Source: an uncultured Pelagibacteraceae bacterium
GTDB taxonomy: Bacteria > Pseudomonadota > Alphaproteobacteria > Pelagibacterales > Pelagibacteraceae
Reading direction: 5' to 3'
Assembly (NCBI GenBank): GCA_902634695.1
Contig: CACPLE010000006.1
Coordinates: forward strand, 1 to 44,847
DNA: 44,847 bases
The position numbers and the translations under genes are program-made. Under the pieces are notes generated by a model. It saw only the letters and a program-made list of their open reading frames with translations. It made no database searches and was not told the DNA's origin. Numbering within the stretch: position 1 is the first letter of the stretch; the number at the start of each line of letters is the position of its first letter. Shown one piece after another: positions 1-44,847 of this stretch.

Positions 1-389
1 GTATTTACGATGATGTAATGAAACAACACGCATTAAAAACTAAAGAAGATAAAGAGATTAGTAAAAAATTAGCAGTAATAACTACTACTTTAAAATTAAG
101 CAAAAGTTTGAAATCAAACAAAGATTTAAGTTATAGAATATTAGCTCAAATAGCGTCAAGCGTTCCAAAGAGACTAAGATTTGATCGTGTAGAGTATAAT
201 GGTAAAGACAGAGTTACAATAACCGGAATTGCTGCAAGCGATCAAGATATTTTAAATTTTATAGAAAATTTAGGAAATCAAAAATTAATTAAACAAGCTT
301 CATTGGCTTCAGCAACACTAAAAAGAAGCAGTGTATCAGATGGTGCACAAATGAAAGGATTTAGGATTTTAGTAAAAGTAAAAGGTTAA
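1..389 (+). CDS. PilN/MshI-like type IV pilus inner-membrane assembly protein, C-terminal part (5' truncated by window edge)
   Basis: Frame is open upstream of the ATG at 18 to the window edge (IYDDVMKQHALK...); PilN-like C-terminal fold pattern (VPKRLRFDRVEYNGKDRVTITGIAASDQDILNFIENL); followed by PilO/PilP/secretin genes. Confidence 0.7.
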   Translation, partial: IYDDVMKQHALKTKEDKEISKKLAVITTTLKLSKSLKSNKDLSYRILAQIASSVPKRLRFDRVEYNGKDRVTITGIAASDQDILNFIENLGNQKLIKQASLASATLKRSSVSDGAQMKGFRILVKVKG

Positions 390-392
390 ACT

Positions 393-1067
393 ATGGATTT
401 AAAAAATATAAAAGTTGAAGACTTAAAAGAATTAGCTCTAAAATATTCTGACAAAAAAACTTTAATAAAAATTGGAATATCTGTTGGTGCAATAATTATT
501 TTTTTAATTATTTATTACGCAATACTAAGCCCAATGGTAGACAAAAGAAAAGCTAGGCTTGCAGAAATGACAACCAAGCAAGAAGAAACTGCAACATTGA
601 CTAAAAATATTAAATTGAAAAATAAAAAAATAAAAAAATTAACTCCTGAATATGAAAAATATTCAACATTATTCCATACAAGAGCAGAAGTAGAAGGACT
701 TTACCAAACTCTAAGTGAATTTGCAGACGACAATAATTTGATTATTTCAAAAATTGAAAAAAAGGAAATAAAAGAAGTTTCAAAGGCTGATGCGTTGGCA
801 AAAGTAAGCAAAAAAAAGAAGAAGAAAAAGAAGAAAAAACCAAAAACAAGATCAATTAAAAATGTAGCTTACTATCAAATACCTGTTAATTTTGAAATAA
901 CAGGCAGTTTTCTTGGATATATTAAGTTTAAACGCCAAATATCCCTTTCACAAAAGATGTTGAATTTTGACAAAGAAATAATAAGAGTAGTAAAAGGCGA
1001 TACAACTGGTACGATAAAAGTAAGTGGAACATTAACAATAGTAGGATTGGCAGATGAATTTTATTAA
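393..1067 (+). CDS. PilO/MshJ-like pilus assembly protein with internal poly-Lys tract
   Basis: One N-terminal TM, coiled coil, position between PilN- and PilP-like genes; KKKKKKKKKK run near codon 140. Confidence 0.7.
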   Translation: MDLKNIKVEDLKELALKYSDKKTLIKIGISVGAIIIFLIIYYAILSPMVDKRKARLAEMTTKQEETATLTKNIKLKNKKIKKLTPEYEKYSTLFHTRAEVEGLYQTLSEFADDNNLIISKIEKKEIKEVSKADALAKVSKKKKKKKKKKPKTRSIKNVAYYQIPVNFEITGSFLGYIKFKRQISLSQKMLNFDKEIIRVVKGDTTGTIKVSGTLTIVGLADEFY

Positions 1068-1569
1068 AATTGTAATAGCATTTTTAGTAATTTTATTAAA
1101 TATAAACAGTTCAGTTTTTGCTGACAGTCATGATACAGATCAAAACATTGTTGATAAAGCAAAAGAAATAAATAAAAAAATTAAAAAACAACAAACCGAT
1201 AAAGAAGCAAATATAAAATCTGAAGTTGGAGATGAAGAACCTTTGCCCTTAAATGATCCATTTGCTGGAGATGCTTCTACAGGCGGAAAAAGAACCGGAT
1301 TACTTCTTGCAGGCTCAGAGGATGAAAAAGATGAAATGAGTTTATTTAATTTTAAACTTGTTGGAATAGTTAAAGGAAAATTTGATGGCTATGCTTCTTT
1401 AATAAATAATGAAGGCGAATTAATAACTTTGCAATTAAATGAAGAATTAAGCGAAGGTGTTAGTTTAGTTGAATTAAGAAAAAATGATATTGTATTTCAA
1501 AATGGTGAAGATTCATATCTAATTATAAATTTTAAAAACCAAATTAAAGAGACATCTGGAGAATATTAA
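1054..1569 (+). CDS. PilP/MshK-like periplasmic pilus assembly protein
   Basis: Signal peptide; C-terminal FKLVGIVKGKFDGYASLINNEGELITL pattern; overlaps the preceding gene and abuts the secretin. Confidence 0.65.
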   Translation: MNFIKIVIAFLVILLNINSSVFADSHDTDQNIVDKAKEINKKIKKQQTDKEANIKSEVGDEEPLPLNDPFAGDASTGGKRTGLLLAGSEDEKDEMSLFNFKLVGIVKGKFDGYASLINNEGELITLQLNEELSEGVSLVELRKNDIVFQNGEDSYLIINFKNQIKETSGEY

Positions 1570-3110
1570 TGAACAAAAAATTTTTTAATATAATTACTTT
1601 ATTTTCTGTTTTTATTTTAGTTTTAACAGGGTGTTCTCAGCAAGGTAAATTTGGAAAACCTTTTAAACATAATACACCTTTAATAAAAGAAGACATAAAA
1701 AACTCAGGAAAAAAAGAAATTCAAAAAACTGTAGATATGGGGCCTAGCCCAGTTGAAGGAGATGTTGAAAAATTACAGAAAAGAAAACAATTGTCATCTG
1801 TAAAATCAAAAAATTATCTTCTTATTCCCGAAGAATACACATCTTTAAAACAAAACCTGTCATTTAAATTTCAAAATCTTGATTATAAAGAAGCTATGAC
1901 CCTAATGGCTAAAATGGGAAACATTAATATTTTAGTAGGAGAAGAAGTTGCAGGTTCTATCTCAGCTGAACTTGATAATGTTCCATGGGATAAAGCATTT
2001 AATGCATTATTAGACATGAAAAATTTTGCAGCAGATATTGATGTTTCAAACAATATTATAAGAGTTCATTCACCAGCAGTATTGACTTCTCAAGAAAGTT
2101 ATAAGTCTGCAAGAGCGTCAGCAGTTAAAAAGAAAGTTGAACTTGAGGACTCGGTTGAACCAATTATTTCTGAGATATTTAGACTCTACTATATTTCTCC
2201 AGCTGAAGCAAAAGCGACAATAACTGAACTATTTACTGACACAACAGGAGGATCGAGTTTCATACCAATACAGGTAACTGAAGAAAAAACAACGCGATCA
2301 ATAATAGTCAGAGGTAAAGCAAAAGATTTAGATGTAGTTGATAAAGTAATTCGAGAAATAGATGTAAGAACTAAACAAGTTTTAATAGAAGCTTTCATAG
2401 TAGAAGCATCTTCGACATTTGAAAAAGCACTTGGAAGTAAATTGGGGGGAGTATACACAAGACAGCAAGAACAAATAGGTGGTACTGTTGGTGGAAGCTC
2501 AGCTAGTAGTGGAATTACCGATACGACAGCTGCAATTGGAGGTACACAAGATCTATTAACAAGCTTTGGAGCAGCAGGAGCAACAAGCGGTATTGGAATT
2601 TTGAAGAGAACCGGTTCTGGAGTTTTAAAAGTTCAATTAGATGCATTAGAAAAAGAAGGTCTTGGAAAAACAATTTCAAATCCAAAAGTTTTTACAATTG
2701 ATAATCAACTTGCAACAATTACACAGGGTGAACAAATTGCGGTTACTACGAACACAGGCTCAGGAACATCAAGCACAGAATTTAAGGATGCAGCCCTGAA
2801 ATTAAATGTTACTCCTAGTATTATAGGTGATGGAAATGTACTTTTAGATATTACGGTTAATAATGACACTCCAAATAGATCATCAGGAGCCGATGTAGGA
2901 ATAAACAAAATGGAGATAAAAACTAAGCTTTTAATAGCAGATGGGGATATTGTTGTAATTGGTGGTATAAAAAGAAATGCAGTTGCCTCTTCTTCATCAG
3001 CAACACCAGGAGTTGGCAAACTTCCTGTTGTAGGAAATCTATTTAAAGGAAAATCGAACAGTGATACGCTTAGTGAGTTATTAATATTTATAGCGCCAAG
3101 GATTTTATAA
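1569..3110 (+). CDS. Secretin (PilQ/MshL/GspD family), lipoprotein signal
   Basis: Lipobox LTGC; STN-like domain (FKFQNLDYKEAMTLMAKMGNINILV); secretin core VLIEAFIVEAS...LGKTISNPKVFTIDNQLATITQGEQI; terminal ELLIFIAPRIL. Confidence 0.93.
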   Translation: MNKKFFNIITLFSVFILVLTGCSQQGKFGKPFKHNTPLIKEDIKNSGKKEIQKTVDMGPSPVEGDVEKLQKRKQLSSVKSKNYLLIPEEYTSLKQNLSFKFQNLDYKEAMTLMAKMGNINILVGEEVAGSISAELDNVPWDKAFNALLDMKNFAADIDVSNNIIRVHSPAVLTSQESYKSARASAVKKKVELEDSVEPIISEIFRLYYISPAEAKATITELFTDTTGGSSFIPIQVTEEKTTRSIIVRGKAKDLDVVDKVIREIDVRTKQVLIEAFIVEASSTFEKALGSKLGGVYTRQQEQIGGTVGGSSASSGITDTTAAIGGTQDLLTSFGAAGATSGIGILKRTGSGVLKVQLDALEKEGLGKTISNPKVFTIDNQLATITQGEQIAVTTNTGSGTSSTEFKDAALKLNVTPSIIGDGNVLLDITVNNDTPNRSSGADVGINKMEIKTKLLIADGDIVVIGGIKRNAVASSSSATPGVGKLPVVGNLFKGKSNSDTLSELLIFIAPRIL

Positions 3111-4861
3111 TGCTTAAAATAAGTAGAGAAAGTGAAATTAACCTAATCAACGTCTTGATCGATCACGACATTATTTCAGGTAAAGATTTAATTAATATTA
3201 AGAAAGTTAGCACTGAAAAAAATAAATCTCAAATTGATGCAGTATTTGAACTTAAACTTACTGATGAAGAAAAAATTTTAAATGTACTTGTTAAAGAACA
3301 AAATTTAGAAACTGTAGATTTATCAAAAATTGAATTATCAGATGAAATTAAAAGCGTTCTTCCATCTAACTATATAAATACAAATTTTGTTGCTCCATTT
3401 AAAGTTGAAGGAAATACACTTCACATTGCAATTCCAGATAGTTCAAAATTAGGCTTAATGAGAAATTTAAAAGCTATCACAAAAAAAAATATTGAACTTC
3501 ATGCTGCAAAAATTACTCACATTTCAGAGTTTATAGAAAAATTATTAAGTGAAAGTGGCGATGTAACAGCTGCTACAATTAGAAAAGAAAACAGAGAAAA
3601 AACAAAAACTTTTGACAGTGATTTAGGAGAGGCAGGAGAAGTTCTTGAAAAACCACCTGAAGAAGATATTGAAGCAATAGAAAACGAGTCAGAGGTAATT
3701 AAATTTAGTACAGCAGTAGTGGCCGAAGCAATTAAATCTGGTGTTAGTGATATTCACATTGAACCATATAGATTTACTTCAAGAGTTCGTTATCGTCAGG
3801 ATGGTATGCTGCAAGAACAAGAGCAGTATAAAAAATTTCTTCACGATAACTACGGTGCTGTAGTAACTCGTTTTAAGATAATGGGTAAACTTGATATTGC
3901 AGAAAGAAGATTGCCACAAGATGGTGCAATCAATTTTAAAATTGATGGAAAGGTAGTTGACCTTCGACTATCTATTTTACCTACAGCTAGCAATGAAAGA
4001 ATTGTAATGCGGGTTTTAAATAAAGATGCGGGAGATATAACTCTCGAGCAATTAAATTTTGAAGATGCTGATTTAAAAAACTTAAGAAAAGCGATTCATG
4101 GTACTCAAGGTTTAATTCTTGTAACAGGCCCAACCGGTTCTGGAAAATCAACAACATTGTACAGTATTCTTAAAGAAGTAAGTAAACCACATTTAAATAT
4201 TTTGACCGCAGAAGATCCAGTTGAATATGAACTAGATGGAGTTGGGCAAGTTCAAATTAAAGATGATATTGGACTAAGTTTTTCAGCCGCATTAAGATCT
4301 TTTCTTCGTCAAGATCCAGAAATAATTCTAGTTGGAGAGATGAGAGATAAAGAGACAGTTGATATTGGATTAAAAGCTGCACTTACTGGGCACTTAGTTT
4401 TTAGTACACTTCACACTAATGATGCTCCAAGTACAATTACTAGATTGCAAAATATGGGAACACCCGATTATTTAATTAGTGCTGCAACTCAGATGGTGCT
4501 TGCGCAAAGACTTGCAAGAAAAAACTGTAAAGATTGTAGAGTTCCAGATGAAGATGTAAATCCCAAAGTTTTAACTGATTTAGGTTTTTCTCCCGAACAA
4601 GCATCAAGAGTGAAAGCTACAAAAGGAAAAGGTTGTTCAAAATGTAAAAACACAGGTTACAAAGGTAGACAAGGTATATATGAAATTTTGGTGGTTACTA
4701 AACCAATTAAAGAAGCCATACTTAAACAAGCTACCACTCCAGAATTAAAGGCAATTGCAATAAAAGAAGGCTTTCAAACTATGCAAGATATGGGAAGAAG
4801 AATGATTGCAAATGGCTCCCTTAGTTTTAGGGAGTATGAGAGAGTTTTATCCTCTTCATAA
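3110..4861 (+). CDS. Type IV pilus/type II secretion assembly ATPase (PilB/GspE/MshE family)
   Basis: Walker A GPTGSGKSTT, Asp box/Walker B, tetra-Cys CKDC...CSKC, MshE-type N-terminal domain. Confidence 0.96.
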   Translation: MLKISRESEINLINVLIDHDIISGKDLINIKKVSTEKNKSQIDAVFELKLTDEEKILNVLVKEQNLETVDLSKIELSDEIKSVLPSNYINTNFVAPFKVEGNTLHIAIPDSSKLGLMRNLKAITKKNIELHAAKITHISEFIEKLLSESGDVTAATIRKENREKTKTFDSDLGEAGEVLEKPPEEDIEAIENESEVIKFSTAVVAEAIKSGVSDIHIEPYRFTSRVRYRQDGMLQEQEQYKKFLHDNYGAVVTRFKIMGKLDIAERRLPQDGAINFKIDGKVVDLRLSILPTASNERIVMRVLNKDAGDITLEQLNFEDADLKNLRKAIHGTQGLILVTGPTGSGKSTTLYSILKEVSKPHLNILTAEDPVEYELDGVGQVQIKDDIGLSFSAALRSFLRQDPEIILVGEMRDKETVDIGLKAALTGHLVFSTLHTNDAPSTITRLQNMGTPDYLISAATQMVLAQRLARKNCKDCRVPDEDVNPKVLTDLGFSPEQASRVKATKGKGCSKCKNTGYKGRQGIYEILVVTKPIKEAILKQATTPELKAIAIKEGFQTMQDMGRRMIANGSLSFREYERVLSSS

Positions 4862-4868
4862 TTAATAA

Positions 4869-6107
4869 ATGGAAACATTTACATATAAAGGTATTTCAGC
4901 AGGCAAATATGTGGAAGGTGAAGTTGAAGCGTTAAATCAAGAAGAAGCTTCTCATAAGCTTAAAGAAGATAAAATCATAATTACCAATATAACTAGAACA
5001 AAGAAAAAAAAAGGTGAAGCAAAAGCCAAAGGTAAAGGCAAGGGACTTTCATTATTTGGCAAAAAGAAAGTAAAAGTAGAAGACATTTTAATATTTTCAA
5101 AGCAATTTGCAACCATGGTTAAAGCAGGCTTGCCAATACTAGAAGTTCTTGCAATGTTAAGAGATCAACTTGAAAACCCATCAATTAAAGAAATAATTGA
5201 AGATATAAGAAAAAGTCTTGAAGGTGGTGTAACACTTTCAAAGTGTTTTGAAAAATACCCGCAGTATTTTGATAACGTGTATGTAAACTTAATAAAGGCT
5301 GGTGAGGCCAGTGGTAAACTAGATCTCTTTCTTTTAAAAATTGTAGATTCTTTAGAAAAGAAAGAAAAAATTAAAAAGAAAATTAAAGGTGCTTTAATGT
5401 ACCCAGCTATAATGTTCACTGTTGCAATTACAGTAAGTGCCTTCATGTTAGTAAAAGTTGTGCCAGTATTTGCTAAAATGTATGAAGGTATGGGAATTGC
5501 ACTTCCAAAACCAACAGCAATTATATTAGGAATGAGCGATTTTTTAAGAGGTACTGGTGGACTGATGTTGTTATTAGGATCTATTAGTGGTTATTTCATT
5601 TTTAAATATTTAACAACAAAGAACGAAAAAATTAAATACAAATGGCACAAACAAGTTTTAAAGTTGCCTGTGTTTGGAGAGATGATTTTAAAATCTTTAC
5701 TTGCAAGAATTTCATTAATTATGGGAAACCTTAGTGCTGCTGGAGTTAATTTATTAGAGAGTATAGAAATTGCAAAATCAGTTAGCAATAATGTAGTCGT
5801 AACTGAAGCTTTAGAAAATGTAAAAAAAGGAGTTTTTTCAGGAGATACTTTAACAAAACTTTTTTTAAAGGAACCTTTGTTTCCACCCACATTCAGCCAA
5901 CTAATTTCAGTTGGGGAACAAACTGGGCAATTAGATGAAATGTTTGGATCTGTTGCAAGTTACTATGAAGAAGAATTTGATACTTCTGTAGATAATATGT
6001 CTGCTTTAATTGAACCAATCATGATTGTTTTTATGGGCCTTATGATTGGTGGACTAATGATAGCGATGTATTCTCCAATATTTAATGTTGGAGCATTAAT
6101 AGGTTAA
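4869..6107 (+). CDS. Type IV pilus inner-membrane platform protein (PilC/GspF/MshG family)
   Basis: Two GspF domains (FSKQFATMVKAGLPILEVL...; LISVGEQTGQLDEMFGSVASYYEEEFD), C-terminal TM. Confidence 0.95.
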   Translation: METFTYKGISAGKYVEGEVEALNQEEASHKLKEDKIIITNITRTKKKKGEAKAKGKGKGLSLFGKKKVKVEDILIFSKQFATMVKAGLPILEVLAMLRDQLENPSIKEIIEDIRKSLEGGVTLSKCFEKYPQYFDNVYVNLIKAGEASGKLDLFLLKIVDSLEKKEKIKKKIKGALMYPAIMFTVAITVSAFMLVKVVPVFAKMYEGMGIALPKPTAIILGMSDFLRGTGGLMLLLGSISGYFIFKYLTTKNEKIKYKWHKQVLKLPVFGEMILKSLLARISLIMGNLSAAGVNLLESIEIAKSVSNNVVVTEALENVKKGVFSGDTLTKLFLKEPLFPPTFSQLISVGEQTGQLDEMFGSVASYYEEEFDTSVDNMSALIEPIMIVFMGLMIGGLMIAMYSPIFNVGALIG

Positions 6108-6517
6108 ATTTTTTTTGTTAATACAAGGTGGTTAACCCAACCTTTTTCATCTTTTTTAAAAACAGCGCCGTCCATGATTTGTTTAATAAAATAAGTGCCT
6201 AATCCACCGGGCTTAATATCATCTAATTGTCGATGTTGAATATTTTCAGGCACAACAGCTTTTCCTTTATCAAAAAATCCTATTTCTAATTTTCCATCAT
6301 TTAATGCAATTTTAATTTCCATTCTATCAGTTGTTGAATCCACACCTTTATAACCGTGCTTAACTATATTTTGAGCTGCTTCAGCTATAGCAAGAACTAA
6401 TTCATCTTTTTGTTCTTGGGGTAAATTTATTTTTTCAAAAACATCTCTAGAAAATGTTCTAACCTCTTTTAGGCTTGCGCTACTTACAAGAAAATCTTTA
6501 GATTCTGATAAATTCAT
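6104..6517 (-). CDS. Anti-sigma-factor-like HATPase serine kinase (RsbW/SpoIIAB family)
   Basis: GHKL N-box ELVLAIAEAAQNIVKHGY, G1 FFDKGKA, G2 GGLGTYFIKQIMD; directly downstream of the STAS gene. Confidence 0.9.
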   Translation of the reverse strand: MNLSESKDFLVSSASLKEVRTFSRDVFEKINLPQEQKDELVLAIAEAAQNIVKHGYKGVDSTTDRMEIKIALNDGKLEIGFFDKGKAVVPENIQHRQLDDIKPGGLGTYFIKQIMDGAVFKKDEKGWVNHLVLTKKI

Positions 6518-6816
6518 TATTCAAGGTTTAATATCTGTTCTAATTTTGCCATCATAATTACTTTTAAAACAGATTTACTAACTTCTTTTACAACTACTTT
6601 TGTATTTTTTTCTAACGCTTTTTGATGACTTTCAATAAGAACAGAAATTCCTGATGAATCCATATATGAAACATCTTTTAAATTTAAATGAACTTCTTTA
6701 CCTGCTTCAACCAAAGGTAAAATTACTTCTTTGGCTTTTTCAGTGACGTCCATGTCTATTTCTCCATTTAGGAAAACAGTACTGACATTGGCTTCTTCGG
6801 TTACTTTGTAAGTCAT
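6517..6816 (-). CDS. STAS-domain anti-sigma factor antagonist (RsbV/SpoIIAA family)
   Basis: Phospho-site motif VSYMDSSGISVLI; overlaps the HATPase gene by 1 nt. Confidence 0.92.
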   Translation of the reverse strand: MTYKVTEEANVSTVFLNGEIDMDVTEKAKEVILPLVEAGKEVHLNLKDVSYMDSSGISVLIESHQKALEKNTKVVVKEVSKSVLKVIMMAKLEQILNLE

Positions 6817-6869
6817 TTTTTAAAGATTGATAACATTAATTATTTATTATTAAAATCAAGAAATTGGAA

Positions 6870-6891
6870 CCCATATTGGGCATTTAATGCC
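6870..6891. promoter_or_regulatory. Candidate cis-element: CCCATATTGGG followed by GGCATTTAATGCC palindrome
   Basis: Dyads in the divergent STAS/prepilin intergenic region; similar block upstream of the FecR gene and, less exactly, the 15912 lipoprotein. Confidence 0.4.
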
Positions 6892-7013
6892 ATATTTTTT
6901 TAGGTTATTTGTGATTTTTTAGTCTTTACATGTTGAATAATATTATATTTACTTAACTATTAATATTATTTTAAGTATATATGCATACATACAAATATAA
7001 AGAAGGATGGGAT

Positions 7014-7484
7014 ATGAAAAATAAAAACAAAGGTTTTACACTAATAGAACTATTAGTAGTTGTAGCCATTATAGGAATTTTAGCTGCAGTTGGTACAGTT
7101 GCTTACACAGGTTATACCGCTTCAGCAAAAAAGAATGCTTCTGCGACGTTGCATTCTCAAGCTGCAAAATATTTAGCTGCAGAAGTACAGAAATGTACTC
7201 TAAACTCAGGCGGAACAGCTATGGAAGGTAACATTGATTGCGATGGAACAGATGGTGGTACAGACGACCCAACAGGTGCAAATTATGCTGCTCATTATGT
7301 TACAGTAGCAAATGTTAAAAACCCTCACACACCGTCACAGGCTGGAGCTACAGTTGGAGCTGTCCCTACTGCGGGAGGTGTAACTGGTTTACTATATCTT
7401 ACAGTTGACGATGATGACATTGTGCTTACAATGATTCCAGAAGATGGTGCAGCTACTTTATCTATAACTGTAACAGTAGAGTAA
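7014..7484 (+). CDS. Type IV prepilin (PilA-like), first of tandem pair; start revised from 6981 to 7014
   Basis: Prepilin motif KNKGFTLIELLVVVAIIGILAAVGTVAYTGY; AAGGA Shine-Dalgarno at 7003-7007 supports ATG at 7014. Confidence 0.92.
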   Translation: MKNKNKGFTLIELLVVVAIIGILAAVGTVAYTGYTASAKKNASATLHSQAAKYLAAEVQKCTLNSGGTAMEGNIDCDGTDGGTDDPTGANYAAHYVTVANVKNPHTPSQAGATVGAVPTAGGVTGLLYLTVDDDDIVLTMIPEDGAATLSITVTVE

Positions 7485-7517
7485 CGCGTTAAAAGTTTAA
7501 GTTATAAAAAAAAATTT

Positions 7518-7973
7518 ATGACTACTAAAAGCTCAGGCTTTACTTTAATTGAGCTTTTAGTAGTTGTTGCAATAATAGGAATTCTTGCAGCCGTTGGCAC
7601 AGTTTCTTACAACGGTTACATCTCAGCAACAAAAAAGAAAGCTGCTATAAACATGATGCAGACAATTGGATTAGCACAAACTGAAGAGTTATCGAGTTTT
7701 GGTTTATATTATTATTCTCAAGCTGGCGCTGACTCAGCAGCAAGTTGTGCTCCTAATAGTGATGGAATTAATACTAATTTATTCGGCGATGATGTAATTG
7801 ATCAAAAAGCTTATGGTTTTTGTATAGGACAATTTCTTCCTGACGAGGGAGCCCTTCCTAATGAGTCTGTTTATACAATAGTAGCTAAAGGACTAAAACC
7901 AGATGGCACAGTTGACGATGATGATCCATGCACTATGACTTTAACTTCAAAAGGAGCTTTTACAGATTGCTAG
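7518..7973 (+). CDS. Type IV prepilin (PilA-like), second of tandem pair
   Basis: KSSGFTLIELLVVVAIIGILAAVGTVSYNGY, almost identical N-terminus to the upstream pilin; four Cys in the globular domain. Confidence 0.92.
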   Translation: MTTKSSGFTLIELLVVVAIIGILAAVGTVSYNGYISATKKKAAINMMQTIGLAQTEELSSFGLYYYSQAGADSAASCAPNSDGINTNLFGDDVIDQKAYGFCIGQFLPDEGALPNESVYTIVAKGLKPDGTVDDDDPCTMTLTSKGAFTDC

Positions 7974-7982
7974 GGGTAAATT

Positions 7983-8228
7983 ATGTTTTTCGAAAAAATA
8001 AAAAACTTCTTAAGAGAAACTGCGTCTGGGGACCTTTCATTTAAAGAAAAAATTTTTACAAGTTTAAGTATATTTTGGATAATTCTTATTGGATATTTAA
8101 CTTGGTGGAATGGCTTAAAAGGTGAGAGCCTAGATAAAAGCTTTCGTTGGGATGAGTGGGCATGGTTTGGATTAGTGCCAGCTTTAACACCATTTTTATT
8201 CTATATTATTTGGAAAAAGAGAGATTGA
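7983..8228 (+). CDS. Small two-TM membrane protein of unknown function in the pilus operon
   Basis: 81 aa; two hydrophobic segments; 9 nt after the pilin and 4 nt before the next gene. Confidence 0.65.
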   Translation: MFFEKIKNFLRETASGDLSFKEKIFTSLSIFWIILIGYLTWWNGLKGESLDKSFRWDEWAWFGLVPALTPFLFYIIWKKRD

Positions 8229-8232
8229 ACAA

Positions 8233-9996
8233 ATGGCAATGAAAAAAAATAAGAAAAAAAAGTTTCCAAAGAAAAGAAGAATAAAAAAAGAAACAAAATC
8301 AACTAGTATATTACCAGTATTGTTTGTTGTTTTATTATTGAGTTTGTTTTCTGAAACTGTACGAACATTACCGGCAGGAGCTTTTAGTGAAAAAATAAGC
8401 GATATGCCTTACAAATTACCAAAACTAAATTCTAGTTTAGTAGAAGAAAAATTATTAAAAAAAGATGACTATCAGCAAATAAAAGAAGAATTAATTTTTG
8501 AAAGATTGTCTAAAAAAGAAAAAAAAGCTGAAGATGATATTCAAAATTTACAAACTCAAGTTAACGAAACTGAATTAAAAAAAATTGAAAAAGAAATAAT
8601 TATTGCAAAAGCACCCAAAAAAGAAATTGAACAAATTCAACCAAAAATAATCGATGAAAAAATTGTAGATGTGCCAAAAGTTGAAGAGGCAATTAAAATA
8701 GCAGCAGACACAACTACAAAAACTATTGTAGTTGAAGGTGAAGAAAAAATAATTACTGGATCTTCTGAAAAAAATATTACTTACATGCAAATTTTATTAA
8801 AACCTAACGATTTAGATTTGAATTTGAAATATGCAAGACAACAAGGAAAAGCTGGAAATTACAAACAAACCATAGCAACCCTAGAAAGGTTGAATATGCT
8901 TTATCCTGATAATGTTGAAATAAAACTTTATCTTTTATCTGTTCTGGTCCAAGCAGATGCACCAAATAAAGCTTTAACTATTATTGAAGAAATTAAAACA
9001 AATGAAGATTTAACAAAAGAAGATTTAGCAACAGTTGAAGAAATTGAAGAAGAGATGAAAAGTAGAGGTAGACCAAAATTATGGAATTTCTATGCTGATC
9101 TGGGAGTTGGCGCGGTTCAAAATAATAACGTTAACAGTGTTTCAAAAACAAGATTACAAGCCAGTTCAGGTGAATACATAGGATTTAACACTCCTCAATT
9201 CGACAGAACTTTAAGTGGAAGCTTGGGTCTTACTGCTACAAGAACAATAAATGAAACTTCATCATTTATGTTAAATATATCTCACACGGATTCAGAACAG
9301 TATGTTGAAACTGGCGATGATTTTGAAAGCTACGGATTTACTGCTGCATTAGATACTGCTTTAGGAAATCAAAATTTAAGTCCATACTTTATGTTAAGTA
9401 AAACAGATTATCAGGATGATGCCGATAGTTTTTCTTTGATGTATGGAGTAGGTGGATATTTTACTGTAGGAGATCGTAATTCATTTAGCTATGGTTACTC
9501 TTTTTCAGATTCTTGGGGAAATCAGAACACAACAGACACTACAGCAGACGCTACGAATGCAATTAGCCATGGATTCACTTTGGCACATGATTTTGCGGTT
9601 AATGAAATAATTTCTACTTCAACCGGCATTGGATACGCTGATTCAGACGGAAAAGATGATACAAATGATTATGAAACTTATGATTTAAATTTTAGATTAA
9701 ATTTAGCTTATCCTTGGGCATACATATCTATTGGAGAAGCATTAAGTTTTAATGATTATAAAAGAGTGGACACAAGCACTAATTTAAACAGAATAAGATC
9801 GGATGTGACAAGCACTTTTGACATTATGCTTACTAAAGCGGTAGGTGATTTTTTACCTGCTATCGATCCGAACAAAAGTTTGTTCCTAAACCTATCATTT
9901 GAAAAACTTTTTTCAGAAGCTAATATCGTAAGCTATGATTATGTGTCAGATTCTTATTCTTTAAGTTTTTCTAAATCTTTTCATCTTAATAAATAA
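8233..9996 (+). CDS. TPR domain + C-terminal outer-membrane beta-barrel protein (Slam/DUF560-like architecture)
   Basis: Lys-rich N-terminus and hydrophobic segment; TPR region (KQTIATLERLNMLYPDNVEIKLYLLSVLVQ); amphipathic strands ending YSLSFSKSFHLNK. Confidence 0.65.
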   Translation: MAMKKNKKKKFPKKRRIKKETKSTSILPVLFVVLLLSLFSETVRTLPAGAFSEKISDMPYKLPKLNSSLVEEKLLKKDDYQQIKEELIFERLSKKEKKAEDDIQNLQTQVNETELKKIEKEIIIAKAPKKEIEQIQPKIIDEKIVDVPKVEEAIKIAADTTTKTIVVEGEEKIITGSSEKNITYMQILLKPNDLDLNLKYARQQGKAGNYKQTIATLERLNMLYPDNVEIKLYLLSVLVQADAPNKALTIIEEIKTNEDLTKEDLATVEEIEEEMKSRGRPKLWNFYADLGVGAVQNNNVNSVSKTRLQASSGEYIGFNTPQFDRTLSGSLGLTATRTINETSSFMLNISHTDSEQYVETGDDFESYGFTAALDTALGNQNLSPYFMLSKTDYQDDADSFSLMYGVGGYFTVGDRNSFSYGYSFSDSWGNQNTTDTTADATNAISHGFTLAHDFAVNEIISTSTGIGYADSDGKDDTNDYETYDLNFRLNLAYPWAYISIGEALSFNDYKRVDTSTNLNRIRSDVTSTFDIMLTKAVGDFLPAIDPNKSLFLNLSFEKLFSEANIVSYDYVSDSYSLSFSKSFHLNK

Positions 9997-10045
9997 TTTA
10001 ATGAAAAAAAAAGTGAAAATCTTTCAATTTAAAGGGAAAATAGAA

Positions 10046-10067
10046 CACCAAAATGGGTATAAAATAC
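10046..10067. promoter_or_regulatory. Candidate cis-element CACCAAAATGGGTATAAAATAC
   Basis: Same layout as 6870-6891 (CC-AT-rich-GGG then short palindrome GTAT-AAA-ATAC), about 40 nt upstream of the FecR gene. Confidence 0.4.
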
Positions 10068-10103
10068 TTTAATCATATTCAAAATAATATATATTTTTTC
10101 TAG

Positions 10104-11510
10104 ATGAAAAAAATTTTATCATTATTTGCTGCAATATTTTTAAGCATCAGTATTGTTCAAGCTGATGACACACTTAACAGTGATCAGATTAAAAGCTTAA
10201 TAACAGATACAGAAGGACTGACAATTGAAAAACAATTAGTTGGAATTGTAGGAGCAATATCAGGTACGGTTAGAACCGAAACAAGAGAATTAAAATCTGG
10301 GGATCAAATTTATTTAAATGAAACAATTATTGCAGACGTTGGATCTGGAACACAAATATTACTTTTAGACCAATCTACATTTACAATTGGATCTGACTCA
10401 CAAGTTGTAATGGATACTTTTATATTTGATCCAGATACACATGAAGGAAAAATTGTAGCTAGCGTTAAACAAGGAAGCTTAAAAGTAATTTCAGGTTTAA
10501 TAAGCAAAAAAAATCCAGACAGTTTAACTGTTGAAGTGCCAGAAGGTACTTTAGGATCTAGAGGAACAGAATTTCAAACAATAGTTGGTAAGAAAAAAAC
10601 TGATACTTTATTAATAGGACCTGGAAAAAATAATACATTAGGTTTAAGACCAGGAGCAGTACTTGTTGGCAACAAGTTTGGAAAAACTATGTTGAATAAT
10701 CCTTACAGTTTTGCGAGCATGAAGCAAGGACAAGCGCCTGGTAAAGCAAAACAAATTACAAAACAACAGTTAAAGAAATTTAAAAAGAGAATGAAAAACC
10801 TTAAAGTTGCAAAACTTGAAGGAGCAACAAAAGAAGAAAAAAAAGCTATTAGAAAAAAAATTAGAAAAGAACTTAAAGAAGCAGGTTTAGATAAAGAAGA
10901 AATCAAAACTTTAATTAAAGAAAATATCAAAGTAGATAAAGAGAAAAGAATTGTCTTATTAAAAGAAAGAGGAGAGGATGTTTCAGATTTGGAACAACCT
11001 GAAATGATTGAAGATGAAATGGAAATAGAAGTAGAACAAGAAGTTTCAGAACCAGAAGCACCAGAAGCAGATGATAAACCTGCGGTAGAGAAAAAAGAAG
11101 TTAAAGAGAAAAAAGTAACAAAAGAGAAAAAAGCAACAAAAGATAAAAAAGTAAATAAAAAGAAGAAAAATAAAAAGAAAAAAGCAGTTAAAAAGAAAAA
11201 GGGAAAAAAGAAAAAAGAAGCTAAAAAGAAAAAAGCTACTAAAAAGAAAAAAGCAGCTAAAAAGAAAAAAGCAGCTAAAAAGAAAAAAGCAGCTAAAAAG
11301 AAAAAAGCAACTAAAAAGAAAAAAGCAGTTAAGAAGAAAAAAGCAGTTAAGAAGAAAAAAGCAGTTAAAAAGAAAAAGAAAGTAGTTAAGAAGAAAAAGA
11401 AAGTAGTTAAGAAGAAAAAGAAAGTAGTTAAGAAAAAGAAGAAAATAACTAAGAAAAAAGTAGCTAAAAAGAAGCAAAAGAAAAAAAATAAGAGAAGACG
11501 TAAGAAATAA
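10104..11510 (+). CDS. Secreted FecR-domain protein with lysine-rich repetitive C-terminal tail
   Basis: Signal peptide; FecR core (GTVRTETRELKSGDQIYLNETIIADVGSGTQILLLDQSTFTIGSDS...VEVPEGTLGSRGTEF); KKKKAA/KKKKAV/KKKKKVV repeats. Confidence 0.85.
   Translation: MKKILSLFAAIFLSISIVQADDTLNSDQIKSLITDTEGLTIEKQLVGIVGAISGTVRTETRELKSGDQIYLNETIIADVGSGTQILLLDQSTFTIGSDSQVVMDTFIFDPDTHEGKIVASVKQGSLKVISGLISKKNPDSLTVEVPEGTLGSRGTEFQTIVGKKKTDTLLIGPGKNNTLGLRPGAVLVGNKFGKTMLNNPYSFASMKQGQAPGKAKQITKQQLKKFKKRMKNLKVAKLEGATKEEKKAIRKKIRKELKEAGLDKEEIKTLIKENIKVDKEKRIVLLKERGEDVSDLEQPEMIEDEMEIEVEQEVSEPEAPEADDKPAVEKKEVKEKKVTKEKKATKDKKVNKKKKNKKKKAVKKKKGKKKKEAKKKKATKKKKAAKKKKAAKKKKAAKKKKATKKKKAVKKKKAVKKKKAVKKKKKVVKKKKKVVKKKKKVVKKKKKITKKKVAKKKQKKKNKRRRKK
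11150..11480 (+). repeat. In-frame tandem repeats (18-bp units such as gctaaaaagaaaaaagca, shifting to 21-bp units) encoding the Lys-rich tail
   Basis: Units visible by eye; the protein period changes from 6 aa (KKKKAA/KKKKAV) to 7 aa (KKKKKVV). Confidence 0.9.
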
Positions 11511-11567
11511 CCTAAAAACTTAATCAAGTTTTATTTACTTTAATTATATTCTGGCTAAATTCCTAAT

Positions 11568-13682
11568 GTGCAGGCTTTATTATTAAAATACAAAAATTAT
11601 TTAATATTTTTAATTCTATTAATTTTTCTAATAGTTTTAAAATATTTCAATCCAAGTTTTGTCAAATCCGTTTCTTATATAAGTTTTGATTTATACCAAA
11701 AGGTTTTTCCTTTAGAAAAGAGAGATTCCAATGTTGTAATTATTGATATTGATGAAAAAAGTTTAGGAAAATTTGGCCAATTTCCATGGAGCAGATCGAT
11801 ATTTGCAAAAATTGTAGAAAATGTACATGAAGCTGAACCAAAAGCTATAGGTTTTGATATTTTTTTTAGCGAAAAAGATAAACAATCTCCTCAAGAAATA
11901 ATTAAATCTTACAAATTAAATGAAGCAGATTCAGATGAATTTGTGGAAATTTTTGAAGGACTTGTTTCAGGAATAATTATAAATCATGACGAAGTATTTA
12001 GAAATCAATTAGAAAATTCAAATTCAGTTATTGCAGTATTGGGAAGCAATGTTCCTTCCCACTCAAGTTATGATAGATCTGCAAAAGCTAAATTTCTTTC
12101 AAAAGGTGGAGATCCTAAAAATTTTACTTATTCTTTTCCTTACTCAATAGGTTCTCTTGAAGAATTAGAAAGTAGTGCAAAAGGATTAGGATCAATTTCT
12201 TTTTTAGATCAAACTGATGGAATTATTAGATCACTCCCTTTAATTGTTCGTTTTAATAATAAACTTTATCCAACAATGGGACTAGAAATGGTTCGTATCG
12301 GAACAAAACAAAAAAATTTATATGTAGAAATGAATGAAATCGGAATTACAAGAATAAGTTCTAGACCCTATAAAATTTATTCAGATCCTAATGCAATCAT
12401 TTGGATTAGATATAAGAAACCATTAAAAAGCCAGTATATTTCCGCAAGTTCAGTTTTTGATGGATCATTTGATAAAGAAAGATTTAAAAATAAATATGTT
12501 TTAATAGGAGCATCAGCTCAAGGTTTATTTGATTTAGTTAAAACTCCTTTAGGGCTAACTATTCCCGGGGTTGAAGTACATGGCAATGTAATAGAAAATA
12601 TTTTAGATCAATCTTATTTAATTAGAAATCCAAATACTTATATATTTGAATTATTATTTTCTATTATAGTTGCTTGTGTTACTTTTTTCTTTTCTCAGCG
12701 TATAAAACCAAAATACAGTTTATCAATATACTTTGTCAGTTTACTTGTTGTAATTGTAATTGGTTTCGGCATATTTTTATTTAAGTCACAACTTGTAGAC
12801 ATTAGTTATCCAATTTTTATGCTTACAATAACTTTTTTAACTGGTCTTTATTTTAGATATGTTGAAGAAAATAAAATTGCATTATCAAATTTACAAAAAG
12901 AAGCAAAATTATTAAAAGAAAGAGAACTAGCCGGAGAGGTACAGAAAAGTTTATTTCCTGATATTTCTAGATTTGAAAATTTTATTTATGCAATAAATGT
13001 ACCAGCAAGAGATGTATCCGGTGATTATTTTGATGTAGTAAGCGTTGGCAAAAACGAATACTTTTTTACACTGGCTGATGTATCGGGAAAAGGGGTTAAA
13101 GCTGGTATGTATATGGCTAAAGCTTCTTCTATATTTAGAACTTTATCTAACCTTTCTTATCCACTAGAAAAAGTTGTTTTTGGAGTGAATAATGAATTGG
13201 TTGAAGCCAAGTTTAAAGGCATGTTTGTTACTGCTGTTTTTGGAAAATTTAATACAGAAACCAATGATATAACGTTTGTAAATGCTGGGCATGAAAGCAT
13301 AATGGTTTTTGATAGAAGTAAGAATTTTGAATTTATAAAATCAGAATTGCCACCAATAGGAATTGTAAAATATTTTACAGAATCTATGGTAAAATCCAGT
13401 ACTATTAACCTAAAAGATAAAACATTTGTAGTTTACACTGATGGAGTTACAGAAGGTTATTTAAAAAATGGACAAGAGCTTGGCGCCGAAGGTGTTGAAA
13501 GGATAGTAAAAACATTAGACAATATAACACCAAAAAACATAGTAGATTCTATTGCCAGTGAATTAAATTGGGGTACCGATAAGTTAAGAGACGACATAAC
13601 TTGTTTAGCAATAAATCTAAAAAATATAGAACTGATAAAACCTATAAGAAAAAAGCGGGAAGAAAATAAAACTGATGGATGA
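11568..13682 (+). CDS. CHASE2 sensor - TM - PP2C/SpoIIE-type serine phosphatase (GTG start)
   Basis: CHASE2 motifs (VVIIDIDEKSLGKFGQFPWSR, AIGFDIFFSE, VLIGASAQGLFDLVKTPL..PGVEVHGNVIENIL), C-terminal TMs, PP2C motifs SGDYFDV, LADVSGKGVKAGM, YTDGVTEG, DDIT. Confidence 0.92.
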   Translation: MQALLLKYKNYLIFLILLIFLIVLKYFNPSFVKSVSYISFDLYQKVFPLEKRDSNVVIIDIDEKSLGKFGQFPWSRSIFAKIVENVHEAEPKAIGFDIFFSEKDKQSPQEIIKSYKLNEADSDEFVEIFEGLVSGIIINHDEVFRNQLENSNSVIAVLGSNVPSHSSYDRSAKAKFLSKGGDPKNFTYSFPYSIGSLEELESSAKGLGSISFLDQTDGIIRSLPLIVRFNNKLYPTMGLEMVRIGTKQKNLYVEMNEIGITRISSRPYKIYSDPNAIIWIRYKKPLKSQYISASSVFDGSFDKERFKNKYVLIGASAQGLFDLVKTPLGLTIPGVEVHGNVIENILDQSYLIRNPNTYIFELLFSIIVACVTFFFSQRIKPKYSLSIYFVSLLVVIVIGFGIFLFKSQLVDISYPIFMLTITFLTGLYFRYVEENKIALSNLQKEAKLLKERELAGEVQKSLFPDISRFENFIYAINVPARDVSGDYFDVVSVGKNEYFFTLADVSGKGVKAGMYMAKASSIFRTLSNLSYPLEKVVFGVNNELVEAKFKGMFVTAVFGKFNTETNDITFVNAGHESIMVFDRSKNFEFIKSELPPIGIVKYFTESMVKSSTINLKDKTFVVYTDGVTEGYLKNGQELGAEGVERIVKTLDNITPKNIVDSIASELNWGTDKLRDDITCLAINLKNIELIKPIRKKREENKTDG

Positions 13683-15783
13683 AGTTATATTAAAAATAAC
13701 TCAAAATATAGATACGCTTTGGGTAATAGATTGTGCAATCTTAGTTTTCATCATGCAGGCAGGATTTATGTGTATGGAAAGTGGTCTTTCAAGACACAAG
13801 AATAGCATTAACGTTGCATTAAAAAATGCTGCAGATTTTGGTGTTTCTGTTGTGATGTTTTGGACATTGGGTTTTGGCTTCATGTTTGGAAAAAGTTTTA
13901 ATGGTTTTATTGGAACAGATCTATTTTTCTTTTCTACTAATATTTCACAATATCAAACATATTTTGTATTTCAGGCAATGTTTGTTGCTACAGCTGCAAC
14001 AATTATATCTGGCGCTGTAGCAGAAAGATTAAGATTTATTGGATATTTAATTATAACTGTTTTTTCTACAGGACTTATTTATCCAATAGTAGGTCATTGG
14101 GCTTGGTCTTCTGGTTATCTTGGAGAAGCAATGAACAAAGGTTGGTTAGCTAGTCAAGGCTTTGTTGATTTTGCGGGAAGCACAATTGTTCATTCTGTAG
14201 GAGGTTGGATTGCACTCGCTGCAGTAATAATATTAGGACCTAGAATTGGAAAATTTTCAGAAGCTAACAAAGGAAAATTTACTGGATCAAGTTTTCCTTT
14301 AGCTGTACTTGGAACTTTAATTCTTTGGTTTGGATGGTTTGGTTTTAATGGTGGAAGCAACGGAGCGATGAATGAAGCTGTTCCACTTATTCTAATTAAT
14401 ACTTTTTTAGCAGCAGCCTTTGGATTGTTAACAGGTTTAGTTGGTTCTTTTTTAATTCACAAAAAACCAGATCCTTTTTATGTTATTCTAGGCCCACTTG
14501 CCGGTTTAGTTTCAATTACAGCTGCGTGTAACTCTGTAACCACAATATTTGCAATTATAATTGGTATTATAGGAAGTATAATTGCAATGATAACAACAGA
14601 AATTTTAAATAAGTTTGAAATCGATGATGTTGTTGGTGCAATACCCGTGCATTTAGCTGCAGGGATTTGGGGAACACTTGCGGTAGGTATTTTTTCAGAC
14701 TTGGAAATAATTGGAACAGGTTTAACAAGGTTTGAACAAATTAAAATTCAATTAATTGGAATTATATCAATAGGTTTATTTTCATTTATTATTTCATTTA
14801 TAATATTAAAAATTTTAAATTATTTTTACCCTTTAAGGGTCAGCCCTCTTCACGAAGAGTTAGGACTTAATATAGCTGAACATGGCGCTGTTTCTGTTGA
14901 ACATGATTTAATTACTGTTTTGGACAAACAATCAGCCAGTGGTGATCTTAAAATTAGAGGTCCACAAGATCCATTTACTGCAGGAGGTGTTATCGGACTT
15001 TATTATAATAAAATGATGAATAAACTAGAATCAAGTGAAGCTGAAAAAAACAAATGGAGAAGTAGAATTTCTAAAGAAATAGAGTTAGCAGTAAAAGTCC
15101 AAGAAAATTTTATGCCTAAAAGAAATTTAGAAAATTATCCAGTAAAAGGAATAAATATTCCAGCAAGAGAAGTATCAGGAGATTTTTTTAGCTTTTATCC
15201 CAATAACGAAAACATTTATTTTATAATTGCAGATGTTGCTGGAAAAGGCATTCATGCTGGAATGGTAATGGCAAAAGCTTCTACTTTGTTTGAAGTTTTG
15301 TCTCAAGGCAAAGTAGATTTGGATGAAATGGCTTTTCATATGAATAATGATTTATTCAATACTAAAACTGGCGGAATGTTTGTAACTGGAATTATTGGAA
15401 ATTACGATATAATTTCTGAAGATATAAAATGGGTAAATGCAGGTCACCAACCAGCATTAATTAGACATCAAAAAGGTAATTTTGAAGAGTTTGAATCCAA
15501 ATCTCTTCCATTAGGAGTTGTTTTTCAAAAAAATAAATCAGTTTACCAAGTTAATAAAAAAAATTTGAATGAACATCGATTTTATTCATTTACAGATGGT
15601 TTATCTGAAAGTTTAGATAAAAATAATCAAGAGATAGGAATTGAAGGAACAAAAAAAATCATAAACAATAATTTTAATTCTAGCTTAGCAGACGAATTAG
15701 ATAATATGTCAAAAGAAGTTTTAAGCAATTCTAGTAAAGACAAACTTGATGATGATTTGACAATTTTGGCTATTGGAAAATAA
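13675..15783 (+). CDS. Ammonium transporter (Amt) fused to a C-terminal PP2C/SpoIIE-type phosphatase
   Basis: Amt domain with both conserved His contexts (DFAGSTIVHSVGGW, DDVVGAIPVHLAAGIWGTL); C-terminal VQENFMPKR..VSGDFFSFY..IADVAGKGIHAGMVMAKAS..WVNAGHQPALI..FTDGLSES..DDDLTILAI. Confidence 0.95.
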   Translation: MDEVILKITQNIDTLWVIDCAILVFIMQAGFMCMESGLSRHKNSINVALKNAADFGVSVVMFWTLGFGFMFGKSFNGFIGTDLFFFSTNISQYQTYFVFQAMFVATAATIISGAVAERLRFIGYLIITVFSTGLIYPIVGHWAWSSGYLGEAMNKGWLASQGFVDFAGSTIVHSVGGWIALAAVIILGPRIGKFSEANKGKFTGSSFPLAVLGTLILWFGWFGFNGGSNGAMNEAVPLILINTFLAAAFGLLTGLVGSFLIHKKPDPFYVILGPLAGLVSITAACNSVTTIFAIIIGIIGSIIAMITTEILNKFEIDDVVGAIPVHLAAGIWGTLAVGIFSDLEIIGTGLTRFEQIKIQLIGIISIGLFSFIISFIILKILNYFYPLRVSPLHEELGLNIAEHGAVSVEHDLITVLDKQSASGDLKIRGPQDPFTAGGVIGLYYNKMMNKLESSEAEKNKWRSRISKEIELAVKVQENFMPKRNLENYPVKGINIPAREVSGDFFSFYPNNENIYFIIADVAGKGIHAGMVMAKASTLFEVLSQGKVDLDEMAFHMNNDLFNTKTGGMFVTGIIGNYDIISEDIKWVNAGHQPALIRHQKGNFEEFESKSLPLGVVFQKNKSVYQVNKKNLNEHRFYSFTDGLSESLDKNNQEIGIEGTKKIINNNFNSSLADELDNMSKEVLSNSSKDKLDDDLTILAIGK

Positions 15784-15824
15784 ATAATATTTTTCAACTT
15801 CGATTATCATTTTACAACTAATTG

Positions 15825-15850
15825 AAACACCTAAAATGGTCATAAATTAG
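15825..15850. promoter_or_regulatory. Candidate cis-element AACACCTAAAATGGTCATAAATTAG, related to those at 6870 and 10046
   Basis: ACACC-T-AAAATGG-TCATAAA versus ACACC-AAAATGG-GTATAAA; about 65-85 nt upstream of the 15912 gene. Confidence 0.3.
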
Positions 15851-15911
15851 CTTTATGTAGTTTATTTATTTTGTTTTAATAAGAAATTATATAAAGTCAT
15901 TTCAGGGAGAG

Positions 15912-16223
15912 ATGAAAAAAATATTTTTTTTAATATCTGTATTTACAATTTTAAGTGCTTGTGGGCAATCAACGGCACTATTAGGACCAAGTTATACTAT
16001 GGCTAAAACCGGAAGTGTTTTGCAAGCTGGAAATTCAGTTGCAGCCTCATATGGAATTAAAAAAACATTAAATCAATCCGGGCAAGGCTCAGTTCTGAAC
16101 TCACTGGCAGAAACCAATATAAGAGAATGCCAAACAATACATTCAGCTGAATTAAATGAAATTTTTTTTAAAACTTTAGATGAAACTGATTGTTATATGG
16201 ATCCATTCAGCATTCTTAGATAA
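15912..16223 (+). CDS. Small putative lipoprotein, unknown function
   Basis: Signal peptide with lipobox LSAC; ggagag RBS just upstream. Confidence 0.6.
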   Translation: MKKIFFLISVFTILSACGQSTALLGPSYTMAKTGSVLQAGNSVAASYGIKKTLNQSGQGSVLNSLAETNIRECQTIHSAELNEIFFKTLDETDCYMDPFSILR

Positions 16224-16324
16224 ATAATCATAAAATACATAATTATATACAATTGTTAATTGCAGAAGATAATCTTATCTGTGGAAAGATTTGTTTAAAT
16301 TAATTATTTATTAGAAAAAAAATA

Positions 16325-17566
16325 ATGAATAAAAATATAAAAATTGGAATTATAGGTTCCGGCATACAAGGTGTTTGCACTGCACTATTTCTTCAAAAAA
16401 AAAATTTTGCTGTAACTTTGTTTGATAAAAACGATCCTGGTACATCTGCAGCTTCATATGGTAATGCAGGACATTTTTCTCCCTATGCCTCTATTCCTTT
16501 AAATAGACCTGACATAGTTACAGATATACCCGCAATGCTTTTAAGCTCCACAGGACCTTTAGCTTTAAAATGGAATTATGTTCCAAAAATGATTCCGTGG
16601 TTTTTAAAATTTTTAAAAAATTGTAGTACAAAAAATATGATGCATACCGCTAAATATATGCATCAGATATTAGACTTAGCTTTACCAGCTTATGATGAAT
16701 TGTTTGAAGAAATTGACTTATCTGGATTGGTTGAAAATAAAGGAATTATGTATATTTGGAACGATCAGAATTTAAAAAGTAGAGATTTAGAAATAAATAT
16801 TAGAAACGAAATAGGAGCGGAACAACAATTACTTAACAAAAAAGAAATTCATGATTTAGAACCAAATATTAAAAAAATTTACCATGCAGGAGTTTTTTAT
16901 AAAAAAGCCAGACATGCAAGGAATCCTGGAAAAATTTGGTTAAAATTATTTAATTTATTTTTATCAAAAGGTGGAAAGTTTATAAAAAGCAACGTCGACA
17001 CTATAAGTTTTTCAGAAGAAAAACCAATTATAAAAACGAAGGAAAGTTCATTTAATTTTGAAAAAGTTTTAATTACTTGTGGTGCTTTTTCAAAAATTCT
17101 AACAGATCAAATGGATGAAAAAATTCCTTTGGATACGGAAAGAGGCTATCATATTCATTTTAAAAATTGTGAGCATTTAATTTCACGTCCTGTTGTGTTT
17201 CAAAATAGAGGTTTTGGAATGACGCCTATGGAGCAAGGTTTAAGAGTTGTTGGCACAGTAGAATTTGGTGGCTTAAAAAATCCATTGAGCAAAAATAGAA
17301 TAAAAAATTTAGTAAATAATGCCAAATTCTTGTTAGATGGACTACCAGAACATCAAGACGAATGGTTAGGCTTTAGACCAACATTGCCAGATTATCTACC
17401 AGTTATAGGACCATCAAAAAATTATAAAAATGTATTTTATTCATTTGGTCATCATCATTTAGGTTGGACATTAGCAGCTATTTCTGGAAAGATTATTTCA
17501 AAAATGATTACAAATGAAAATACTAACTTAAATTTAGAGCCTTATAGTTCTAAAAGATTTTCATAA
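16325..17566 (+). CDS. FAD-dependent oxidoreductase, D-amino-acid dehydrogenase (DadA)-like
   Basis: Rossmann GIIGSGIQGVCTALFLQKKNFAVTLFDKN; DAO fold C-terminus (GFRPTLPDYLPVIGPS..YSFGHHHLGWTLAAISGKII). Confidence 0.85.
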   Translation: MNKNIKIGIIGSGIQGVCTALFLQKKNFAVTLFDKNDPGTSAASYGNAGHFSPYASIPLNRPDIVTDIPAMLLSSTGPLALKWNYVPKMIPWFLKFLKNCSTKNMMHTAKYMHQILDLALPAYDELFEEIDLSGLVENKGIMYIWNDQNLKSRDLEINIRNEIGAEQQLLNKKEIHDLEPNIKKIYHAGVFYKKARHARNPGKIWLKLFNLFLSKGGKFIKSNVDTISFSEEKPIIKTKESSFNFEKVLITCGAFSKILTDQMDEKIPLDTERGYHIHFKNCEHLISRPVVFQNRGFGMTPMEQGLRVVGTVEFGGLKNPLSKNRIKNLVNNAKFLLDGLPEHQDEWLGFRPTLPDYLPVIGPSKNYKNVFYSFGHHHLGWTLAAISGKIISKMITNENTNLNLEPYSSKRFS

Positions 17567-17570
17567 ACTT

Positions 17571-18464
17571 ATGAAAAATAAAAATACCTTAGCTTATATT
17601 TTATTATTTTTGACAACACTTTTTTGGTCAGGGAATTTTATTGTAGGTAAAGCAGCTAGCATTTATGAGATACCTCCATTTTCACTAAATTTTTATAGAT
17701 GGCTTTTTGCATGGTTAATACTTTTTCCATTTACATACAAAGAGATAATAAAAAAAAAAGATTATATTTTAAAAAATTTAGGTTTTTTTATAATTTTAGG
17801 AATTACAAGTATAACTATATTTAATTCAATAGTTTATTATTCATTAAACTTTACACAGGTCATCAGCGGAGTTCTAATGATTTCAACAATTCCTGTTATG
17901 ATTATATTTATTTCATCTCTTTTAAAAATTGAAAAGACAAACATTTTTCAAATTATTGGTGTAATTCTTTCGTTAACGGGTGTTGTTTTTATTATAACTA
18001 AGGCCGACATAGAAATACTAAAGACATTAAATTTTAATAAAGGAGATATAACCATGGTGGTGGCCATGTTTTCTTGGGCAACTTATTCGGCACTATTAAA
18101 GAAAAAAAAATACGAATTGTCACAAATATCTCTTTTAGAAGTTGTTATTACATTTGGTTTAGTTTTCTTAATCCCTATATATTTTATTGAAATGAACATG
18201 GGTTATTTAATCAAATTAGGTAAACCATTTTATTTAACTTTAACATATGTGGTTTTATTTCCTGGGCTTTGCTCATTCTTTTTTTGGATTAAGGGCATAT
18301 CAATAATTGGAGCTAATCGTTCAGGAATATTTTTACACTTAATGCCAATATTTGGAGCAATTATGGCGATGATTATATTTGATGAAAAATTTATGTTTTA
18401 TCATTTTTTAGGAGCTGTATTTATTATTATGGGAATTATTTTATCTAATAGAAAAAGTGTTTAA
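17571..18464 (+). CDS. EamA/DMT family transporter
   Basis: Ten-TM pattern, EamA motifs (TTLFWSGNFIVGKAAS; PVMIIFISSLLKIEK..GVILSLTGVVFI). Confidence 0.85.
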   Translation: MKNKNTLAYILLFLTTLFWSGNFIVGKAASIYEIPPFSLNFYRWLFAWLILFPFTYKEIIKKKDYILKNLGFFIILGITSITIFNSIVYYSLNFTQVISGVLMISTIPVMIIFISSLLKIEKTNIFQIIGVILSLTGVVFIITKADIEILKTLNFNKGDITMVVAMFSWATYSALLKKKKYELSQISLLEVVITFGLVFLIPIYFIEMNMGYLIKLGKPFYLTLTYVVLFPGLCSFFFWIKGISIIGANRSGIFLHLMPIFGAIMAMIIFDEKFMFYHFLGAVFIIMGIILSNRKSV

Positions 18465-19414
18465 TGATTAAAATAGCAATACTTGACGATTATCAAAATT
18501 TTTTTCATGAGTTTATTGATTTAAAAAAACTTGAAGGAAAATATGAAATAAAAGTATTTAGTGAAGCTTTTAAAAATGAAGAAGAAGCAATTGAAAATCT
18601 TAAAGATTTTGAAGCTTTATTAATAATGAGAGAAAGAACACCAATTACAAAAAACTTAATTAATAATTTAAAAAAATTAAAGTTTATTGTTACTAGCGGT
18701 ATGAGAAATAAAGCTATTGATTTAAAAGCAACTAAAGAAAAAAAAATAATTGTTACTGGAACAGAAATTAATTCTAATCCAGCCGCTGAATTAACTTGGG
18801 CTTTAATTTTAGGTTTAGCAAGAAATATTAAAACAGAAGTTGATAATATGTTCCAGGGTTATTGGCAAACCACTATTGGAGTTGAGCTGAAAGGTAAAAT
18901 ATTAGGTTTAATTGGTCTTGGAAAAATTGGTTCTCAAGTTGCAAAGATAGCAAAAGCTTTTGGAATGCAAGTTATTGCTTGGAGTGAAAATTTAGATTTA
19001 AATAAATGTAAAGAATTAGATGTTCTTCCTGTTAGCAAAAATGATTTATTAAAAACTTCTGACTTTGTTTCAATACATGTAGTCTTGGGAGACCGTTATA
19101 AAGAATTAATTAAGCTAAAAGAATTTGATATGATGAAGAAAACAGCGTTTTTAATCAATACTTCTAGAGGACCAATTGTCAACGAAGATGATTTAATTAT
19201 TGCTTTATCTACTAATGTTATCGCTGGTGCCGGTTTAGATGTTTATGAAAAGGAACCACTGCCCTCAGATCATAAATTACGTTTCTTACCAAATGCACTA
19301 CTGCTTCCTCATTTGGGATATGTAACTGCAGAAAATTATTCTATTTTTTATTCACAAATGATTGAAAATTTAGAATCCTGTGCTAGTGGTAAACCTATTA
19401 GAACAATTGAATAA
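18464..19414 (+). CDS. D-2-hydroxyacid dehydrogenase family protein
   Basis: GLIGLGKIGSQVAKIAKAFGMQVIAW; FLINTSRGPIVNEDDLI; GAGLDVYEKEPLP. Confidence 0.9.
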   Translation: MIKIAILDDYQNFFHEFIDLKKLEGKYEIKVFSEAFKNEEEAIENLKDFEALLIMRERTPITKNLINNLKKLKFIVTSGMRNKAIDLKATKEKKIIVTGTEINSNPAAELTWALILGLARNIKTEVDNMFQGYWQTTIGVELKGKILGLIGLGKIGSQVAKIAKAFGMQVIAWSENLDLNKCKELDVLPVSKNDLLKTSDFVSIHVVLGDRYKELIKLKEFDMMKKTAFLINTSRGPIVNEDDLIIALSTNVIAGAGLDVYEKEPLPSDHKLRFLPNALLLPHLGYVTAENYSIFYSQMIENLESCASGKPIRTIE

Positions 19415-19417
19415 ATA

Positions 19418-19792
19418 ATGGCAAAAGAAATAAATATAAATTTAACCTCAGAGCAAAGAAAAGTTATGTTCGATGAAGGAACAGAACGTCCTTGGTCAAG
19501 CGAACTTAACAATGAAAAAAGAGAAGGTGGTTATTATTGTGCTAATTGTGGAATTAAACTTTTTGATTCAAGTGCCAAGTACGACAGTGGTTCAGGTTGG
19601 CCATCTTTTTCCGAATCGTTACCTGATGTTTTTGAAACTAAAACAGATTATTTACTAGGTTACGCTAGGACAGAATATCATTGCAAAAATTGTGGAGCTC
19701 ATCATGGTCACATATTTGATGATGGTCCTGCTCCAACTGGAAAAAGATTTTGTAATAATGGAATTTGTCTTATATTCAAGGAAAAAGAGTAA
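19418..19792 (+). CDS. msrB: Peptide-methionine (R)-S-oxide reductase
   Basis: CANCG/CKNCGAHHGHIFDDGPAPTGKRFCNNG; SGSGWPSF. Confidence 0.93.
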   Translation: MAKEININLTSEQRKVMFDEGTERPWSSELNNEKREGGYYCANCGIKLFDSSAKYDSGSGWPSFSESLPDVFETKTDYLLGYARTEYHCKNCGAHHGHIFDDGPAPTGKRFCNNGICLIFKEKE

Positions 19793-19840
19793 TTTAAAAT
19801 GATGTATTTTTTAAAAAAAAATGTAACCTTATAGAGTTTT

Positions 19841-20707
19841 ATGAAAAAATTTATTGCAGTAATATTATTTATATCAGTAGCATTTGCATCCAATGCAGAT
19901 GAGCTTTTAAATAATCTATCTGGAAAAGTTTCTGAATTTGCAGCTGGCTTAGTTCCAGGAGAAGGAATAACAGAAGTTGATATTAAATTTACTGAGCAAA
20001 ATGAGCCTAGCTATTCTATTCTAGCAGTCAGAGACATTAACAAAACTGATAGTACTAATTTGTTCACTCAGTTTAGTATTTTAAATACCGATATCTCAAG
20101 CGATGAAAGAACTACTCTAAATTTAGGTTTAGGATATAGACTTTTATCAGACGATGAATCTATGATGGTTGGATTTAATTCATTTATTGATACAGAACTA
20201 TCTAATGGTCATCAAAGAGGAAGCGTAGGATTTGAAGCAAAAGGAGCTGTACTTGATTTTAGTGCAAACTATTATGTGCCTTTAACACTTAGAGAAAAAG
20301 TAGAAGGAACATATGAACAATCTATAGGTGGTACAGATTGGAATCTTTTCTCACAAGTGCCTTATATGCCTTGGGCAAAATTTGGTTTTTCAGGATATAG
20401 ACTTCATAGAGACAAAGCTTCTAATGATACTATTGGAAGAATTTATACTATGAACATGGCTTTAACCCCAACATTGGAACTAGATGTTTCAAGAGACAAA
20501 GATATTGCTACTTCAGACGGAGTAACTTCAGGAAAGTTAACTTTTGTATACCCTCCTAAAGATAACAAACCAACTTTAGCAGATGGTTTTACTAGTGACG
20601 AGATGTGGCACAAAGAATCAATGAAAAATAAACTTTCAGAAAAAGTTAGAAGAAAGAATAATCTAACAGTAGAAATTCAAGGAGCGGTAATCTTTACTAA
20701 GAAATAA
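19841..20707 (+). CDS. Standalone inverse autotransporter (intimin/invasin-type) beta-domain-like outer-membrane protein
   Basis: Signal peptide; NLGLGYRLLSDDESMMVGFNSFIDTELSNGHQRGSVGFEAKGAVLDFSANYYVPL matches the inverse autotransporter barrel signature; no passenger in the ORF. Confidence 0.75.
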   Translation: MKKFIAVILFISVAFASNADELLNNLSGKVSEFAAGLVPGEGITEVDIKFTEQNEPSYSILAVRDINKTDSTNLFTQFSILNTDISSDERTTLNLGLGYRLLSDDESMMVGFNSFIDTELSNGHQRGSVGFEAKGAVLDFSANYYVPLTLREKVEGTYEQSIGGTDWNLFSQVPYMPWAKFGFSGYRLHRDKASNDTIGRIYTMNMALTPTLELDVSRDKDIATSDGVTSGKLTFVYPPKDNKPTLADGFTSDEMWHKESMKNKLSEKVRRKNNLTVEIQGAVIFTKK

Positions 20708-20708
20708 T

Positions 20709-21452
20709 ATGAAAACATTTAAAAAAATATCATTGTATTTAGTTTTTTCAGTTCTCTTCTTTATGAAGGCAACAACAAGTTCTTTTGCTGCTTCGGGTGC
20801 TGCAGTAAACTATGTTAATACTGTTTACGCATTAATGTTATGTGAAAGTGGTAGCACACTTTCATCTTGTCTTAATCCTACAGTTATAAGATCAACTCCA
20901 AGCGGAACTTCTATGAACATTGGTAGTGTAAGCTCAGGGCAATCTGCAGGATCATATGGAAACTTAAATACTTTAGTGCCAGGAAAAACATATACGTATG
21001 GACAGGTGGTTTTAGATAGAAGTTTTTCAATTTCAGGAACAGGAAAAGACGGAGCAGGTGACGACTGTCAAACTGGCTCAGGAGCCGCAGGAACAGCAAC
21101 AGCATTTGCAGTTGGAAGTGCAGGAACTAGTACAACCACAAGCCAAACTATTTATGCAGCAAATGGTACTGGAAATGGAGATGCAATGAATAGTTCTCCC
21201 AATACAGACTCATCAACAACAGGAGATGCAGCCGCAGGAACACTTGCTAGTACAGCTAGTCACAAATATATGAAATTTAGATGGGAATTAGCATCACCAT
21301 ATACTTATACAGGAACCAAAATTCCAAAAATGACAATTTCTTTTGATTTATCTGCTGGTTTAAGTTTTAATGGTGAATGTGGGGGAACCGCAGGAACAAC
21401 AAATGGAATAACTCCCGGATCACCTGTGATTACAAATAAAATTTACGAATAG
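20709..21452 (+). CDS. Secreted Gly/Ser/Thr-rich protein of unknown function
   Basis: Signal peptide (…ATTSSFA/ASG); low-complexity G/S/T/A-rich; 1 nt after the barrel gene. Confidence 0.65.
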   Translation: MKTFKKISLYLVFSVLFFMKATTSSFAASGAAVNYVNTVYALMLCESGSTLSSCLNPTVIRSTPSGTSMNIGSVSSGQSAGSYGNLNTLVPGKTYTYGQVVLDRSFSISGTGKDGAGDDCQTGSGAAGTATAFAVGSAGTSTTTSQTIYAANGTGNGDAMNSSPNTDSSTTGDAAAGTLASTASHKYMKFRWELASPYTYTGTKIPKMTISFDLSAGLSFNGECGGTAGTTNGITPGSPVITNKIYE

Positions 21453-21707
21453 TTATTTAACTAAATTAAGCAATTCACCTTTTTTTTCTAAAGACCTTAA
21501 TTCTTGGTAGCCACCAACATGGAGGTTATTAAAAAATATTTGAGGTATAGTTCTTTTGCCATTAGACTTAGACAACATTTCTTCTTGTTTTCCTTCTTCT
21601 AGGGCAATATTGATTTCTTTAAAAGGAATATTATTTCTTACCAGCAATCTTTTTGCAGCATCACAAAAGTTACATCTGGGCCCCATATAAACTGTTACAT
21701 CTTTCAT
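21453..21707 (-). CDS. Glutaredoxin (GrxC-like, CNFC active site)
   Basis: VTVYMGPRCNFCDAAKRLL; TIPQIFFNNLHVGGYQEL. Confidence 0.88.
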   Translation of the reverse strand: MKDVTVYMGPRCNFCDAAKRLLVRNNIPFKEINIALEEGKQEEMLSKSNGKRTIPQIFFNNLHVGGYQELRSLEKKGELLNLVK

Positions 21708-21906
21708 AATTTATATATAGTGATTTTTTTTTAAATTTCTTCCTTTTAATTTATTATTTTAAATTCATTAAAAATCACTTTTTAAAAATACCCAATTTGG
21801 ACTATTTTCAATTTCCTGGATTTTCAGAAATTTTATATGCCATTTTTCTCAAAAAAAAAAATAAAAGTTTAATGAAATTTTTGTTCGCTCTGATATTATG
21901 TTTATA

Positions 21907-21953
21907 GATAGTCCTATTTAGCCATTTTTAGCTCCCGGTTTTTTAGGACTATC
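21907..21953 (+). promoter_or_regulatory. 10-bp perfect inverted repeat in the 5' leader of the 21962 gene
   Basis: GATAGTCCTA (21907-21916) and TAGGACTATC (21944-21953), 27-nt loop, ending 8 nt before the ATG. Confidence 0.6.
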
Positions 21954-21961
21954 CAGTTCTC

Positions 21962-23101
21962 ATGAAAAAAATATTTTTATTTTTCATTTTTTTATTTTTT
22001 GCTTCTAATTTAGCAAACGCCCAAGAAAAAAAGAGTGGACCTCCCAAAGCTAAAGAGTGGAAAGGTAAAGGAGAAAAAATTGAATTTTCATCTTTACCTA
22101 CATTAACTATTAGAGATTTTTTATTAGGAAAAAAACCAAATAGAGAAATAACAATTTGGGGAACATTAAATTTTCCAGCTAATGCAGCAGATAAAAATGT
22201 TCCAGCAGTTGTCATATTGCATGGAATGGGTGGAGTTAATGATGCTGAAGAGCACTGGATTGAAGTTATAAACAGTATGGGAATAGCTACATTTATGGTT
22301 GATAGCAATTGGGCACGTCGTAAGTGTAAAAAAGATAATAATATAAAAAAAGAAATTCCTTGGTGTGCTGCTATGAATAGGGGAATGAATAGAATTATAG
22401 ATGCATATGGTGCATTAAAACTTTTATCAAATCACCCTCGTATTAATCCCGAACGTATTGGTTGTATTGGTATGTCACTTGGAGCTAGAGGATGTTTATA
22501 TTTAAATGTGAAAAGATTTCAAAAAATGTGGGGAACACCAGGTATGGATTTTGCAGCAAGTGTGCCAATGTATCCGCCATGCAATGCTACTTTTAAAGAT
22601 GATGACGATATAACAGATACTCCCATTCGCATTCATGTTGGAGAATTAGATACATATTTTCCAGTTGATTCATGTATAAATTATGTTGATCGTCTTAAAG
22701 CAAAAGGAAAAGATGTTGATATAAAAGTTTATTCCGATGCACATCATAGTTTTGAAGCAACAATTTCTGGAAAAAAATCAATGAAAGTTAAAGGTCAAAA
22801 TGATGGAAGATGTTACTATGAAGAAAATCATTCACTACCAGTTGCAGACATGGATCTTGATGATGTAGCAATACTATCTCAAGTTGGATTTGATGATTGG
22901 TATGCAAGTGCTTCAGATAAAGATAAGAAAAAAATTTTTAAAAGAGTCAAAATGAGACACAAAATGGGTTGGAGGATTCCACAGTTTCAGTATGATAGAA
23001 GTTGTGTAAGTAAATCAAACACTATAGCTTATAATAAAGCAGCATCAGAAGAGAATGAAAAACTAGTAAGGGAATTTTTCACATCAACTTTATTGAACTA
23101 A
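21962..23101 (+). CDS. Secreted dienelactone hydrolase-family alpha/beta hydrolase
   Basis: Signal peptide; VVILHGMGGVNDAEEHW; nucleophile elbow GMSLGARG; HVGELDTYFP; DAHHSFE. Confidence 0.8.
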   Translation: MKKIFLFFIFLFFASNLANAQEKKSGPPKAKEWKGKGEKIEFSSLPTLTIRDFLLGKKPNREITIWGTLNFPANAADKNVPAVVILHGMGGVNDAEEHWIEVINSMGIATFMVDSNWARRKCKKDNNIKKEIPWCAAMNRGMNRIIDAYGALKLLSNHPRINPERIGCIGMSLGARGCLYLNVKRFQKMWGTPGMDFAASVPMYPPCNATFKDDDDITDTPIRIHVGELDTYFPVDSCINYVDRLKAKGKDVDIKVYSDAHHSFEATISGKKSMKVKGQNDGRCYYEENHSLPVADMDLDDVAILSQVGFDDWYASASDKDKKKIFKRVKMRHKMGWRIPQFQYDRSCVSKSNTIAYNKAASEENEKLVREFFTSTLLN

Positions 23102-23164
23102 ACCAATAAAATAAATAAGAATTAGAGGTTCCTTTTTTTATAATTATGTATAGAAATTATCGTT

Positions 23165-23935
23165 ATGAAATTGGGATTTATAGGAACTGGTAAAATAACT
23201 TCATCCGTAGTTGCTGGAATATGTAGTTCTAAAATATCTTTTAAAAAGATAATGCTATCTCCTAGAAATAGAAATATAGCAAAAAAACTTAAAAGAAAAT
23301 TTAAAAAAGTTGCTATTGCGAAAAATAATCAAGAAATAGTTAATTCATCTAATTGGATTTTTTTAGCAGTTACTCCAACAGTGGGTAACAAAATTATTAA
23401 AAATTTGAAGTTTAAATCAGGCCAAATAATAGTTAGTTTTATTTCAACAATGACTTTACCTCAGCTTAAAAAAGCAATTAAAGTAAAAGCAAAAATTTTT
23501 AGAGCAATACCTCTTCCGCCAATTTCCCTAAGAAAAGGTCCAGTACCAGTATTTCCACCAAATAAAAAAGTTAAAAATTTTTTTGATAAACTTGGAACCA
23601 CAGTTGAAATCAGCAATGAAAAGCTTTCAAAAAACTTTTGGTCTACTTCAGGAATGATGGCGCCATTTTATGAATTGTTAAGCACCATGTCTAATTGGCT
23701 AGTTAAACGAGGCGTCAAAAGAGATAAAGCACAAAAATATATAACATCTCTTTTTGTAGCATTATCTGAAGATGCAGTTGTAAATTCTAATAAGGATTTA
23801 AAACATTTAGTAAAAGAATCTCAAACTCCTAGAGGACTTAATGAACAAGGAGTTAAAGAGCTAAGAAAAGCTGGCTTCTATAGAGCAACCGAAAAAACAT
23901 TAAATAGTATTCTTAAAAGATTAAACAAAGTATAA
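23165..23935 (+). CDS. Pyrroline-5-carboxylate reductase family protein (ProC-like)
   Basis: MKLGFIGTGKITSSVVAGI; IFRAIPLPPISLRKGPV; C-terminal dimerisation-like region with variant TPRGLNEQ. Confidence 0.8.
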   Translation: MKLGFIGTGKITSSVVAGICSSKISFKKIMLSPRNRNIAKKLKRKFKKVAIAKNNQEIVNSSNWIFLAVTPTVGNKIIKNLKFKSGQIIVSFISTMTLPQLKKAIKVKAKIFRAIPLPPISLRKGPVPVFPPNKKVKNFFDKLGTTVEISNEKLSKNFWSTSGMMAPFYELLSTMSNWLVKRGVKRDKAQKYITSLFVALSEDAVVNSNKDLKHLVKESQTPRGLNEQGVKELRKAGFYRATEKTLNSILKRLNKV

Positions 23936-23941
23936 TTTTCT

Positions 23942-24739
23942 ATGCAATCAGATTCAAATATTCTGAAAATAGATAATCTTTCAAAATATTTTGGAGGTCT
24001 TGCAGCGGTATCTAATTGTTCTTTAAATATTAAAAAAGGTTCTATTACGGGTATCATCGGCCCAAATGGTTCTGGTAAAACAACTTTATTTAATCTAATT
24101 GCTGGGAATTTAAAAACTTCTAAGGGTTCAGTTATATTTAATAACGAAGATATAACGGATGTACCTTCTTATGAATTATTTTCAAAAGGATTGCTTAGAA
24201 CATTTCAAATTGCACATGAATTTACAAATTTAACTGTACTAGAAAATTTAATGATGGTTCCAGGAGGACAATCTGGAGAAAATCTTGTTAATGTTATGTT
24301 AAAGCCAAGCTTAATAAAAAAAGAAGAAGAACAAGTTAGAAAAAAGGCATATGAAGTAATAGAATTTTTAAATCTTAAACATCTAGCAAATGAATTGGCA
24401 GGAAATCTATCAGGAGGTCAAAAAAAACTTTTGGAACTAGGAAGAACCATGATGGTAGATGCAAAATTGGTTTTATTAGATGAAGTAGGAGCAGGTGTTA
24501 ATCGAACACTTTTAAAAGAAATTGGAACTTCAATTCAAAGATTAAATAAAGAAAAAGGTTATACCTTTTGCATGATTGAACACGATATGGATTTTATTAG
24601 CCGCTTGTGTGACCCAGTTATTGTAATGGCAGAAGGTTCAGTTTTATTTGAAGGAACATCTGACCAAGTCAAAAGTAACGAAAAAGTTATTGAAAGTTAT
24701 TTAGGCCGTGGATCAAAAAATAAAGGAAATGATAACTAA
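23942..24739 (+). CDS. livG: Branched-chain amino-acid-type ABC transporter ATP-binding protein (LivG)
   Basis: Walker A GPNGSGKTT; LSGGQKKLLELGRTMM; VLLDEVGAGVN. Confidence 0.9.
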   Translation: MQSDSNILKIDNLSKYFGGLAAVSNCSLNIKKGSITGIIGPNGSGKTTLFNLIAGNLKTSKGSVIFNNEDITDVPSYELFSKGLLRTFQIAHEFTNLTVLENLMMVPGGQSGENLVNVMLKPSLIKKEEEQVRKKAYEVIEFLNLKHLANELAGNLSGGQKKLLELGRTMMVDAKLVLLDEVGAGVNRTLLKEIGTSIQRLNKEKGYTFCMIEHDMDFISRLCDPVIVMAEGSVLFEGTSDQVKSNEKVIESYLGRGSKNKGNDN

Positions 24740-25443
24740 TGGCTTTTTTTGAAGGAAAGGGAATGACAGGGGGTTATGGAGGAGTAGATATTATTTCTTC
24801 ATGCACTATTAATGTCAATCAAGGTGAAATTGTTGCGATCTTAGGACCTAATGGAGCTGGAAAATCTACTGCAATGAAAGCAATGCTAGGTTTGTTAAAT
24901 CTTAAATTAGGAACAGTCACAATTGATGGAAAAGATATATCAAAACTTTCTCCTCAAGATAGAGTTAAACAAGGTATTTCTTTTGTTCCACAAACTAGAA
25001 ATGTTTTTACAGGATTAACAGTAAGAGAAAATCTAGAAATGGGAGCTTTTTTAAGAAATGAAGATATAGATAAAATAATAAACGAGATTTATGAATTATT
25101 TCCTATTTTGAATGAAAAAAAATCTCAGATTGTTGGAGAACTTTCTGGAGGTCAAAGGCAACAAGTTGCATTAGGCAGAGCATTAATGACGAAACCGTCA
25201 GTGTTAATGCTAGACGAACCAACAGCAGGAGTTTCTCCAATTGTTATGGACGAGTTATTTAACCACATTCTTAAAGTTAAAAAAACTAATGTTGCCATAA
25301 TAATGGTAGAACAAAATGCAAAGCAAGCGCTAAGTATTTCTGATCGTGGCTATGTTTTGGTAACAGGCGAAAATAAATTTGAAGGATCTGGAAAAGAATT
25401 ACTAAATGATCCAGAAGTAAGAAGATCATTTTTAGGAGCTTAA
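24739..25443 (+). CDS. livF: Branched-chain amino-acid-type ABC transporter ATP-binding protein (LivF)
   Basis: GPNGAGKST; LSGGQRQQVALGRALM; LMLDEPTAGVSP. Confidence 0.9.
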   Translation: MAFFEGKGMTGGYGGVDIISSCTINVNQGEIVAILGPNGAGKSTAMKAMLGLLNLKLGTVTIDGKDISKLSPQDRVKQGISFVPQTRNVFTGLTVRENLEMGAFLRNEDIDKIINEIYELFPILNEKKSQIVGELSGGQRQQVALGRALMTKPSVLMLDEPTAGVSPIVMDELFNHILKVKKTNVAIIMVEQNAKQALSISDRGYVLVTGENKFEGSGKELLNDPEVRRSFLGA

Positions 25444-25444
25444 T

Positions 25445-26455
25445 ATGGATTTTATAAACGCTATAATATTATTGTTAAATTATATTATTGTTCCAGCTCT
25501 ATCTTATGGCTCACAGTTAGCTCTAGGTGCAATTTTTGTAACTTTAATTTATGGAATACTAAGATTTGCAAACTTTGCTACAGGAGACATGATGTCTTTT
25601 GGAACTATGTTTGCAGTATTGCTTACATGGTATTTTCAATCTCTTGGAATAAGCCTTGGAGTTTTACCAACTGCATTACTTACTATTCCTTTTGCAATTA
25701 TTATGATGATTTTATACATGCTAATTGTCGATAAATTAGTTTTTAGATATTATAGAATTAAAAAAAGTCCCCCAGTTCAGCTTGCAATGGTGAGTATAGG
25801 AGTGCTGTTTGTTACTCAAGCTATTGTAAGAATAATTATTGGTCCTTTCGATAGAAGATTTTTTGATGGTGAAAGATTTATTCTAAAAGCAAATGAATTC
25901 AAAGAAATGACAGGTTTAAATGAAGGATTAAGTATAAAATCAACTCAAGTAATAACAATAGTTATTACTGTAATTGTAGTGTCGATGCTATTTTGGTTTT
26001 TAAATAAAACAAGAACTGGAAAAAGTATGAGAGCTTATTCTGATAATGAAGATTTAGCTTTGTTATCTGGCATAGATCCAAATAGAGTTGTAATGATTAC
26101 TTGGGTGATTGCCGGAGCATTGGCAACAATTGGAGGTGTTTTGTATGGTTTAGATAAAAGTTTCAAACCATTTGTTTACTTTAACAATATGCTTCCAATA
26201 TTTGCTGCAGCAATAGTAGGAGGAATTGGAAATCCTTTCGGAGCATTTTTAGGTGGGTATGTGATTGCTTTTGCAGAAATATTTATAACTTACGCATATA
26301 AAAAATTCTTCATGTATTTGTTGCCAGAGTCTTTAGAACCGGACTCATTAATGCAATTATTGTCTACTGATTACAAGTTTGCAGTATCATTTTCTATTTT
26401 AGTAATTGTTTTGTTATTTAGACCAACAGGAATTTTTAAAGGAAAAGTACTATGA
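25445..26455 (+). CDS. livH: Branched-chain amino-acid-type ABC transporter permease (LivH)
   Basis: LIYGILRFANFATGDMMSFG; AAAIVGGIGNPFGAFLGGYVIAFAE. Confidence 0.9.
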   Translation: MDFINAIILLLNYIIVPALSYGSQLALGAIFVTLIYGILRFANFATGDMMSFGTMFAVLLTWYFQSLGISLGVLPTALLTIPFAIIMMILYMLIVDKLVFRYYRIKKSPPVQLAMVSIGVLFVTQAIVRIIIGPFDRRFFDGERFILKANEFKEMTGLNEGLSIKSTQVITIVITVIVVSMLFWFLNKTRTGKSMRAYSDNEDLALLSGIDPNRVVMITWVIAGALATIGGVLYGLDKSFKPFVYFNNMLPIFAAAIVGGIGNPFGAFLGGYVIAFAEIFITYAYKKFFMYLLPESLEPDSLMQLLSTDYKFAVSFSILVIVLLFRPTGIFKGKVL

Positions 26456-27822
26456 GGCAATACGCAAATGTTATTACCGCTTATGCAATAATGATCGTTT
26501 TGATTATTTTGGTAGGAATATTTCAATCTTGGAACGTTGCGCTATCAATTCTTAATTTTTGTTTAATATCTGCTGTTATGACTATGGGTGCAAATATTCA
26601 GTGGGGTTATGCAGGGCTAATTAATTTTGGAATTATGGGTTATACAGCCTTAGGAGGCCTTGCTGCAGTGCTAGTATCTGTTGCACCAGTTCAAGAAGCT
26701 TGGGCAGTAGGTGGCCTACAAATGATCATTTGCGTTGGGATAATTGCAGGAATAGTTTTTTCAATTCGTTATGTTTTAAGAAAAATAGAAAAATCAAAAA
26801 AAAGAAATTATTTAATTGCGGTAATTATAATAATTGGGTTAATTCTATTAAGAGTAATTGCAGGTCCTGCAACAGAACATATAGAGGCAGTTAATCCTGC
26901 CAAGACAGGATTTTTAGGGGGTCTCGGAATGCCTATTTTGTTTTCATGGATAGTGGGAGCTTTTTTTGCAGGTGGGTTAGCCTATATAGTTGGCAAGGTA
27001 GCTTTAGGGTTAAGAGCAGATTATCTTGCAATTGCAACTTTGTTAATTTCCGAAATTGTTATTGCAATAATAAAACACGAAGATTGGTTATCACGAGGTG
27101 TTAAAAATGTTATTGGTTTAAAAAGACCAGTGCCTTACGAAGTAGATCTACAAAGTTCATCTTGGTTTATAGATTTAGTAGAAAAATTTCACTCAGGAAA
27201 ATTACAATTAATTAATTCATTAGCTGAAAGACAAGATGTTTTAAATCAATTGGTTATTGACGCTTCCTCCGTTTATGTAAAACTTTGTTTAGCTGGTTTG
27301 TTTTTAATTGTTGTGATTATTCTTTTAATTATTACTCAAAAAGCTTTGTATTCTCCATGGGGAAGAATGATGAGAGCCATTAGAGATAATGATGAAGCTG
27401 CAAATGCCATGGGTAAAAATGTTGTTAAAGAGCATTTATTAATTTTTATTTTAGGCTCTGCAGTAGTTGGTATAGCTGGAGCTATGATGGTAACGCATGA
27501 TGGCTTATTTACTCCTGGAAGTTATAGGCCTATGAGGTATACGTTTTTAATTTGGGTTATGGTTATTGTAGGAGGAAGTGGAAATAATTTTGGAGCTATA
27601 TTAGGAGGTTTTGCCGTTTGGTTTTTGTGGATTGAAGCTGCGCCAATAGCTTTATTTCTTATAAACTTTTTTACTTCTCATCTTCCAGAAACTAATGCTT
27701 TAAAGATACACCTTATAGATAGTGCACCATATTTTAGATTTTTAACAATGGGTATAGGACTTTTGTTGATTATGAGATATAGACCTAAAGGAATATTACC
27801 TGAAAAAATTATAAAGCATTAA
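26452..27822 (+). CDS. livM: Branched-chain amino-acid-type ABC transporter permease (LivM)
   Basis: WGYAGLINFGIMGYTALGG; GRMMRAIRDNDEAANAMGKNV; GGSGNNFGAILGGF. Confidence 0.9.
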   Translation: MRQYANVITAYAIMIVLIILVGIFQSWNVALSILNFCLISAVMTMGANIQWGYAGLINFGIMGYTALGGLAAVLVSVAPVQEAWAVGGLQMIICVGIIAGIVFSIRYVLRKIEKSKKRNYLIAVIIIIGLILLRVIAGPATEHIEAVNPAKTGFLGGLGMPILFSWIVGAFFAGGLAYIVGKVALGLRADYLAIATLLISEIVIAIIKHEDWLSRGVKNVIGLKRPVPYEVDLQSSSWFIDLVEKFHSGKLQLINSLAERQDVLNQLVIDASSVYVKLCLAGLFLIVVIILLIITQKALYSPWGRMMRAIRDNDEAANAMGKNVVKEHLLIFILGSAVVGIAGAMMVTHDGLFTPGSYRPMRYTFLIWVMVIVGGSGNNFGAILGGFAVWFLWIEAAPIALFLINFFTSHLPETNALKIHLIDSAPYFRFLTMGIGLLLIMRYRPKGILPEKIIKH

Positions 27823-27824
27823 TT

Positions 27825-28199
27825 ATGTTTAAAAAATTATTAATTATATTTTTTGTTTTGTTTTCATTTGATTCATTTGCAATTGAAAAAAAAACTACTT
27901 TTACTGTAAAAGCATTTAATGAGGCACAAAAAGCTGGCAAAACAATTGTTATTAATTCATGGAATAAATATTGTGGCACCTGTTCTAGACAAGTAAAAAT
28001 ACTTAATGAAGCAGAAAAAGATTTTCCAAATGTAATTTTTCTAAGTTATGAACAGACAAAACATAAAGATATTGCAAAATTATTGAATGTTGAATATTGG
28101 GCAACAATTATTGTTTATAAAAAAAATAAAGAGATTGCAAAAGAAATAGGAGTAACAAGCAAAGAAGACATTTATTCTCTTATTAAAAAAGAGATATAA
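27825..28199 (+). CDS. Secreted thioredoxin-like protein
   Basis: Signal peptide; active site WNKYCGTC; DIAKLLNVEYWATIIVYKKNKE. Confidence 0.8.
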   Translation: MFKKLLIIFFVLFSFDSFAIEKKTTFTVKAFNEAQKAGKTIVINSWNKYCGTCSRQVKILNEAEKDFPNVIFLSYEQTKHKDIAKLLNVEYWATIIVYKKNKEIAKEIGVTSKEDIYSLIKKEI

Positions 28200-28267
28200 T
28201 GTACTATATTTTACTTGGTGCAGCGCTTGGGTTTTTGCTTTATCTTTCAGATAAATATATTTTTTAA
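28199..28267 (+). CDS. 22-aa single-TM micro-ORF MYYILLGAALGFLLYLSDKYIF
   Basis: Read directly; starts on the stop of the Trx gene (taATG) and its stop overlaps the ATG of the MFS gene (taATG). Absent from the ORF track. Confidence 0.5.
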   Translation: MYYILLGAALGFLLYLSDKYIF

Positions 28268-29430
28268 TGAATAAAAACCTTCTACTTCTTACTTTAAGCC
28301 AAGTCTTTAGTTTTACAGCAGCTCCAGTAACTGTATTTTTAAGTGGAATTATTGGCTCTCAAATTAGCTCTTTAAAATCACTTTCTACTCTACCAATGTC
28401 GATATCTGTACTTGGTATAGCAGTAGGCGCAATCTTTGCAACTAAAGTCATGAGCTTAATAGGAAGAAAAGCAGGTTTTATTTCTGCATCTATAGGAAAT
28501 TTTTTTGCTTCTATATTGGCAGCTTATTCAATAATGGATCAGAACTTTATTTTATTTTGTTTTGCAAATTTTTTTATTGGTGTTGGTATGGCATTTACAC
28601 ATCAATATCGTTTTGCTGCAGCTGAAAGTGTAGAAAAAAATAAAGTGCCAAGAGCAATTTCAATAATTTTATTAGGTGGAATTGTTTCAGCTTTTTTAGG
28701 ACCGAGTATGGCAAACTATGCAAAAGACATTGTTAGTGAGCATTTGTATGTTGGATCTTATTTGGCTCTTGCTATTTTAACTATTATACCAACTATTTTA
28801 TTTTTATTTTATGAAAATACATCAAAATTAGAGTCTAATATTAAATATTCAGGAAGAAGTTATTTAGAATTAATTTCACAACCTAGGTTTTTGCAAGCAC
28901 TTGTAGCATCAGCATTTGGATATGCAATAATGACATTTTTGATGACAGCAACTCCATTAAGCATGCATGTAATGGAAAAAATGAGTCTAAGTAAAACAGG
29001 TTTGGTTATACAGTTTCATGTTGTAGCAATGTTTTTACCATCTTTGATAACTGGAAATTTAATTAAAAAATTTGGTCATAGCAATATAATATATGCAGGA
29101 GTATTTCTTTATAGCATAACCATAATAGCAAGTTTGTTTGATCAAACTTATTATAATTATATGTTTGCATTAATTGTTCTTGGCTTGGGTTGGAATTTTT
29201 TATTTATATCAGGTACGAGTTTACTAGTTTTAACTTATAAAGAAGAAGAAAAATTCAAAGCACAAGGATTAAATGATTTTATTGTATATTCTGTTCATGC
29301 CACAGGTAGTTTATCTGCCGGAGTATTAATTATGCTTACCAACTGGAAAATAATGAATTTAATATGCATACCTTTCCTAATATTGATTATTTTATCTACT
29401 TTGAGAGCAGACATATTAAGTAAAAAATGA
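28267..29430 (+). CDS. MFS transporter
   Basis: Twelve-TM pattern; LSTLPMSISVLGIAVGAIFATKVMSLIGRKAGFISASI. Confidence 0.85.
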   Translation: MNKNLLLLTLSQVFSFTAAPVTVFLSGIIGSQISSLKSLSTLPMSISVLGIAVGAIFATKVMSLIGRKAGFISASIGNFFASILAAYSIMDQNFILFCFANFFIGVGMAFTHQYRFAAAESVEKNKVPRAISIILLGGIVSAFLGPSMANYAKDIVSEHLYVGSYLALAILTIIPTILFLFYENTSKLESNIKYSGRSYLELISQPRFLQALVASAFGYAIMTFLMTATPLSMHVMEKMSLSKTGLVIQFHVVAMFLPSLITGNLIKKFGHSNIIYAGVFLYSITIIASLFDQTYYNYMFALIVLGLGWNFLFISGTSLLVLTYKEEEKFKAQGLNDFIVYSVHATGSLSAGVLIMLTNWKIMNLICIPFLILIILSTLRADILSKK

Positions 29431-30035
29431 GTTTTTTATTTCTGGGTTTTTTTACAGGCTTAAGTTTAATATTTGCTATTGGAGCACAAAATATTTTTGT
29501 TATTGAACAAGGTCTTAAAAAACAATTTGTTTTTACAGTATGTCTGATTTGTGCGATTTCTGATTTTATCCTAATTTTTTTAGGAATTTTTTTATTTCAT
29601 TATTTTGATAGTTTTTTTACACCGTTAATCGAACTTGTATTTAATATTCTTCTTTTGTTATTTTTATTAAATTTTATATGGAGCAAAATAAGAGAAAATA
29701 GAAAAGAAGTAATAATAGATAAAAATAATGTTAGAAAATCATTTTTTGAAACAATTTATAGAACTTTTGGTTTTACTTATCTAAACCCACATGTTTATTC
29801 TGATACAGTTTTTTTTCTTGGTAATTTTTCTAAAAACTTTTTAGTTTCCGAAAAATATTTGTTCGGGATTGGTGCAAGTATATCTTCCTTTATTTTCTTT
29901 TTTGCACTAGGTTATTTATCAAAATATTTATCTAATTATTTAAAAAATGAAAAAATTTGGAAAATAATTAATTTGATAATTATTTTATTTATGTCTTGTT
30001 TAGCTTTTTATGTTCTAACTAATATTTTAAAATAA
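29427..30035 (+). CDS. LysE/ArgO family amino-acid exporter
   Basis: FFTGLSLIFAIGAQNIFVIEQGLKKQFVF; YLNPHVYSDTVFFLG. Confidence 0.9.
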   Translation: MSFLFLGFFTGLSLIFAIGAQNIFVIEQGLKKQFVFTVCLICAISDFILIFLGIFLFHYFDSFFTPLIELVFNILLLLFLLNFIWSKIRENRKEVIIDKNNVRKSFFETIYRTFGFTYLNPHVYSDTVFFLGNFSKNFLVSEKYLFGIGASISSFIFFFALGYLSKYLSNYLKNEKIWKIINLIIILFMSCLAFYVLTNILK

Positions 30036-30070
30036 AAAAAACCTCAGCAGTTTTCACCGCTGAGGTTTTT
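30036..30070. terminator. Bidirectional Rho-independent terminator
   Basis: aaaaaaacCTCAGC..GCTGAGgttttt: CCTCAGC (30042-30048)/GCTGAGG (30059-30065) stem with A- and T-tracts between convergent genes. Confidence 0.93.
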
Positions 30071-30081
30071 AAATTTAGATA

Positions 30082-31263
30082 TTATCTTTGTTTTTTAGTT
30101 TTAAATTTTCCACCTTTGATTTCTTTTTCTAAGAAAGAACCAAAAGCTTCACCAACATCAGTAAAATTAACTCCAGTTGCACCTTCATAGTCAACTGCTT
30201 TACCTTTTGCTAGTAAATCTAAAGCTTTTTTAAGCTGTCCTGGATAAATTTTCTTACCAGGGCCATTAGCAACTGCCATTACATTTTTAGCAATTGAAGC
30301 TCTATCAGCAGAACCGCCAGCTTGCATAGCTAGAACGATTAAAGCCGCTGCGTCGTAAGATTCTCCAGTATAAGGTCCAGAAGAATCAATACCAGCTGCA
30401 CTTGCAACTTTAGTAAATACTCCTGCTCCTTTTCCAGTTGAGCCTGGCAGAGAACCAAAAGATTTATTTAAGCTTTTTCCAAATGCATCAGTTAAAGAAT
30501 CTCCGATCATACCATCTGATAAAATAAAAGTATCAAATGCACCAGAGTCCAAAGAACCTTGGATAATTCCTTTACCACCTTGGTCAAGGTAACCAATTAC
30601 TGCAACTGCGTCACCACCTGCTGAAGCAAGTGTAGCAACTTCTGAAGCGTAGTCAGCTTTTCCGTCTTCGTGAGCAGCAGACGTTGTTACTTTAATACCA
30701 TGTGCTTTTACTGCAGCAGCATAAACATCAGCTAAACCTTTTCCGTAGTCGTTGTTAGTGTAAGTTATTGCAACGCTTTTAATTCCTCTATCTTTAGTGA
30801 TATCAGCTAGAATTTGACCACCTCTTGCGTCTGATGGTGCAGTTCTAAAAAAGAAACCGTTGTCAGCTAAGTCAGTTAAACCAGGAGATGTTGCTGATGG
30901 TGAAATCATCACAACTCCATTTGGCACAGCAACGTTTGTTGCTATAGCGCCGGTTACACCTGAGCAGTCAGCACCCATAATAGCGGCTACACCTTGTGAA
31001 ATAAGACCTTCAGCAGCTGATTGTGCTGCAGCTGAGTCAACACAAGTTGAGTCTGCTCTTATTGGAGTGATTTTTTTTCCACCTAATAATGAACCTGAAT
31101 CAGAAGCTTCTTTAAAAGCAAGTTCTGCTGAGGCCGCCATAGCTGGAGTAAGAGATTCAATAGGACCAGTAAATCCTAAAATAACTCCCATCTTGATATC
31201 TGCAAAAGTACTTGTTGTAAAAGTCGAAACAAATATAAATGCAGCAATAAATAGTTTTTTCAT
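30082..31263 (-). CDS. livK: Branched-chain amino-acid-type ABC transporter substrate-binding protein (LivK); start likely at 31263 rather than 31287
   Basis: MKKLFIAAFIFVSTFTTSTFADIKMGVILGFTGPIESLTPAMA; periplasmic binding fold type I; gagggtata RBS upstream of the inner ATG. Confidence 0.9.
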   Translation of the reverse strand: MKKLFIAAFIFVSTFTTSTFADIKMGVILGFTGPIESLTPAMAASAELAFKEASDSGSLLGGKKITPIRADSTCVDSAAAQSAAEGLISQGVAAIMGADCSGVTGAIATNVAVPNGVVMISPSATSPGLTDLADNGFFFRTAPSDARGGQILADITKDRGIKSVAITYTNNDYGKGLADVYAAAVKAHGIKVTTSAAHEDGKADYASEVATLASAGGDAVAVIGYLDQGGKGIIQGSLDSGAFDTFILSDGMIGDSLTDAFGKSLNKSFGSLPGSTGKGAGVFTKVASAAGIDSSGPYTGESYDAAALIVLAMQAGGSADRASIAKNVMAVANGPGKKIYPGQLKKALDLLAKGKAVDYEGATGVNFTDVGEAFGSFLEKEIKGGKFKTKKQR

Positions 31264-31275
31264 TATACCCTCATT

Positions 31276-31289
31276 AATTGTTAACAATT
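31276..31289. promoter_or_regulatory. 14-bp perfect palindrome AATTGTTAACAATT upstream of livK
   Basis: Read directly; 13 nt upstream of the revised livK ATG. Confidence 0.3.
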
Positions 31290-31337
31290 TATAAAAAATA
31301 AATTAAATCCTATTGGTATATTTTTTCAATAAGTAAA

Positions 31338-32195
31338 TTATCTTATTTTTTGGAGCAAAAAGACGGAAGTTATTACTATAATTCCACCAATTAACATAAT
31401 TAGTGTTGGAATTTCCCCAAATATGAAAAAACTTAAAATCATTCCAAACACGGGAAATAAGGCGTAGAAGGGCAGCACCTGCCCTACTGAATAAAACTTG
31501 TAAAGATAAAACATTGACATGTGTCCTACTAAAGAGCAAAGGATACCAGCGTGTAATACCATTAGCCATGCTTCAATATTTAAATTTTTTAAATTAAAAA
31601 TTGCATTTCCTTCAAAAAAAATAGAAGCAATTAATAAAATAATAAAGGCAACAAAACCCATGGAGGCATTTGTAAATTTAACATCTAATTCTTTTAGATA
31701 TCGTGAAAATACTTGTGATGAGGCATAAAAAAAAGCCATACCACATATAAACAGAAATCCTATTATTTCATCTGTAATTTTTGGGTCAAATCCTATTAAT
31801 ATAATTCCAAAAAGAGATGTAATTATTAAAATCCATTTTTTATAATTAATTGACTCACCAATAAATATGGAACTTAAAATAATCGCAATAGGAATCGATA
31901 GTTGTGCAGCTATAACTAGTGGCGACATTATACTTGAAGCATTTATTCCTAGATATAAAAATAAGTTTACACCTACACCCATCGACAATGAAAAAGCAAA
32001 CAAAGGCAAAATATATTTTTGATTTGGTATGATAAACTTACAAAAAGGAATTAAACAAATAAATACAATTCCCATTCTTAAAGCACCAAACAAAATTGGT
32101 GGTAGGGATGCATTGACACCAAGCTTTCCTGTAGGATATGCACTTCCCAGAAAAAACATTACCAATAAAATTAAAAGTGTATGTTTTTTTGACAA
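31338..32195 (-). CDS. EamA/DMT family transporter
   Basis: Ten-TM pattern; MFFLGSAYPTGKLGVNASLPPILFGALRMGIVFI. Confidence 0.85.
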   Translation of the reverse strand: MSKKHTLLILLVMFFLGSAYPTGKLGVNASLPPILFGALRMGIVFICLIPFCKFIIPNQKYILPLFAFSLSMGVGVNLFLYLGINASSIMSPLVIAAQLSIPIAIILSSIFIGESINYKKWILIITSLFGIILIGFDPKITDEIIGFLFICGMAFFYASSQVFSRYLKELDVKFTNASMGFVAFIILLIASIFFEGNAIFNLKNLNIEAWLMVLHAGILCSLVGHMSMFYLYKFYSVGQVLPFYALFPVFGMILSFFIFGEIPTLIMLIGGIIVITSVFLLQKIR

Positions 32196-32197
32196 AA

Positions 32198-33676
32198 TTA
32201 TCTCATTGAAAAAGGATCAAGAGTTGGTTCATCAGAAGTATAAAACCATGTTGTTTTAACTCTTGTGTAGTCTTTAATTGAATCTATTCCAGCTTCTTTA
32301 CCATATCCACTGTCTTTTATTCCACCAAATGGAGCAGAAGGAGAAATTAATCTGTATGTGTTTACAAAAGTAATACCTGCTCGAATTGCTTTTGAAACCC
32401 TCAATCCTCTAGCTAGGTCTTTTGTGTATACTCCTGATGATAATCCATATTTATTGTCATTCATTTTTTTTATTACTTCTTCTTCAGAATCAAACTTCAT
32501 TACTGATAAAACTGGTCCAAATAATTCATTTTCTGCAGAAGGCAAATTGTGATTGTCACATTCAATAATTGTTGGAGGAAAGTAATAACCTTTATTTGAA
32601 AAAGAATGTCTTTTTCCTCCACATTTTATTTTGCCTCCTTGTTCCACTGTAAGTTTAATATTTTTTTCAATATTTTCTAACTGTTTGTAATTGCTTAAGG
32701 GACCCATTTCTGTTTCAGCATCCATGGGTGCACCAATTTTAATTTTGTTGGCTCTTGTCGTTAATTTTTCTAGAAATTCATTGTAGATTCCTTTTTGAAT
32801 ATAAAGTCTAGAACCAGCAATACAGCTTTGTCCTGTTGCGCCGAAAATTCCTGCCGTAATACCATTAATAGCATTTTCTTGGTTTGCATCTTCAAAAACA
32901 GCAACTGGACTTTTGCCACCAAGTTCTAAACTTACTTCTGATAAGTTTTCTGCTGAATTTCTAATAATATGTCTTGCAGTTTCAGGACCTCCAGTAAAAG
33001 CAACTTTTTCAACAAGATCATGCGAGGTTAAAGCTTTGCCACAAGGTTCTCCAAAGCCACTAATTACATTTACAACGCCTTTTGGTATTCCAGCTTTTTC
33101 AATTAATTTTGCAAACTCAAACATAGTAGCAGGTGCTAATTCTGAACATTTAATCACAACTGTATTTCCCATTGCAAGTGCCGGAGCTAATTTTGTTGCG
33201 GTTAAAAACATTTGTGAATTCCAGGGTACAATTGCTGCAATAACTCCTATAGGTATCCTTGTTGTTATGGCTTGGATGTTTGGTTTATCAATTGGCAAAA
33301 CTGTTCCTTCAACTTTGTCAGCAAGACCAGCATAATAGTCATAATATTCTGCAATATAGTTTGCTTGTTTATTTGTTTCTCTAAATAGTTTGCCCGTATC
33401 AATTGTCTCTACTTTTCCAAGCAATTCAGCATTTTCTCTTAATTGGTTTCCAATTGCCCTTAAAAATTTTCCTCTTTCTCTTGGTAGAATTTTAGGCCAA
33501 TCTCCTTCGAAAGCTTTTTGTGCTGCTTTTACAGCAAGGTCAACATCTTTTGTACTAGCTTCAGGAACTTTTGCCCAAGGTTCGTTATTTTCAGGATTTA
33601 AAGTTTCAAAAGTTTTTTTACTTTCTGATTCTACCCAAGAACCATCAATAAACATTTTATATTCTTTAAGCTTCGT
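32198..33676 (-). CDS. Aldehyde dehydrogenase family protein (start may be 33676 or 33694)
   Basis: VSLELGGKSPVAVFEDA; GATGQSCIAGSRLYIQ; PFGGIKDSGYGKEAG. Confidence 0.92.
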   Translation of the reverse strand, partial: TKLKEYKMFIDGSWVESESKKTFETLNPENNEPWAKVPEASTKDVDLAVKAAQKAFEGDWPKILPRERGKFLRAIGNQLRENAELLGKVETIDTGKLFRETNKQANYIAEYYDYYAGLADKVEGTVLPIDKPNIQAITTRIPIGVIAAIVPWNSQMFLTATKLAPALAMGNTVVIKCSELAPATMFEFAKLIEKAGIPKGVVNVISGFGEPCGKALTSHDLVEKVAFTGGPETARHIIRNSAENLSEVSLELGGKSPVAVFEDANQENAINGITAGIFGATGQSCIAGSRLYIQKGIYNEFLEKLTTRANKIKIGAPMDAETEMGPLSNYKQLENIEKNIKLTVEQGGKIKCGGKRHSFSNKGYYFPPTIIECDNHNLPSAENELFGPVLSVMKFDSEEEVIKKMNDNKYGLSSGVYTKDLARGLRVSKAIRAGITFVNTYRLISPSAPFGGIKDSGYGKEAGIDSIKDYTRVKTTWFYTSDEPTLDPFSMR

Positions 33677-34463
33677 CATAATTTTGATCAACAAATAATT
33701 CTATAACTTTATTAAATTCTTCTGCGCATTCTATATTACATAGATGCTTACCATTTTTTATTTCTATAAACTTTGCTGCTTTGATTTTTTCACTTAAATT
33801 TTTTGCCATATCTGTTGTTGATCCTAAGTCATGTTGTCCAGTAGTTACAAGTGTATTTACGTTAATATTATTAAGGATTTTGTCATCATCATCATAATTT
33901 ACAAAAAGTTTGTAAGCTTTTAGTATATTATTGAGGTCATTTTCTTTAAGCATTGAATATATTTTTTCATATGTTTCCTTGTTTTTCTTAATGAAATCAT
34001 CTGAAAACCATCTTCTCAAGGCTCTGTCCTGCGAAGTTGGTCTACTTGTTTTAATTAATTCAAACCTATTTTGAACCACTCTTTTTTGTTCTTCTGATCT
34101 TTTATAAATAGATCCATGAAGAACTAACGAGCTTAGCTTGTCTCCATGTGTGGCTGCAAAATGCCTAGCAATAAGTGAGCCCAAAGAAAAGCCAACTAGA
34201 TGGATTTTATTGATTTCTAGTTCTTTAATCAGGTTAAGCAATTGTTTAGTAAAATCTTCAAAATTTAATTGAGTTTTTTGCAATGGAGTCTTTCCATGAC
34301 CAATTAAATCATATGTAATAATATTATGATCTTTAAAAAATTTTATTTGATCACTCCAAATTTCTTTGGTTAAACCAACTCCATGTATGAAAACAATGGG
34401 ATTTGATTCATTTTCTTTTTTAAACTCATAGTTGGTTTTGTATTTTTCTGAAGTAGTAGGCAT
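33666..34463 (-). CDS. Alpha/beta hydrolase
   Basis: IVFIHGVGLTKEIW; nucleophile elbow VGFSLGSLIA; KNGKHLCNIE. Confidence 0.88.
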   Translation of the reverse strand: MPTTSEKYKTNYEFKKENESNPIVFIHGVGLTKEIWSDQIKFFKDHNIITYDLIGHGKTPLQKTQLNFEDFTKQLLNLIKELEINKIHLVGFSLGSLIARHFAATHGDKLSSLVLHGSIYKRSEEQKRVVQNRFELIKTSRPTSQDRALRRWFSDDFIKKNKETYEKIYSMLKENDLNNILKAYKLFVNYDDDDKILNNINVNTLVTTGQHDLGSTTDMAKNLSEKIKAAKFIEIKNGKHLCNIECAEEFNKVIELFVDQNYDEA

Positions 34464-34471
34464 AGATTTTT

Positions 34472-35059
34472 CTAGGATTTTAATCCCATTTCTTTCATAT
34501 CTTGGTATCTATCACCCGTCCTTGCATGGGCTCGACCACTAGAAGCGCCACCAATTGCTATAACAATTTCATCATCAAATGGTGCATCATGAATTGTAAA
34601 TTCATGAGTTAAATAATAAGGCCTTAAACCGGAATCTTTTTTATGCATCATAGGGATAGATATTTTAGACCCAGCTGGACCTCTTGTATTTGTAAAACTT
34701 AAATAAGAAGTTCCACCAACCGCTTCTCTAAATTTGTTTCCAAATCTCAATGTGTGTATAAAAGCAGAAGCATGTTCGATTTCTCCTGAAAGACCCACGA
34801 TACCTGCTTTTCCATAAGCCAAAATCTTATCTGGCGAACCTATTTCTTTAATTAATTCTGGAACTAAAATGTCACCTAGTTTTGGTGCAAGGTCTAAAAT
34901 TACTGGTTTTAAATCTTCAACAAAACTTTTTCCAGCCCAAGGATTTTGTATTACTGCAGCAACAGAAACTAACAAAACAGGTTCTTTTGCTTTTTTTCCA
35001 CCTTCAATAAATGTTTTATCTACAAATTTAACAAATTTTCTTAGTTTTAATTCCATCAA
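34472..35059 (-). CDS. Amino acid synthesis family protein (AA_synth/DUF1185-like)
   Basis: VSVAAVIQNPWAGKSF; IVGLSGEIEHASAFIHTLRFGNKFREAVGGTSYLSFTNTRGPAGSKISIPMMHK; IAIGGASSGRAHARTGDRY. Confidence 0.8.
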   Translation of the reverse strand: MMELKLRKFVKFVDKTFIEGGKKAKEPVLLVSVAAVIQNPWAGKSFVEDLKPVILDLAPKLGDILVPELIKEIGSPDKILAYGKAGIVGLSGEIEHASAFIHTLRFGNKFREAVGGTSYLSFTNTRGPAGSKISIPMMHKKDSGLRPYYLTHEFTIHDAPFDDEIVIAIGGASSGRAHARTGDRYQDMKEMGLKS

Positions 35060-36222
35060 CTTGCTCTTTGAATATTTGATTTATCATTATTAATTCTTGG
35101 AATAACTTCATCATTAAATAATTTAATACTTCTCATACAATCTTCATGCTTAACTCCAGGAAAATTTGACCAAACTTGTAAATTTTGAAGATTTAATTCT
35201 GATTGAAGCTCTTTTATTTTGCTTACTACATAATCAGGGGTTCCAAACAATAAATTTCTTTTATGTAAAAAATCATAGTTTAGAAGATCTAATTTATTTT
35301 TTGTTTCAGGTAATTTTTCATCTGGATCCATGTGATTTCCTAATCCCCTCCAGTGACACACCCATCTCATGTAATTAATAATATGTTCTCCTGCAAGTTT
35401 TTCAGCTTCTTCCATTGTTTCAGCTACAAACATATCTCTAACTAAACAAATTCCTTCTCCTAATGGTACGTCTCTATTTTCAGCTTTTGATTTTGCTTCT
35501 TTGTAAATTTCAAAACGTTTTTTTAAAGCTTTAACCGTAGGGATCCACATAATTGTATTCAAACCATTTAAACCAGCCCACTGTATAGATCTTTCACCAT
35601 CTACTACTTGCCAGATAGGTGGATATGGTTTTTGTAATGGTTTAGGCACAATGCTGATTTTTTTTATTTCATTTGTATTAGTATCTAAAAATTCTTCACT
35701 AGGTGGACTCATATCATGTTGCCAAATAAAATTTGGAGCTGGATAAGTATAAAATTCACCTTTATGGCTAAAGAACTTTTCAGTCCATGCTTTTTTTATA
35801 ATTTTTAAGGTTTCTTCAAATAATCTAAAATTTTTTGCCTGGTCTTTAAGGTCTGATTCAACGTTCATATTTATAGCTTCTCTACCATACACACCTCTTC
35901 CAATTCCAAAATCAACACGTCCTTTAGACATGTGATCTAACATTGCGACATCTTCAGCTAATCTTATAGGATTATGAAAAGTTATAACACTACAAGCTTG
36001 ACCAATCCTAATTTGATTTGTTCTTGCGGCAGCATCAGAACACATTAATAATGGATTAGGACAAGACTCCATTCCTTCATGGTTAAAGTGGTGTTCAGTG
36101 AACCAAATTGAATTCCATTTATTTTGGTCGCAATATCTTGTTATTTCTCTAGCCTCTTCTAGGATTTGAGTATAAGATTTTTTATTCCAGTTTGTGGTAT
36201 TACAAAAGTATCCAAACTTCAT
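35056..36222 (-). CDS. LLM-class flavin-dependent monooxygenase
   Basis: WFTEHHFNHEGMESCPNPLLMCSDAAARTNQIRIGQACSVITFHNPIRLAEDVAMLDHMSKGRVDFGIGRG. Confidence 0.92.
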   Translation of the reverse strand: MKFGYFCNTTNWNKKSYTQILEEAREITRYCDQNKWNSIWFTEHHFNHEGMESCPNPLLMCSDAAARTNQIRIGQACSVITFHNPIRLAEDVAMLDHMSKGRVDFGIGRGVYGREAINMNVESDLKDQAKNFRLFEETLKIIKKAWTEKFFSHKGEFYTYPAPNFIWQHDMSPPSEEFLDTNTNEIKKISIVPKPLQKPYPPIWQVVDGERSIQWAGLNGLNTIMWIPTVKALKKRFEIYKEAKSKAENRDVPLGEGICLVRDMFVAETMEEAEKLAGEHIINYMRWVCHWRGLGNHMDPDEKLPETKNKLDLLNYDFLHKRNLLFGTPDYVVSKIKELQSELNLQNLQVWSNFPGVKHEDCMRSIKLFNDEVIPRINNDKSNIQRAS

Positions 36223-36239
36223 ATATGCTCCTTAATAAA

Positions 36240-36290
36240 ATAACTTAAAGGACCTATCCCACTTTCGCATCGGAAATAACGACGAGTTAT
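36240..36290 (-). promoter_or_regulatory. Candidate structured RNA leader (possible riboswitch) upstream of the LLM monooxygenase gene
   Basis: Minus-strand P1 AUAACU/AGUUAU (36290-36285/36245-36240) encloses CGUCG/CGAUG (36284-36280/36272-36268) and GGA/UCC (36259-36257/36252-36250); followed by AAGGAG RBS. Confidence 0.5.
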
Positions 36291-36314
36291 GTATCTCTTT
36301 ATTTTTAGATATTA

Positions 36315-37289
36315 TTATTCTTGCCTTTGATATTCAATGAATTTTTTTAAAGATTGATTAAGGAATTTTTCATAAATTAGTCCACTATTATTTGTCTTAG
36401 AGTTATTTAAAAAAGATTCATTCATTTTAAAATCATATGAAGGTTCAAAAAAGAAAGGTATAGACATTCTTTTTGTTTTATTCCAAAGCACTCTATGGTT
36501 TGTAGCTTTAAATTTACCTTTACTTAAAAACTCAAGAGCTCTTCCAGTGTTTACTACTAAAGCTTTTTTATCAAATGGCACATTATACCATTTTTTGTTT
36601 TTTCTATTTTGAACTTGCAAACCTCCCTTTTTATCTTGATAAAGTATTGTAAATATTCCACTATCAACATGAGTTTCGCATCCTAAAGCAACCCCATCTT
36701 GTTTAGAAACTTCTACAGGACTAGTTTGATTTGGATAATAGTTAAACCTTAGAGTGCTTAAAGTTTTAAGCCTTGAAAAAACTTTTTTAGAACCATTGAT
36801 GTCTTTGTTATAGAGTTTTATGATACTTTTAAATAATATTTCACCCAAATTAAATATTTCATCAAAATAATTTGATAATATTTTAATTGATTTTTTATTT
36901 ATAGATTTATTTAAATTTAAATATTCAACATATTGGTTTTTGATAGATTTTGCATATTTTTTTGTAACTTTTAAATCCCCAATATCTAAACCTTCTTTTC
37001 CGTTTACATCATTAGGAAAATAACCTCTATAAATATTTTTATTTTTAGAATTCCATTTATTTGGCGCAAGTTTTCTTTTGTTTTTTTCAGATGAACTAAA
37101 GAATTTGCTACCTACATTGCAAATATTTTTAATATTTTTTTGACTAATGCCATGTCCTGTGATTTGAAAAAAACCAATATTAATACAGGCTTTTTTAATT
37201 TTATTTATCGTATTAATAGATTTTGAAGACTCAAAACCATTTTTTATTATTGAGGAGATATTAATTGTAGGAATTATATTTTTAGACAT
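36315..37289 (-). CDS. 2-oxoglutarate/Fe(II)-dependent oxygenase, isopenicillin N synthase-like family
   Basis: ACINIGFFQITGHGI; ETHVDSGIFTILYQDKKGGLQV; KATNHRVLWNKTKRMSIPFFFEP. Confidence 0.88.
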   Translation of the reverse strand: MSKNIIPTINISSIIKNGFESSKSINTINKIKKACINIGFFQITGHGISQKNIKNICNVGSKFFSSSEKNKRKLAPNKWNSKNKNIYRGYFPNDVNGKEGLDIGDLKVTKKYAKSIKNQYVEYLNLNKSINKKSIKILSNYFDEIFNLGEILFKSIIKLYNKDINGSKKVFSRLKTLSTLRFNYYPNQTSPVEVSKQDGVALGCETHVDSGIFTILYQDKKGGLQVQNRKNKKWYNVPFDKKALVVNTGRALEFLSKGKFKATNHRVLWNKTKRMSIPFFFEPSYDFKMNESFLNNSKTNNSGLIYEKFLNQSLKKFIEYQRQE

Positions 37290-38240
37290 TTATCTTAGAG
37301 GTTTTTCTGTAGCTATAGACTGATCTTGAGCTTTTTCTCGAATGAAAATATAAATACCGCTTGATACAATTATTAATATTCCTATTACAGTAGTTAAACT
37401 TGGTATTTCTTTAAAGTAAAACCAGCCTATTAATGATGACCATAATAATATTGAATATTCAAAAGGAGAGACTACCGCAGGCGAAGCTATGCTATAAGCT
37501 GAGAATAAAAGAAGAAAAGCAAGTGTTGCTGTAATTCCGGTTGTGACCATAAATAAAATACTAGATTCTAAATCTACAAACCACTCTCTAAAGATAAATT
37601 GAGAAGCTGGATGATTTGATGTGTTGTATTGTCCATCACCAATAATAAAATAAAATACAGAACTAATAATTATTGCCCCAATATAAAAAGCGAATGTTTG
37701 AGTATAAACATTGTCTTTATCTGAGGTTTTCTTAATTATTATCATTGATAACGAATAACAGAATGCACATAAAATAGGCAATAAACTTAAATAGTTAAAA
37801 TCATTAAAATCAGGGTTTAAAGTTATATACACTCCAATAAAACCTACAGCTATTGCAGCCCATCTTCTCGGTCCTACTTCTTCTTTTAAAAAAAAATGTG
37901 CAAATATTGTAATTAGAAAAGGAGTAACAAAAAATAAAGCAGTAGCAGTGCTAAGAGGTAAGACAGCTAAAGAAACATAAAAAGAACTAAAACCAAAAAA
38001 GAATAGTATTACACGCAATAAAGTTAGTAACGGGTATTGACTTTTAAATATTACAGGTTTTTTTGTTAATCTTAAAAATATTAAAATAAGTATAAAGCTT
38101 ACTATAGTTCTTATTAAATAAACTTCATAAAGTGACACAAAGCTATAGATGTGTTTCATAATCCCGTCTTGCACTGAAAAAACCAACATGGCTAAAAGTA
38201 TTAGGATTATTCCTCTAGGATTATTATTTTTTGAAGCCAT
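37290..38240 (-). CDS. EamA/DMT family transporter
   Basis: Ten-TM pattern; EEVGPRRWAAIAVGFIGVYITLNP. Confidence 0.88.
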   Translation of the reverse strand: MASKNNNPRGIILILLAMLVFSVQDGIMKHIYSFVSLYEVYLIRTIVSFILILIFLRLTKKPVIFKSQYPLLTLLRVILFFFGFSSFYVSLAVLPLSTATALFFVTPFLITIFAHFFLKEEVGPRRWAAIAVGFIGVYITLNPDFNDFNYLSLLPILCAFCYSLSMIIIKKTSDKDNVYTQTFAFYIGAIIISSVFYFIIGDGQYNTSNHPASQFIFREWFVDLESSILFMVTTGITATLAFLLLFSAYSIASPAVVSPFEYSILLWSSLIGWFYFKEIPSLTTVIGILIIVSSGIYIFIREKAQDQSIATEKPLR

Positions 38241-38258
38241 TCGCTTCTATATCACAAA

Positions 38259-39368
38259 CTATTGTTTAGGAAAATAATCTTGTAAATCACCTTCTCTGTA
38301 AACATCTGTAGTACTACAATGCAAACTTCCACCAAAGCCATAAGCTTCTCTAAAATCTATAGGCAAAACTTCCATGCCTAGTTTATCAAGTTGTTCAGCT
38401 TGATATACTTCACTTTTCTCTACACATACTGTTTTTGGATCTAAAACCAAAATATTCATTGATAACCATATTGAATAATAAGTTAGAGGAGGAGGAGAGT
38501 TATGTGCTGGTTGTGCTGCTTCAATAATTTCCCAACCGTTATCCTCAAAAAGTTTTCTTTGTTCTTTTGGAAGTTTTCTTACAGGGTTATTTAATATTAG
38601 ACCAGGTCTGATTGGCGTAAAAGTTGCATCTATATGAATAGGGTAAGGATCTCCTGGAAAATTTACAGTATGAACACGATGATCAGGAAAATGTCTTTTT
38701 AACCAGTCAATACCTTTTAAATTTGTTGTAAAACCATGTTGAACAATTAAATCTTTACCAAATCTTAATATATCAGCGGCATCGAAAAGAGGCTCTTCTT
38801 CAGTTGTTACAAAGTATTTTTTTTCAGCCCATTCCAACCGTTGTTCAATGCTTACCTCATCAGATAAATAATTTTTATGATAATCTTTATCTGTCAATCT
38901 AGGTTTAGGAGCAGATTCATGTTTCATACCCGGGTCTTCTATAAAGTATTGTTGTATCAATGGTCTATAAGCTAAATATTCAAACCATCGGCAACGAAAG
39001 CTCATAGTTGCTTCTAACATTTCTTTTCCAACAGTAATAATTACATCTCTAGATGGCATACATCCAAACATGTGTTCTGCTTTCCAGTCGGGCGTAGCAA
39101 TTTTTTGATCAAATTTTAAAGGAGTTGGTCTATCAACTCTTATCCCTCTTTTCTCTAATGTTTTTACAAATTTATCTAAAAGTTCATTTGATCTATCTAT
39201 AGAATCTTGAGTTCTTCTGCCATGTTTTCCTTTCATAACCGAATCTGGTGGAATTTTTACATCTACGGCAGGTTCAGGTGCAGGTATACAACAATTATCT
39301 GCTCTACCGACGATTACATGTTTTAGCGGATCCCATTCATTCCAACTTTTAACAATAGTTTTTTTCAT
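38259..39368 (-). CDS. Glycine amidinotransferase (AGAT)-family protein
   Basis: VGRADNCCIPAPEP; LFDAADILRFGKDLIVQHG; HIDATFTPIRPGLILNNP; active-site Cys GGSLHCSTTDVYREG. Confidence 0.85.
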   Translation of the reverse strand: MKKTIVKSWNEWDPLKHVIVGRADNCCIPAPEPAVDVKIPPDSVMKGKHGRRTQDSIDRSNELLDKFVKTLEKRGIRVDRPTPLKFDQKIATPDWKAEHMFGCMPSRDVIITVGKEMLEATMSFRCRWFEYLAYRPLIQQYFIEDPGMKHESAPKPRLTDKDYHKNYLSDEVSIEQRLEWAEKKYFVTTEEEPLFDAADILRFGKDLIVQHGFTTNLKGIDWLKRHFPDHRVHTVNFPGDPYPIHIDATFTPIRPGLILNNPVRKLPKEQRKLFEDNGWEIIEAAQPAHNSPPPLTYYSIWLSMNILVLDPKTVCVEKSEVYQAEQLDKLGMEVLPIDFREAYGFGGSLHCSTTDVYREGDLQDYFPKQ

Positions 39369-39423
39369 ATTATTAAAATAAATAATTTAATTTATATATA
39401 TTTTCAATAATTATAATTTTTTC

Positions 39424-41006
39424 TTAATTTAAAATAAGATCAGAGGCTTTTTCAGCAATCATAAGGGTAGGGGCATTTAAATTCGCACTTGGAATTTCTG
39501 GCATCACAGAAGCATCTACTACTCTTAAATTTTGTATTCCTTTAACTTTTAAACTCTCATCAACCACAGCCATTTCATCTACACCCATTTTACAAGTTCC
39601 ACATGGGTGATAAGCTGTTTCCGCCTTAGATCTTATATATTCGTTTAATTCTTCATCAGTTCGTTTGTCAGAACCTGGTCCAACCTCATTACCAGAATGT
39701 TTTTCTAAAGAAGGTTGTGCTAAAATTTTTCTCGCAACATGAATGCATTCTCGTGTTTGTCTTAGATCGTCTTCGTGTTCTAAATAATTAAATAATATTT
39801 TTGGATAATCGTAAGGATCAGAAGAATTAAGTCTAATAGATCCTCTGCTTTTAGGATGATTAGGACTTGCGTGTAATTGATAACCATGAGAACTAGGATT
39901 AACCAAACCATGATCAATAACAAATGATGGAAAAAAATGAAATTGAATGTTTGCTATTTCACGTTCCGGAGAAGATTTAGCAAATCCTCCAGCTTCCAAA
40001 TATGACTGTGAGCAAGGACCAGACTTAGATAAAAAACCACTGAATTCCAGCTAAAACTTTTGGAATTAACTTTGTATATGTGTAAAGAGTATCTGGAGTT
40101 TTGCATTCTTGCATAATGTATGTTTCCAAATGATCTTGAAGATTTTTTCCAACTCCTTTTACATCGTTTACAACTGTAATTCCTTTTTCTTTTAAATGAT
40201 TTGCATCACCAATTCCTGAAAGCATTAACAATTGTGGTGAATTAATTGAACCTCCACTTAATATTATTTCTTTTTCTGCATAAACTTTTTCAAGTTTATT
40301 TTTAATTTTTACTTCAATACCAATGGCTTTTTTCCCATCAAAAATAATTCTTTCAACAAATGAATTAGAAAAAATATTTAAATTTTTTCTTTTTTTTGCA
40401 GGATTCAAATAGTATTTTGTTGCACTTGCTCTTTGACCTTTATGAATTGTTGTATCAAACATACCAAATCCTTCTTGCTCTTCCCCATTCATATCGGGAT
40501 TAATAGCATGTCCTGCTTCAGAAGCTGAATTTATAAAAGCTTTAAATAGAGGATTGTCATTTTTTGATTGATTAACTGGAAGCGGACCCAGCGAACCTCT
40601 ATATTGGTTTTCTCCTCCTGACCATGTTTCAATTTTTTTTAAAATAAGGTAGAACTTTTTCGTAAGACCAAGATTTTAATCCAAAGTTTTCCCATCTTTC
40701 ATAATCATTTCTATTACCTCTTACAAAAACCATTCCGTTATGAGCAGAGCAACCTCCAATCATTTTACCTCTTGGACAAAATAATCTTCTATTGTTTAAA
40801 TATGGCTCAGGTTCAGAATAATATTTCCAATTATATTTTGGATCATGCATCGTATAAAGTAAAGCAAGTGGCATTTTAACTTTCCAAATATCACTTGAAC
40901 CACCAGCTTCAAAGACAGCAACTTTATTTTTTTGATCTTCAGACAGTCTATTTGAAAGGACACATCCAGCTGAACCTGCTCCAATTATTATATAATCAAA
41001 TTTCAT
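39424..41006 (-). pseudogene. GMC-family (choline/alcohol dehydrogenase-like) oxidoreductase split into three ORFs by two single-nt homopolymer frameshifts
   Basis: FAD motif YIIIGAGSAGCVLSNRLSED; removing one A from A8 (~40633-40640) and one T from T6 (~40032-40037) joins all three ORFs into a continuous GMC protein. Confidence 0.85.
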
Positions 41007-41542
41007 AATAGATTTGAATTTAGTAAATTTTTGTAATCATTAATATCTTTCATTTTGATACCTGTTTTTTTTGCTGCTTCATCAAATTTTCTAAGTTTAA
41101 TAGCATCATCAAAATATTTTTCATGTTCAAATTTTTCTGCTTCTTCTTCGCTCATTACACCACCTTGTAAATGTAAACTGACTTTAGAAGCTTGAGAGAG
41201 TATATTGAAATATTTTTTATTTCTTGCCAAATATCTTTTTGCCTTAACGTGAATTTTTATTGGTTCAACAACACTTTTTTTAAAATACTTTTTAAGATAT
41301 AGATAAGCAACATCTTCGTGTTTTCCATCTTCTTTTTTGTTTACCAGTTGATCAGGGTCATCTAAAATAAAATGACCATAATCATGAAGCAAAGAAGCAC
41401 ATACCAAACCTGAGGAACATTTATTTTTTTCAGCAAGCATTGCAGACTGGATCATGTGTTCGGTCATTGTTACTTTCTCCCCAATATAAAGAGACTTATT
41501 GGTTTTATAGTTTTTAATTATTTTTTCTATTATTGAGCTCAA
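41003..41542 (-). CDS. HD-domain protein of the PhnZ/TmpB-like phosphonate oxygenase family
   Basis: YIGEKVTMTEHMIQSA; ASLLHDYGHFI; IHVKAKRYL; LSQASKVSLHLQGGVMSEEEAEKFE; spacing Y-x2-E-x6-H. Confidence 0.8.
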   Translation of the reverse strand: MSSIIEKIIKNYKTNKSLYIGEKVTMTEHMIQSAMLAEKNKCSSGLVCASLLHDYGHFILDDPDQLVNKKEDGKHEDVAYLYLKKYFKKSVVEPIKIHVKAKRYLARNKKYFNILSQASKVSLHLQGGVMSEEEAEKFEHEKYFDDAIKLRKFDEAAKKTGIKMKDINDYKNLLNSNLL

Positions 41543-42376
41543 TTAAATTGGAATATCTCCTTCTATAGCTATTCTATCCATAATTCTTTTATATCCAAGA
41601 CCTCTTCCAGGATAAAAATCTGCAATTGCAAAATGAATAACACTTCTATTGTCCCAAATGCATACAGTATTTTCAGTCCAGGTAAATCTGCAAGTTAATT
41701 CAAGTCTTGCCTGATGTTCAAAAATTTTATTTAAAATTTCATCACTTTCTTCTTTATCTAAACCGATAATTTTTTTTGTATAAGTCCAATTAACAAACAA
41801 TATCTTTTTTCCAGTTTCGGGATGTGTTCTAACTATTGGATGTTCATTTGAATATGCATCGTAATTTCTTTTTTTATTTACTTCCATATGTTTGTAGTCG
41901 TCTACGAAAAACTCAGCACCTAGAGAGCTATGTACAGCTTTTTTATCTTTTATTTTTTCTTTAATTTTCTCATCTAAGGTGTCCCAAGCTAGCTCCATGT
42001 TGGAAAAACATGTGTCGCCACCAACAGGAGGTATTTTTAATGATTTTAATATTACTGCCTTAGTTGGTTTTTCATTATAACTGACATCACTGTGCCAGTT
42101 TTCTCCCCATTGGTTTTTTTCTTCTTCACCTTTAATTATTCTAACTATTTCTGGATGCTTATCTAGACCTTTAACATAAGCATGAGTTTCTATCGGTCCA
42201 AATTTTTCACCTAAAGCAATTTGTTCTTCATTCGTGATCGGCTGGTTTCTGAAAAAAATAACTTTATGTTCTAGTAGTAAATCATTAATTTTTTTAAAAT
42301 TTTCATCTGAAGTATCTTTAAGGTCAATACCAGTAACTTCAGCACCTAAGGCCCCTGATAGTAATTTTATTTCCAT
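41543..42376 (-). CDS. TauD/TfdA-family Fe(II)/2-oxoglutarate dioxygenase
   Basis: GALGAEVTGIDL; WHSDVSYNEKPTKAVIL; TWTENTVCIWDNRSVIHFAIADF. Confidence 0.9.
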   Translation of the reverse strand: MEIKLLSGALGAEVTGIDLKDTSDENFKKINDLLLEHKVIFFRNQPITNEEQIALGEKFGPIETHAYVKGLDKHPEIVRIIKGEEEKNQWGENWHSDVSYNEKPTKAVILKSLKIPPVGGDTCFSNMELAWDTLDEKIKEKIKDKKAVHSSLGAEFFVDDYKHMEVNKKRNYDAYSNEHPIVRTHPETGKKILFVNWTYTKKIIGLDKEESDEILNKIFEHQARLELTCRFTWTENTVCIWDNRSVIHFAIADFYPGRGLGYKRIMDRIAIEGDIPI

Positions 42377-42432
42377 AATCAGACATTACATCTGCGTTGT
42401 ATTTTTGTCATTAATTTTAATTTGTTTAAAGA

Positions 42433-42900
42433 TTATTTTTTTAGCTTGCTTGAAAAATTCAAATTATCAGATTTAAAATTAGATTTATTTTGGTTAATAA
42501 ATTCATCCATAATTTTAGTTTTTTCTTCTTCAAATTCTGCAACTTTTCTAAGATTTAAATCTATATAAAGAGACAACATTTCTATAGTTGCAGACAAAGT
42601 TTTTTTTGATTTTTCATACATTTCCATTTTAAAATGTAATCTTTTTTTATCATGATCAAAATGAGTTAAAAAAATATCTACCTCATCACCTTGTTTTACT
42701 TCATTATTATAAGTTGTGTGAGTTTCAACAACCATAGTACTTTTTTTTGTTGTTTTGGCCGAGTGTTCTCCCATTTTAAATTTTTCAAGAATAACTTCCC
42801 ATGCTTTGTCAAAAATTAGAACATAGAAAGCCATGTTCATATGGTCATTATAATCAGTCCAATCTTTAATAATCGTTGTTGTTGTTACATATGTTGACAT
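42433..42900 (-). CDS. Hotdog-fold (4HBT) thioesterase-family protein
   Basis: DWTDYNDHMNMAFYVLIFDKAWEVIL; MVVETHTTYNNEVKQGDEVDI. Confidence 0.8.
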   Translation of the reverse strand: MSTYVTTTTIIKDWTDYNDHMNMAFYVLIFDKAWEVILEKFKMGEHSAKTTKKSTMVVETHTTYNNEVKQGDEVDIFLTHFDHDKKRLHFKMEMYEKSKKTLSATIEMLSLYIDLNLRKVAEFEEEKTKIMDEFINQNKSNFKSDNLNFSSKLKK

Positions 42901-42923
42901 TAGTATTTATGTTCTTAATAAAT

Positions 42924-43490
42924 TTATTTATTAATATATTTTGTAATATTCGGAATAAGAGCTGTAGCAAGCAATATTTTAAAAATCTCACTTAAAACAA
43001 AAGGATATAGTCCTGCAACTAAAGCTTTTTCAAATCCAATTATTGATCCTAAATATCCCACACCTAATAAAAAAATAATAAATGTTCCTATAAGTAAAGA
43101 TTTTAAACTTTTCAAAAAAGATTTGTTATACCCAAGGTCTGAAAATATTCCTATAACCCATGCAGCAGTCACCATTCCATACAAGTAACCTGCGGTCGGC
43201 CCTGTTAGGTAAACCAAACCACCACCTTTTGCAAAAACTGGCAATCCAAAAGCTCCTTCCAAGAGATATACGGCTAATGTAGTGAATGCAAGACCCGATC
43301 CATACGACATTCCAATAATAAAAACAATAAACGTTTGCATTGTCATTGGCACTGGCCAGAATGGAACTTGAACTTTTGAAGATGCAGCCAATAAAACAGT
43401 ACCAAAAAAAACTAATAAAATATTTTTTAAATAAATATTTATCTTATAAGGCGATAGTATTGAATTAATAAGCGTTGTATTATTTTTCAT
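42924..43490 (-). CDS. bioY: Biotin transporter substrate-binding protein BioY
   Basis: SKVQVPFWPVPMTMQTFIVFIIGMSYG; GLPVFAKGGGLVYLTGPTAGYLYG. Confidence 0.93.
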   Translation of the reverse strand: MKNNTTLINSILSPYKINIYLKNILLVFFGTVLLAASSKVQVPFWPVPMTMQTFIVFIIGMSYGSGLAFTTLAVYLLEGAFGLPVFAKGGGLVYLTGPTAGYLYGMVTAAWVIGIFSDLGYNKSFLKSLKSLLIGTFIIFLLGVGYLGSIIGFEKALVAGLYPFVLSEIFKILLATALIPNITKYINK

Positions 43491-43511
43491 TGTTTAATAG
43501 CATTTAACCAT

Positions 43512-43546
43512 ACTTTGTTTAAAAGTTAAATAAATTTAAACATAGT
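43512..43546. promoter_or_regulatory. Interrupted 12-bp inverted repeat (one mismatch), candidate operator between bioY and the BKACE gene
   Basis: ACTTTGTTTAAA (43512-43523) / TTTAAACATAGT (43535-43546), 11-nt spacer, divergent promoter region. Confidence 0.45.
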
Positions 43547-43585
43547 TTACCATAAGTCATTTTTAGTATACTTTCTTTAAAAAAA

Positions 43586-44470
43586 ATGAGTAAAGTATTT
43601 ATATCATGCGCGGTAACTGGTTCAGGAGATACAGCCAGTAAACATCCTGATTTACCAAAAACACCAGAACAAATTGCAAAAGCATCTATTGAAGCAGCAA
43701 AAGCAGGAGCCGCAATTGCACATATTCATGTCAGAGAAGAAGACGGAAAACCTAGTAGAAGATTAGAATTATACAAAGAAGTAGTAGACCGTATTCGTTC
43801 AAGCGATACAGATGTAATATTAAATCTTACAACTGGGATGGGCGGTGATCTAGATATTGGACAAGGAAAAAATCCTCTTGAATTTGGACCTATGACAGAC
43901 ATGGCAAATGTAATGGAGAGAATTGCAAATGCAGAACAATTTTTACCAGAAATATGCACACTTGATTGTGGAACTTTAAATTTTGGTGATAGTTCTGTTA
44001 TTACAGTAAATACACCTAACGATTTAAGAAAAGCTGCTAAAAGATTACAAGAAATAAATGTTAAACCTGAAATAGAAGCTTTTGATTTAGGAAATATGTG
44101 GTTTGGAGCGCAGTTATATAAAGAAGGTTTGTTAAGTGATCCGCCAATGTTTCAAATGTGTTTAGGTATACCCTGGGGAGCACCTGCAACACCTTTAGCA
44201 ATGCAAGCAATGAAAGATATTATGCCTAAAGAAGGTGTTTGGTCTGGTTTTGCAATTTCAAAAAATGAAATGCCGTTCGTTGCTCAAACTGTAATTATGG
44301 GCGGAAACCCAAGAGTGGGACTTGAAGACAATTTATATTTATCAAAAGGAAAATTAGCTACAAATGCTCAATTAGTTGAGAAAGCAATTAGAATTGTAAA
44401 TGATCTTGGAGTTTCAATAATGACTCCTGCGGAAACTAGAGAAAAACTAAAATTAAAAAACTATAAATAA
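43586..44470 (+). CDS. Beta-keto acid cleavage enzyme (BKACE/DUF849) family
   Basis: FISCAVTGSGDTASKHPDLPKTPEQIAKASIEAAKAGAAIAHIHVRE; NLTTGMGG; LDCGTLNFG; MGGNPRVGLEDNLYLSKGKLATNAQLVE. Confidence 0.92.
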   Translation: MSKVFISCAVTGSGDTASKHPDLPKTPEQIAKASIEAAKAGAAIAHIHVREEDGKPSRRLELYKEVVDRIRSSDTDVILNLTTGMGGDLDIGQGKNPLEFGPMTDMANVMERIANAEQFLPEICTLDCGTLNFGDSSVITVNTPNDLRKAAKRLQEINVKPEIEAFDLGNMWFGAQLYKEGLLSDPPMFQMCLGIPWGAPATPLAMQAMKDIMPKEGVWSGFAISKNEMPFVAQTVIMGGNPRVGLEDNLYLSKGKLATNAQLVEKAIRIVNDLGVSIMTPAETREKLKLKNYK

Positions 44471-44483
44471 TTATTAAATTTAT

Positions 44484-44847
44484 TTAATCCATTCTTGTAG
44501 CATTTCCATCAACAGGAATAGCTTGGCCAGATATTCTTTCACCATCACTTGAAATTAAAAAAGAACACATTTTTCCTATGTCATCTTCATAAATCCAACA
44601 ATCCATAGAAGCCATAGATACAAAATCCTTTTCGACTAATTTTTTTGAAACTTTTAAAAATTTTGCTTTATCTCTTATAACTCTTACCATTCTATCTCCT
44701 TTAATAGTTCCAGGACAAATTGCATTCACTCTAATTTTGAATTTTCCAAGCTCCATTGCTAAAGTTTTGGTTACACCTATAACGTTAACTTTTAGAGTTT
44801 GTTCCCAATCATCAGATGTTAATTTTTCAATTGTTCCTGTTGGACCT
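44484..44847 (-). pseudogene. SDR-family oxidoreductase, 5' truncated by window edge, with apparent in-frame loss of the catalytic segment
   Basis: Frame continues past the ATG at 44756: GPTGTIEKLTSDDWEQTLKVNVIGVTKTLAMELGKFKIRVNAICPG; the SDR region containing the catalytic Ser and YxxxK is absent between LKVN and VIGVTKTLA. Confidence 0.65.

Follow-up and report, generated by a model that had tools for sequence, protein, structure and literature searches.

The window analyzed here is a 44,847-nucleotide stretch of DNA from an uncultured Pelagibacteraceae bacterium, whose genome (701 kb) is 59% complete. Its minus strand carries an operon headed by a gene for an LLM (bacterial-luciferase-like) monooxygenase (35056–36222; Pfam PF00296, E 4.7e-49), and the closest relatives of this protein by sequence come from uncultured Pelagibacteraceae (SAR11). 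Genes for an AA_synth family protein (34472–35059; PF06684), an alpha/beta hydrolase (33666–34463) and an aldehyde dehydrogenase (32198–33694) follow on the same strand, and then an EamA transporter and a periplasmic binding protein. Among the window ORFs listed, no regulator gene adjoins the operon. The leader studied here lies on the minus strand between the LLM gene and a 2-oxoglutarate-dependent oxygenase gene (36315–37289).

Between LLM and AA_synth, three relatives carry an additional gene that encodes about 565 aa (L149, 7930–9627; L171, 1800–3497; L169, 3020–4708); its product in L149 and L171 is ThDP-dependent and Xsc/acetolactate-synthase-like, and the window's operon does not contain it. 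Elsewhere in the window, a GMC-type oxidoreductase gene (39424–41006, minus strand) is seemingly split into three ORFs, while L149 has one 527-aa frame (1610–3193); the split could be a pseudogene or a sequencing error. Next to each other at 41003–42376 (minus strand) are a TauD-family dioxygenase and an HD-domain protein, a pair that we take to resemble the phosphonate oxidation pairs of the PhnY*/PhnZ or TmpA/TmpB type.

The RNA quoted in the initial annotation was found on the minus strand as described; AAGGAG and the start codon of the LLM gene (ATG, 36222) come shortly after it. We compared the leaders of LLM orthologs taken from 80 genome loci and 298 order-level genomes. Essentially all ATG or GTG starts examined are preceded by the consensus ...AAAGCGAUACAUAACUCGUCGU-(variable)-ACGAAAGUGGGAUCGGUCGUCUUU... 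(L068 has no upstream sequence). The near-invariant core of the element, which spans about 54 nt (36247–36300), reads ACAUAACUC...GAAAGYGGGAU. This core is kept in the leaders of 110 compared loci, while the sequence further upstream is unrelated in many of them and differs between clades. Essentially every LLM ortholog examined whose 5′ end is intact has the element in front of it, and these orthologs come from two families of Pelagibacterales; in the second family, whose LLM proteins are 55–60% identical, the leader persists with a shortened third helix (ACAUAACUCACC-AUUAAA-GGAAGCGGGAUCGG). Conservation sets in abruptly where the fold begins, with the opening base pairs of helix P1; there, the information content per position rises from about 0.05–1.2 bits upstream to 1.3–2.0 bits. 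In the second-family locus L170, the motif TTGAAA-17-TACAAT is likely a promoter, judging from its sequence, with transcription starting just before P1. A promoter scan of the window returned no minus-strand promoter.

Comparison of 103 leaders yielded the fold, a hairpin of three helices (P1-P2-P3) that is interrupted by two conserved internal loops. In the window, the aptamer-like domain (AAAGAGAUACAUAACUCGUCGUUAUUUCCGAUGCGAAAGUGGGAUAGGUCCUUU, 36247–36300) was delimited by the match to covariance model R1, alignment A1 and pair counts. The 5′ arm of P1 is AAAG-A-GAU (36293–36300), with A36296 bulged in the window copy, and is placed by covariation and by the sharp onset of conservation. The 5′ side of loop J1/2, ACAUAA (36287–36292), is essentially invariant in A1, where only C11 varies, in one sequence. 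CUC (36284–36286) forms the 5′ arm of P2 and pairs with GGG at 36258–36260. The P3 hairpin, UCG...CGA (36265–36282), has a tip that varies in length and sequence, and it is defined by the second-family variants and pair counts. The conserved 3′ segment AAGU-GGG-AUAG (36254–36264) supplies loop J3/2, the 3′ arm of P2 and loop J2/1 (alignment A1). The domain ends with the 3′ arm of P1, GUC-CUUU (36247–36253), which doubles as the 5′ arm of a fourth helix, P4; pair counts, tail folds and an arm-swap test support the two uses, which are mutually exclusive. P4 (36229–36253), identified from local folds and the arm-swap test, pairs UCCUUUAA (36245–36252) with UUAAGGA (36229–36235) and thereby involves the Shine-Dalgarno sequence AAGGAG (36228–36233), recognized by its sequence. 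The consensus helices are AAAGCGAU/RUCG(U)CUUU with a one-base bulge for P1, CUC/GRG for P2, and UCG.../...CGA with a variable tip for P3. The interval originally assigned to the element, 36235–36295, thus covers most of it, and its true extent is 36247–36300 for the aptamer-like part plus 36229–36253 for the Shine-Dalgarno hairpin.

The support for this fold comes from base-pair changes among relatives. In alignment A1, which holds 44 diverse leaders and is nearly gap-free outside the P3 tip, 91.2% of cells are paired, and 8 of the 14 pairs are changed on both sides (13 cells). None of 500 shuffles reached any observed pairing or covariation value, in a test that ignores shared ancestry, and sliding the register lowered the paired cells to 35–56%. 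Compensatory changes support P1 and P3. P1 appears as GAAGAC/GUUUUC in L114, as AAGAC(A)GAU/AUCGUCUU in L154 and, with the bulge absent, as AGCGAU/GUCGCU in L172. A balanced base-pair deletion is present in L173, where an A is lost from GCGAU and a U from GUCG (GCGU/GCGC). In P3, pair 20–58 of A1 is UA in 40 leaders and CG in 4, and the second family replaces UCG/CGA with CC/GG or CUG/CGG. P2 is supported by fit rather than covariation because it is nearly invariant: all of its cells are paired, with one one-sided change, from U-G to U-A where GGG is GAG. Swapping P1 arms between leaders weakened the pairing (own −4.33 versus swapped −3.99 kcal/mol; 4 of 5000 permutations, or 2 of 5000 with one pair per class; relatedness was not removed).

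These changes bear on whether the conserved sequence could act as DNA. An operator or promoter would be consistent with its position near a putative transcription start and with its very high conservation. However, the tip between the two conserved blocks ranges from about 2 to 35 nt and nonetheless folds as a hairpin, pairing is preserved by compensatory changes and by a balanced deletion of a base pair, and the P4 arms and the Shine-Dalgarno region have changed together, so that a DNA-level element is very improbable. The leader is almost certainly a structured cis-element.

Individual sequences fold less clearly. Single-sequence folding of the window leader gave z values of 0.10, 0.68 and 0.65 in three windows, no better than shuffled sequence, which on its own would fit a chance fold in AT-rich intergenic noise. 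Conservation across two families with covariation refutes such an explanation already and leaves it practically no chance. When folded without constraints, L018 and the divergent L172 adopt P1-P2-P3; for L114 and the window copy, energy alone does not suffice. The window copy folds weakly (z 1.22) and has lost a base pair in P1. RNAalifold on A1 recovered part of the fold, with weak energy. Since single-sequence folding is unremarkable and Rfam offers no credible match, the evidence must come from relatives.

The relatives also decide against other structures. The initial annotation had drawn a three-way junction, but its 6-bp P1 (AUAACU/AGUUAU) can form in only 1 of 83 unique leaders, the window copy itself, and its CGUCG/CGAUG hairpin in 2 of 83, whereas the first two P3 pairs of the corrected fold can form in all 83. 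The junction is therefore replaced by a single interrupted hairpin that competes with the Shine-Dalgarno hairpin. The initial annotation had named a lack of conservation or of covariation as its refutation; this holds for the helices it drew and does not hold for the corrected fold. An alternative pairing, CGAU/AUCG at GGGAUCG, was rejected as well: it is broken in L114, in the GCGU variants and in the window copy itself. Leader-peptide attenuation was also considered and rejected: there is no conserved reading frame, and in the window copy a stop codon ends the GUG-GGA frame (GUG GGA UAG).

A pattern search found the element in 123 of 398 Pelagibacterales genomes. Covariance model R1 (61 positions) matches the window at 36243–36301 (61.3 bits, E 9.1e-11), which it does by construction, as this copy (L089) was among the model seeds. 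Of 218 Pelagibacterales genomes, 73 contain a match to R1, and each of these has an LLM ortholog, as determined by reading the two lists against each other. In 386 class-level and 299 phylum-level genomes, searched up to E 0.001, only the window matches; these large searches use stricter Infernal filters, so weak homologs may be missed. The viral contigs searched contained no match. The element is absent from LLM relatives outside the Pelagibacterales (34–56% identical). The closest of these (G606, 56% identical) has the same order, LLM-AA_synth-hydrolase-aldehyde dehydrogenase. Genes for a flavin reductase and a Rieske oxygenase and a LysR-type gene lie close to it, and the leader is missing. 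Additional copies of the leader core without a downstream LLM gene occur in L149 (about 5165–5225) and L162 (about 1800–1870, minus strand). The former follows the 2-oxoglutarate-dependent oxygenase gene and is separated by an inserted gene from a second, intact leader; the latter has an altered P1 3′ arm and an unrelated gene beyond it. Both look like remnants.

The leader has no credible family match in Rfam, in line with the initial annotation, which could not assign it to a known class. Rfam 15 (4227 models), run on the whole window at the gathering threshold, returned only rhtB, elsewhere in the window, and a search up to E 10 with this leader, six further loci and a short relative gave nothing credible. 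The SAM-V and SAM-II covariance models do not match the leader. The rhtB RNA (RF01814), a SAR11 RNA of Meyer et al. (2009), is located at 21889–21971 on the plus strand (79.4 bits).

A short AU-rich spacer separates P1 from the Shine-Dalgarno sequence. When 60 distinct tails were folded locally to minimum energy, every one of them paired the Shine-Dalgarno sequence through the P1 3′ arm (mean z −2.4 versus mononucleotide shuffles). Exchange of P4 arms between leaders changed the mean energy from −6.84 (own) to −5.91 kcal/mol (swapped), a difference reached in 0 of 5000 permutations, or in 52 of 5000 with one pair per 5′-arm sequence; relatedness was not removed here either. In L051 and L120 the spacer is short, and P4 forms poorly or not at all. 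By sequence overlap, P1 and P4 exclude each other, and it is likely that they compete. We modeled the consequence by forcing the inner three pairs of P1 together with P2. In the 71 leaders processed (32 others were missed by the start-codon pattern and dropped), the mean unpaired probability of the Shine-Dalgarno sequence rose from 0.23 to 0.51, with openness up by more than 0.1 in 59 leaders and down by that much in none. This predicted gain counts as supporting evidence only for the P1/P4 model.

That P1 and P4 overlap points to control at the level of translation, and the catabolic nature of the operon argues for induction. Mutual exclusion of the two helices is most simply read as a translational switch of the ON type, and the geometry makes us lean toward this polarity. 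The opposite, a ligand-bound form that hides the Shine-Dalgarno sequence, for example through an aptamer core compatible with part of P4, appears improbable. It draws on the limited overlap of P4, which involves lower P1 (CUUU) and RUC, and on leaders such as L048 that keep the Shine-Dalgarno sequence paired under the forced pairs (0.16 to 0.19); against it, the forced pairs reduced accessibility by more than 0.1 in 0 of 71 leaders and raised it in 59, and induction would be expected for a catabolic operon. In the ON model, P4 would form without ligand and the operon would be silent. A ligand settling in the two conserved internal loops, which are the likely binding pocket, would hold P1 and pull the CUUU arm from P4. 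Withdrawal of this arm would free the ribosome-binding site and allow the catabolic operon, beginning with the LLM gene, to be translated.

The leader is conserved and structured, lies in cis to a metabolic gene, shows covariation, and has an expression platform that excludes the aptamer. The suggestion of a riboswitch-like leader of no known class is thus well supported by conservation, covariation, position and the built-in structure covering the Shine-Dalgarno sequence. We propose that it is probably a new class of cis-regulatory RNA, a candidate small-molecule riboswitch controlling translation, and small-molecule sensing is probable. The main rival is a site for an RNA-binding protein, such as an enzyme of the operon itself or a regulator of general function; the protein would set translation by stabilizing P1 or P4. 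We consider this rather unlikely. A pocket of internal loops that directly overlaps a Shine-Dalgarno hairpin is typical of riboswitches, the controlled gene encodes a catabolic enzyme rather than a ribosomal or RNA-binding protein, and no regulator adjoins the operon. On the other side, protein-binding leaders likewise have invariant nucleotides in their loops and occur in a single gene context, and the SAR11 leader motifs rpsB, rpsL and ffh have been proposed to bind proteins (PMC2704228).

Compared with known systems, the candidate riboswitch resembles SAM-V (described in PMC2704228) and SAM-II of Pelagibacter in being a compact SAR11 leader before a start codon that would control access to the ribosome-binding site. 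However, those are H-type pseudoknots before methionine genes, whereas the present element precedes a catabolic LLM operon and consists of a hairpin interrupted by two internal loops. It shares with the candidate RNAs that Meyer et al. (2009) described from the genome of HTCC1062 (rhtB, pntA, bablM, SAR11_0636, rpsB, rpsL and ffh; PMC2704228) the character of a lineage-restricted, conserved intergenic RNA, but none of these is described as preceding an LLM gene. Monooxygenase or luciferase genes are not mentioned in the text of that study, nor, in the open-licence literature, in later surveys of bacterial noncoding RNAs; a search of the same literature for riboswitches with luciferase-like monooxygenases found nothing relevant. 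Within this literature, we found no earlier report of the class.

The element is known from one gene context, the LLM operon, which does not allow metabolic triangulation of the ligand. The ligand may be a substrate or early intermediate of the pathway formed by the LLM, AA_synth, hydrolase and aldehyde dehydrogenase proteins. The combination of LLM, hydrolase and aldehyde dehydrogenase, with a ThDP enzyme in several relatives and Rieske proteins (a GbcA-like one beside the G606 operon and another near L169), suggests as a lead rather than a result that the operon opens a nitrogen-containing compound oxidatively. Ring-cleavage operons based on LLM monooxygenases, such as tgn for trigonelline and rut for pyrimidines, combine this enzyme with an alpha/beta hydrolase and, in tgn, an aldehyde dehydrogenase. 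The SAR11 operon is alike in gene content, and it differs in adding AA_synth and, in several relatives, the ThDP enzyme. TgnA and TgnB open the trigonelline ring, and the opening enzyme has been argued to be unlikely to act on homarine (PMC8269262). The papers examined on homarine or trigonelline supplied background and no SAR11 LLM operon. We regard a broader proposal as evenly balanced. In it, the new riboswitch class is confined to Pelagibacterales and senses either the compound that the LLM operon degrades or the first intermediate of that pathway; the ligand might be an N-heterocycle made by phytoplankton and similar to trigonelline or homarine, and the RNA would replace a transcription factor in these streamlined genomes.

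With a length of about 54 nt in the window copy, the element would represent a compact class of aptamer with a built-in Shine-Dalgarno switch. It would place RNA control in the Pelagibacterales lineage, in contrast to the LysR-type gene near the orthologous operon elsewhere. SAR11 bacteria rank with the most abundant cells of the ocean, and it has long been asked which dissolved compounds they consume. A candidate orphan riboswitch on one catabolic operon provides a handle on this diet, as its ligand would name the substrate.
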